Virus record (IMG/VR): IMGVR_UViG_3300050821_009705
Location: 1-33,575 of that record
Direction: 5' to 3' (one strand)
DNA: 33,575 nt
DNA from: a virus
Part shown: piece after piece, positions 1-33,575 of the stretch
Layout of the letters: every line of letters starts with the position of its first letter
Numbering within the stretch: position 1 is the stretch's first letter
Notes under the pieces: model-generated
Seen by the model: the letters and a program-made list of their open reading frames with translations, nothing else
The model's database searches: none
What the model was told of the DNA's origin: nothing
Program-made: the position numbers and the translations under genes

Positions 1-2
1 GC

Positions 3-1685
3 GGCTTTCAAATTCATTGCACACCTTCGGTCAATATTGCGAGTCTCACGGTTACCCTGAGCAATCTGGTGAACGCGCAGACCGGAAGCATCATTTTTTC
101 TTCGTCAACAGATATCAGTATCGGGCGCGAGTTTTACATGCATATCACGACGCCAACGGCGCTGAGCACCGTAACCTACATGGGCGGATTCCGCGGCTGG
201 CTCCCCGATCAAATCATCCCTGCGGCCGATCCGTATTATGGTCAAACCACAAACGCTTTCCCGGTGGCCGTGACGGCCAATAACACGCAGAGCATTTGGG
301 TACAGGTTCATATCCCCGTCGCGTCGAAGGCTCCATCGGGGTGGTACGCCGGGAACGCCTACGTGTCGAGCGGGTCGGTTGTGGTATCGACGATCCCGAT
401 CCGGATGGGAGTCTGGGCGTGGCAGATGCCCTCTAAGGCGGGTCTCCCTATGATCGGCGGGGCCATGGATTATAACGGGTTCTGTAACGTGGCCTATGGC
501 GGCACGGCGGGATGCGGAGCCTATCCTAATTCGGGCGGCGGCGCGGATGGCGCGAACACGTCAAATTGGATCGATGGCGCGGTGCAGCTGCTCGACAATC
601 GCTATACGACGCAGTACCCCTCAAACATCTATCCGCAGACGGGAAGTTTTGCGACGTATGACACGAGGATCGGTCCGCTGATCAATGGGACGCCCGCCCA
701 GATTACGAGCATCCTAACCGGTGCGTCGTTGACCAAGGTTCAATTAGAAAACCTCAGTTTCACAGCCGCCGAGTGGGCGAACTGGATGGGGTACTTCGTC
801 TCACAAAATTGGAATCCGTTGCTATTCAATTACGCCTGCGACGAACCACCTTCGGGCTGCACCTTCGCGCAATTGCTTTCGAGCGGAACGGCCACGCGCG
901 GATTCTCAACCCCGATCGTTCCGAACCTCGTCACCGTGGATCTCGCGACGGCGATATCCAACGGCGTGCAGGGAGTCATCGATTGGATCGTGCCTATTAT
1001 CGAGAACATCGACACCACCGGAAGCGGAAACCACCGAGCGTCTTATAATGCCTATTTGGCGACGTCCTCCGGAACGGTGCGCGAAGTGGGAAGTTATCAG
1101 GATTGCGAATCGGCGGGAACGTGCGGAAACGGCACAGTGGGTCCGGCGAATACGCCCGCGTACCCCAATCGTCATATTGACGGAACCCCGGTCGCCAATC
1201 GCGCCTTCGAAACGTGGTGCTTTCTGAATAACATCAATTTCCAACTTTATTTCGCGATCGATTATTGCGACACGCAGGCCTGCCCGACGACGATCGACCC
1301 ATGGCATTCGGTCTATGCCTTTGGGTGTAACGGTGACGGCCAACTGATGTACCCTTCGACGACAACGATCGTGACAACCTCGCTGGGAATCCCCATTTGG
1401 ATTCCAAGTATTCGGCTAAAGGAATATTTAGCCGGTGAACAGGACTGGGAGTACGAGAACTATTTGACCCAACAAGGACAGGGCGCATTCGTGCAGGCCC
1501 AGATTGCGACATGGATGACCAACGGTTATACTTTTAGCAATGATCCGACCAAGATAGAAGCGGCGCGGTTCGCTATGGGGCAAGCGATCCATCAATTGAC
1601 TTACCCGCCCGCGCCTCCGCCGCCGTCGCCGGTCGCGCAGATCAACGGATGCGGATTTGTCTATAAGTCGGGAAGGGTCCAATGA
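3..1685 (+). CDS. Tail-associated protein with DUF4091 glycoside-hydrolase-like C-terminus (5' partial)
   Basis: The reading frame is open to the left window edge, so the start lies outside; 560 residues are visible. The nearest in-frame start codon, a GTG at 69, has no reason to be the true start. The N-terminal ~130 residues look beta-rich. The middle has an acidic pair in YACDEPP (Asp280/Glu281, counted from nt 3), the position where DUF4091 hydrolase-like proteins carry a DEP motif. The C-terminus has NGDGQLMYP followed by PSIRLKEYLAGEQDWEYE, which closely matches the DUF4091 signature (GDG..YP, then PSIRL..ir.G.eDyEY). A proline-rich tail (PPAPPPPSP) follows. Its place ahead of fibre genes suggests a virion enzyme acting on host surface glycans, but that role is inferred. 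Catalytic activity is not shown by sequence. Confidence 0.75.
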   Translation, partial: GFQIHCTPSVNIASLTVTLSNLVNAQTGSIIFSSSTDISIGREFYMHITTPTALSTVTYMGGFRGWLPDQIIPAADPYYGQTTNAFPVAVTANNTQSIWVQVHIPVASKAPSGWYAGNAYVSSGSVVVSTIPIRMGVWAWQMPSKAGLPMIGGAMDYNGFCNVAYGGTAGCGAYPNSGGGADGANTSNWIDGAVQLLDNRYTTQYPSNIYPQTGSFATYDTRIGPLINGTPAQITSILTGASLTKVQLENLSFTAAEWANWMGYFVSQNWNPLLFNYACDEPPSGCTFAQLLSSGTATRGFSTPIVPNLVTVDLATAISNGVQGVIDWIVPIIENIDTTGSGNHRASYNAYLATSSGTVREVGSYQDCESAGTCGNGTVGPANTPAYPNRHIDGTPVANRAFETWCFLNNINFQLYFAIDYCDTQACPTTIDPWHSVYAFGCNGDGQLMYPSTTTIVTTSLGIPIWIPSIRLKEYLAGEQDWEYENYLTQQGQGAFVQAQIATWMTNGYTFSNDPTKIEAARFAMGQAIHQLTYPPAPPPPSPVAQINGCGFVYKSGRVQ

Positions 1686-1698
1686 AAAGGAGCCAGGT

Positions 1699-2340
1699 AT
1701 GAGCGGATCACAGATTGCGATCGCAGCGACAGGCCAGACCGTCAAGGCGGTTATTCAGGATATGCAGACGGCACAAATTTGGAACGGGTCGAGCATGGAA
1801 GTCTACAACTCGTCGGATTGGGCCAGTTACAATGTCTCCATGCCGGAGCAGGCTGGTTCCGGCCGCTATATCTTGACGATCCCCGGAGGCCTTCCGGCCG
1901 GGAATTACTGGGTGACCCCTTATCTCCTGTCGAATCCGCCAACGCCCTCGCTGGGCGCGGATACGCCCTTGGACATTCTTCGGCTTGGGTGGAACGGATC
2001 CGCGATCATTGAAATCAATTCGGGGCTCAATGTGGGGGCGATTAATGGATCGGTGCAGGCAGCCGTTGATTTGGCAACCTCGTCCAACACGTTCGTGATC
2101 GGCGCGGCGGCCGCCGGAACCTTGAGCGGTGTGCAGATGACGACGAACTTGGCCCCTGCGAACGCCTTCGCCAATATGTACAGCGGGCGCACACTTTTAT
2201 TCACAAGCGGCGTGAACGCAGGCCTAGCCGTCTTAGTGACGGGGTTCGCGGTTTCGGGTGGGAGGCTGACGTTCATCGCGTATGGGAATCTGCCGGCGGC
2301 GGTAGCGCCTTCGGTGGGCGATACCTTCATCATATTCTAA
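1699..2340 (+). CDS. Putative structural protein, fibre region
   Basis: 213 residues. The start at 1699 is chosen over the upstream in-frame ATG at 1657 because AAAGGAG (1686-1692) sits at proper spacing and 1657 would overlap the previous gene. The N-terminal ~90 residues look like a beta-sandwich (alternating hydrophobics, SGRYILTIPGGLPAGNYWV), similar in style to short structural domains near phage fibres. A linker follows, then a glycine/alanine-rich C-terminal segment ending in VGDTFIIF. No signal peptide or membrane segment. The family is not recognised; virion function is inferred from position between the DUF4091 protein and the fibre. The stop overlaps the next small gene as TAATG. 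Confidence 0.7.
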   Translation: MSGSQIAIAATGQTVKAVIQDMQTAQIWNGSSMEVYNSSDWASYNVSMPEQAGSGRYILTIPGGLPAGNYWVTPYLLSNPPTPSLGADTPLDILRLGWNGSAIIEINSGLNVGAINGSVQAAVDLATSSNTFVIGAAAAGTLSGVQMTTNLAPANAFANMYSGRTLLFTSGVNAGLAVLVTGFAVSGGRLTFIAYGNLPAAVAPSVGDTFIIF

Positions 2341-2486
2341 TGCGCGGATTCCCCGGACAACTCACGCAGCACGCGGGACATGGGAGCCAGGCCTTGGTCT
2401 GGGTTCTTACAACACCTTTCTACCTCAAGATCAATTTCGTGCTAAACGTGTTGAAATCGCGCATCTTTCAGGTGATAGACGCATGA
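2340..2486 (+). CDS. Small 48-residue hypothetical protein
   Basis: The ATG at 2340 shares its A with the TAA of the previous gene (TAATG). The frame closes with TGA inside the ATG of the next gene (ATGA at 2483-2486). Both junctions are the coupling type seen all over this window, which is the main support for this frame in an otherwise empty 142-bp gap. The product begins MRGFPGQLTQHAGHG and has a hydrophobic central stretch (ALVWVLTTPFYLKINFVLNV). It ends in a basic/hydrophobic tail. Function unknown; no family recognised. Confidence 0.55.
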   Translation: MRGFPGQLTQHAGHGSQALVWVLTTPFYLKINFVLNVLKSRIFQVIDA

Positions 2487-3187
2487 ATATAACGGACGTT
2501 CCACAAAGCGGCGCCAGAACGCAACAGGGCGCGATCTTCCAAATCGTCGCGCAGTTAATCGACTTCAATACGATATCGCCAAGCAATCCGACGGGCGATC
2601 CGATTCAATTGCAGACGGCCAGTGGGCTTTCAATCTCGATTCTCTATCCGGACGGCGTGACGACTTTAACGGTGCCTGCGGTATTGGCGACCGATGGATC
2701 GGATGGAATGATCGTCTATACCACCGTGAACAATGGAACGCAGATCGATCTTTCGCAGATCGGGCTTTATCATTTTCAGGGGAACGCGGTGGTGGGGGGC
2801 GTGCAATTGCCGCCGAGTTACCAGGATGATTTTTACGTCATGGCGAACGTGACGGGCAATCCGAGCCCCGCGCCGATCTATCAAGCGTCGGCGGTCATCT
2901 TCTTTGATACCAACGGAGTCCGATGGGCGCAGAGCGTTTCGCCAAGCGGCCTGAGCGCGCCGGTGTTGCAACCCTCCGGTCCTGCCAATTTCTTGTTATT
3001 CCAGAATTTGGTCATGGTGGACAGCAACGGGATTTACTGGAAAGCCACGATGTCCACCGTAGGGGTTTTGTCTTGGGCAACGACGGCGCAGACGGCATCT
3101 GCTTTGGGATCTTTCATTCTAAACGACAGCAACGGGCGGTCATGGATCTGCACAATCTCGACATCAGGCGTTTTGGGCGCGGCTTAA
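2483..3187 (+). CDS. Putative structural protein with repeated beta modules
   Basis: 234 residues, no signal peptide, no membrane segment. The first ~125 residues resemble a small virion beta-sandwich domain (GLYHFQGNAVVGG, SYQDDFYVMANVTG). The second half has three similar short modules built around DTNGVRWAQSVSPSG, DSNGIYWKATMSTVG and DSNGRSWICTISTSG, each a D-x-N-G-x-x-W beta hairpin. These look like a tandem repeat of about 37 residues. Such modules suggest an appendage or adaptor protein for the fibre downstream. The start overlaps the previous stop by ATGA. The end overlaps the likely start of the fibre gene. Confidence 0.7.
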   Translation: MNITDVPQSGARTQQGAIFQIVAQLIDFNTISPSNPTGDPIQLQTASGLSISILYPDGVTTLTVPAVLATDGSDGMIVYTTVNNGTQIDLSQIGLYHFQGNAVVGGVQLPPSYQDDFYVMANVTGNPSPAPIYQASAVIFFDTNGVRWAQSVSPSGLSAPVLQPSGPANFLLFQNLVMVDSNGIYWKATMSTVGVLSWATTAQTASALGSFILNDSNGRSWICTISTSGVLGAA

Positions 3188-5190
3188 AAAGCGCGATTTG
3201 TAGCGCGTTTCTGGTGGCTACAATTGTGGCCACTTCGCGCGCCGAAACGGCGGTTACACTCTATCCGCCGGGATCCACCGATTACATTCAAATCCTGCCT
3301 GGACCCATGGTCTCGACCATTTCGGTCACGTTGTCCACCTCTCTTCCGTCTGCCAATCAAATACCGATTGTCAGCACCGTCGTCGGTAACGCCATCACGA
3401 TGGGATGGGGCGCGGCGAGCGCGGGCGGCGGGACGTGGGGATCGATTACGGGCACGTTGTCGACCCAAACGGACCTCCAAAATGCCTTGAACGCGATCGG
3501 GGCATCCACCAACACTTTAAATGCAACCACAGCCACGCTGAGCGCGTCAACCACAACCCTGCAGACCCAACTGAATTCCTTAGCCGCCTCTACAGGCACT
3601 TTGCAGACGCAGATCAATTCCGTCGCCACGTCTACGGGCGTGTTAAGCGTGTCCACCTCTTCGATTCAGACGCAAATCAACGGGCTCGCTTCCACTTATC
3701 TCACCAACAGTTCCGCTACGGCCACCTACCTCCAAGACTCGTCCGCCACGCTGACCTATTTGAATCAGACCGTGGCGGCGAGCACCTACCTGACGCAGTC
3801 AAGCGCGACGGCTACCTATTTGCAATTGTCCAGTGCGACGGCGACATATCAGCCGAAGGGGAGCTATCTGACGGCGAATCAAACGATCACGTTGAGCGGG
3901 GACGCGACCGGGTCGGGCGCGACGGCGATCGCCGTGACGGCCGCGGCGAATCAGGCCAATATCAAAACGCTGTCCGCGTCCAGTGAAACAGTGAGCGGGA
4001 ATTTATTGGTGACCGGGTGGGCGATTCATGCGGGAAGCGAAACGGTATCGGCGGCCGGCGGCCTTGGGGTTACCTTTGGAGTGATAGCGGGGAGCGTCAC
4101 CGTTTCGAGCGAGAACGTCACTGGAGCGCTGACGGCCAATTCGGAGGTGTTAACCAACGCTCTTCCGGTGGCGAGCGGCGGAACCGGAACGGCGAGCCCT
4201 TCGATAACGGCGGGAACGAATATCACAAGCGTGACGGGAACGTGGCCAAACGTCACGATCAATGCGGCCACCCAAGGCGGCAGCGGGGCTTCCCTCACAT
4301 CATCGAACACATGGACGGCGGGCCAGTCATTTAATTCCTTTACGAATCTGAGCGGCACAACGACCATTTCGGGCGGCGTGTTCATTTCGTCGGCCATTAA
4401 TATCGCAATCCCAAGCGTCATCACGACAACCATGACGATCACGTCCACGATGTCGATCATCCTAGCCAGCTGCTCGTCATTTGGAACGACCAATAGTTTC
4501 ATCACGGTGACCTTGCCAAGCGCGTCGGCATCTTCTGGGTACAGCACCGACATCTATGACGTGGGTCCGGACAGTTGTTCGATTCATGTTCAGGCGGCCG
4601 GGAGTGATGTCATCATCGATACCGGCACTTGGTATCTGAACGCCAAACATCAAATGCTTTCGATCCGATCGTTAGGATCGTCGGGGTGGGGTTGCGCGAA
4701 TGGGAATTGCGTGGCAACACCTTTCACGGCTTGGACGACGCAAGACGATGTGGGAACGTACACCGCATCCGCATCGAGCGTCGTTTATCATTGCCCGATC
4801 TATCTTCCGACACCGGTTGCCCTTCTGGGGTTCAGAGCGGATCGACCTTCCAATACGGGAACGGGGTCTTTCTCAATCAACGACATGAAGGGGCATTGGC
4901 TAACGGGCGTGAGCACGGTGACGTTGACGGGAAACCCTAGCAATTATCTTCTGGCGACGGTTTACCAATTGGCGCCCGGGTGGTATCAGCTTCTCGTCGA
5001 ACTGAATAACAGTACGGTCCAATTGTCGGGCAGCAATTCCGTGAACGATGTGACGATGTTGTGCGGAGAAGCCGGAACGAACACGACACAAGACCTGAGC
5101 CAATTCACGCCTACACTGACGGGAGGGGTGAGAAATCGAAATTATCCTGCCATCGATCTGTTAATTAACGGGGGCGACCAAGGAAATTAA
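3142..5190 (+). CDS. Long repetitive tail-fibre-like protein with N-terminal signal-like segment
   Basis: The open frame begins at 2923, but the residues before 3142 are an out-of-frame read of the previous gene. ATG 3142 gives 682 residues and overlaps the previous gene by 46 bp; its Shine-Dalgarno is weak. The N-terminus has basic residues, then a hydrophobic stretch ending TIVATSRA|ETA, which looks like a Sec signal peptide. Next come Thr/Ser-rich heptad-like repeats (TLQTQINS, TGTLQTQINS), then five 10-residue YL..SSATAT repeats (nt 3697-3846), then GGTGTASP/NITSVTG motifs typical of fibre shafts. A beta-rich C-terminal domain follows. The likely role is host adsorption. A signal peptide on a fibre is odd. 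Confidence 0.75.
   Translation: MDLHNLDIRRFGRGLKSAICSAFLVATIVATSRAETAVTLYPPGSTDYIQILPGPMVSTISVTLSTSLPSANQIPIVSTVVGNAITMGWGAASAGGGTWGSITGTLSTQTDLQNALNAIGASTNTLNATTATLSASTTTLQTQLNSLAASTGTLQTQINSVATSTGVLSVSTSSIQTQINGLASTYLTNSSATATYLQDSSATLTYLNQTVAASTYLTQSSATATYLQLSSATATYQPKGSYLTANQTITLSGDATGSGATAIAVTAAANQANIKTLSASSETVSGNLLVTGWAIHAGSETVSAAGGLGVTFGVIAGSVTVSSENVTGALTANSEVLTNALPVASGGTGTASPSITAGTNITSVTGTWPNVTINAATQGGSGASLTSSNTWTAGQSFNSFTNLSGTTTISGGVFISSAINIAIPSVITTTMTITSTMSIILASCSSFGTTNSFITVTLPSASASSGYSTDIYDVGPDSCSIHVQAAGSDVIIDTGTWYLNAKHQMLSIRSLGSSGWGCANGNCVATPFTAWTTQDDVGTYTASASSVVYHCPIYLPTPVALLGFRADRPSNTGTGSFSINDMKGHWLTGVSTVTLTGNPSNYLLATVYQLAPGWYQLLVELNNSTVQLSGSNSVNDVTMLCGEAGTNTTQDLSQFTPTLTGGVRNRNYPAIDLLINGGDQGN
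3697..3846 (+). repeat. Five tandem 30-bp in-frame repeats in the fibre gene
   Basis: Five consecutive 10-codon units begin with TAT-CTC/CTG-type YL pairs: YLTNSSATAT, YLQDSSATLT, YLNQTVAAST, YLTQSSATAT and YLQLSSATAT. A sixth partial unit, YQPKGS, follows. The DNA units are diverged at synonymous sites, so this is protein-level repetition of a fibre shaft rather than a recent expansion. Confidence 0.8.
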
Positions 5191-5191
5191 T

Positions 5192-5440
5192 ATGACGGAA
5201 CCCGTCCAGATCGCTTTAACCGTCGCCACGGCTCCGACGATTCTGGCCATCGGAACTCTGATCGTCGGGATCCGAAATTCGAACAAGGCCGATGAAATTC
5301 ATATCCTGGTCAACAGCAACCTCACTTCTGTGAAAGCCGATCTTACATTGGCCCTGGATCGCGTGAAGAAATTAGAGGATATGCTTTTGATGATGGCTTC
5401 CGCGAACAAAGAGGTCCAAAAGGGTATCTTGGAAAAATAA
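5192..5440 (+). CDS. Small membrane-anchored coiled-coil protein
   Basis: 82 residues, preceded by AAGGAAA (from 5180). An N-terminal hydrophobic segment (VQIALTVATAPTILAIGTLI) is followed by a predicted coiled coil containing HILVNSNLTSVKADLTLAL. The HxLVNSNLT..KA motif recurs in short phage proteins encoded near lysis genes. The topology, one anchor plus a coil, would suit a spanin-like or holin-accessory protein, but there is no direct evidence. The stop overlaps the next start as TAATG. Confidence 0.75.
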   Translation: MTEPVQIALTVATAPTILAIGTLIVGIRNSNKADEIHILVNSNLTSVKADLTLALDRVKKLEDMLLMMASANKEVQKGILEK

Positions 5441-5847
5441 TGCTGATCACGGTGACGCGAACGAATAAGAAGAATCTCGATGCCTTCGGAAACATGGCGA
5501 TCGATACGGATCCGTTCAAGTGCGTCACGCTGGAAAACGCTTCCACCCTCATCCCTGCGGGAATCGTGTACGACGTTCTTTTTATGTGGTCGAACGATTT
5601 TCAACAGATCATGCCTCATGTGATCGTCCCGGGCCGCACGGCGATCGAGATCCACTGGGCGAATTATGTCATCGACCCGGTGAACGCGGCGCATATCGAA
5701 TTGAAGGGCTGCACGGCGGTTGGGAAGGAAGCGGAACTACAGGAGAACATGATCACGCAATCGAAGGACACCTGGATTGCCTTCTGTCAAGCCATCACCG
5801 ATCAGCCCTCGATAAAAATAAAGTACGTGGACGATTTCGGGTCATAG
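5440..5847 (+). CDS. DUF5675-like protein
   Basis: 135 residues. The pattern TLENASTLIPAGIVYDV, then PHVIVPGRTAIEIHWANY, then ELKGCTAVGK fits DUF5675, whose members have a (I)PAG(x)Y strand, a VPGR..I.IH.(A/G)N core and a late GC..(V/L)G motif with a conserved Cys. DUF5675 proteins are common in phages and secretion-related loci; some are suggested to act on peptidoglycan, but the reaction is not established. No signal peptide. The gene starts with a TAATG overlap in the run of small lysis-type genes. Confidence 0.75.
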   Translation: MLITVTRTNKKNLDAFGNMAIDTDPFKCVTLENASTLIPAGIVYDVLFMWSNDFQQIMPHVIVPGRTAIEIHWANYVIDPVNAAHIELKGCTAVGKEAELQENMITQSKDTWIAFCQAITDQPSIKIKYVDDFGS

Positions 5848-5905
5848 GAAAATCCCCTATTGCAGAATGAAAAATGAAGTGATAGACTCGAATCAGGCTT
5901 CTTTC

Positions 5906-6409
5906 ATGTTCCGAGTTTTAAAACTTTCTCTCGTTGTCGCATGTCTTTTTGGAGGCGTAGCCCATGCCGAAAATGGCGAAATCGTTGTCGATGCTTCAAC
6001 GGCCGCGCCGACAGGAACGCTGGCCTCTTTCGTCCAGGGAACAACGAACCAATGGTCAATAGGGCTATTCAAGAATCCCCTCGCTTCCAACACCTACCAC
6101 ATGACGCTGTTCGGGGTGAATCCCAATTTTAATGCGCCCGCCTCTTATGCCCAGATGCAAAATTATGTTGCGACGGTGGACAGCTATACCTATTTTTACG
6201 GATGGGCGGCCGGTGAGTCTTACCAGACGAATAGCGAAGAAGGTTTCGTAGGGGCCATGAGCAATCTTTGCGGATCCGCCACAAACTTTGCTTTAATTCA
6301 GACGAGCTCCAAGACGTTCGATAAGGCGACGTGCTGCGACACGCTGGGGACCATGCTCAATCAACTATTTCTGGAATCGAGTTCAACAGTTCCGGTGGTA
6401 GGATTCTAA
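5906..6409 (+). CDS. Secreted hypothetical protein
   Basis: 167 residues from ATG 5906. An upstream in-frame ATG at 5867 adds 13 polar residues before the signal peptide and has no better ribosome site, so 5906 is preferred; neither is certain. The N-terminus MFRVLKLSLVVACLFGGVAHA followed by ENG is a clear Sec signal peptide. The mature part is Asn/Thr/Tyr-rich with four late cysteines (SNLCGSA, KATCCDT), which could form disulfides in the periplasm. No family recognised. Confidence 0.7.
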   Translation: MFRVLKLSLVVACLFGGVAHAENGEIVVDASTAAPTGTLASFVQGTTNQWSIGLFKNPLASNTYHMTLFGVNPNFNAPASYAQMQNYVATVDSYTYFYGWAAGESYQTNSEEGFVGAMSNLCGSATNFALIQTSSKTFDKATCCDTLGTMLNQLFLESSSTVPVVGF

Positions 6410-6417
6410 GGAGACTT

Positions 6418-7041
6418 ATGGATAACGACCACGGGCCCTGTTTAAATATTAAAGTAACCGTCGCCTTCGATCCGGACACCATGAACGCTTTCAGCAAATG
6501 CTGGGAAGTATTGGGCACATTACTCAATACCATCATAAACAAGGAGAACAAAATCATGAGCCAACTAGATGACCTCAATTCAGCAATTCAGGAAGAGGAT
6601 GTGGACGTTCAGGGAATCGCCGCCGTCGCGATCGCGTTGCAGACGGATCTCGCAGCCCTTTTGAAGGCTTCGCAGGGTGGTGGTTCCGCCACAGACCTGA
6701 GCACCCAAATCGCCGCGGTCCAGTCTCACGCGGCCAGCTTGGCGACTGCGCTCGGTATCCTGCAGGCGGCCGATGCCACAACGAAGGCGCCGGCGCCGGT
6801 GATCTCAAGCCCTTTGACCCTGTCGGCCCCTCTCGCAGGCCCCGCGGTGTCGTACCAGATCGCGGGTTCGGGTTCCCCTACTTCGTTCAGCGCCGCCGGA
6901 CTCCCGGCCGGTTTGTCCGTTGATCCGACGACCGGAATCATTTCAGGAACACCGACGGTAGCGGGGGTTTCGAATGTCACGATCTCGGCCTCGAATGCAA
7001 ACGGAGCAGGCACCGCGACGCTGGTCATTACGGCATCATAG
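6418..7041 (+). CDS. He_PIG-type Ig-like domain protein, two possible starts
   Basis: 207 residues from ATG 6418, supported by AAGGAG (6408-6413). A second in-frame ATG at 6556, with its own AAGGAG at 6541-6546, would give 161 residues. The part before 6556 has MDNDHGPCLNIKVTVAFD and a short hydrophobic helix. The part after it has an alpha-helical region (QLDDLNSAIQEEDVDVQGIA) and a C-terminal putative Ig domain (He_PIG). The He_PIG signature AAGLPAGLSVDPTTGIISGT continues with PTVAGVSNVTISA. The helix-plus-Ig layout resembles small phage decoration or appendage proteins; binding to host surface or capsid is inferred. Confidence 0.75.
   Translation: MDNDHGPCLNIKVTVAFDPDTMNAFSKCWEVLGTLLNTIINKENKIMSQLDDLNSAIQEEDVDVQGIAAVAIALQTDLAALLKASQGGGSATDLSTQIAAVQSHAASLATALGILQAADATTKAPAPVISSPLTLSAPLAGPAVSYQIAGSGSPTSFSAAGLPAGLSVDPTTGIISGTPTVAGVSNVTISASNANGAGTATLVITAS
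6541..6558 (+). promoter_or_regulatory. Internal ribosome binding site and start in the He_PIG gene
   Basis: AAGGAG at 6541-6546 lies nine bases before an in-frame ATG at 6556. It can direct synthesis of a shorter product that lacks the first 46 residues. Confidence 0.5.
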
Positions 7042-7315
7042 GCGTAAGCACGATAGCGGCGTTGAAAGATTCGCAGACGGCCTCGTCCGCTATTGGATCA
7101 TAGGCGGTACGCTGATAGGCCTTTTGTGGGCCGGCATCGGGCTTTATTTCCAGGTTAAGGCCGTCATCAAGAAACAAGATGAGTTTGATGCTTCCTCAGA
7201 AGTCAGGCGGAATTATCTTCGTGACCAATCCGAGCGCGATCATATCGCGATCGCGGTCAGCGAGTGTAATATCGAATGGCTAAAAGAACTCCGCAAGGAG
7301 AGAAAGGGGAAATAA
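6992..7315 (+). CDS. Small single-pass membrane protein
   Basis: The start is uncertain. The frame contains ATG 6974 and ATG 6992, both inside the end of the previous gene and without a clear ribosome site; 6992 gives 107 residues. The first ~25 residues of either version are basic and may be an out-of-frame read. From GVERFADGLVRYW onward the sequence is coherent: a membrane segment (WIIGGTLIGLLWAGIGLYF), then a charged, probably coiled-coil tail ending KELRKERKGK. It is a common layout among short phage proteins near holins. Role unknown. Confidence 0.65.
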   Translation, partial: RMQTEQAPRRWSLRHHRRKHDSGVERFADGLVRYWIIGGTLIGLLWAGIGLYFQVKAVIKKQDEFDASSEVRRNYLRDQSERDHIAIAVSECNIEWLKELRKERKGK

Positions 7316-7317
7316 TC

Positions 7318-7347
7318 ATGGGCCCCAAAGAACCTAAACCCGCGTGA
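7318..7347 (+). CDS. Nine-codon minicistron
   Basis: ATG at 7318 follows AAAGGGG at good spacing and reads MGPKEPKPA before TGA at 7345-7347. That stop overlaps the GTG start of the next gene as GTGA. The next gene has no clear site of its own, so this minicistron may load ribosomes for it by translational coupling. It may have no peptide function. Confidence 0.4.
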   Translation: MGPKEPKPA

Positions 7348-7625
7348 ACTTCAATCCATCGTCGGCATCGGAAGTCCAAGGACTGCACGCCGCGTTGGGG
7401 GCATTATTTGTCGTGCTCCCAACGGCGTTGCTGCTGCATCATCCCGGCTTTCTTACGGGTCATCCGCAAGTCGCTGGTTCTTTCATTGGCCTTATCTATG
7501 CTACCGTCAAGGAATTTGTATGGGATCAGGACATGGAAGATGCCATTACGCGGGGATCGAATTGGGAGGACTGGGCGTTTTACATGGTCGGGATCGCAAT
7601 AGCCAACGTGATTCTATGGCTCTAA
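7344..7625 (+). CDS. Small two-helix membrane protein (holin-like)
   Basis: 93 residues from a GTG start. There are two hydrophobic segments (ALGALFVVLPTALLL and FYMVGIAIANVILWL) with a conserved-looking middle: GLIYATVKEFVWDQDMED and GSNWEDWAFY. The ATVKEF..D and WEDW motifs recur in small phage membrane proteins found in lysis regions. A holin or holin-accessory role is possible but unproven. The start depends on the GTGA overlap with the nine-codon minicistron. Confidence 0.7.
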   Translation: MNFNPSSASEVQGLHAALGALFVVLPTALLLHHPGFLTGHPQVAGSFIGLIYATVKEFVWDQDMEDAITRGSNWEDWAFYMVGIAIANVILWL

Positions 7626-7634
7626 GGAGGGCGC

Positions 7635-7967
7635 ATGTCGGACTTTAAAACGTGGTTCATTGAGGTGTTCGTGAAGAAACTTGGGCCTTCCTTCACGCGG
7701 GCGGCCCTCACGTCGGCGGGGGTTTTCTTCGCAGCCCACGCGGGAATCCTTACAAAATATGGAGTGACCTACGACTCTACGAATCAGATCCTGAGCGAAG
7801 ACCTGAAGATCCTATCCGCCGCGCTGTTCGTTCTCGTGCCGCCGCTTATCACGGCGGTGTTTGCTCTGATTCAGCACCATACGGTCGCGGCAATCAACGG
7901 AACTCCTCAGTCCGGAGCTCATGTACCCTCCGGCGGCCTTTCAACCCCGCCGCCGACGGGAGCCTAA
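7635..7967 (+). CDS. Small membrane protein, possible holin
   Basis: 110 residues, with a strong AAGGAGGG site (7625-7632). An amphipathic N-terminus (FKTWFIEVFVKKLG) is followed by a first hydrophobic helix (AALTSAGVFFAAHAGIL) and a second one (ILSAALFVLVPPLITAVFAL). A Pro/Gly/Ser-rich tail follows. Two helices, small size and its place among lysis-type genes make it a holin candidate. The family is not recognised with certainty. Confidence 0.7.
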   Translation: MSDFKTWFIEVFVKKLGPSFTRAALTSAGVFFAAHAGILTKYGVTYDSTNQILSEDLKILSAALFVLVPPLITAVFALIQHHTVAAINGTPQSGAHVPSGGLSTPPPTGA

Positions 7968-7978
7968 AAGGAGATTTA

Positions 7979-8137
7979 ATGAACGTTCACTTCTTATTGA
8001 TCCTGGTTGTGGTTCTTCTGTTAATTGGTGCGCTGCCGACCTGGCCCTATTCTCAAGGGTGGGGCATCTATCCGTCCGGCGGCCTTGGCGTTGTAGTGCT
8101 TATCCTGATCATTCTTCTGCTCATGGGGCGAATATGA
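7979..8137 (+). CDS. DUF3309-like membrane peptide
   Basis: 52 residues. AAAAGGAGATTT precedes the ATG, and the stop overlaps the next start as ATGA. The sequence has two hydrophobic stretches flanking GALPTWPYSQGWGIYPSGGL and ends in LLLMGRI. The core LGALPTWPYS..WGY.PSGGLG is the hallmark of DUF3309, a family of ~50-residue inner-membrane peptides found in many proteobacteria and sometimes in phages. Function unknown. Confidence 0.85.
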   Translation: MNVHFLLILVVVLLLIGALPTWPYSQGWGIYPSGGLGVVVLILIILLLMGRI

Positions 8138-8700
8138 AACTTCTATCGTTATGGATCTATGGCGTGTTGGCGGCAATCTTATTGGCGGGCGCACCACAAG
8201 CCCACGCGGATGTGACGAGCGCGTTGCAAACGGTTTGCAATAACGTGGATTGCTTGAACAACTTTACCGGGAAAACGGGGTGGAGCTTCATTCGGCAGCA
8301 AGAATATACCGGAGGGTTCACGGATCTTGAATCGACGTGGTATCTCAGCCCCGGCCCTGGATTCGATATTCCGATCGGGCCAGGCCCCTCCTTGGGAACG
8401 CCGCTGATCGATATCAATGCAATCTTCAAGGTCGGGAAGTTAGTCAGCGACAAAGTGCCGGCGGTGAACAAAGTCGTCAACTCGGATCCGTTCCTGAATG
8501 GATTGCTTGGCGCGTTGACGATCGGCGAATCGTTTGATTATGACGCCTCCGCCCAAAACCGTGGGAAGTTTTTCGATATCACCTGGCTGGGCGCCACGGC
8601 GAAGTGGGGCAACGCGGCGACGCCTCCGGTCGCGCCTGCGCCAGATGTGCCCAAGACCTCTAAATTGAATCTCATCATTCCGTGGACCTCATCGACCTAA
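8134..8700 (+). CDS. Secreted hypothetical protein
   Basis: 188 residues from ATG 8134 (ATGA overlap). A classic Sec signal peptide ends in LLAGAPQAHA|DVT. The mature protein has one early Cys pair (TVCNNVDCLNN) and aromatic beta-like strands (GFTDLESTWYLSPGPGFDI, FDITWLGATAKW). A Pro/Ala-rich segment follows near the end. It resembles exported surface or periplasmic proteins. Possible roles include envelope modification or superinfection exclusion, but there is no motif to decide. It overlaps the downstream phosphatase by 19 bp. Confidence 0.75.
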   Translation: MKLLSLWIYGVLAAILLAGAPQAHADVTSALQTVCNNVDCLNNFTGKTGWSFIRQQEYTGGFTDLESTWYLSPGPGFDIPIGPGPSLGTPLIDINAIFKVGKLVSDKVPAVNKVVNSDPFLNGLLGALTIGESFDYDASAQNRGKFFDITWLGATAKWGNAATPPVAPAPDVPKTSKLNLIIPWTSST

Positions 8701-9122
8701 AACCTGCGAAGCCTGGCTGGGGCCAGGTGTGGCAGGGTTCGGAGTTGGCCGACTGGTTTGATAAAGTCCCCTCCCCCAAATGCGTCATCTCCATGGTAGG
8801 CGAGTGCGGTCTTGGCCCGGCGATCTCGTGGGCGATGATCGATGACGATCGCGCCACGCTGCCGGACGCGGGCCTGATTGCGGCGGCCGATGCGTCGATC
8901 GGATTCTTAAAGAACGGTTACAACCTCTTGGTGCATTGTTTTGAAGGAAAATTCCGGTCCACCTATATGGACGTGGCGATCCATATGCGAACGGGAATGC
9001 TATTCGCGGATGCGTACGCCCTCGTGCGATCGCGCCATGTGATCGCGGATTTAAGGGAAGGGACCAAGGCGCAATTGATGCGGTTGGAATCTGTCCTGAA
9101 TAGCGTCGTTAAACCCACCTAA
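8682..9122 (+). CDS. Tyrosine/dual-specificity phosphatase-like protein
   Basis: 146 residues from GTG 8682; the start overlaps the secreted-protein gene. NLLVHCFEGKFRS contains the protein tyrosine phosphatase loop HC-x5-R-S (Cys86 nucleophile, Arg92 phosphate binding), placed as usual after a hydrophobic strand and before a helix. The loop from SWAMIDDDRATLPD could supply the general-acid Asp. Overall length matches minimal dual-specificity phosphatases. The expected activity is dephosphorylation of Tyr/Ser/Thr or of another phospho-substrate. The target is unknown; a host regulator is inferred. The gene ends just before the largest AT-rich gap of this half. Confidence 0.8.
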   Translation: MDLIDLKPAKPGWGQVWQGSELADWFDKVPSPKCVISMVGECGLGPAISWAMIDDDRATLPDAGLIAAADASIGFLKNGYNLLVHCFEGKFRSTYMDVAIHMRTGMLFADAYALVRSRHVIADLREGTKAQLMRLESVLNSVVKPT

Positions 9123-9160
9123 AAACACCTCCGTCGGTAAACCGTTGTAAAACAAGCGTT

Positions 9161-9190
9161 TTGGGAAATCTTTCTCCTTTGTGTTATTAT
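9161..9190 (+). promoter_or_regulatory. Possible sigma70-type promoter in the 9123-9242 gap
   Basis: TTGGGA (9161-9166, 4 of 6 to the -35 consensus), an 18-bp spacer and TATTAT (9185-9190, 5 of 6 to the -10 consensus). It lies in an AT-rich 120-bp gap. Otherwise I see only short palindromes there (CGGTAAACCG and AAAACAAGCGTTTT) and no coding frame. Confidence 0.4.
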
Positions 9191-9242
9191 TATGATGATG
9201 TATAACATAGGTATGGAAAACAAATCGATAGGGGGTATTCAG

Positions 9243-9386
9243 ATGAACAATGTTTTAGATGGAGTCAGACCGGATGCGATCCAATGGGCGTTCTGGGATG
9301 AGGTCTTAGTATTAGAGGAAGACGCGGTCCGGCTGAAACCGATCAGAATCGAGGTCAATGATGAATTGGACGCATTGTCGGTATGA
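9243..9386 (+). CDS. Small acidic hypothetical protein
   Basis: 47 residues from ATG 9243, chosen because AGGGGGT lies just upstream; an in-frame ATG at 9192 would add a non-typical leader. The product is acidic (WDEVLVLEEDAV, RIEVNDELDALSV). It has no signal peptide or recognisable domain. Its end overlaps the next gene in another frame. Confidence 0.6.
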   Translation: MNNVLDGVRPDAIQWAFWDEVLVLEEDAVRLKPIRIEVNDELDALSV

Positions 9387-9540
9387 GGGTTGCCGGCGGA
9401 AACTTCCGCCTCAACTTCAGGTATACGGGTTTTGTGACGCGATCTGTTTTTCGCTTCACGAAGAGGAAAAGGATGTCCACATGAACGTGGCGCTGGAGGC
9501 GTTCAAAAGGGAAGGCGAACCGAACGGAGGGGGCCGATGA
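9358..9540 (+). CDS. Small zinc-binding treble-clef-like protein
   Basis: 60 residues from ATG 9358 (or 59 from the adjacent ATG 9361), preceded by GAGGT. Four cysteines (CRYEGC, later FCDAIC) with an aromatic residue between the pairs suggest one zinc-binding knuckle. The following helix (FSLHEEEKDVHMNVALEAF) fits the helical arm of a treble clef. It could bind nucleic acid or a protein partner. The stop overlaps the next start (ATGA). Confidence 0.65.
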   Translation: MMNWTHCRYEGCRRKLPPQLQVYGFCDAICFSLHEEEKDVHMNVALEAFKREGEPNGGGR

Positions 9541-9857
9541 AAAAAAATCACGTTGACGAAGCGGGGGCGGAGTGGCCAACGGCTAGCGATCAGGGGCTTT
9601 CAAGACCTACGCAAACGCCGACGCTGAACGCAAGAGAGTTAATGCATAACCTAGGAATTACGTTGGATCAAGCCGCCTTCATCGTCCGCGCCGTGAAGTG
9701 TCATGAGGAAATACTTAACGCCTTAAGGGATGCGGTAATTGACCTTGACTCTATTTACAATCACGCGGCGGTATACGGTGATTTTGTTGTTTCGCTCGGA
9801 AAATTCAGACGACTTAATTCGATAAAGCACGCCATCACCAAAGCGGAGGGATTATGA
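9537..9857 (+). CDS. Hypothetical helical protein
   Basis: 106 residues, ATGA overlap at the start. After a polar N-terminus, LNARELMHNLGITLDQAAFI looks like a short helix-turn-helix. The rest is helical (KCHEEILNALRDAVIDLDSI). No catalytic motif and no recognised family. It may be a small regulator, which I state only as a possibility. Confidence 0.65.
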   Translation: MKKNHVDEAGAEWPTASDQGLSRPTQTPTLNARELMHNLGITLDQAAFIVRAVKCHEEILNALRDAVIDLDSIYNHAAVYGDFVVSLGKFRRLNSIKHAITKAEGL

Positions 9858-10048
9858 CCTTTATTTGTGAAATTTTTAAAACAGAAGACTCTCTTGGGAG
9901 AATTGGTTTTACGGCATATTGGAATAGGAGAAAACGAGCGCAGGTATTTCATTGCCGAAAAGATCAATTTGAGTTATGGCCAAAAATAGAAGGACATAGA
10001 ATTATTTGGAAAACAGCCATCGCCAAAGCGGAGCGGGTAAACGGCTAA
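9854..10048 (+). CDS. Small AT-rich hypothetical protein
   Basis: 64 residues. GGAGG precedes the ATG, and ATGA and TAATG overlaps lie on either side. It is basic and aromatic (GFTAYWNRRKRAQVFHCRKD, KIEGHRIIWKTAI). The gene is visibly richer in A and T than its neighbours (ATTTTTAAAACAGAAG and similar runs), which suggests recent acquisition. No known family. Confidence 0.6.
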   Translation: MTFICEIFKTEDSLGRIGFTAYWNRRKRAQVFHCRKDQFELWPKIEGHRIIWKTAIAKAERVNG

Positions 10049-10692
10049 TGGAAAGTATCTTCGCATCGCGGGCGGTGATCGGTCAGCGATATCTGACCAA
10101 GAGGGGATGGCCGGTGACGGTTCTGGCAATGGGGTTGGCGTACGGGCGAACGGCGGTCGAACTACGAAACGATTTGACGGGCACTAAAACGATCGTTTCT
10201 ACAAGTCAACTTCTCTGGCCGTATGATGAGAAACGGATCACAAAGGAGGCCATTCACATGGCGAAAGCACAGAAGGAAACGACAAAGACGGCAGGATTCA
10301 AAGGAAGCGCGAGAGGCGCGGCGCGGGCGGCGGACGGGGTGAGCATTCGGTTGTTCCGTGAGATAGACGGAGCCATTCAGGATGTGATGTACCTGGACGG
10401 GACGCTCACTTATAAGGGAAAGAAATACGCGACGTTGAAAGCGGTGGCCGAAGCGATCCGTTGCAAAGCGGTGAGCGGATCCGGTCGCTCGTTCTTCGGA
10501 CTGCGGACCCAGGGAAATATCGAACTGGGGAAGGAAATCATCAGGGGGTTGGCCGATAACAAGCAGGAAGGCGGCTTAAAATTCCCCAAGGTCAAAAGGG
10601 TCAAGGCGCGTAAAGCCGATGACGACGAGGAAGAGACGGCGCGGAAGGCGACGAAAGAATCAGCCACGATCGTGGCGAAAGGACGGAAATAA
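10048..10692 (+). CDS. Two-module protein with RAMA/DUF2924-like C-terminus
   Basis: 214 residues from ATG 10048 (TAATG overlap). The first ~70 residues form a compact module (IGQRYLTKRGWPVTVLAM, later DLTGTKTIVS). The second contains DGTLTYKGKKYATLKAVAEA and then SGSGRSFFGL. This matches the (y.G..Y.sL..aA..i.....sG..FFGL) pattern of RAMA/DUF2924-type nucleic-acid-associated domains. The tail is highly charged (KADDDEEETARKATKE). A strong internal start at 10258 separates the two modules. A role in DNA binding is inferred. Confidence 0.7.
   Translation: MESIFASRAVIGQRYLTKRGWPVTVLAMGLAYGRTAVELRNDLTGTKTIVSTSQLLWPYDEKRITKEAIHMAKAQKETTKTAGFKGSARGAARAADGVSIRLFREIDGAIQDVMYLDGTLTYKGKKYATLKAVAEAIRCKAVSGSGRSFFGLRTQGNIELGKEIIRGLADNKQEGGLKFPKVKRVKARKADDDEEETARKATKESATIVAKGRK
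10242..10260 (+). promoter_or_regulatory. Internal ribosome binding site and start within the RAMA-like gene
   Basis: AAAGGAGG (10242-10249) lies eight bases before an in-frame ATG at 10258. This would give a 144-residue product consisting of the RAMA-like module and charged tail only. The site is stronger than the one at 10048. Confidence 0.55.
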
Positions 10693-10865
10693 TGAGCGAG
10701 ATACTGGAAGGCGAATACCAAGGGAAAGCGATGATGATCATCCGTCAGACGCCCCAGGATAAATTCCCGTTTCAGTTTGGAGTCAAAAAAGCCAAATTGA
10801 TCGTGGAGAATATCGACGCGATTAAGCGGTTTGTCGCGAAGTACGGAGACGCATCGCAGTCATGA
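10692..10865 (+). CDS. Small hypothetical protein, 57 residues
   Basis: Bounded by TAATG (start 10692) and ATGA (stop 10863-10865). The product begins MSEILEGEYQGKAMM and continues to PFQFGVKKAKLIVENIDAI. The FxFGxxKA.li.enid.i pattern is familiar from short conserved phage proteins, often seen in early gene clusters, but no function is known. The frame exactly fills the space between its neighbours. Confidence 0.7.
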   Translation: MSEILEGEYQGKAMMIIRQTPQDKFPFQFGVKKAKLIVENIDAIKRFVAKYGDASQS

Positions 10866-11410
10866 AAACAGCCCTTCTCTTGGCGGTGTTGTCGGGATCC
10901 GCCTTCGCCGTGACGCCGGGGCAGGTCGCCCTGGCGTTGCGGCACGAAGGGTCGGCGGCGGACGGCCGCGTCGTAGCGGTGGTCTTGGCGAATATCAATA
11001 GGGAACTTCCCCGTTATTTCCCCAAAGGGCCGTTTACGGCCGCTGACATCGTGGCGATCGGCATGGTCGAGACGCGATTCAATCCGCGATCGATCGGGAC
11101 GAGCGGAGAGCGCGGCGTGTTTCAGGTGATGCCCTATTATGGGAAGGGGCGGAACCTGGCGGAATTGTCTTTGAACACTCGTCTATGCCTCAAGATTCTC
11201 GCCGGGAAATATCGGGAACATCCGGACAGGCGACGGGCGGTGATCGCGTATAACGGGTATATCGTGCGTCATGGGAAACTGCGGGAAAACTATTGGCGGC
11301 TGTTCTGCCGGCAGCGCGCTTTACTGATCGCATTCGCGCCGCGGCCCGCGAGACGCCCGATGGTGGCGGTGGCAGAGGCAGAAAAATTGGCAAAAGATAT
11401 CGGCGCATAA
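10862..11410 (+). CDS. Exported SLT-type lytic transglycosylase (endolysin candidate)
   Basis: 182 residues. The signal peptide MKTALLLAVLSGSAFA is followed by VTPGQ. The fold of goose-type/SLT lysozymes (GH23) is indicated by IGMVETRFNPRSIG, with Glu70 as the likely catalytic acid, then GERGVFQVMP (82-91) and AYNGY, which match the SLT E..fnp.a.s..Ga.G..Q.mp and AYN motifs. It would cleave peptidoglycan between MurNAc and GlcNAc in the periplasm. Sec export means it need not rely on a large-pore holin. The C-terminus is basic and Pro-rich. It may be the lysis enzyme or a virion-associated one; the small membrane gene just downstream favours lysis. Confidence 0.8.
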   Translation: MKTALLLAVLSGSAFAVTPGQVALALRHEGSAADGRVVAVVLANINRELPRYFPKGPFTAADIVAIGMVETRFNPRSIGTSGERGVFQVMPYYGKGRNLAELSLNTRLCLKILAGKYREHPDRRRAVIAYNGYIVRHGKLRENYWRLFCRQRALLIAFAPRPARRPMVAVAEAEKLAKDIGA

Positions 11411-11424
11411 AAGGAGACACCACT

Positions 11425-11541
11425 ATGGAATTGTTGCTTTGCTTTCTTTTCGCTGTCGTCGTAGTCGGCGCGGTACGGACGTTGGGAAATATTCTGGAAT
11501 GGATCGGAGAGCACATTTTTGGGTTTGAGGGGGACGAATGA
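11425..11541 (+). CDS. Small single-pass membrane peptide
   Basis: 38 residues from ATG 11425 with AAAAGGAG upstream. It begins MELLLCFLFAVVVVGAVRTL, a single membrane segment, then an amphipathic helix ending FGFEGDE. The stop overlaps the next start (ATGA). Its position right after the transglycosylase makes a holin/pinholin or lysis-accessory role plausible, but nothing else supports it. Confidence 0.65.
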   Translation: MELLLCFLFAVVVVGAVRTLGNILEWIGEHIFGFEGDE

Positions 11542-11687
11542 TTGCCGTGACGGACTGGGTCAGCGCAGCGGCGGCGCTGGAGTACGCACAATTGATGCTC
11601 ACCTCTCCGGTGGACGAGGATGACATGGAGCGCGCCAGGATCGCCGTGAGGGCAACTCTGGCGTGGGTGCGAAAAGATAATTCTTGA
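11538..11687 (+). CDS. Small helical hypothetical protein, 49 residues
   Basis: Starts by ATGA overlap at 11538. The peptide (MIAVTDWVSAAAALEYAQLM to TLAWVRKDNS) is mostly alpha-helical with an acidic turn (DEDDMERARI). No domain recognised. The frame fills the gap up to the possible promoter at 11684. Confidence 0.6.
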   Translation: MIAVTDWVSAAAALEYAQLMLTSPVDEDDMERARIAVRATLAWVRKDNS

Positions 11688-11712
11688 CTATTGGATATAT
11701 GATTATTAAGAT
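11684..11712 (+). promoter_or_regulatory. Possible sigma70-type promoter
   Basis: TTGACT (11684-11689, 5 of 6), a 17-bp spacer and TAAGAT (11707-11712, 4 of 6). It would serve the zinc-ribbon gene at 11738 and perhaps the recombination block. Confidence 0.35.
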
Positions 11713-11737
11713 GATCGCCGTGAAAGGAAAAATAAAA

Positions 11738-11872
11738 ATGGAAATACCCTGCAAATGCCGGCTTTGCGGACACAAATGGGCCTCAAGAAAAAAGGAACCC
11801 AAGTCGTGCCCGAAGTGCAAACGGTACGATTGGAAGGAAGAACATGAAAAACGACCGCGCGTCGCTGCTTAG
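11738..11872 (+). CDS. Small zinc-ribbon protein
   Basis: 44 residues from ATG 11738 (AAAGGA upstream); the frame is open back to a TTG at 11684 but without typical coding content. CRLCGHKWASRKKEPKSCPK carries CxxC pairs spaced as in phage zinc ribbons (C.rCGheW..r...pk.CP.C....W). It is likely a nucleic-acid or partner-binding knuckle. The end overlaps the next gene by 29 bp in another frame. Confidence 0.75.
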   Translation: MEIPCKCRLCGHKWASRKKEPKSCPKCKRYDWKEEHEKRPRVAA

Positions 11873-11975
11873 CGGATTATTTGGGCGGTTGGGTCGGGCG
11901 ATTCAAAAGGACGAGCAGTACCGTAAAGATCTAATCGAGGCGTTGACCAACGTTCTGTGTTGGCCGCCGAGATAA
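11844..11975 (+). CDS. Small hypothetical protein, 43 residues
   Basis: ATG 11844 follows GGAAGGAAG and overlaps the zinc-ribbon gene. The peptide (MKNDRASLLSGLFGRLGRAI ... VLCWPPR) is a single amphipathic helix. No function can be assigned. It is the only frame that fills 11873-11975. Confidence 0.55.
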   Translation: MKNDRASLLSGLFGRLGRAIQKDEQYRKDLIEALTNVLCWPPR

Positions 11976-11988
11976 ACAAGGAGACCAT

Positions 11989-13023
11989 ATGGAAGGTAAA
12001 GAGTTAGAGTCCCGCGATTCTGTCAATGTTTTAGATCGTCTGCCGTTCAATCTCACCCAGTTGTTGGCGTTCGCCACCCAAAAGAAACGCGATCAGTCCC
12101 AGGCCATGGAAGATGCGATCGAGCAGTTGCGGGCGATGCCTCAATTCGCATCGAAAGCCTATTACTCCATCCCCTTTAAAAAGTGGGTGAATGGGAAACA
12201 GGTGGAAGAAATCGTAGAGGGTCCGAGCATCAAGGCGGCGACGGCGCTGACCGGATGCTGGGGAAATAATATCGAAGGCGCCTTTATGGGCGAGGAGACC
12301 GACGACTACGTGGACGTGTCGGGGTATTTCTTCGATATCGAAACGGGGAAGCTCACGATCCGTCCGTGGCGCGTCTCGAAGACCTATCGCGGCAAGGACG
12401 GGAAGGTCCAGCAATGGCGGTACGATATGCTACAGAAGCAGATCATGGCGGGCGTGTCGAAGGCGATCCGCAATGCGGACCTGAACGGACTGCCGGCGGG
12501 CTACGTGGCGGAATATTATGCGGAAGCGAAACGGATCGCGGCGCGGGGCGGCAAGGTCCAGGAGAGCGAAAAGCAGGATCCTGCGGATGACGTGAAGGCC
12601 ATTTCGCAGCAGATCGAAAACTGCATTTCGCGGTTCGAGGAAATGGGAGTCGGGCGCGAGGATACTATCGGGTATATCAATCGTCACCGCGACCTGGAAA
12701 ATGAAGAAATGGTCGCGGCTCATCTGATCGGATTGTTAAACGCTCTTGAGGAAGGACAAGTCGTACTGGAAGATGTTTTTACGGCCCCTCAAGCCTCCGA
12801 ACCGATTGCCGAGCCGCAGCGGACCACTGGCCAGAATAAGAAGCCGATGGAGAATACGGCGGCGACCGAAGAACCCAAAAAGCGGAAATTGCCGGAAGAC
12901 CGGAAACGGACGCAATCGAAGTTCAGCGGCGCGACGTGCGCGGTCTGCGGGAAGGCGATCAAAAAAGATCAGTGGATTTACAAGAACGATCGCGACCAAT
13001 GGGTGCATGAGGAAACGTGCTGA
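11989..13023 (+). CDS. Probable phage recombination (ssDNA-annealing-type) protein with C-terminal zinc knuckle
   Basis: 344 residues, AAGGAG upstream. The core has YSIPFKKW, then EGPSIKAATAL, a WGN segment, a VDVSGYFFD strand, RPWRVSKTY and QKQIMAGVSKAIRNADLNGL. This ordered set is typical of a phage family often placed with RecT/ERF-like annealing proteins; my assignment rests on that memory and on the adjacent RecB-like nuclease. The C-terminus has CAVCGKAIKKDQWIY and HEETC (Cys317, Cys320, His340, Cys344), a probable zinc site. The likely role is homologous recombination and repair of phage DNA with the next gene's nuclease. An unrelated replication-associated protein is the alternative. 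Confidence 0.65.
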   Translation: MEGKELESRDSVNVLDRLPFNLTQLLAFATQKKRDQSQAMEDAIEQLRAMPQFASKAYYSIPFKKWVNGKQVEEIVEGPSIKAATALTGCWGNNIEGAFMGEETDDYVDVSGYFFDIETGKLTIRPWRVSKTYRGKDGKVQQWRYDMLQKQIMAGVSKAIRNADLNGLPAGYVAEYYAEAKRIAARGGKVQESEKQDPADDVKAISQQIENCISRFEEMGVGREDTIGYINRHRDLENEEMVAAHLIGLLNALEEGQVVLEDVFTAPQASEPIAEPQRTTGQNKKPMENTAATEEPKKRKLPEDRKRTQSKFSGATCAVCGKAIKKDQWIYKNDRDQWVHEETC

Positions 13024-13026
13024 CCC

Positions 13027-13656
13027 ATGTTCCCGAGCGACGAGATCCTATTCGATGAAGAGCCCCATCTGTATCGCTTTCGCGGCCGGGATTATATCTC
13101 GGTGACGCAGGCGATACGGTTGGCGGGGATGGGGGACGACTTCAGCATGGTCAGCGAGGAGCGTATGGACTATGCGCGGCGGCGGGGCCGGATGGTTCAC
13201 TTGGCCTGTCAGTATTTTGACGAAGGGGTTTTAGATCTTCAATCGGTCGATGCGGCCATCCGTGGCTATGTCGAAGCCTATCTCAAATTCCGCGAGGAGT
13301 GCAAAATCAAAGTCATCGAAACCGAACAAAAGATCGTTGCGGAACGAATGGGATTGGCCGGCACGCCGGACCTTATCGCCTGGATGAGCGGTAGGCGCGT
13401 GGTGATCGATCGGAAAACCTCGCAGCACATGAGCAAGTCGATGGGGCTTCAGACGGCGGGTTATAAAATCCTTCGCGAACAAGTTGAAAATACACAACTG
13501 ATCTATGGGCGCTACGGATTGCGCCTGGAAAAAACGGGGAATTATAAATTATTCGAACACGACAACCCAGAGGACGAGCCGGCGTTCCGCGATGCGTTGA
13601 GCCACGCGATCAGCGAAAAGAAAATGGAAAAGTGGCGGGTTCAATACGGGAAATGA
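13027..13656 (+). CDS. RecB-like PD-(D/E)XK nuclease
   Basis: 209 residues. The motif order fits lambda-exonuclease/RecB-type folds: GRMVHLACQYFD with His58, a Glu at 100, GTPDLIAWM with Asp115, then VVIDRKTSQ with Asp128 and Lys130 (D-x-K), and LQTAGYKIL with Gln142. These should form the metal-dependent active site of a DNA exonuclease. The partner is the upstream annealing-type protein. Three bases separate it from that stop, and the end overlaps the HNH gene (ATGA). Confidence 0.85.
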   Translation: MFPSDEILFDEEPHLYRFRGRDYISVTQAIRLAGMGDDFSMVSEERMDYARRRGRMVHLACQYFDEGVLDLQSVDAAIRGYVEAYLKFREECKIKVIETEQKIVAERMGLAGTPDLIAWMSGRRVVIDRKTSQHMSKSMGLQTAGYKILREQVENTQLIYGRYGLRLEKTGNYKLFEHDNPEDEPAFRDALSHAISEKKMEKWRVQYGK

Positions 13657-14144
13657 AAAAGGAAAAATTCATCGAATGGCTTCGCACAAACGGGGCCGAG
13701 ATTCTGCCGACGACCAATAGCTACGAGTTGGCGCGGTTCATGGCTCATGGGCGCGTGAACATTGTTTACGAAGGACGGCGCGGGATTCGGTGTGTCGGAT
13801 TCGCGCAGGAGTGCCTAGAGGCATGGCAGGAAGGTCGCGCCATGAATATGGGCTTTACGCAGAAACCCCGGAATTCCTTGCAGAGGAAACAACTGGCGTT
13901 GCTTCAGCGGGATGGCAGTCTTTGCTTTTATTGCGGGATGGTGATGTCTGGAACCCCTGGTACGCAAATGCAGATGACCGTGGAACACCTGGTAGGAAGG
14001 GCGAAAGGCGGCCCCGACCATGAGGATAATTTAGTCTTGTCGCACGAGGTGTGCAATAAAAAGGTGGCGAATTTGCCGTTGATCGAAAAACTTAAAGAGC
14101 GAGAAAGGAACTTATATGGAATCAATCGTCATCCAACAGCCTGA
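13653..14144 (+). CDS. HNH endonuclease
   Basis: 163 residues from ATG 13653 (ATGA overlap). The first ~60 residues are an N-terminal module of unknown type (EILPTTNSYELARFMAHGR). The C-terminal half is an HNH domain: LCFYCG (zinc Cys91, Cys94), MTVEHLVGRAKGG (Glu111, His112), HEDNLVLSHEVCN (Asn126, His131, Cys134). It should nick or cut DNA. It could be a free-standing homing-type nuclease or a packaging/recombination nuclease; its tight coupling with the RecB-like gene argues that it belongs to the module. Confidence 0.85.
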   Translation: MKKEKFIEWLRTNGAEILPTTNSYELARFMAHGRVNIVYEGRRGIRCVGFAQECLEAWQEGRAMNMGFTQKPRNSLQRKQLALLQRDGSLCFYCGMVMSGTPGTQMQMTVEHLVGRAKGGPDHEDNLVLSHEVCNKKVANLPLIEKLKERERNLYGINRHPTA

Positions 14145-14796
14145 CCCGGAAGAGCACGAGCGTCACGGAAGCGTCCTGGTCACGGAGGCCAACGGCGTGG
14201 TGATCGCGAACAATGATGACCGTGAATTAGCGGGCGCATTCGTGAACAATATCGATGAAACGCTAAAGCGGATCTTGAAGGAGTTTGACGGGACGCAGGA
14301 AAACCCCGGACCCGTCACCTTGGCGCATCGGGCCTGGAAAAGCGGCGTAGCGCTGCGGGAGCGCGCTATTGCGTCCTTCGTGATGGCGAAGGGCATTATC
14401 AACGGGAAGGTTCGGAAGTACGAATACGACGTTGAGAAAAAGCGCCTAGAGGAGGCAAACAGGCTCCAAAAGAAAGCGCAGGAAGAGGCCGAGGAGCGCC
14501 GTAAACAGCAGATCGCGGAGGCCAAGCGGTTAGGAGACCGGGAAGCGGTCGAAAACCTCAAGGCGGCCCCCATAAGCGTTGTAGCGCCCCCTCCCAAGAC
14601 GCCGGAGGTCAATAAGGTGGCCGGGATGCGTCGCACGGCGCCCATGTGGGATTTTGAGATCACGGATGAAGCGAAGATACCGCGACGGTTCTTAGTCGTG
14701 GATGAGTCCGCCATCCGGGCCCTGGTGAAACGGTTAGGAGCTCAGCATGGGATCCCCGGCATCACGGTGTTCGATTCCCGATCGCGGGGGGCGTGA
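14116..14796 (+). CDS. Coiled-coil phage protein of early gene cluster
   Basis: 226 residues, AAAGGA upstream, overlapping the HNH gene by 29 bp. An N-terminal acidic part precedes LAHRAWKSGVALRER, a long charged coiled coil (KKRLEEANRLQKKAQEEAEE ...), a Pro-rich linker (APPPKTPEVNKV) and a C-terminal domain (WDFEITDEAKIPRRFLVVDE, IPGITVFD). This order matches a widespread phage protein family seen beside recombination genes. Its function is not established; a structural scaffold for DNA processing enzymes is a guess. Confidence 0.7.
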   Translation: MESIVIQQPDPEEHERHGSVLVTEANGVVIANNDDRELAGAFVNNIDETLKRILKEFDGTQENPGPVTLAHRAWKSGVALRERAIASFVMAKGIINGKVRKYEYDVEKKRLEEANRLQKKAQEEAEERRKQQIAEAKRLGDREAVENLKAAPISVVAPPPKTPEVNKVAGMRRTAPMWDFEITDEAKIPRRFLVVDESAIRALVKRLGAQHGIPGITVFDSRSRGA

Positions 14797-15035
14797 TGGT
14801 CAGCATTCCACACGATACAGCGCATCCGTTGGTAGATCATCAGCTAGGAATCTGCGAATGGGGATTGAGCAAGCGCGAGGAGTTCGCCAAGGCTGCGATG
14901 CAGGGATTTTGTGGAGCACCTAATCAAATGGATTGGAACGCCACGCAAATTGCGATCTATGCCGTGATACAGGCCGATGCTCTCATCGAGGCACTGAACA
15001 AATCGAAATTGGATTTAGATAGGGCGCATGAATGA
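14796..15035 (+). CDS. Small hypothetical protein
   Basis: 79 residues from ATG 14796, sharing its A with the preceding TGA. The GTG at 14793 is an alternative. The sequence has LGICEWGLSKREEFAKAAMQ and a C-terminal helix (ALIEALNKSKLDLDRAHE). It has the look of short phage helical proteins (AMQ.f..), with no enzymatic motif. The stop overlaps the next start. Confidence 0.65.
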   Translation: MVSIPHDTAHPLVDHQLGICEWGLSKREEFAKAAMQGFCGAPNQMDWNATQIAIYAVIQADALIEALNKSKLDLDRAHE

Positions 15036-15379
15036 GCGGCCGCCATAATAATCGGCGGCGGCGGAACGGGTTAAAGAAGCGCGGCCAGAAACCCTCGATG
15101 GCGCAGCGTCTCGCGCAATCGGCGTGGGATAAGAAAGGGAGCCTCAATGCTGAAACACAAAATCGTCTCCATGAAGTTAAGTCGGCTGGCGCCGGCAGCG
15201 TACAATCCGCGCCGGATAAGCCGAAAAGCCCTAGAGGGGTTAAAGGCCTCCTTAAGCGAGTTTGGGACGGTGCAACCCATCGTATTCAACAAAAGAACAA
15301 AGACGGTGGTGGGCGGGCATCAGCGGATCCAAGCTCTGAAAGCCTTGGGCGAGACGGAAGCCCCGGTGGTGATCGTTGA
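15032..15379 (+). CDS. Basic hypothetical protein overprinting the ParB gene
   Basis: 115 residues from ATG 15032 (ATGA overlap). The first 38 residues are very basic (MSGRHNNRRRRNGLKKRGQ) and fall in sequence not used by any other gene. From 15147 onward the frame overlaps the ParB-fold gene in a different frame for 233 bp. The coupling at the start makes initiation credible. The overlapping part has low complexity (GGGRASADPSSESLGRDGSP) and may be only tolerated read-through. Confidence 0.45.
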   Translation: MSGRHNNRRRRNGLKKRGQKPSMAQRLAQSAWDKKGSLNAETQNRLHEVKSAGAGSVQSAPDKPKSPRGVKGLLKRVWDGATHRIQQKNKDGGGRASADPSSESLGRDGSPGGDR

Positions 15380-15767
15380 CCTGGATGAAAAGAAGGAGCG
15401 CGTCCTGAACGTCACGTTGAATAACCCTAAGATCGAAGGCGAATTTACGGAGGATCTGGACGCGATCCTGAAGGAAATCAGCAAAACGCTTCCCGCCGTC
15501 TATCGGAATTTACGAATGGATACGCTGGAGGCCAGCGAAAAGCGGCCGCGGCATCGGGAAGGCGAAGTCCAATTCACCGAAGAGGTCATGGAGGCTCATA
15601 ATTATATCGTGCTGTATTTCGAAAACGAAATTGATTGGCTTCATCTTCAAACGGTTTACCCTTTGCCACAGGTAAAGGCGATGGATTCAAAGCCTGGCTA
15701 TTCCAAGATCGGGATCGGGCGCGTGGTGCGCGGCGCGGAGTTCTTACGGAAGGTGACGGGAAAATGA
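15147..15767 (+). CDS. ParB-fold (ParB/sulfiredoxin-like) protein
   Basis: 206 residues, with AAAGGGAG before the ATG. Residues ~9-80 are a ParB N-terminal domain: AAYNPRRIS, FGTVQPIVFNKRT, VVGGHQRIQALKALG (GGHQR 56-60), then VLNVTLNNPKIEGEF as in ParB domains linked to DNA-modifying enzymes. The C-terminal ~75 residues (NYIVLYFENEIDWLHLQ ... GIGRVVRG) form a separate conserved-looking segment. No methylase domain is attached. A role in DNA modification or as a nucleotide-using switch is suggested by the two genes downstream. Classical plasmid partition is less likely, as no ParA is seen. Confidence 0.8.
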   Translation: MLKHKIVSMKLSRLAPAAYNPRRISRKALEGLKASLSEFGTVQPIVFNKRTKTVVGGHQRIQALKALGETEAPVVIVDLDEKKERVLNVTLNNPKIEGEFTEDLDAILKEISKTLPAVYRNLRMDTLEASEKRPRHREGEVQFTEEVMEAHNYIVLYFENEIDWLHLQTVYPLPQVKAMDSKPGYSKIGIGRVVRGAEFLRKVTGK

Positions 15768-15958
15768 CTTTCACCGACGACGATTTGAAGCGGTTGAAAG
15801 AAAACATGGATAGGCTAGGTGATGGTTTTATGCCTGGGAATTATACGCTACGTCCTCTCCTCGCCCGGCTGGAAGCGGCGGAGAAGCGAGCCTCTTATCA
15901 CATCAAAGATTGTCACTGTCAATATTGCTTAAATTGGCGCGAGGCGGCGGAGAAGTGA
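15764..15958 (+). CDS. Small hypothetical protein with Cys/His knuckle
   Basis: 64 residues from ATG 15764 (ATGA overlap). Helical with LARLEAAEKRA, then HIKDCHCQYCLNWREA, in which His and three Cys may bind zinc. It sits between the ParB-fold gene and the P-loop kinase, both by overlap, so it is probably co-translated with them. Confidence 0.65.
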   Translation: MTFTDDDLKRLKENMDRLGDGFMPGNYTLRPLLARLEAAEKRASYHIKDCHCQYCLNWREAAEK

Positions 15959-16461
15959 TCCATATCATCATCGGCGGGGCATTGTCGGGAAAGACGACGT
16001 ACGTGTACAAGAAATTTATCGAGGGGAATTATTCAATCGTTAAACACCTAGAAGATGTCCCCTGCACTCTGCCATATAACCATATTAAGAAAACAATTGT
16101 TATTGGAGATTACCTTAGGAAAATTCGATGTTGCGGGGTCGATCAGTTGGGACGTGATGCGAAGCGCGTCCACGAAAAAGTTCTCAATGTCATCGGCGTA
16201 TACGGATATAAAGAGGACACGTTAGTCGTTGCCGAGGGAACGTTGCTTCATCGGGATGCATTCATGCGAAACCTGGTGGGCGCTCCCTTAAAGTTGTTTT
16301 ACCTGGCCCAGCCTGGAGAAGTCATTCAGGAGCGCGTGAAGGCGCTGAAAATTAAGTGGACGGGGATCGTGACGATGACGCATCGCCAAGCGCGGGATTG
16401 CTTTATGAAATGGAATAAGGAATTTGAATATGAAATTATCGATCAACATCCAATCGCTTAA
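15955..16461 (+). CDS. P-loop kinase-like protein
   Basis: 168 residues from GTG 15955 (GTGA overlap). Walker A is GGALSGKT (7-14). There is a strand-acidic motif VIGDYLRKI, then GVDQLGRDA, and a later TLVVAEGTLLHRDAF, which looks like the acid-tipped strand of nucleotide or DNA-base kinases. LFYLAQPGEVIQERVKALKI gives the lid-like arginine segment. It should bind ATP and phosphorylate a small substrate or a modified base. Its placement before the glycosyltransferase matches the phage kinases proposed to act on 5-hydroxymethyl-pyrimidines; that substrate is inferred. Confidence 0.75.
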   Translation: MIHIIIGGALSGKTTYVYKKFIEGNYSIVKHLEDVPCTLPYNHIKKTIVIGDYLRKIRCCGVDQLGRDAKRVHEKVLNVIGVYGYKEDTLVVAEGTLLHRDAFMRNLVGAPLKLFYLAQPGEVIQERVKALKIKWTGIVTMTHRQARDCFMKWNKEFEYEIIDQHPIA

Positions 16462-17209
16462 GCGCGCCAACGATATTAAGACGCTTCGGATCTTTCCGGA
16501 GGCTTCAGTATGGGTGCACGAATTTGAGTTTGACGAATACGTCAAAGCGAACCCTGGAGCGCATATCCTTCGGTTGCCAGATGATCTTCGCGGGAATTTG
16601 CCAGGCGTAAAAAATTGGATTCTCAATGCGAGTTTTAACGGCGTGTTCGATGATGCCTGCCTTCTTCTGGACGATGACATTTATAAGGTCGGGTATTTTG
16701 AGGGGACGGAGCGGACCTATCTGGAAGGCGACGAGCTCCTGCGATTCGTGGAAAAATATACTCTGCTTTGTCAGGAGTGGGGATTCTTCCTATGGGGAAT
16801 CAACATCAACAACGACAAACAGTGCTACCGGGAATATACGCCCTTCGGAACGGTGCAGTACGTCAGCTCATCCTTTGCTTGTTTTCTGAAAGGGAACACG
16901 TGTCTTTACGACGAGCGCTTCCCTTTGAAAGAAGATTATGACATGACGCTTCAGCAATGCAACGTCAACCGCGGCCTTCTGCGATTGAACAAATGGCACT
17001 ATACGAAGTTGGGCGCGCAGAACGTCGGTGGGTGTGCCGACTACCGACAGGTGGCGAAGGAGCGGGAGCAGTTGGAATTGCTTCAAAAGAAGTGGGGCAG
17101 CCGGATCGTACAGATGGACGGTCTGGAACATTCGCGGAACCATATCACGAAAAAAGAGCGCAATTTCGACATCAATCCGGTCATTCACGTTCCAATCAAT
17201 GGGGTTTAA
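16430..17209 (+). CDS. GT-A-fold glycosyltransferase, TET/JBP-associated (TAGT/GREB1)-like
   Basis: 259 residues from ATG 16430 (AAGGAA upstream; the TTG at 16424 is less likely). The ordered motifs are GVKNWILNAS, a LLLDDDIYKVGYF metal-binding triad (Asp81-83), WGININND, REYTPFGTV, YDERFPLKEDYDMTLQ (167-171 region) and NVGGCADYR, then a KWGSRIVQ tail. This is the arrangement I recall for phage transferases linked to oxidised-base modification, related to the catalytic domain of GREB1 and JGT. It would transfer a sugar from a nucleotide-sugar, probably onto a hydroxymethylated base in DNA. The acceptor is inferred. It overlaps the kinase by 32 bp. Confidence 0.75.
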   Translation: MKLSINIQSLKRANDIKTLRIFPEASVWVHEFEFDEYVKANPGAHILRLPDDLRGNLPGVKNWILNASFNGVFDDACLLLDDDIYKVGYFEGTERTYLEGDELLRFVEKYTLLCQEWGFFLWGININNDKQCYREYTPFGTVQYVSSSFACFLKGNTCLYDERFPLKEDYDMTLQQCNVNRGLLRLNKWHYTKLGAQNVGGCADYRQVAKEREQLELLQKKWGSRIVQMDGLEHSRNHITKKERNFDINPVIHVPINGV

Positions 17210-17223
17210 TCCTGGGAGGGGTC

Positions 17224-17790
17224 ATGACAAAAAAGAAAGCTAAAGTTCCACCGATCGTTATGGAAGTCGCCCTGAATGAGGCGCGGTTAGCAGGCATCGA
17301 AGAGGCTAAGAGGGATCACAAGTGCCCCGATCATCTTCACGAGGGATCATGCGGGGTTTGCATGAGCATGAGAAATACGAGCTACGTTCAGGGGAAAGCC
17401 GACGGAATAATGGAGGCGAAGTCGGCCATACTATCGTGGGGCAACGTCATTTTCATCCTCGTTATGGCTTTGATTGGGATGGGAGTGTCGTATTGCGCAG
17501 GGATCAACAATTTCCTTAAGACGGAAACCCCTCCGCCAATCACAGATGCGGTGGCGCAGAACTATGGAGAAACAATTAACGCGCTCCGCCATCAGTTGAG
17601 CCTGATTTACGATGATCGCCAGTGGTGGAAGTCGAAATGTCAGCGGGCCTGGTCGGTCTTGAGTAACGATCGACGCGACGGTAAAATGGCTTTTCAAATC
17701 TTGGATGAGCCACGCGAGACAGACATTGGGAATGGGATAAGTTGCGTGGAGAATGGCGATGATGTCTCGTGCTTCGATAGAATCAAATGA
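17224..17790 (+). CDS. Single-pass membrane protein
   Basis: 188 residues, with GGGAGGGG just before ATG 17224; the long upstream frame is an out-of-frame read of the glycosyltransferase. The N-terminal cytoplasmic part has CPDHLHEGSCGVC, a possible zinc site. A membrane helix (ILSWGNVIFILVMALIGMGV) follows. The C-terminal part has NALRHQLSLIYDDRQWWKSK and further cysteines (SCVENGDDVSC), likely outside the inner membrane. Unknown function. Confidence 0.7.
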   Translation: MTKKKAKVPPIVMEVALNEARLAGIEEAKRDHKCPDHLHEGSCGVCMSMRNTSYVQGKADGIMEAKSAILSWGNVIFILVMALIGMGVSYCAGINNFLKTETPPPITDAVAQNYGETINALRHQLSLIYDDRQWWKSKCQRAWSVLSNDRRDGKMAFQILDEPRETDIGNGISCVENGDDVSCFDRIK

Positions 17791-18035
17791 TCGGGGATAT
17801 ATTCGTGGTGGCCGGGAACAAGAAGCAGTTCGATAGTCTGTTGGGGTACGCCGAGGAGTTCTGGGCCTTTGAAATTAAAAACAAAATGGTCCATTACGTT
17901 CATCATCCCGACGTGCTCAAAGGGCGCCATCAGGCACGCGTATTCTTCTACGGAACATACCTCAGACGACCTGACATCGCGGCGATCAAAGAAGAGCTCA
18001 TCGCCGGTAACCATCGGCCGTTGGTGATTCGATGA
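17787..18035 (+). CDS. Hypothetical protein
   Basis: 82 residues from ATG 17787, with ATGA at both ends. It is a compact alpha/beta sequence: IGDIFVVAGNKKQFDSLLG, VHYVHHPDVLKGRHQARVFF, then LRRPDIAAIKEELI. It looks like a small globular enzyme-like or binding fold, but I know no family for it. It may act with the genes on each side, to which it is translationally coupled. Confidence 0.65.
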   Translation: MIGDIFVVAGNKKQFDSLLGYAEEFWAFEIKNKMVHYVHHPDVLKGRHQARVFFYGTYLRRPDIAAIKEELIAGNHRPLVIR

Positions 18036-18400
18036 AAGAGAAAAAGCCCATTGAGTTTTGGAAGGAGACCGTCGAATGGATTCATCAAAGCTGGATGCGA
18101 AAAAAAGGAAGAAAGTACCCTTTTATGGCGCGAGATTTCAAACAGTTGCAGCTTTTGCGAAGATATTTTACAGCCACCGAGGTCATGGCGCTGTGGGACA
18201 GTTACCTGGAGGCCAGCCCGTTCTTTGGACCAAAGACGGGGTATCTTATATCGGGATTCTGGGAGGAACGATCGATATTGTTAGAATCCGCGAATTTCAA
18301 AAACCGTTTGGCGATGCACGAAAAACGTCTGGGATTAAACCCCGCAGCGGCGACGATCGGCGCGGTGGGTTTAGATAAAGCATGCAAAATGGGAGGGTAA
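18032..18400 (+). CDS. Hypothetical protein
   Basis: 122 residues, ATGA start. Basic and helical: WIHQSWMRKKGRKYPFMARD, YFTATEVMALWDSYLEASPF, GPKTGYLISGFWEER. The MALWD.YLe...F..k.GY...f pattern resembles phage early proteins with replication-initiator-like helical folds, but the similarity is weak. I leave the function open. Confidence 0.6.
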   Translation: MKEKKPIEFWKETVEWIHQSWMRKKGRKYPFMARDFKQLQLLRRYFTATEVMALWDSYLEASPFFGPKTGYLISGFWEERSILLESANFKNRLAMHEKRLGLNPAAATIGAVGLDKACKMGG

Positions 18401-18404
18401 AAAG

Positions 18405-18761
18405 ATGAGAAAAGGAATCGTATTGCTGTTTGTGTACGTGGCGGTGTTTGATGCGGCGAACCTCAATTGGAGCGTCATGCTGGGAACGACGACGGTCGCT
18501 TCATGGCCTGGTAACACGCCTGAACTGGCGATGATCGCCCGCGATGACGCACAAGCGCGGAACGATGCGCACGATTACCGGGTGTCTCACGTCATTGATT
18601 CCGGCGATTACCCGGCGCATGATGATGCCGTGGTGGGCGACACGACGACGGTGCCGACCGGGGCCGATGATCAGGGGAAGGAGCCGACGTATTATTCGGA
18701 TCCGCAAGGGACGACGCCCAAGGATCTGGGTCCGGACGGACAAGGAAAGCAGCCGCAATGA
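18405..18761 (+). CDS. Secreted or periplasmic hypothetical protein
   Basis: 118 residues, with GGGAGGG ahead of ATG 18405. An N-terminal hydrophobic stretch (KGIVLLFVYVAVFDAANL) is a probable signal peptide or anchor. The rest is acidic, with Asp/His-rich segments (ARDDAQARNDAHDYRVSHVI) and a low-complexity tail (GTTPKDLGPDGQGKQPQ). No fold recognised. Confidence 0.65.
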   Translation: MRKGIVLLFVYVAVFDAANLNWSVMLGTTTVASWPGNTPELAMIARDDAQARNDAHDYRVSHVIDSGDYPAHDDAVVGDTTTVPTGADDQGKEPTYYSDPQGTTPKDLGPDGQGKQPQ

Positions 18762-18970
18762 GTCATGGGCCTAAAGGTCAGGTGCATGACTTCACGGAGC
18801 GGATCCGTATCGGCAATGTGATGTACAGGCGGTGCGGCGTCTGTCGGTATAAGATGTACGACGGAAAAGCGAAAGATTTGGGGGAGCAGCGAGCAAGCGC
18901 GGTCCCTACCGTCTCTGGCCCTGGGGAAAGCCAAAAATCGCCAGTGAATAGCTCAGAGCAAGGGTCTTAA
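18758..18970 (+). CDS. Small protein with partial zinc-ribbon pattern
   Basis: 70 residues, ATGA start. VMYRRCGVCRYKMYDGKA has one CxxC, and an earlier His (VHDFTERI) could help; a second Cys pair is missing, so zinc binding is doubtful. The C-terminal third is Ser/Gln-rich (SGPGESQKSPVNSSEQGS) and probably disordered. A 50-bp gap follows, in which I see only a weak GGGG/CCCC palindrome at 18973-18984. Confidence 0.55.
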   Translation: MSHGPKGQVHDFTERIRIGNVMYRRCGVCRYKMYDGKAKDLGEQRASAVPTVSGPGESQKSPVNSSEQGS

Positions 18971-19020
18971 ATGGGGCTCTCCCCCTTCACTATTTTCACC
19001 AAAGCGTAAAGGAGAACCAA

Positions 19021-20271
19021 ATGCAAAAGACGATTGAAATGATCAAGACTTCGGATCTTGTGGCCTCGCGATGGAATCGGGCGGCGAATGGGAACGGCGA
19101 ACTCAAGGAGTTGGCGGAAAGCATCAAAGCGCATGGGATCCTTCAGCCGCTGATCGTGCGCGAAGGGAATGAGATCGTGGCCGGCCACCGACGTTGGCGG
19201 GCCGCCGAAATGGCGGGCCTGGAAAAAGTCCCCTGCATTTTCTCGGCGTTAAGCGATCAGGACGCGAAGGTCGCGCAAATCACAGAAAACCTCATGCGGA
19301 AAAATCTGAACCCGATGGAGGAGGCGCGGGCGTTCCAGACGCTGCGGGAAGGAAACGCGCACACCCACCAAACCATCGCGGACATTGTGGGAAAGGACGT
19401 GAAATATGTCTACCGGTCGCTCGAATTGCTCAAACTGCCGAAAAAAGCCCAGGTCGCCCTCGAAAAAGGACTTATCAGCGCTGCTCACGGCCATCAGCTC
19501 GCACGCGTCGGAAGCGCTCAGATTGACACAATTGTTGCTTTCGCTATTACGCCGGGATTCAGAAGCGAAATCCCCAGCGTCGAAGACCTGAAGGCGGAAA
19601 TCAGCCGGCGTGTCGAAAAGAAACTGAGCGCGGCGCCTTTCGTGAAGGACAAGGAGTTCGCGGGGAAGATCGCGTGTAAGGGCTGCCCCTCGAATACCGC
19701 GAACCAGGACATGCTCTTCGATGACGCGGAAGAGGGATTCTGCACCAACAATACGTGTTTCGCGGCGAAGCTGAAACAGTTCTATAAAGATCTTCAGGGA
19801 GCGGGCGAAAAGCGGTGGCCGCATCTGAGGTTCATCGGGACGGCCTCGAGCGCGTACGGAGAGGATCAAACGATCAAAGGGTATCGGGTTGTCGAAGCGA
19901 AAGACCCGAATATAAAAAAATTACTCGATGAAGTGGATTCCGACGGAAAAACGCCGAATATGGGATTCGGAATTCTAAAGCCTTCCGCGTGGGGAAAAGT
20001 CAAGGCGGCGAAATTGGTAGTGCTTAGAAAAATGAAGGAAGGGGAGAAAGCGTCGGCGGAGAACCAGCGGGATCCGGACGATGAGTATAAATGGCAATTC
20101 ATACGCGCTTATACGGATTCCCATTGCCAAAAGGAGAGGGCGGCAGCCGAGAGGGCGCAAGAGTTGGCCAATGCGGCGGAAGAAGAAGTCGAAGAGGAAG
20201 CCCTGAAGATTTGGGAAAAGAATAAAGCCGCGATCATTGCGGAGTACAAAAAGAAAGAGGGGAAAAAATAA
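19021..20271 (+). CDS. ParB/Spo0J-family protein
   Basis: 416 residues, AAAGGAG before ATG. The N-terminal ParB domain runs from IKTSDLVASRWN to VAGHRRWRAAEMAG (GHRRWRA 55-61), with the ENLMRKNLNPMEEARAF segment that precedes the ParB helix-turn-helix. The HTH lies near HTHQTIADIVGKDVKYVYRS. A cysteine cluster (Cys219, Cys222, Cys241, Cys246: CKGCPSN, CTNNTCF) follows; it is typical of phage/plasmid ParB-like proteins and probably zinc-binding. The tail is a long charged helix. No ParA is seen in the window. It could condense or segregate phage DNA, act as a transcription factor, or regulate late genes. Confidence 0.85.
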   Translation: MQKTIEMIKTSDLVASRWNRAANGNGELKELAESIKAHGILQPLIVREGNEIVAGHRRWRAAEMAGLEKVPCIFSALSDQDAKVAQITENLMRKNLNPMEEARAFQTLREGNAHTHQTIADIVGKDVKYVYRSLELLKLPKKAQVALEKGLISAAHGHQLARVGSAQIDTIVAFAITPGFRSEIPSVEDLKAEISRRVEKKLSAAPFVKDKEFAGKIACKGCPSNTANQDMLFDDAEEGFCTNNTCFAAKLKQFYKDLQGAGEKRWPHLRFIGTASSAYGEDQTIKGYRVVEAKDPNIKKLLDEVDSDGKTPNMGFGILKPSAWGKVKAAKLVVLRKMKEGEKASAENQRDPDDEYKWQFIRAYTDSHCQKERAAAERAQELANAAEEEVEEEALKIWEKNKAAIIAEYKKKEGKK

Positions 20272-20660
20272 TGAAGAAAACCAAAGAGGAAAAGCCCGCG
20301 TTCAAAATGAATCTGGAAGTCATTTTGACCGAGGCGGAATTAAAGGGATGCGCGAAGGCGCTCGCGGAGGCGTTGAACGGTCAAGCGCGGATCGAAGCGG
20401 AACTGGCCGCCTTCAAAGCGCAGAAGAAATCCGAGCAGACGTTATTGGATAGCGCGATCCAACGGAATACGCTTCTACTGAACACGGGAAAGGAATTTCG
20501 CATGATCGAATGCGAATGGGATTATCTCTGGAAAGAGGGCATCAAAAAGGGCCATCGGAAAGATACCGGAGAGCTGGTGTCAAAGGACACGATTACGGAA
20601 GAGGAGCGGCAATTGGATTTTGCCCCTAAAGAGGGAAAGAAAAAGGAGATCATCCCATGA
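20271..20660 (+). CDS. Coiled-coil hypothetical protein
   Basis: 129 residues, TAATG start. A helical coiled coil (LAEALNGQARIEAELAAFKA) precedes a beta segment with ECEWDYLWKEGIKKGHRKDT and GELVSKDTITEEERQLDF. The CEW.y......k...R.DTGE.v....i..eERQ pattern occurs in short phage proteins of early operons next to nuclease genes. It may be an accessory subunit of the nuclease downstream; that is inference from context. Confidence 0.65.
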   Translation: MKKTKEEKPAFKMNLEVILTEAELKGCAKALAEALNGQARIEAELAAFKAQKKSEQTLLDSAIQRNTLLLNTGKEFRMIECEWDYLWKEGIKKGHRKDTGELVSKDTITEEERQLDFAPKEGKKKEIIP

Positions 20661-21325
20661 TCGGTTTATCGCAAAGTACGTTGGGGAATTTTTCGGAGTG
20701 TGCGCGCTGCTTCTGGCTCGCGAAGGTAAAAAAGGTCGAAAGACCTCGCGGGATCTTTCCTTCCTTGCCCAAGGGAATGGATCGCGTGATGAAAGAGGCG
20801 ACGGAGCGCGAATTAGCGGCGGGGATGCCCATTCATTATTTGGAAGGGATCCCGGATCAGCCGCATCCCGATCGAAAGATGGTGAACACGTATCGCAAAT
20901 GGCAAACGTTCCAATCCGTGATCCAGGTAGGCGGCCGCGAGATTAAACTGTGGGGCGAATTGGACGAGCTCCTGATCGATGGCGCGGGGAAGGTCTCCCC
21001 CTACGATTACAAGTCAAAAGGCGATGCGCCGGCGGCGGGGTATACGGAAAAATATTATCAGTCCCAGGCCGACGTGTACGATCTTCTGTTGTTCGGAAAG
21101 CACAAGACGACGGGGTTTGCCTATTTCACCTATACGTGGCCGGTGGAAGTGCAGAAGGGCGTGATCCGGTTTGATTATGAAACGGTGCAGGTGCAGACGA
21201 ATCGGGATCGCGCGGCGAAGTTGGCGTATGACGCGGCGGAATGTCTGGACGCGCCGATGCCGGAGCCTTCGATGACGTGCGAAATGTGCCATTACATTAT
21301 TAAGCGCATGGAGCATGGGGCGTGA
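20657..21325 (+). CDS. Cas4/RecB-like PD-(D/E)XK nuclease with Cys pairs
   Basis: 222 residues, ATGA start. LSQSTLGNFSECARCFWL opens the fold and holds Cys15/Cys18. LWGELDELLI gives Asp103, SPYDYKSKG gives Asp117 and Lys119, and YYQSQADVY carries the Gln (Q135) and Tyr. The end has TCEMCHYI (Cys208/Cys211). N- and C-terminal cysteines around a RecB core resemble the Fe-S cluster layout of Cas4/AddB-type nucleases, although the spacing is not standard. It is likely a DNA exonuclease; no cas genes or arrays are near. It is coupled to the coiled-coil gene upstream and the DUF7694 gene downstream. Confidence 0.8.
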   Translation: MIGLSQSTLGNFSECARCFWLAKVKKVERPRGIFPSLPKGMDRVMKEATERELAAGMPIHYLEGIPDQPHPDRKMVNTYRKWQTFQSVIQVGGREIKLWGELDELLIDGAGKVSPYDYKSKGDAPAAGYTEKYYQSQADVYDLLLFGKHKTTGFAYFTYTWPVEVQKGVIRFDYETVQVQTNRDRAAKLAYDAAECLDAPMPEPSMTCEMCHYIIKRMEHGA

Positions 21326-21669
21326 GTTGGATGGAAAAGACCCCGGTGATCATCGGGGGCTACCCATCGCGGTGTTTTCAGCGGACGGTCGAGGATGGGC
21401 ACTTAACCGTCTTTGTCGGGAAGGAACCTTTGGGGCCGGGCGGAATGATGCGGTGGCACATGAGTATCAGCCATCGGTCCAGTTTCTTGGTAATGACGAA
21501 CGGATCCCCGCTGCCGGGGCGTATCCCTTCGTGGGACGAGATCAAAGAGGCGCGGTATCGGTTTTGTCCGGACGAAACGTACATGTCCATTATTCTGCCG
21601 CCGAAGGCGGAATACGTGAACGTGCATCCGACGACGATGCATCTGCACGAGATCGACAAAAATGCGTAG
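21322..21669 (+). CDS. DUF7694-like protein
   Basis: 115 residues from GTG 21322 (GTGA overlap). The order WHMSISHRSS, PSWDEIKEARYRFCPDE and EYVNVHPTTMHLHEI matches a common phage family (W.WdEl...r..f.p....q..pp...YvN.Hp...HLwe), described as DUF7694. It is a small globular protein of unknown action, often placed near replication genes. Confidence 0.8.
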   Translation: MSWMEKTPVIIGGYPSRCFQRTVEDGHLTVFVGKEPLGPGGMMRWHMSISHRSSFLVMTNGSPLPGRIPSWDEIKEARYRFCPDETYMSIILPPKAEYVNVHPTTMHLHEIDKNA

Positions 21670-21684
21670 CAAAAGGAGCCAGTC

Positions 21685-21804
21685 ATGAAATGGATCGAGG
21701 GGTTTTTCGCGGTGATCGGGGTTCTGTCCGTTGTGGGCGGATTGGCCATGTGGGCGTTGTGTTATGCGTTTGGACTGGAAGCCGACGTACCGAACGAACC
21801 ATAG
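21685..21804 (+). CDS. Small single-pass membrane peptide
   Basis: 39 residues, with AAAAGGAGCC before ATG 21685. MKWIEGFFAVIGVLSVVGG and on to AMWALCYAFGLEAD is one membrane segment with a short acidic tail. No family. It lies between the DUF7694 gene and another short gene, each with its own ribosome site. Confidence 0.65.
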   Translation: MKWIEGFFAVIGVLSVVGGLAMWALCYAFGLEADVPNEP

Positions 21805-21815
21805 AGGGGGAAACG

Positions 21816-21971
21816 ATGAAATTCACATACGATGACGTGACCGACAAGCACACGATCGATACCGGGGATGGGTTCCCCGATGAAGTCAAAGAGGACTTCT
21901 TTTACAAACTGATGACCAAGCGCAAAAAGGAATTGGATCGGGGGCGGGTGGAAATGGCCGTCAGTCTATGA
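21816..21971 (+). CDS. Small hypothetical protein, 51 residues
   Basis: ATG 21816 has AGGGGGAAAC in front. The peptide begins MKFTYDDVTDKHTIDTGDGF and ends in a charged helix (YKLMTKRKKELDRGRVEMAV). The stop overlaps the nuclease start (ATGA). The frame also runs upstream through the DUF7694 gene, but that part is a shadow. Confidence 0.65.
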   Translation: MKFTYDDVTDKHTIDTGDGFPDEVKEDFFYKLMTKRKKELDRGRVEMAVSL

Positions 21972-22267
21972 GCCTGTGGAACGCGTATGGAATTCCTGAT
22001 CCTGTAGAGGAACACCCTTTCGCGAAAGAGATCGGGCGTAAGTTCCGTTTCGATTATGCGTGGGTGGGTCCTAAGATTGCCGTGGAAAAAGAAGGCGGCA
22101 TCTGGGCCCGAACGCGAGGAGGACATACGCATCCGATGCACATTCTTCGGGATATGGAAAAAGGAAATATCGCGGCGCTTTTGGGATGGCGCGTGTTTCG
22201 ATTCACGCCCGAACAAATCAACAAAGGAGCGGCGATGACGTTCATCGCGCCGTTGTTTCATGCCTGA
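21968..22267 (+). CDS. Small restriction-endonuclease-fold nuclease
   Basis: 99 residues, ATGA start. FRFDYAWVGPKIAVEKEGG carries a D...ExE signature (Asp29, Glu40, Glu42), followed by LLGWRVFRFTPEQI. This is the pattern of short phage PD-(D/E)XK endonucleases related to Vsr/DUF559 (fRFDfAw....aVE.eGG.w......h.......d..K...a.l.GWrvlRft). In this copy the Lys/His relay seems to be TRGGHTHPMHILRDMEK. It could resolve junctions or nick DNA; the family is only partly characterised. Confidence 0.8.
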   Translation: MSLWNAYGIPDPVEEHPFAKEIGRKFRFDYAWVGPKIAVEKEGGIWARTRGGHTHPMHILRDMEKGNIAALLGWRVFRFTPEQINKGAAMTFIAPLFHA

Positions 22268-22385
22268 AGGCGCGTGGTATCTGTGGGTGTGTTGGACGTG
22301 TCCGCGGCTGCGGCGGTGGGCGGTGATGACGACCGACGAATGGCTGCAGCACGTGAACGATCACGTCGCACAATTAAGTCAGTGA
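22260..22385 (+). CDS. C2H2-like zinc-finger microprotein
   Basis: 41 residues from ATG 22260, overlapping the nuclease end by 8 bp. YLWVCWTCPRL, then EWLQHVNDHV, gives Cys-x2-Cys and His-x3-His with an intervening ~20 residues, which is consistent with one zinc finger. It could bind nucleic acid or protein. The gene stops just before the structured non-coding region. Confidence 0.65.
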   Translation: MPEGAWYLWVCWTCPRLRRWAVMTTDEWLQHVNDHVAQLSQ

Positions 22386-22394
22386 AAAATAATT

Positions 22395-22520
22395 TGGCCC
22401 CTGCGGGTTCCTTGTCTTCTATCGCTGTTAAAGGGATTGATCCTGACGATCGCAGGCCAGGGGCCACGCTTTCACCTCGCGCCGGGGAACTAAAACGCTG
22501 CATTAATACACGGCGCGAGG
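22395..22520 (+). ncRNA. Structured RNA candidate with two stems and kissing loops
   Basis: Non-coding 126 bp. Stem 1 is TGGCCCCTG (22395-22403) with CAGGGGCCA (22458-22466), 9 bp perfect. Stem 2 is CCTCGCGCCG (22475-22484) with CGGCGCGAGG (22511-22520), 10 bp perfect, loop 26 nt. GTTCC in loop 1 (22407-22411) can pair with GGAAC in loop 2 (22486-22490). It could be a cis-regulatory leader for the genes from 22540 or a stand-alone RNA. No known class is recognised. Confidence 0.5.
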
Positions 22521-22539
22521 ATTATTTGAGGAGGCCGAA

Positions 22540-22596
22540 ATGATGAATAATGGAAATCAATCGTGGAAAGTGGGGCCATCATGGCGCACAAAGTAG
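22540..22596 (+). CDS. Possible 18-codon leader peptide
   Basis: A strong GAGGAGG lies just before ATG 22540 and after the right arm of stem 2. The frame MMNNGNQSWKVGPSWRTK ends at TAG 22594-22596, inside the next small gene. It may be a leader that couples or senses translation; the peptide itself is not recognisable. Confidence 0.3.
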   Translation: MMNNGNQSWKVGPSWRTK

Positions 22597-22682
22597 AAAT
22601 GATTGTGTTCGTCGTGTGGCTGTTTTTCATAGCCGGGTTTCTCATCGGGAAATTGATACTGAGTTTCTTCATTGAGCGATAA
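22581..22682 (+). CDS. Small single-pass membrane peptide
   Basis: 33 residues from ATG 22581 with a weak GTGGGG site. MAHKVEMIVFVVWLFFIAGF and LIGKLILSFF form one long hydrophobic segment. It overlaps the 18-codon leader and the start of the next gene, so expression by coupling is likely. Confidence 0.5.
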   Translation: MAHKVEMIVFVVWLFFIAGFLIGKLILSFFIER

Positions 22683-23037
22683 ACACTCCCATCGCGATCG
22701 GTTGGCCGGCGTGAAGAATTATTTTGGGGATCCGGAAAAGACCAAGGAGCACAACGAGAAGATGCGGAAGCGCCTGAGCGAGCCGGCGCGGCCGTTATTT
22801 GATCGGGTGTGCGTGAAGTGCGGCGCGCCGTTGCACTTCGCCAAGACGCATGAGGGCAAGACGATTCCCCTGGACTTGCGGCCGCACATTTATTGTATTG
22901 TCTACGATAGGACGGCGCCGGGGACGCCTTCTACGGTGGTGCGGACGGATTTGTGCTACGTGAGCCATTTCTTTACGTGCCCCTTCGCCAGCGACTTCAG
23001 CGGCAAGAACAGGGAGAAGCCGGAGGATGGAGAATAA
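22672..23037 (+). CDS. Phage zinc-ribbon protein
   Basis: 121 residues from TTG 22672; GTG 22711 is a shorter alternative and neither has a good ribosome site, so the start is uncertain. The core is CVKCGAPLHFAKTHEGKTIP, a beta segment, and VSHFFTCPFASDF. Phage ribbons of this family have C..C..p......G...p.d and a later sHf.tCP.a. Its cysteines and histidine (Cys, Cys, His, Cys) should hold zinc. Function unknown; such proteins sit in early operons. It overlaps the following gene. Confidence 0.65.
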   Translation: MSDKHSHRDRLAGVKNYFGDPEKTKEHNEKMRKRLSEPARPLFDRVCVKCGAPLHFAKTHEGKTIPLDLRPHIYCIVYDRTAPGTPSTVVRTDLCYVSHFFTCPFASDFSGKNREKPEDGE

Positions 23038-23380
23038 CGCGTTATTGTTCCATGCGGTGTTAGGGTTCGCCCTGGGATGTCTGGTGACGTTGTGGGTCTT
23101 AAGCAGCCATGATCGCGTGAAGTGCCAATGGTGCGGCCACCGCCACCCCAAGCGCCATCCGAAGATGAACACCGAAGAATTTCTCAGGTTATACTGCGGG
23201 GGATGGAAAGCCCTCAATAAACAACAGGAGGCGGAACATGCAAAGCTCAAAAGAAACTACATCGCGATCGATCCGGCGGTTCCTGGGAGCGATCATACGT
23301 ACGTCAGCGGTGTTCGTGGTCAGTTGGACCACCGGAAGCCAGATGGCCAAGATCCCCTGCGAAGGGAAAGAAGCGCCTGA
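23027..23380 (+). CDS. Membrane-anchored CxxC protein
   Basis: 117 residues from ATG 23027, overlapping the previous stop. A membrane helix (FHAVLGFALGCLVTLWVL) is followed by CQWCGHRHPKRHPK and a helical region (LYCGGWKALNKQQEAEHAKL). The last third (GVRGQLDHRKPDGQDPLRRE) lies over the next gene in another frame, so only the first ~80 residues are convincing. CxxC with three His suggests metal binding. Confidence 0.55.
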   Translation: MENNALLFHAVLGFALGCLVTLWVLSSHDRVKCQWCGHRHPKRHPKMNTEEFLRLYCGGWKALNKQQEAEHAKLKRNYIAIDPAVPGSDHTYVSGVRGQLDHRKPDGQDPLRRERSA

Positions 23381-23516
23381 CGTGATCTGTGCCCACGCGG
23401 TAGAGGTGCGGAGCGAGAAAGCATTTAAGACCCATGACGCGGCCGCGGAGTTCATGGACGCGATGAATAGCGTCAAGGCGGCCAATGTGAGGATGGAGGA
23501 CCGGAAAGGAAAGTAG
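23238..23516 (+). CDS. Small hypothetical protein
   Basis: 92 residues from ATG 23238, which has AGGAGG at good spacing. The in-frame ATG 23342, with GGAAG, gives a shorter 57-residue version (MAKIPCEGKEAPDVICAHAV ...) that looks the more protein-like. The long version overlaps the membrane CxxC gene by 143 bp. KTHDAAAEFMDAMNSVKAAN forms the C-terminal helix. No family. Confidence 0.5.
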   Translation: MQSSKETTSRSIRRFLGAIIRTSAVFVVSWTTGSQMAKIPCEGKEAPDVICAHAVEVRSEKAFKTHDAAAEFMDAMNSVKAANVRMEDRKGK

Positions 23517-23813
23517 TTGTTTAATCGGGAAGCCAGAGACCCTAAACGAAAGAAGCTAAAAAAAAAGCCGTGGCGGTTTGATCGGCTTCGTAGCCATATT
23601 GTGACATCGCGGCTGGATCTAAGTCTGGATTTGGCCATTGAAGCGGAAAGGAGAAAACTCGATGCCCAAAGTCATCCGCGTGATCGAAAGCGAAGTCATT
23701 CGCGGGAAAGGCGTTCCCGGGGACGTGTGTCGGACGGTTATGCAGTATCATTCAACCAGTGGTATACTTCTAGCCGAAAAGGATGCGTGCATCCATCAAG
23801 AGTGCGACGCTGA
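23517..23813 (+). CDS. Doubtful basic ORF following the previous stop
   Basis: The frame opens with TTG 23517 directly after a TAG and reads a very basic peptide (DPKRKKLKKKPWRFDRLRSH, LDLSLDLAIEAERRKLDA). Only 23517-23661 (145 bp) is not covered by another gene; beyond that it overlaps the DUF-like gene at 23662. The poly-A run near 23558 may just be composition. Listed to account for the stretch, with low trust. Confidence 0.25.
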   Translation: MFNREARDPKRKKLKKKPWRFDRLRSHIVTSRLDLSLDLAIEAERRKLDAQSHPRDRKRSHSRERRSRGRVSDGYAVSFNQWYTSSRKGCVHPSRVRR

Positions 23814-23874
23814 AATGTCCCGCCTCAGTTACCAGTTGGAACAAACCCTTGCAAAAGCCAAGAAAAAAGAGTAA
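23662..23874 (+). CDS. Small conserved phage protein
   Basis: 70 residues from ATG 23662 with AAAGGAG upstream. RVIESEVIRGKGVPGDVC, then TVMQYHSTSGILLAEKDAC, matches a short phage family (v.r.GkG.p.dp.r.v.qyw...G.llAe.D). It ends in a coiled coil (LSYQLEQTLAKAKKKE). Possible early regulator; function unknown. It is the last gene before the packaging module. Confidence 0.7.
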   Translation: MPKVIRVIESEVIRGKGVPGDVCRTVMQYHSTSGILLAEKDACIHQECDAEMSRLSYQLEQTLAKAKKKE

Positions 23875-23886
23875 ACCATTGGGGTA

Positions 23887-24441
23887 ATGAAACCCTCAAA
23901 GAGTGCCCACGCCAAAAAGCTCTCCCGCGGCCGCCGCTCCAAATTCAATAAAGCCATTCAAGAAGCCATTTGCAACGCGATCCGTGGAGGATTAGGACAG
24001 GACGAAGCGGCGATCATCAATAATATCGATCGGCATACCCTACAGCGATGGAAGAAAAAAAACGCACCTTTTTGCGCCGCGTTAGAAAGAGCCTGGACGC
24101 AATTCGAGCAGGATCAGCTGACGATTATCCGTGAAGCCTCGGTGAATCGCTACAGCAATGATGGCCTCATCACGCGGCGCGGGTCGTGGCAGGCGGCGGC
24201 GTGGTTGGCGGAGCGGCGTTTGGGAGAAAAGTATGCCTTGAAGTGGCAAGGGTCTTTAAGCGGCCCTGGTGGAAAGCCTCTGATTCCGGAAGCCCCTGGC
24301 GTGGACACGAGCCGGTTCACGAAGGAGCAATTGGATAAGTTGATCGATGCGACGGCGATCGTACAGACGTTGGCGATCGAAGCGACGGTGGTAAAGAGTG
24401 AGCCCCATGCAACGAATGGAAATGGTAACGGGGCTCCTTAA
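23887..24441 (+). CDS. terS: Terminase small subunit
   Basis: 184 residues; GGGG precedes the ATG. An N-terminal helix-turn-helix is suggested by KAIQEAICNAIRGGLGQDEA, AAIINNIDRHTLQRWKKKNA, followed by the small-terminase-like FCAALERAWTQFEQDQLTII and AAWLAERRLGEKYALKWQGS. The C-terminus has PLIPEAPGVDTSRFTKEQLD, which resembles the linker that meets the large subunit. It should recognise packaging sites on phage DNA. Overlaps the large subunit start; assignment supported strongly by this neighbour. Confidence 0.85.
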   Translation: MKPSKSAHAKKLSRGRRSKFNKAIQEAICNAIRGGLGQDEAAIINNIDRHTLQRWKKKNAPFCAALERAWTQFEQDQLTIIREASVNRYSNDGLITRRGSWQAAAWLAERRLGEKYALKWQGSLSGPGGKPLIPEAPGVDTSRFTKEQLDKLIDATAIVQTLAIEATVVKSEPHATNGNGNGAP

Positions 24442-25867
24442 TGCCACACCCGAAGAGATCCTGGCCCTTAACGCCCAATTCCGAATTGCGCGGGCGCGGA
24501 TTGCCGCGAAGGAAAAAGACGTACTCACGTGGGGTAAGTGTCTATTCCCTGAAAAATTCCCCCTCCCGTTTTGCTACCCGCTTCATCAGTACCTTGTTTA
24601 CATCCGGCATGATCCCCTCACGTCCACCAAGGCCCCTCGCTACCATTCAAAGACCACTATCAAGGGTTTCCTCATTCCGATATTTCAGGCCTGCGAGGAA
24701 CCGAAAGACTACTCGCATTATCTTCACGTCCAAGCGACAAACGCCAAGGCAAATGCAGTTAATCGCTCAATTCGGTACGAATTCGAGGAGAACCATGAAC
24801 TACGGCAATTGTATGGCGACCTCATAGGAACGCGATGGACCGACGAACAATTTGTCTTGGCAAACGGCGTGTGCTTTACGGCAGTTGGCGCGGGCCAAAG
24901 TATCCGTGGCATCAATTGGAGGAACAAGCGGCCGGACTATCTGATGCCGGACGATCTGTACGACGAGGAGGACATCTACAACCCGGAGAGCACCGAGAAA
25001 AAGAACCAGTGGTTTTGGTCTACGTTGTACCCTGCCCGTGCGCAAGGCCAGCGGACCAGCATCCAAATTACGGGAACCGCCTCAAACGAGTTAGACTTGA
25101 TGAATCGACTGGAGAAGTTATCACAGTGGAAGACCCGAACGTTCAAGGCGATCACGGACTGGGAGAACAAGACGGTGTTGTGGCCGGCGAAGAACAGCTT
25201 CGAGTCCCTGATGCAGGACATGGAGGGGATGACGAGCTCGATCTTCATGCGGGAAATGCAGAACGAGCCGAGGGACGATGCGAGCTCGATCATCAAGCAG
25301 GCGTGGATAAAACCCTATGATCCTGCCAATCTTTTTCCTGCTGGGACTTTCGAATATGGTGGTTGTGTGCTGGGTGTTGACCCTTCCATTGGCGAGAAGG
25401 AAGAAAACGACTTCACCGCGATTGCGCTCTTCTACGTGTACCGTTACACCGACGGACGCGGCTATCATTATTTCCTTGATCAGTTATGGAACGAGCATTG
25501 GACCCTTGACCAACGGATTAAAGAGTTGCAAGCTATACAGGACCGGCAACCGGACAATCGAAAGATTACCACCGCATTTATTGAGGGCATTGGAGGGTTC
25601 AAAGATTTTGTGGCAGAGGTCAAACGCCGTACCAACTTGCCCGTTCGTGAGATCGATAAAGTCAAAGACAAACTGGCGAATCTGGAAAGTCGTGCGTGGT
25701 TTTTTGAGACGGGACGGATCAAATACAACAAGAATATCGATCCAAAATTGGTGGAGAACTGGCGGTATCAGTTATGCACGAATCACCCGCGATACGACGA
25801 TATGAGAGACGCGACGCTGCTACCTTTGGAAATGCCGAAGATCGAAGCGTTGGCGTATATGGATTGA
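24407..25867 (+). CDS. terL: Terminase large subunit
   Basis: 486 residues from ATG 24407; GTG 24398 is an alternative, and both overlap terS. The ATPase domain has KAPRYHSKTTIKGF (Lys82 in a variant Walker A), QATNAKANAVNRSI, and a DYLMPDDLYDEED Walker B (Asp182/Asp183). The RNase-H-like nuclease domain shows VLGVDPSIGEKEENDFTA (Asp325), TTAFIEGIGGFKDF and HPRYDDMRDATLLPLE, supplying the acidic residues. It pumps DNA into the prohead and cuts it, at the portal vertex. Length is normal for the family. Confidence 0.9.
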   Translation: MQRMEMVTGLLNATPEEILALNAQFRIARARIAAKEKDVLTWGKCLFPEKFPLPFCYPLHQYLVYIRHDPLTSTKAPRYHSKTTIKGFLIPIFQACEEPKDYSHYLHVQATNAKANAVNRSIRYEFEENHELRQLYGDLIGTRWTDEQFVLANGVCFTAVGAGQSIRGINWRNKRPDYLMPDDLYDEEDIYNPESTEKKNQWFWSTLYPARAQGQRTSIQITGTASNELDLMNRLEKLSQWKTRTFKAITDWENKTVLWPAKNSFESLMQDMEGMTSSIFMREMQNEPRDDASSIIKQAWIKPYDPANLFPAGTFEYGGCVLGVDPSIGEKEENDFTAIALFYVYRYTDGRGYHYFLDQLWNEHWTLDQRIKELQAIQDRQPDNRKITTAFIEGIGGFKDFVAEVKRRTNLPVREIDKVKDKLANLESRAWFFETGRIKYNKNIDPKLVENWRYQLCTNHPRYDDMRDATLLPLEMPKIEALAYMD

Positions 25868-25875
25868 GGACTTAA

Positions 25876-27369
25876 ATGGGCGGAACGGTCATCAACTTCA
25901 AGCCTCACATGGCGAAGCAGGAGCTTAAGCTTCTGGAATTGCAGAACGCGGCGCTGCACAAGAATACGGATCTTCTTAAATTGGATCTGGAAAACGGGAT
26001 GCAGTCGATCATGGCGGCGGCCGGCAGCCAGTATAATATCGCCAGTTTCAATCCTTTATTTCAGGCCAATATTGCCGCATCGATCAGCACCAACTTCACG
26101 TTCCTGAATTATTTCTACAAGACCCATGGCATCATTCAGACGGCGATCGAGCAACCTGTCTTGGACGCGTTAAGTTCGGGCGATCAGACGGGCGCGGGCG
26201 TGGATATCAAATCGCCTTTGATGGACGAATACGACCACGATGATTTGATGAATTTCCTTGAGGACGAGGACGTATGGGGCGTGGTGGGCGCGGCCGTGAC
26301 GTGGGCGCGTTTGTTCGGGGGCGGCGCGATCATTGTGAATGACGGCGGGAAATTCGATGTGCCTTTGGAGCTCGATGCGCCGATCCGCTATTTGAAGTTG
26401 TATGCGGCGAGCCGGTGGGAGTTGGGAAGTCCGCATAAATTGACCAATCCGGAAGATGTGGTCGATCAGAATACGCCATGGGAAACGGGCGCGGCGAACC
26501 AAGAGTTTTACAATTATTACGGGAAGCGGCTGCACAAGTCGCGGGTCATTGCGATTCAAGGCAAGGAAGCCCCTTGGATGGTCCGGTGGCAATTGCAGGG
26601 ATGGGGCATGAGCGAAGTGGAGCGTATGGTCGAAGACTTCAATATGTATTTGCGGATGAACAATGTCATCTACGATTTGCTGAAGGAAGCCAAAGTGGAC
26701 GTATTCAGCGTGTCGGGGTTGCGCGAAGTGTTGATGAGCACCGGCGGCCAGCAGCAGATCTTGCAGCGCATCGCGACGGTTCAGCAGGCGAAGAATATGA
26801 ACAATTCGCTTCTGTTGGATAAAGAGGACGAATATTCGCAGAAGCAAATCAGCTTCGCGGGCCTAGCGGAAATGAAAAAGGAAATTCGCATGGCGATCGC
26901 GGCGGCCGTCAAGATGCCCATCAGCAAGATCTTTGGCGTGGGCGCGAGCGGGTTTAGTTCGGGAGAGGATGATCTGGAAAATTACAACTCCATGGTACAA
27001 TCCACCGTCCGCGCGCGCATCCGTAAACCTATCCGTCAAGTGTTGGATCTGGTGATGCGGTTCAAGTGGGGACAGAAGCTGGAAGAATATTCGATCCACT
27101 TCAAGCCGTTGCGCGTGATGAGCGCTAAGGACGAGGAGGATATCAAGGAAAAGAAATTTAACCGCGTAACGGCGGGGTACGATCGGGCGTTGGTGAGCAG
27201 CCAGGAGTGGGGCGACGAGTGCCATACGGAGCATTTGATCACCGTGGAAACGTCCGCCGCTCAAGGCAAAGTGGAAGAGTTTCCGGAAGCACCGGTAGGA
27301 TCCGCGCCGGAAGTGGATGAAGGCGAGGACGATAAGGGCAGCAAATCAAAGAGTAAAAAGGAGAAATAA
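25876..27369 (+). CDS. Portal protein (DUF1073-type)
   Basis: 497 residues. MQSIMAAAGSQYNIASFNPL, then FYKTHGIIQTAIEQPVLDA and ARLFGGGAIIVN, follow the order of DUF1073 portals, as do KSRVIAIQG, QGWGMSEVERMVEDFN, DVFSVSGLREVLM, PISKIFGVGASGFSSGEDD and a charged Lys/Asp/Ser tail. It forms the dodecameric ring at the head vertex, binding terminase and connectors. Located directly after terL, eight bases away. This fixes the module as a phage head. Confidence 0.9.
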   Translation: MGGTVINFKPHMAKQELKLLELQNAALHKNTDLLKLDLENGMQSIMAAAGSQYNIASFNPLFQANIAASISTNFTFLNYFYKTHGIIQTAIEQPVLDALSSGDQTGAGVDIKSPLMDEYDHDDLMNFLEDEDVWGVVGAAVTWARLFGGGAIIVNDGGKFDVPLELDAPIRYLKLYAASRWELGSPHKLTNPEDVVDQNTPWETGAANQEFYNYYGKRLHKSRVIAIQGKEAPWMVRWQLQGWGMSEVERMVEDFNMYLRMNNVIYDLLKEAKVDVFSVSGLREVLMSTGGQQQILQRIATVQQAKNMNNSLLLDKEDEYSQKQISFAGLAEMKKEIRMAIAAAVKMPISKIFGVGASGFSSGEDDLENYNSMVQSTVRARIRKPIRQVLDLVMRFKWGQKLEEYSIHFKPLRVMSAKDEEDIKEKKFNRVTAGYDRALVSSQEWGDECHTEHLITVETSAAQGKVEEFPEAPVGSAPEVDEGEDDKGSKSKSKKEK

Positions 27370-27371
27370 TC

Positions 27372-27563
27372 ATGGAAGACCTCAAAGAGAAAGAACCCAA
27401 GACGTTGGCGACATTGATCCTCACGCTGGATATCGAAACGAAGGATTTTCGCATCGTAGGAAACGTGGTCGGAAATAAAGAAGCAACGGTCGGGATGCTC
27501 ATTCAGGCTCTTCACTTGATTTATAACGAGGCTAATGCGCCGCAGCACATTCATTCGCATTGA
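27372..27563 (+). CDS. Small hypothetical protein between portal and head gene
   Basis: 63 residues, with AAAAAGGAG before ATG 27372. The C-terminal half (DIETKDFRIVGNVVGNKEAT, LIQALHLIYNEAN) is a beta-hairpin then a helix. The stop overlaps the TTG start of the next gene (TTGA). No family recognised; it is likely co-expressed with the head genes. Confidence 0.65.
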   Translation: MEDLKEKEPKTLATLILTLDIETKDFRIVGNVVGNKEATVGMLIQALHLIYNEANAPQHIHSH

Positions 27564-28549
27564 AACTATTACCCCCTCAACCTCTGCGTGACCAGTATTG
27601 GCTCGATGTCGAATCGCAAATCAAAACGATCTTCTATGAGATCGTCTTTGCGCCGATCATGGAGATCATCCGAAAGACCACGCCCCAGGCGGCCCATCTT
27701 AAGGAAATCTACAACGCGGGCGGAAATCTCACCTCCTTATTGGTGGCGATACGGAGCGGCCGCGTGCAGTACCTGGATGGAGTCTTTGCGGGAGACTTTA
27801 GCGTGGGTATCTCCAAAGACCTTAGAGCCATTGGCGCCACCTTTGATCTGCGAACCAAGACCTACAAAATGCCCGTGGCGGCCGTACCGGAATTTGTCAG
27901 GGCGGAAGCAGCCCTCTATCAATCCATAGCGAAAGCGGCACACGAAGAGATGATTCGCCGGCTGAATGAGGTCGAATTGCAGTTGGCGCAAGCCGGCGGC
28001 CTGCCTGATATCGATGCCGAATCCACCATCCGATCGATCGAAAAAGGCTGGCAGAAGTCCGCGAAATTATTGGAGGTCCAACCGCGATTAAGTCCACAGG
28101 CCACGGAAGCGCTGGCGGCGGATTACAATAAAAATCTGAAGCTGTATATTCAAAATTTCAGTCAGCAATCGGTGAAGGTTCTGCGGGAGACGGTGGAAGC
28201 CAATGCCATGGAAGGGTATCGATTTGATAAATTAACGGAAGAGATTCGCCATCGGTACGGCGTGACCGCGAACAAAGCGAAGTTTTTGGCGCGTCAAGAG
28301 ACCGGATTATTCATGGCCAAATATAGAAAGCAGCGCTTCGAGCAAGCCGGAGTGCGGAAATATAAATGGAGCACAGCGCATGACGAAAGAGTTCGAGACT
28401 CTCATAAGCACCTGGATGGACGCGTATTTTCCTACGACCAGCCTCCAATCACCGATAGAGCAACCGGCGCGAAGAACAATCCTGGCGAGGATTTCAACTG
28501 CCGTTGTTTGGATATCCCGCTCCTTGAAGTAGACCCCGCGTATGCTTAG
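27560..28549 (+). CDS. SPP1 gp7/Mu F-like head morphogenesis protein
   Basis: 329 residues from TTG 27560 (TTGA overlap). The N-terminal helical part (RDQYWLDVESQIKTIFYEIV) leads to VEANAMEGYRFDKLTEEIRH. The characteristic C-terminal motif follows: ANKAKFLARQETGLFMAKYR, KYKWSTAHDERVRDSHKHLD, and the end NNPGEDFNCRC. These are the gp7/Mu gpF marks (ARtE......r....Gv..y.W....D.rvR..H..ldG, then PG.d.nCRC). It is a minor head protein beside the portal, possibly entering the cell with the DNA. Confidence 0.85.
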   Translation: MKLLPPQPLRDQYWLDVESQIKTIFYEIVFAPIMEIIRKTTPQAAHLKEIYNAGGNLTSLLVAIRSGRVQYLDGVFAGDFSVGISKDLRAIGATFDLRTKTYKMPVAAVPEFVRAEAALYQSIAKAAHEEMIRRLNEVELQLAQAGGLPDIDAESTIRSIEKGWQKSAKLLEVQPRLSPQATEALAADYNKNLKLYIQNFSQQSVKVLRETVEANAMEGYRFDKLTEEIRHRYGVTANKAKFLARQETGLFMAKYRKQRFEQAGVRKYKWSTAHDERVRDSHKHLDGRVFSYDQPPITDRATGAKNNPGEDFNCRCLDIPLLEVDPAYA

Positions 28550-28591
28550 GGCTTGCATTTCATTATTAAATACTGTAGAAATGGAACGGAC

Positions 28592-28915
28592 ATGAGCGGA
28601 AAGACCGTGATCGCGAAACCAGTACCCGTCAGCACGCTTGGTCCTGCGGTAACGGTTCATCAAGGAACGACCATCTATTCCAACCTTGCAGTACCCTCCG
28701 TAAAAGCGCAGCCCGGATCAGGCGGATTACCGCTACCCATGGTGACGGCCCCCTTAACGATCGGAGGATCAGCGTACGATCCCAACGGGAATCCGGCGGC
28801 GTTTTATGCCGTGCGGAATAATCGCCTTCTGGGGCCGTATCCTGAATTGCGCGTCGCGAAAGATGCGATCAACTGGATCGTGCAGCGCGAATTGGAACTC
28901 GGCGTAGATATATGA
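28592..28915 (+). CDS. Small head-module protein
   Basis: 107 residues from ATG 28592; the TTG at 28553 is a less likely start. The first part is beta-rich and Val/Pro/Thr-rich (KPVPVSTLGPAVTVHQGTTI). The C-terminal half has FYAVRNNRLLGPYPELRVAK and a helix (DAINWIVQRELELG). Location between the gp7-like and the protease genes suggests a structural or assembly role. Start has no strong ribosome site; the stop overlaps the protease start (ATGA). Confidence 0.65.
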   Translation: MSGKTVIAKPVPVSTLGPAVTVHQGTTIYSNLAVPSVKAQPGSGGLPLPMVTAPLTIGGSAYDPNGNPAAFYAVRNNRLLGPYPELRVAKDAINWIVQRELELGVDI

Positions 28916-30063
28916 CGGCCACCCTCGAACGCGCCCAAGAATTCATTGAAAATAGCGCGGTGGACGGATGGCCCTCCACCGTGGACATGAAAGTCATCCT
29001 GCCTGGGCTTGTACGATATTCCGATCTCAAAAACGCGGCGGGCGAACTCACCTCCGGCGATGTGTTGGTAACCAAAGAAGCATTGGACCGAATGGCCAAT
29101 TCCTTGGAAGGCAAACCCATCGTGAATTGGGATCATAGGCGCGTATCGCCGGACGATTTCCGAAAAGGAAAAGCGCAGGGCATCATCGTGGGGCCTGCGG
29201 TATTCAATTCGAAGGATGGATGGTATCACGCCAAGGGGTACGTTTGGGATGAACCCACGCGGAAGAATATTGAACGCGGCTACTCAATTTCCTGCGCCTA
29301 TACGGTGGACGAGTGGGGTGATGGACCCGGCACATTGAACCAAGTGCCGTACATGCAGGAAGTAAAGAACGGGACGTATACGCATATCGCGGTAGTGCCG
29401 GTGCCCCGGTACGAAGGCGCGAGGATCGAAATATTAAACTCACAAGGAGGCCGTATGGGATTGCTCAGCTTATTTCGTAAGGATAAACCGGAAGAGAAAA
29501 TCGACGTCCCGATGGAAACGGAATTGACGCTGGAGAACGGCGCCAAAACCACGCTGGGCGAATTGGTCAAGATGCGCGAGGAGCGCGAGACCAAGGAGCG
29601 CGAAAATTTGAACGCCCTGAGCGACGACCGGACCTTTGAGATTAACGGAAAAAAGGTCACGCTTCGCGAACTCAAGAACGAAGCCTCCGTCAAGATGATG
29701 AACGCGGAGGATAAGGAAAAAGAGCGGATGGACGATGAACATAAGAACTCGAAACATCCCTCTGTCCCCATGAAGAATTGTGCCATGTGCAACGCGGCCG
29801 CCGAAGAGGAAAAGAAAAAGAAGGACGAAGAAGAGAAGAAAAATTCCATGGCGGCGGAAGAGAAGAACAAGCGCGAGGCACAGGAACTGAAAAATGCCGA
29901 GGAACGGAAGGCCAAAGAGGAAGCGGAGAAGAACGGCCGCGACCTTGACGAGCGCCGTAACGCCGGCGGTAAAGTGGAAATGCCCAAGATCGAGTCCATC
30001 AACGATAGGATGGCCGAGGGCGAGAAACGGTACGGTATTCTTCCGGCAGCCGGCAAGAAATAA
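28912..30063 (+). CDS. DUF2213-type prohead protease with nested scaffold
   Basis: 383 residues, ATGA start. The first ~180 residues form the protease-like DUF2213 domain: EGKPIVNWDHRRVSP (His75), KGKAQGIIVGPAVF, DEPTRKNIERGYSISCAYTV (Ser125/Ser127), then THIAVVPVPRYEGARI. His plus a later Ser matches the herpes/HK97-type prohead protease layout. After this a long charged region, acidic and lysine-rich, with coiled coil (REERETKERENLNALS, KKKDEEEKKNSMAAEEKNKR), looks like scaffold. An internal ATG at 29455 with AAGGAGG would give the scaffold alone, 202 residues. It should shape the capsid and be degraded or cut in maturation. Confidence 0.8.
   Translation: MTATLERAQEFIENSAVDGWPSTVDMKVILPGLVRYSDLKNAAGELTSGDVLVTKEALDRMANSLEGKPIVNWDHRRVSPDDFRKGKAQGIIVGPAVFNSKDGWYHAKGYVWDEPTRKNIERGYSISCAYTVDEWGDGPGTLNQVPYMQEVKNGTYTHIAVVPVPRYEGARIEILNSQGGRMGLLSLFRKDKPEEKIDVPMETELTLENGAKTTLGELVKMREERETKERENLNALSDDRTFEINGKKVTLRELKNEASVKMMNAEDKEKERMDDEHKNSKHPSVPMKNCAMCNAAAEEEKKKKDEEEKKNSMAAEEKNKREAQELKNAEERKAKEEAEKNGRDLDERRNAGGKVEMPKIESINDRMAEGEKRYGILPAAGKK
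29444..29457 (+). promoter_or_regulatory. Internal ribosome binding site for a nested scaffold protein
   Basis: AAGGAGG (29444-29450) four bases before an in-frame ATG at 29455. The protein from here begins MGLLSLFRKDKPEEKID and contains only the charged scaffold region, as in lambda Nu3. Confidence 0.65.
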
Positions 30064-30086
30064 TCTAACTCGAAAAGGAGACCATC

Positions 30087-30554
30087 ATGGGCCAGAACCT
30101 CAATATTAACCAGCAGGAAATTCTTCCAGTCCCAGGGGAGATCGATATCCAAACGATGCAGAATGGATATTTCACCGCGGTCGTGGACACCTCGCAGGCG
30201 ACCGCATTGAAAGCGGGTCAGTTCGTGAAGTTGTTGAGCACGAATACGGGACCGCTTCCGAAAGTGGTAGCGGCCGCACAGGGTGACGTTGCCATCGGAA
30301 TGGTCGCGTTTATCGCCAAGGATTCGAGCTTCAATGCGGGCGATAAAATCGAAATTACCTTCTTTGGCGGCTTGGTCGTTTGGCAGCAAGCGACGGCCGT
30401 GGCCATCGTTCCTCAGGCCCAGTTGGAAAGTGACGCGACGGGACTGTTGGTTCAAGCCAATACGTCGAACCAAGTCCGTGGCGTCGCCTTGGATTATTTC
30501 CCGGCGTCCGGCATGGGCCGTATGATTCAACAGGGAATCTTGAGCGCACACTAA
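30087..30554 (+). CDS. Head decoration protein
   Basis: 155 residues, AAAAGGAG before ATG 30087. A beta-rich sequence with FTAVVDTSQATALKAGQFVK, VAIGMVAFIAKDSSFNAGDK and IEITFFGGLVVWQQATAVAI resembles small capsid-decorating or stabilising proteins located between protease and major capsid genes. No signal peptide. Its position strongly supports the call; sequence alone does not identify the subfamily. Confidence 0.75.
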   Translation: MGQNLNINQQEILPVPGEIDIQTMQNGYFTAVVDTSQATALKAGQFVKLLSTNTGPLPKVVAAAQGDVAIGMVAFIAKDSSFNAGDKIEITFFGGLVVWQQATAVAIVPQAQLESDATGLLVQANTSNQVRGVALDYFPASGMGRMIQQGILSAH

Positions 30555-30579
30555 GCGAAATAGAAAAGGAGATATCACG

Positions 30580-31647
30580 ATGACCCCAGAACAACTTATC
30601 CTGTCGGAGTTGAAAAACTCCGTCCCGGTCCAGTGGACACCCGGCATGACGTTGTCCAATAACCCGACCAATGGCGCGATTGATTCGTCCACGTTGGGTT
30701 ATCAGTACACCATTCAGACCACGACACAGATCCGCGCCGAAACGGTCAAGCAGAAGTTCTACGAAATTCCTTTCGCCACCTATGTCCCTGTTATTCCTGG
30801 GGAAGCGGCGTGGATGGAAACGATCAAGACGAATCTCGTCTATCAGATCGGCGGAAATTTCGAGCAGGGCATCGTGAACACCGGATCGAACCAACAGAAG
30901 TTTGCGAAGGTTCAGGTCGGGACGGCGCCGGTGACCCAAACCGTGGCGTTGTGGGCGAAGTCGTACGATTACAGCGTCTTTGAAGTCAATAAGGCGCTGG
31001 CCCTCAACAACTGGGACGTGGTGAGCGGGAAACTGGAAGCGCTCAAAACCGAGTGGGATCTGGGAATTCAGAAGTGCTCTTTCCTGGGGTTACTTTCGGA
31101 TCAGACGAACTTCCCCGGGCTTTTGTCTCAGCCTAATGTGAACATCAATCTCTCGGTGATCACGAAGAACATCAGCACGTTCGCGAACTCTGGGGCGGAC
31201 TTCCAGACGTTTGTGGGCGCGGTGATGGCGGCGTATTTTGCGAACAGCAATAATACGGTGATGCCTGATCATCTGGGAATCCCGATCGATGACTACCTCG
31301 GTCTGGCGGTGTTCATTAACCCGGCGTTCCCTCTGGCCGGCAGCATGATCATTGACGGGCTGGAAAACGCCTTCAAGAAGATCACGGGCAATCCGAACTT
31401 CGTCATCTACGGCGTGCTGTATGCCAAGATGACGGTAAACGCGGGCTATTGGACGACCAATGGAACGCAGAGGTACGTGCTTTATCGGAAAGATCCGAAG
31501 TCGGTGCGGATGGATCTGCCGATGGATTTCGTACTGGCGGCGCCGGTACCGGTGGGGCCTGTCACGTTTGAGGGTCTTGGGTACGGGCAGTTCACCGGAG
31601 TCATTGCCTTCCGGCCTGCCGAAATGCTCTATTTCGATCACACCTGA
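30580..31647 (+). CDS. Major capsid protein (DUF2184-type)
   Basis: 355 residues, AAAAGGAG before ATG 30580. The N-terminal ~75 residues act as an arm. The core shows EIPFATYVPVIPGEAAWMET, ALWAKSYDYSVFEVNKAL, GIQKCSFLGLLSDQTNFPGL and, near the end, YVLYRKDPKSVRMDLPMDFV, then VTFEGLGYGQFTGVIAFRP. This matches DUF2184, a capsid family of the HK97-like fold that travels with DUF1073 portals and DUF2213 proteases. Hundreds of copies form the icosahedral head. A strong hairpin follows the gene. Confidence 0.9.
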   Translation: MTPEQLILSELKNSVPVQWTPGMTLSNNPTNGAIDSSTLGYQYTIQTTTQIRAETVKQKFYEIPFATYVPVIPGEAAWMETIKTNLVYQIGGNFEQGIVNTGSNQQKFAKVQVGTAPVTQTVALWAKSYDYSVFEVNKALALNNWDVVSGKLEALKTEWDLGIQKCSFLGLLSDQTNFPGLLSQPNVNINLSVITKNISTFANSGADFQTFVGAVMAAYFANSNNTVMPDHLGIPIDDYLGLAVFINPAFPLAGSMIIDGLENAFKKITGNPNFVIYGVLYAKMTVNAGYWTTNGTQRYVLYRKDPKSVRMDLPMDFVLAAPVPVGPVTFEGLGYGQFTGVIAFRPAEMLYFDHT

Positions 31648-31656
31648 TTTAGCGGG

Positions 31657-31693
31657 CCGGTGGCCCCGCGCCCCCCAGGGACGGGGCTGCCGG
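31657..31693 (+). terminator. Hairpin downstream of the major capsid gene
   Basis: CCGG-TG-GCCCCG (31657-31668) pairs with CGGGGC-TG-CCGG (31682-31693), 13-nt loop. There is no U-run after it, so it may be an RNA processing or mRNA-stabilising element rather than a true terminator. Confidence 0.45.
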
Positions 31694-31720
31694 TTCGTAT
31701 TAACGTAAAGAGGAGGCCTT

Positions 31721-32068
31721 ATGGCAGACGTAAAAAGTTTACGGGTGTTCAGAAACGCGGGACAAAAGATCTTTTATTTAAGGCGGCGGCCGGAGCAGCC
31801 GACGTCGGCGGCGAATTTCTCATTCATTCCGGACGCGACGATTCGCGCCTTGGATGAGGCCGAGGACACGATGCTGGCGACGATCAGCGCGGATATTCGA
31901 GACGTGGCGAAAGAAACGCCGATCATGAGCAACGAGATCGATGACCTCAAGAAGCGGCTAGAGGCGGCGCGGGCGGAAAACGAACAGTTGAAAAAGGACA
32001 AAGCGGATCTGGAAACGAAGTCGCAGGCGGTTAAAGCCCAGGTTGCCAGCGGGGGCCGCCAGAAATAA
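31721..32068 (+). CDS. Head/neck hypothetical protein with coiled coil
   Basis: 115 residues, AGAGGAGG before ATG 31721. The first ~50 residues are compact (KSLRVFRNAGQKIFYLRRRP, SFIPDATIRALDEAE). The rest is a charged coiled coil (NEIDDLKKRLEAARAENEQL, KDKADLETKSQAVKAQVASG). No family is named with certainty. Being directly after the major capsid gene, it is probably a virion or assembly protein. Confidence 0.65.
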   Translation: MADVKSLRVFRNAGQKIFYLRRRPEQPTSAANFSFIPDATIRALDEAEDTMLATISADIRDVAKETPIMSNEIDDLKKRLEAARAENEQLKKDKADLETKSQAVKAQVASGGRQK

Positions 32069-32079
32069 GGTGGTGGCCG

Positions 32080-32556
32080 ATGCCGTCGTATCCTCCACAG
32101 GCCAGTGATTTTCAAGCCTATTTCACGCGGGAATTTGTGTACGGAAGCGGCGGCGATTTCGTCACGGCGAATGATATCAATAGGGCGCTGGCGGAAGCGC
32201 TGCCCCTTGTAAACCAAGGGCTTCTGGACACGCTCGGCGAGCAAATCACGATGTATTTGTATGCGGCCGCCCACTTCCTGGTGATGAATATTCAGGGTGC
32301 GGGCGGCCTTTCTGCGGTCCCGCGCGGGCGCGGTGTGCGGGATAATGCGGAAGCGGTGATCGTCACGAAGAGTGTGGGACAGGTCAGCGTGACGTATCAA
32401 GTGCCGCCGACGTGGATTCAGAACAGTATGACGCTGCTCCCTTTCTTTCGGACCAACTTCGGGCAGCGGTATTTGCAGATGATCGGACCGCGCGTGGTAG
32501 GCAATGCGATGGTCGCCTGCGGGCCCAATGATGTCTTTCAAATGGATAACGAATAA
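32080..32556 (+). CDS. DUF4054-like head-tail connector protein
   Basis: 158 residues; AAGGTGG in front of ATG 32080. The pattern FTREFVYGSGGDFVTANDIN, ALAEALPLVNQ, then MYLYAAAHFLVMNIQGAGG and VTKSVGQVSVTYQVPP is typical of DUF4054 connectors (fp.F....f....i......A........a.aylaAHlL..., then ..svG.vSvsy). It joins the portal to the tail in the neck. TAATG overlap with the next gene. Confidence 0.8.
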   Translation: MPSYPPQASDFQAYFTREFVYGSGGDFVTANDINRALAEALPLVNQGLLDTLGEQITMYLYAAAHFLVMNIQGAGGLSAVPRGRGVRDNAEAVIVTKSVGQVSVTYQVPPTWIQNSMTLLPFFRTNFGQRYLQMIGPRVVGNAMVACGPNDVFQMDNE

Positions 32557-33089
32557 TGGACAGCAAAATCCTCAAGCATGACTTCACGTCGCTCGATAAA
32601 TTCGTGCGGGCGGTTAGTACAGATATGGTCGTGCGCGTGGGGATCATGGGGAATAAAACCACGCGGGCGGATATGTCAAAACCGGTGAAGCATGGGACGG
32701 CGGATGCGATTCGTTTCAATAATCGGTCGTACGCCAAGTCAAGCGGATTGTCCAATGCAGACGTGGGGTTCATTCACGAATTCGGAACGGGCAAGATCCC
32801 GAAGCGCTCCTTTCTCCGGATGCCCATCTTTCAATACGCCGAAGACATCATCGGCATGGTGGTGAAGGCCGGCGCGATGAAGAAGCTGGCGGCAGGAAAA
32901 TCGATCGAGGTTCTGGCGGATCTGGGAATCGCGTGCGAGAATATCATTGGCCGCGCGTTTGCGTCGCGGGGATGGGGATCATGGGCGGCGAATACGGCCG
33001 CGACGATTAAACGGAAGGGAAGCTCTAGCCCTCTGATCGATACAGGCCAATTGCGGCGATCGATCTCCTCCGCGGTGGTGAATCCATGA
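32556..33089 (+). CDS. HK97 gp10-like neck / tail-completion protein
   Basis: 177 residues, TAATG start. SNADVGFIHEFGTGKIPKRS followed by FLRMP is the strongest signature (iaa.hEfG...iP.RpFlr), and the end SSPLIDTGQLRRSI is the other (PLidTG.L..si). The helical middle (GKSIEVLADLGIACENIIGR) sits between. These proteins link head to tail tube. Stop overlaps the next start (ATGA). Confidence 0.85.
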   Translation: MDSKILKHDFTSLDKFVRAVSTDMVVRVGIMGNKTTRADMSKPVKHGTADAIRFNNRSYAKSSGLSNADVGFIHEFGTGKIPKRSFLRMPIFQYAEDIIGMVVKAGAMKKLAAGKSIEVLADLGIACENIIGRAFASRGWGSWAANTAATIKRKGSSSPLIDTGQLRRSISSAVVNP

Positions 33090-33331
33090 AACGCCCTTCT
33101 ATCAAAAAAAGCATCCGAAATGTGAAGGACCATATGCTGTATTTTGATATGTGGCTTGAAGGACGTGGAATCGACTTTGATGGAAAGCGGTGGAAGCCTG
33201 GAATGCCAGCGCTAAACGTCTGGGATATACGTGAAGGGGTCGCCTCATTGCTGGCGCTCACGCCATTGGCCTTTGCCGTGTTTTGCGGAATGTTCAGAGA
33301 CATGTTTTTAGAATGGTGGAATAACGGATGA
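33086..33331 (+). CDS. Small membrane-associated hypothetical protein
   Basis: 81 residues, ATGA start. Basic N-terminus (MKRPSIKKSIRNVKDHMLYF) with a central hydrophobic helix (VASLLALTPLAFAVFCGMF) and aromatic end (DMFLEWWNNG). No family. A membrane protein inside the neck module is unusual. Confidence 0.6.
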   Translation: MKRPSIKKSIRNVKDHMLYFDMWLEGRGIDFDGKRWKPGMPALNVWDIREGVASLLALTPLAFAVFCGMFRDMFLEWWNNG

Positions 33332-33575
33332 TGCCCCAAATGCAGTCGACGATCTTTGGATTTGAAGAAACGATCCAGTTTCAGATTATTGCCAAGACGG
33401 TGATCGATCACGATTTGGTGGAAACGAATAAGATCAGCGGGCCAGCGTTATTCTTCGAGGGAAGCCTACAGTCGATCACGCCGCGCGCGCTTTCGATTAA
33501 GCCGGAGGGGGAGCGCAAGTGGAAATGGCGCGTCCTTTTCACCGATATGGATCTGGACGTAGAGACCGTTCTAAA
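33328..33575 (+). CDS. Neck/tail protein, 3' partial
   Basis: The frame opens at ATG 33328 (or 33331) overlapping the preceding TGA and runs off the window; 82 residues are seen. It has TIQFQIIAKTVIDHDLVETN and SLQSITPRALSIKPEGERKW followed by KWRVLFTDMDLDV. The s...QPL.p..L..kpeGqR.W.w......pd..L..dD pattern is familiar from virion proteins after the gp10-like gene in DUF1073/DUF2213/DUF2184 phages. It is likely a neck or tail component. Confidence 0.7.
   Translation, partial: MMPQMQSTIFGFEETIQFQIIAKTVIDHDLVETNKISGPALFFEGSLQSITPRALSIKPEGERKWKWRVLFTDMDLDVETVL

What the first reader, a model, noticed from the sequence alone, without database searches (positions are those of the whole stretch)
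15147..17209. Candidate DNA base-hypermodification cassette: ParB-fold, P-loop kinase, TAGT-like glycosyltransferase
Three coupled genes encode a ParB-fold protein (GGHQR motif), a GGALSGKT P-loop kinase and a DDD/KEDYD glycosyltransferase. Comparative work on phage base modification, and biochemistry of phage 5-hmdU DNA kinases, link such kinases and TET/JBP-associated glycosyltransferases to sugar or amine addition on oxidised bases. Here neither a TET/JBP dioxygenase nor a hydroxymethylase is visible, so either it is encoded elsewhere in the phage or the cassette acts on another substrate. The ParB gene's C-terminal part and the 64-residue Cys/His protein between the genes have no known function.
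Basis: partly seen in the sequence, partly recalled or inferred. Interest (0 to 1): 0.78.

Follow-up and report, generated by a model that had tools for sequence, protein, structure and literature searches.

The report
Phage ParB-paired TAGT glycosyltransferase module
This phage carries a widespread two-gene unit, a ParB-like protein always paired with a sugar-transferring enzyme related to one that decorates phage T6 DNA, but none of its relatives searched has the recognised enzymes that normally make the base such enzymes act on, so it may put sugars on DNA by an unknown route.

Summary
In detail: ParB-fold (15147-15767), 64-aa Cys/His (15764-15958), P-loop kinase (15955-16461) and TAGT glycosyltransferase (16430-17209) genes overlap head to tail. 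The transferase is a true PF20691 TAGT, the family of the T2/T6 enzyme that glucosylates hydroxymethylcytosine DNA. The real unit is ParB plus TAGT, not the trio. In 84 of 91 related loci a ParB lies directly upstream of the TAGT (5 of the other 7 truncated). In all 79 loci found independently with the ParB C-terminal domain alone, a TAGT follows. In 23 phage records these are the only two near-universal genes. The pair usually sits just before terminase, across three terminase families. Hydroxymethylase, C5-methylase and one dioxygenase family are absent from 34 records, while hydroxymethylase-type genes are found in 5 of 6 T6-like comparators. The kinase is unique to this window. It occupies a slot that elsewhere holds methyltransferases or a second TAGT, so it is probably a tailoring enzyme. 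Best reading: a ParB-targeted glycosylation module acting on phage DNA near packaging, whose acceptor base is unknown. Acceptor and activity are inferred, not shown. New variant of a known kind.

The parts
15147..15767 (+). ParB/sulfiredoxin-fold protein, 206 aa, partner of the TAGT
   Evidence: PF02195 1.3e-8; AF2 model aligns to ParB-CDP structure 6sdk, Z 15.2, rmsd 3.7 over 128 residues; nearest annotated relatives are ParB domains of phage DNA methyltransferases
15561..15764 (+). ParB C-terminal domain (about residues 139-206), TAGT-specific, proposed docking domain
   Evidence: invariant F143, L156, D163, R192, G196 in 55-56 sequences; 79 of 79 loci found with this domain alone have an adjacent TAGT
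15764..15958 (+). 64-aa Cys/His protein (H-x3-C-x-C-x2-C), function unknown
   Evidence: no Pfam or NCBIfam match; only phrog_1257 at E 0.039; no homologue among the relatives' genes
15955..16461 (+). P-loop kinase-like protein, 168 aa, GTG start; accessory gene unique to this window
   Evidence: Walker A GGALSGKT; no database relative
15973..15996 (+). Walker A motif GGALSGKT of the kinase
   Evidence: sequence; chance estimate
16430..17209 (+). TAGT-family GT-A glycosyltransferase, 259 aa
   Evidence: PF20691 28.1 bits over cut-off 27.5, all 52 relatives match; AF2 model pLDDT 89.6; viral TAGTs are the best fold matches, TM up to 0.82
16670..16678 (+). DDD (residues 81-83), metal/NDP-sugar motif
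   Evidence: invariant in 53 sequences, shared with T6
16925..16945 (+). LKEDYDM (residues 166-172)
   Evidence: invariant in 53 sequences; T6 has LCEDMYA at the same place
17027..17038 (+). GGCA (residues 200-203)
   Evidence: G200 and G201 invariant, C202 52/53, A203 51/53; T6 has GGCS

Best explanation
The locus is a two-component glycosylation module, ParB plus TAGT, with an accessory tailoring slot. Shown: the two genes are a near-obligate pair, are the only near-universal genes of their phages, and usually lie just upstream of terminase. Inferred: the ParB domain targets the partner to phage DNA, as its closest relatives appear to do when fused to DNA methyltransferases; its C-terminal domain docks the TAGT; the TAGT uses a host NDP-sugar and a DDD-bound metal to transfer a sugar onto phage DNA late in infection, around packaging, to protect it from restriction. 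Inferred: genes between ParB and TAGT (methyltransferases, a second TAGT, or here the P-loop kinase) modify or extend the added group, so the kinase would phosphorylate the sugar or its attachment. The acceptor on DNA is unknown, because these phages lack the recognised base-hydroxylating enzymes searched for.
For: TAGT membership and catalytic motifs. hhalign with T6 ggt gives probability 96.7 and E 4e-10. T2/T6 TAGT adds a second glucose to glucosyl-hmC DNA (PMC13216743; PMC13390438). Pairing: 84/91 and 79/79 loci. Only two near-universal genes among 23 records and 1452 genes. Terminase within 3.5 kb in 59/68 loci, median 482 bp, three groups matching different PHROGs. ParB relatives are mostly ParB-DNA-methyltransferase proteins. 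Slot contents in gapped loci: PF08241/PF13649-type methyltransferases, FkbM PF05050, second TAGT.
Against: No biochemistry and no nucleoside data. The known T6-type acceptor needs hydroxymethylcytosine, and no maker is found here. The nearest solved structures are protein and polysaccharide transferases, though no DNA-acting GT-A enzyme appeared among the solved matches. The ParB protein lacks the HTH_ParB domain, so its DNA binding is assumed. The window TAGT has Gly at position 59, where the other 52 aligned sequences have Arg. The kinase's tailoring role rests on position only.
Confidence: 0.5

Rival explanations
1. Conventional route: the acceptor is a 5-hydroxymethylpyrimidine made by a host enzyme or by an unrecognised phage enzyme that differs between phages; ParB-TAGT then glycosylates it.
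For: The characterised or best-annotated relatives act with hmC/hmU makers: T6 ggt lies next to the dCMP hydroxymethylase gene, MW202897 TAGT next to 'pyrimidine hmase', LuckyBarnes TAGTs next to thymidylate synthase.
Against: PF00303 0/34 against 5/6 comparators; PF00145 0/34; PF13640 0/34; no third gene shared among 23 records. Caveats: many records are fragments, and the PF12851 search had no positive control.
Confidence: 0.25
2. The TAGT glycosylates a protein, for example terminase, capsid or ParB itself, and ParB is the adaptor or substrate.
For: Closest solved folds are protein O-glycosyltransferases such as COLGALT1, GnT-I and POMGnT1; constant neighbourhood of packaging genes.
Against: TM-scores of only 0.4-0.5 to those; viral TAGTs including Klebsiella beta-glucosyl-HMC-alpha-GT are far closer; the neighbouring terminases fall in different families, so no common protein substrate is evident; ParB relatives belong to DNA modification enzymes.
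Confidence: 0.15
3. The kinase is a 5-hmdU-type DNA kinase and the trio is one hypermodification pathway.
For: A TAGT next to thymidylate synthase and a 5-hmdU DNA kinase helical-domain protein does exist in Brevibacterium phage LuckyBarnes.
Against: The window kinase has no match to HMUDK_hel PF18723 or any kinase family; no comparable kinase in the other ParB-TAGT loci checked by Walker A motif; no hydroxymethylase in the window.
Confidence: 0.08

Closest known systems
T2/T6 beta-glucosyl-HMC-alpha-glucosyltransferase (ggt, TAGT, PF20691)
   Same: Same Pfam family; DDD, ED and GGC..R motifs; profile match over 185 columns
   Different: T6 gene lies next to dCMP hydroxymethylase with no ParB of this kind in the 45 kb read; ParB-TAGTs form a separate clade (support 0.88) in phages lacking a recognised hydroxymethylase
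ParB-DNA methyltransferase fusions of phages (phrog_498)
   Same: ParB domain about 38-48% identical over roughly residues 5-131
   Different: Catalytic partner is a separate glycosyltransferase, and the ParB has its own C-terminal domain instead of a methyltransferase
LuckyBarnes-type cassette: thymidylate synthase, two TAGTs, 5-hmdU kinase helical domain
   Same: TAGT, tandem TAGT and a kinase-related gene together
   Different: Has a hydroxymethylase-type enzyme; no ParB of this kind in the 12.7 kb read; its kinase-related protein is not related to the window kinase by Pfam
CmoX/CmoY carboxymethylcytosine system (PMC12783734)
   Same: ParBc PF02195 proteins commonly accompany it, role unknown there too
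   Different: Methyltransferase plus AMP-forming ligase chemistry, no TAGT
Chromosome/plasmid partition ParB
   Same: ParB_N fold and nucleotide pocket region, Z up to 15
   Different: No HTH_ParB domain; paired with TAGT rather than ParA

Membership tests
TAGT PF20691 | Match above curated score | tested here: met
   28.1 against 27.5; 52/52 relatives match at E 0.01 or better
TAGT PF20691 | GT-A fold with DxD-type metal motif | tested here: met
   AF2 model and Foldseek to GT-A enzymes and viral TAGTs; DDD invariant
TAGT PF20691 | Association with TET/JBP dioxygenase | tested here: inconclusive
   PF12851 0/34, but the model rang nowhere, controls included
T6-type DNA glucosyl-hmC transferase system | Phage hydroxymethylase in the same genome | tested here: not met
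   PF00303 0/34 against 5/6 comparators; many records are fragments, Javan291 is complete
T6-type DNA glucosyl-hmC transferase system | Sugar transfer to DNA | not testable with these tools
   needs LC-MS or an in vitro assay
ParB | ParB_N domain | tested here: met
   35.2 against 26.3 bits; Z 15.2 to 6sdk
Partition ParB | HTH_ParB DNA-binding domain in the same protein | tested here: not met
   absent in 15147-15767, present in the other ParB at 19021-20271
5-hmdU DNA kinase | P-loop (Walker A) | tested here: met
   GGALSGKT
5-hmdU DNA kinase | HMUDK_hel PF18723 or kinase-family profile match | tested here: not met
   none at E up to 1; the LuckyBarnes protein matches at 4.6e-68

The most novel reading that the evidence does not exclude
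ParB-TAGT is a self-sufficient DNA glycosylation system: ParB presents an unmodified base (for example an exocyclic amine) to the TAGT, which glycosylates it directly with no prior hydroxymethylation, and slot genes then methylate, extend or phosphorylate the sugar.
Probability: 0.25. Interest if true: 0.88.

Novelty: new variant of a known kind. Interest (0 to 1): 0.62.

Why it matters
A 2026 study notes that 288 of 753 phage genomes encoding these transferases carry a solitary TAGT with no alpha- or beta-glucosyltransferase, and that these are potentially novel transferases (PMC13216743). The ParB-TAGT clade gives such TAGTs a near-obligate partner, a constant genomic place and a set of tailoring genes, so the question can be tested in culturable lysogens. 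If the sugar is on DNA, either a new acceptor or a new source of hydroxylated bases must exist, and ParB domains, common in phage DNA-modification loci with unknown role (PMC12783734), would gain a function as targeting subunits.

Tried and rejected
Kinase homologues were sought in Pfam, PHROGs, NCBIfam, PDB sequences, phages, plasmids and viral contigs: none. The full ParB alignment was too variable to seed a scan, so the C-terminal domain was used. A ParB-TAGT fusion was looked for and not seen: no TAGT frame extends far enough upstream to hold a ParB. The C-terminal ParB domain got no clear structural match; the ParB domain filled the list, so its fold is untested. A TET/JBP positive control could not be found. 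The MW202897 TAGT found no relatives in viral contigs. Two apparently broken TAGTs (L065, L067) were resolved as code-25 genes. Iyer et al. 2013, which as I recall described TAGTs and may already mention ParB neighbours, was not held, so priority for the pairing is unchecked; no held paper contains TAGT, ParB, glycosyltransferase and phage together.

Full report
WHAT IS THERE. Four + strand genes overlap in series: parB 15147-15767 (206 aa), a 64-aa Cys/His ORF 15764-15958, a P-loop protein 15955-16461 (168 aa, GTG start) and a glycosyltransferase 16430-17209 (259 aa). The window is an entire IMG/VR record, linear, perhaps a fragment. Pfam gives ParB_N (1.3e-8) and TAGT PF20691 (28.1 bits, cut-off 27.5); PHROGs gives phrog_842, beta-glucosyl-HMC-alpha-glucosyltransferase, at 3.5e-15.

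THE CONSERVED UNIT IS ParB PLUS TAGT. A viral-contig scan with the TAGT returned 80 loci, a genome scan 10 loci in contigs of Bacteroides, Victivallaceae, Treponema, Phascolarctobacterium, Roseibacillus and others, presumably prophages, and the phage collection one, Streptococcus prophage Javan291. A ParB lies directly upstream in 84 of 91; 5 of the rest are truncated. An independent scan seeded only with the 70-residue ParB C-terminal domain gave 79 new loci, and all 79 have a TAGT next to it. The two scans overlap in contigs, so these are not 170 independent cases; 112 are distinct by TAGT sequence. The TAGT is strongly conserved (55% mean column identity), with DDD 81-83, LKEDYDM 166-172 and GG 200-201 invariant.

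NO THIRD GENE. In 23 records (1452 genes) ParB and TAGT are each found in 22; the next family, a terminase, is in 14. PF00303 (thymidylate synthase/hydroxymethylase), PF00145 (C5-methylase) and PF13640 (2OG dioxygenase) are absent in 34 of 34 records. The same PF00303 search rings in 5 of 6 comparator TAGT phages, where the enzyme often lies next to the TAGT: T6, MW202897, LuckyBarnes, a Klebsiella phage. The TET/JBP search was also negative but had no working positive control, so it carries little weight.

POSITION. Terminase large subunit begins within 3.5 kb downstream in 59 of 68 loci with room, median 482 bp, in three groups that match different PHROG families (phrog_2/3717, phrog_38, phrog_15). 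In this window the terminase genes (23887-25867) are 6.7 kb downstream.

ParB. The model aligns to ParB-CDP (6sdk) with Z 15.2. Its closest annotated relatives in phages are largely ParB domains of adenine or other DNA methyltransferases, so the ParB family is tied to DNA modification. The partition HTH domain is absent. The C-terminal domain is modelled at only moderate confidence.

TAGT AGAINST T6. hhalign to T6 ggt: probability 96.7, E 4e-10. ParB-TAGTs form one clade (support 0.88) apart from the T6-type enzymes, with the catalytic motifs shared. T2/T6 TAGT adds a second glucose to glucosyl-hmC, and many phages have solitary TAGTs of unknown role (PMC13216743).

THE SLOT. In most loci ParB and TAGT are adjacent. 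In the gapped ones the insert is a class-I methyltransferase (L005, L073/L078, L133, L144, L169), an FkbM-type methyltransferase (L139, L145, L151) or a second TAGT (L132, L137, L163; L070 also has tandem TAGTs). One further gapped locus (L112) holds a 97-aa protein without a Pfam match (as L020). FkbM relatives methylate hydroxyls, sugars among them (own knowledge). The second TAGTs recall the di-glucosylation of T6 DNA. The window's P-loop protein and 64-aa ORF sit in this same slot, so the parsimonious reading is a tailoring enzyme; this is inference from position. The kinase has no detectable relative.

MECHANISM, WITH STATUS. Pairing, conservation, position and slot contents are shown by comparison. 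That ParB targets DNA, that the C-terminal domain docks the TAGT, that the sugar goes on DNA, and that the role is anti-restriction at packaging are inferred. The acceptor is open.

VERDICT. The more interesting result is a near-obligate ParB-TAGT module in phages without recognised base-hydroxylating enzymes.

Noticed in passing
L065:6001-6753 and L067:170-904: TAGT genes broken under table 11 but open under table 25 (TGA=Gly), with 5 and 3 TGA codons read as Gly, several at conserved Gly positions: ParB-TAGT phages of hosts with the Absconditabacteria/Gracilibacteria code.
   Followed up: partly
window 19021-20271: A second ParB-family protein with ParB_N and HTH_ParB domains, separate from the TAGT partner.
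   Followed up: no
L194:3562-7577 (Brevibacterium phage LuckyBarnes): Thymidylate synthase, two tandem TAGTs and a 5-hmdU DNA kinase helical-domain protein in a row: a likely hmU glycosylation/phosphorylation cassette in a cultured phage.
   Followed up: partly
L198:75-833 (Lactobacillus phage Ld17): A strong TAGT (114.5 bits) as the first gene before the terminase genes, with no ParB of this type detected: the terminase neighbourhood may hold beyond the ParB pair.
   Followed up: partly
window 16604-16612 (TAGT residues 59-61): The window TAGT has Gly at residue 59 where the 52 other aligned ParB-TAGTs have Arg; T6 also has Gly in that column. It also has Lys at 61, where 49 of 53 have Arg.
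   Followed up: partly
window 15032-15379: A 115-aa ORF overlaps parB by 233 bp in another frame; probably not both are full genes.
   Followed up: no
window 13027-14796 and 20657-21322: Two PD-(D/E)XK nuclease-family proteins, an HNH endonuclease and an exonuclease-like protein lie around the module.
   Followed up: no

Follow-up and report, generated by a model that had tools for sequence, protein, structure and literature searches.

The window analysed here is an entire linear virus record of 33,575 nt (IMGVR_UViG_3300050821_009705) in which the plus strand carries all called genes bar one weak call. Exonuclease-like, ParB-like (at 19021) and PD-(D/E)XK genes lie to the left of a non-coding gap together with a small nuclease-like gene, and to the right small genes of unknown function lead to the small and large terminase (from 23887), portal, head protease and major head protein. 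The features in and around the gap are listed below, with reference to L006, a locus from a phage otherwise very different from that of the window.

21968-22267, plus strand: nuclease-like gene of 99 aa (phrog_503), whose phage homologues carry the annotation DUF559 or very-short-patch-repair endonuclease; the landmark common to the window and L006
22260-22385, plus strand: 41-aa ORF whose stop is the left border of the gap
22386-22539, plus strand: non-coding gap of 154 nt, from the stop of the 41-aa ORF to the ATG at 22540
22395-22466, plus strand: hairpin 1, perfect 9-nt arms (22395-22403 and 22458-22466) and a 54-nt loop
22475-22520, plus strand: hairpin 2, perfect 10-nt arms (22475-22484 and 22511-22520), with a likely relative at L006 5663-5715
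22485-22510, plus strand: 26-nt loop of hairpin 2, partly kept in L006 as GGGAAC..A..AAACG..CA..TT..ACA
22521-22529, plus strand: T-rich tail ATTATTTGA (TTTTTTTGA in L006), a terminator-like tract that is weak in the window and strong in L006
22528-22534, plus strand: Shine-Dalgarno sequence GAGGAGG, which the predicted minimum-energy fold pairs with hairpin 1 (5′ arm)
22540-22596, plus strand: 18-codon ORF 3′ of the Shine-Dalgarno that extends past the start of the following ORF, a layout that on direct reading resembles a leader peptide
22581-22682, plus strand: 33-aa hydrophobic ORF with one likely membrane helix (judged by eye), the likely downstream gene

Both inverted repeats, the complementary GTTCC and GGAAC motifs in their loops and the GAGGAGG lie exactly where a preliminary description of this DNA had placed them. 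Downstream of the T-rich tract the strong Shine-Dalgarno is followed by the 18-codon ORF, which holds two Trp and runs into the start of the 33-aa hydrophobic ORF (22540-22682).

Perfect inverted repeats with arms of at least 9 nt and loops up to 60 nt number six in the window, with a mean of 7.0 in eight whole-window shuffles, and because the total matches expectation one such repeat alone is unremarkable. Two of the six, including the sole 10-nt one, fall in the gap. When the gap was shuffled 3000 times, two disjoint repeats of at least 9 nt never occurred, with 85 shuffles giving any repeat of at least 9 nt and 20 any of at least 10 nt. The predicted RNA fold of 22386-22545 has a z of -3.0, equalled in stability by 2 of 200 shuffles, and ranks 19th among 557 plus-strand pieces of the window, 18 having a lower z. 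Several pieces in the head-gene region of the plus strand (30186-30525, 31146-31545 and 32106-32385; z -3.6 to -5.6) are more stable relative to shuffles than the gap.

The gap had been described as holding no credible gene, and codon usage in all its frames departs from that of the phage's genes. An open frame of 53 aa at 22382-22543, considered as a small-protein gene, has a GTG start overlapping the preceding stop and a stop overlapping the ATG at 22540, and phage operons typically have such GTGA and ATGA overlaps; in L006 an open frame (5592-5738) likewise runs through the hairpin in the same register and stops at the next ATG with an ATGA overlap. Set against this layout, the codon scores are non-coding in both phages (-0.099 in the window, below the 5th percentile of -0.073 for 121 true-frame pieces, and -0.199 in L006), searches with the window frame gave no matching protein in PHROGs or, at E 10, in phage records, and alignment of the two DNAs requires gaps of 4 and 1 nt, with the encoded peptides differing widely. 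As such it is highly improbable that this frame is a real gene.

The relative of hairpin 2 in L006 was found with R1, a covariance model built from the window gap alone and run on 37 sources (the window and 36 loci), for which the top match besides the window was L006 5630-5740 (E 0.076), the best of the 36 loci searched. At 5663-5715 L006 has a perfect hairpin (11 bp, 31-nt loop) with TTTTTTT after it. This hairpin is flanked by two same-strand reading frames and lies some 390 nt past the aligned end of a related DUF559-type nuclease gene. A further locus, L007, comes from the L006 phage, the two being identical over 10,276 nt. Over the ten-pair helix aligned between window and L006, all 20 cells are paired, with six pairs unchanged and four changed on both sides, while controls with a slid partner strand were 40-55% paired; 37 of 500 column shuffles reached the covariation seen, and a pair of sequences can show no more than this. 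The loops have in common GGGAAC at the start, then AAACG, CA, TT and a terminal ACA, and an equally good alignment to the loop was found for 4 of 24288 natural 31-mers from the loci gathered and for 9 of 20000 shuffles. CTTT upstream and TTTGAG downstream are also common to both, and the end of the stem lies 19 nt before an ATG in both phages (counting the eleventh pair in L006; 20 nt without it).

The sequence match is by itself modest. Local alignment without structure placed L006 first of 82 nuclease loci only narrowly (18.0 versus 17.0), and the same L006 stretch was matched as well by 4 of 1341 other window pieces and by 3 of 3000 shuffles. Homology between hairpin 2 and the L006 hairpin is judged likely from these comparisons on the strength of the re-paired stem and the shared context, and not of the sequence score. 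The proposal that the gap encodes a structured RNA is thus borne out in part, with hairpin 2 having a re-paired stem, a partly kept loop and a corresponding position in a second lineage, and hairpin 1 standing without comparative support. In L006 the DNA upstream of the hairpin is within a 75-aa reading frame, and neither there nor at the other nuclease loci was a counterpart of hairpin 1, or with it the conserved aptamer expected of a translational riboswitch, found.

The search for further relatives drew on 49 loci gathered with the window nuclease, eight with a terminase motif and 71 with the L006 nuclease (several contigs overlapping the first set). The only close relative of the window is IMGVR_UViG_3300021088_000054, which is 99.99% identical over 11,821 nt and was set aside as useless for judging conservation, being near-identical to the window; the full-length terminase, the 121-aa protein, a DNA pattern and the (false) 21315 frame all led to this twin contig alone. 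Phage records held no DNA relative of the window and no match for the PD-(D/E)XK protein, and their terminase matches were about 25% identical. A second model, R2, and a loop pattern were both drawn from the window and L006 copies, so that the R2 scores of these two are circular and are not evidence. R2 gave no match in 46 of 49 records, those matched being from the L006 phage, the window and the window's twin, and at 69 other nuclease loci (some on contigs already searched) nothing below E 1.9 appeared beyond the window and the L006 phage. Among genomes, R2 matched none of 398 in one phylum and none of five in another set; one match among 396 genomes of another phylum (L173; E 9.1e-4 per genome, cut-off E 0.01) was dismissed as chance, as it has no GGGAAC and lies inside an opposite-strand reading frame. 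Hairpin 2 was not found in the terminase-motif relatives (L059-L065), and weak model matches in L037, L121, L118 and others showed only a generic hairpin, A/T-rich DNA or a Shine-Dalgarno. The loop pattern occurred in six viral contigs, namely the twin, two of the L006 phage and three sharing one sequence in which no stem was seen on reading, and all 27 genome contigs carrying it have at most four flanking pairs and no stem. Of blastn searches against phages, that with the hairpin gave two matches at E 5, taken as chance, and that with the L006 copy gave none. In the literature searched, represented in part and including PMC2864571 and PMC3014915, no description of the hairpin 2 motif was found, which does not show that none exists. 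Because the R2 and loop-pattern searches returned just two lineages, the element would be either rare or more variable in its loop than two copies reveal.

Other hairpins were seen at these loci. A second long-loop family occurs in other nuclease-bearing viral contigs, at L029 3974-4031, L033 3778-3837 and in L035, and on the minus strand in L087 (3671-3727) and L088; its stems differ (GGCAGGTTGT/ACAACCTGCC versus GGATAGACTG/CAGTCTATCC) and its loop retains CTGCTTAAGTATAG. In L087 this hairpin is closely followed by a tyrosine-recombinase-like gene (2748-3647, minus strand; named by eye) and in L029 it precedes a 160-aa ORF, with no Rfam match in either. At 3163-3216 the terminase relative L060 has an inverted repeat whose perfect 18-bp stem encloses an 18-nt loop.

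The pairing of the two loops suggested in the preliminary description, a kissing interaction between GTTCC (22407-22411) and GGAAC (22486-22490), did not hold up. Five Watson-Crick pairs were reached in 1998 of 3000 loop shuffles and seven pairs with G-U in 1403 of 3000, and GTTCC was not found in L006 5280-5760. Packaging RNA of the phi29 type also has two stems with complementary loops, but in the window the complementarity is at chance level, is not kept and comes with no Rfam match. The suggestion that the element matches no known class agrees with Rfam 15, which gave no match above the gathering threshold in the window and, at E up to 10, only chance-level ones in 22240-22720. CTGACGA at 22443-22449 resembles a hammerhead core; a hammerhead was rejected, with the next GAAA only at 22537 and no match in Rfam. 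For the riboswitch, ribozyme and packaging roles that had been raised no positive evidence emerged, and for an antisense role the longest stretch complementary to the loop in the rest of the window is 8 nt.

Hairpin 2 is in several respects like an intrinsic (Rho-independent) terminator. Its stem is GC-rich, of 10 bp and -20.1 kcal/mol, as stable as such a terminator requires, and a T-rich tract follows it between genes, clear in L006 and weak in the window; the terminator score is +18.7 in L006 and -21.2, below threshold, in the window. Unlike intrinsic terminators, with their short loops of a few nt, the two hairpins have loops of 26 nt (window) and 31 nt (L006) whose sequence is partly kept. 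The stem-loop is probably a small real control element, judging from the comparison of the two phages, and the reading we tentatively prefer is that hairpin 2 may be an intercistronic RNA stem-loop in the phage mRNA that acts on transcript ends or on the next gene.

The alternatives differ in the molecule or the site on which the gap would act. One is a translational switch in which two partners would compete for the 5′ arm of hairpin 1 (22393-22402): 22458-22466 and, once the transcript is full-length, 22529-22539, which comprises AGGAGG and the bases 3′ of it. Read-through mRNA would then have its start at 22540 blocked until a ligand, a protein or processing freed it. In the predicted minimum-energy fold the Shine-Dalgarno is indeed closed, with modelled pairing probabilities of at least 0.93 for 22529-22531 and 22533-22536, and the open form is predicted to be about 7 kcal/mol less stable (-53.9 versus -60.8), the change appearing as the transcript grows to 22540. 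Start sites of the T4 genes e, soc, 49 and I-TevI are masked by such helices (PMC3014915), and the closed Shine-Dalgarno of e, soc and 49 is matched here by prediction in the full-length fold. However, the pairing in the window, as compared with those helices, is neither beyond chance nor conserved. When the upstream DNA was shuffled, 522 of 2000 sequences did as well in pairing energy, as did 78 of 837 window stretches; six other starts in the window pair better with their own upstream DNA, the accessibility of the 22540 start is 12th lowest of 60, and L006 has neither hairpin 1 nor a clear Shine-Dalgarno before its ATG. A translational switch is considered unlikely, and is kept as an alternative because T4 uses helices of this kind. 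The operator of gene 43 in T4 and RB69 is likewise a hairpin upstream of a start, of 16-18 nt and about 40 nt from it, with the loop end kept and the rest variable (PMC3014915); the hairpins described here differ in being 46-53 nt long, 19 nt upstream and linked to no known repressor.

That the gap has no conserved function, the stems being accidental or the debris of a relaxed terminator and the L006 resemblance a coincidence, is in keeping with the modest sequence score, the many loci searched and the expected count of inverted repeats in the window, but is quite unlikely given perfect 10- and 11-bp stems in register with aligned loop ends, four compensated pairs, a common strand and neighbourhood, and two repeats in one gap that no shuffle reproduced. 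A site acting at the DNA level, whether an operator, a recombination or packaging signal or a start of single-strand replication, would suit the position of the gap, which is near the replication/packaging boundary with the recombination/ParB genes on one side and the terminase genes on the other. Double-stranded operators retain the sequence of their arms, whereas the arms differ between the window and L006, and because the arms change while pairing is kept the element is more probably RNA (or single-stranded DNA) than a double-stranded operator. There is also no second copy within the record, in L006 a long distance separates the hairpin from the terminase (12.0 kb versus 36.7 kb in the record) and GC skew makes no turn at 22.4 kb, which together leave a DNA-level site very unlikely.

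For the intercistronic stem-loop, the stem and its re-pairing are read directly from the two phages, and we infer the terminator action, the recognition of the loop and the regulated gene as follows. The stem would form or protect the 3′ end of the upstream transcript, in a terminator-like way in L006 and weakly or partially in the window, and would set the level of read-through mRNA for the small membrane-protein gene that lies downstream. A protein or RNA tuning that read-through is proposed to make contact at the kept loop sequence, and hairpin 1 with its alternative pairing to the Shine-Dalgarno would be at most an add-on of the window's phage. A broader and rather doubtful proposal is that the two copies represent an undescribed regulatory RNA motif of phages whose stem drifts freely and whose loop of 26-31 nt is recognised, and which moves between unrelated phages together with gene blocks of small DUF559-type nucleases; a trans factor would read the loop to direct termination or read-through into the next gene.

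The scope of the finding is modest, with two lineages known, and window 22472-22528 with L006 5661-5723 provides a concrete model for searching larger collections. If the preferred reading is true, a small unnamed RNA element would be common to two otherwise unlike environmental phages, its loop kept while its stem changes, and the kept loop would point to a loop-reading factor in phage gene control.
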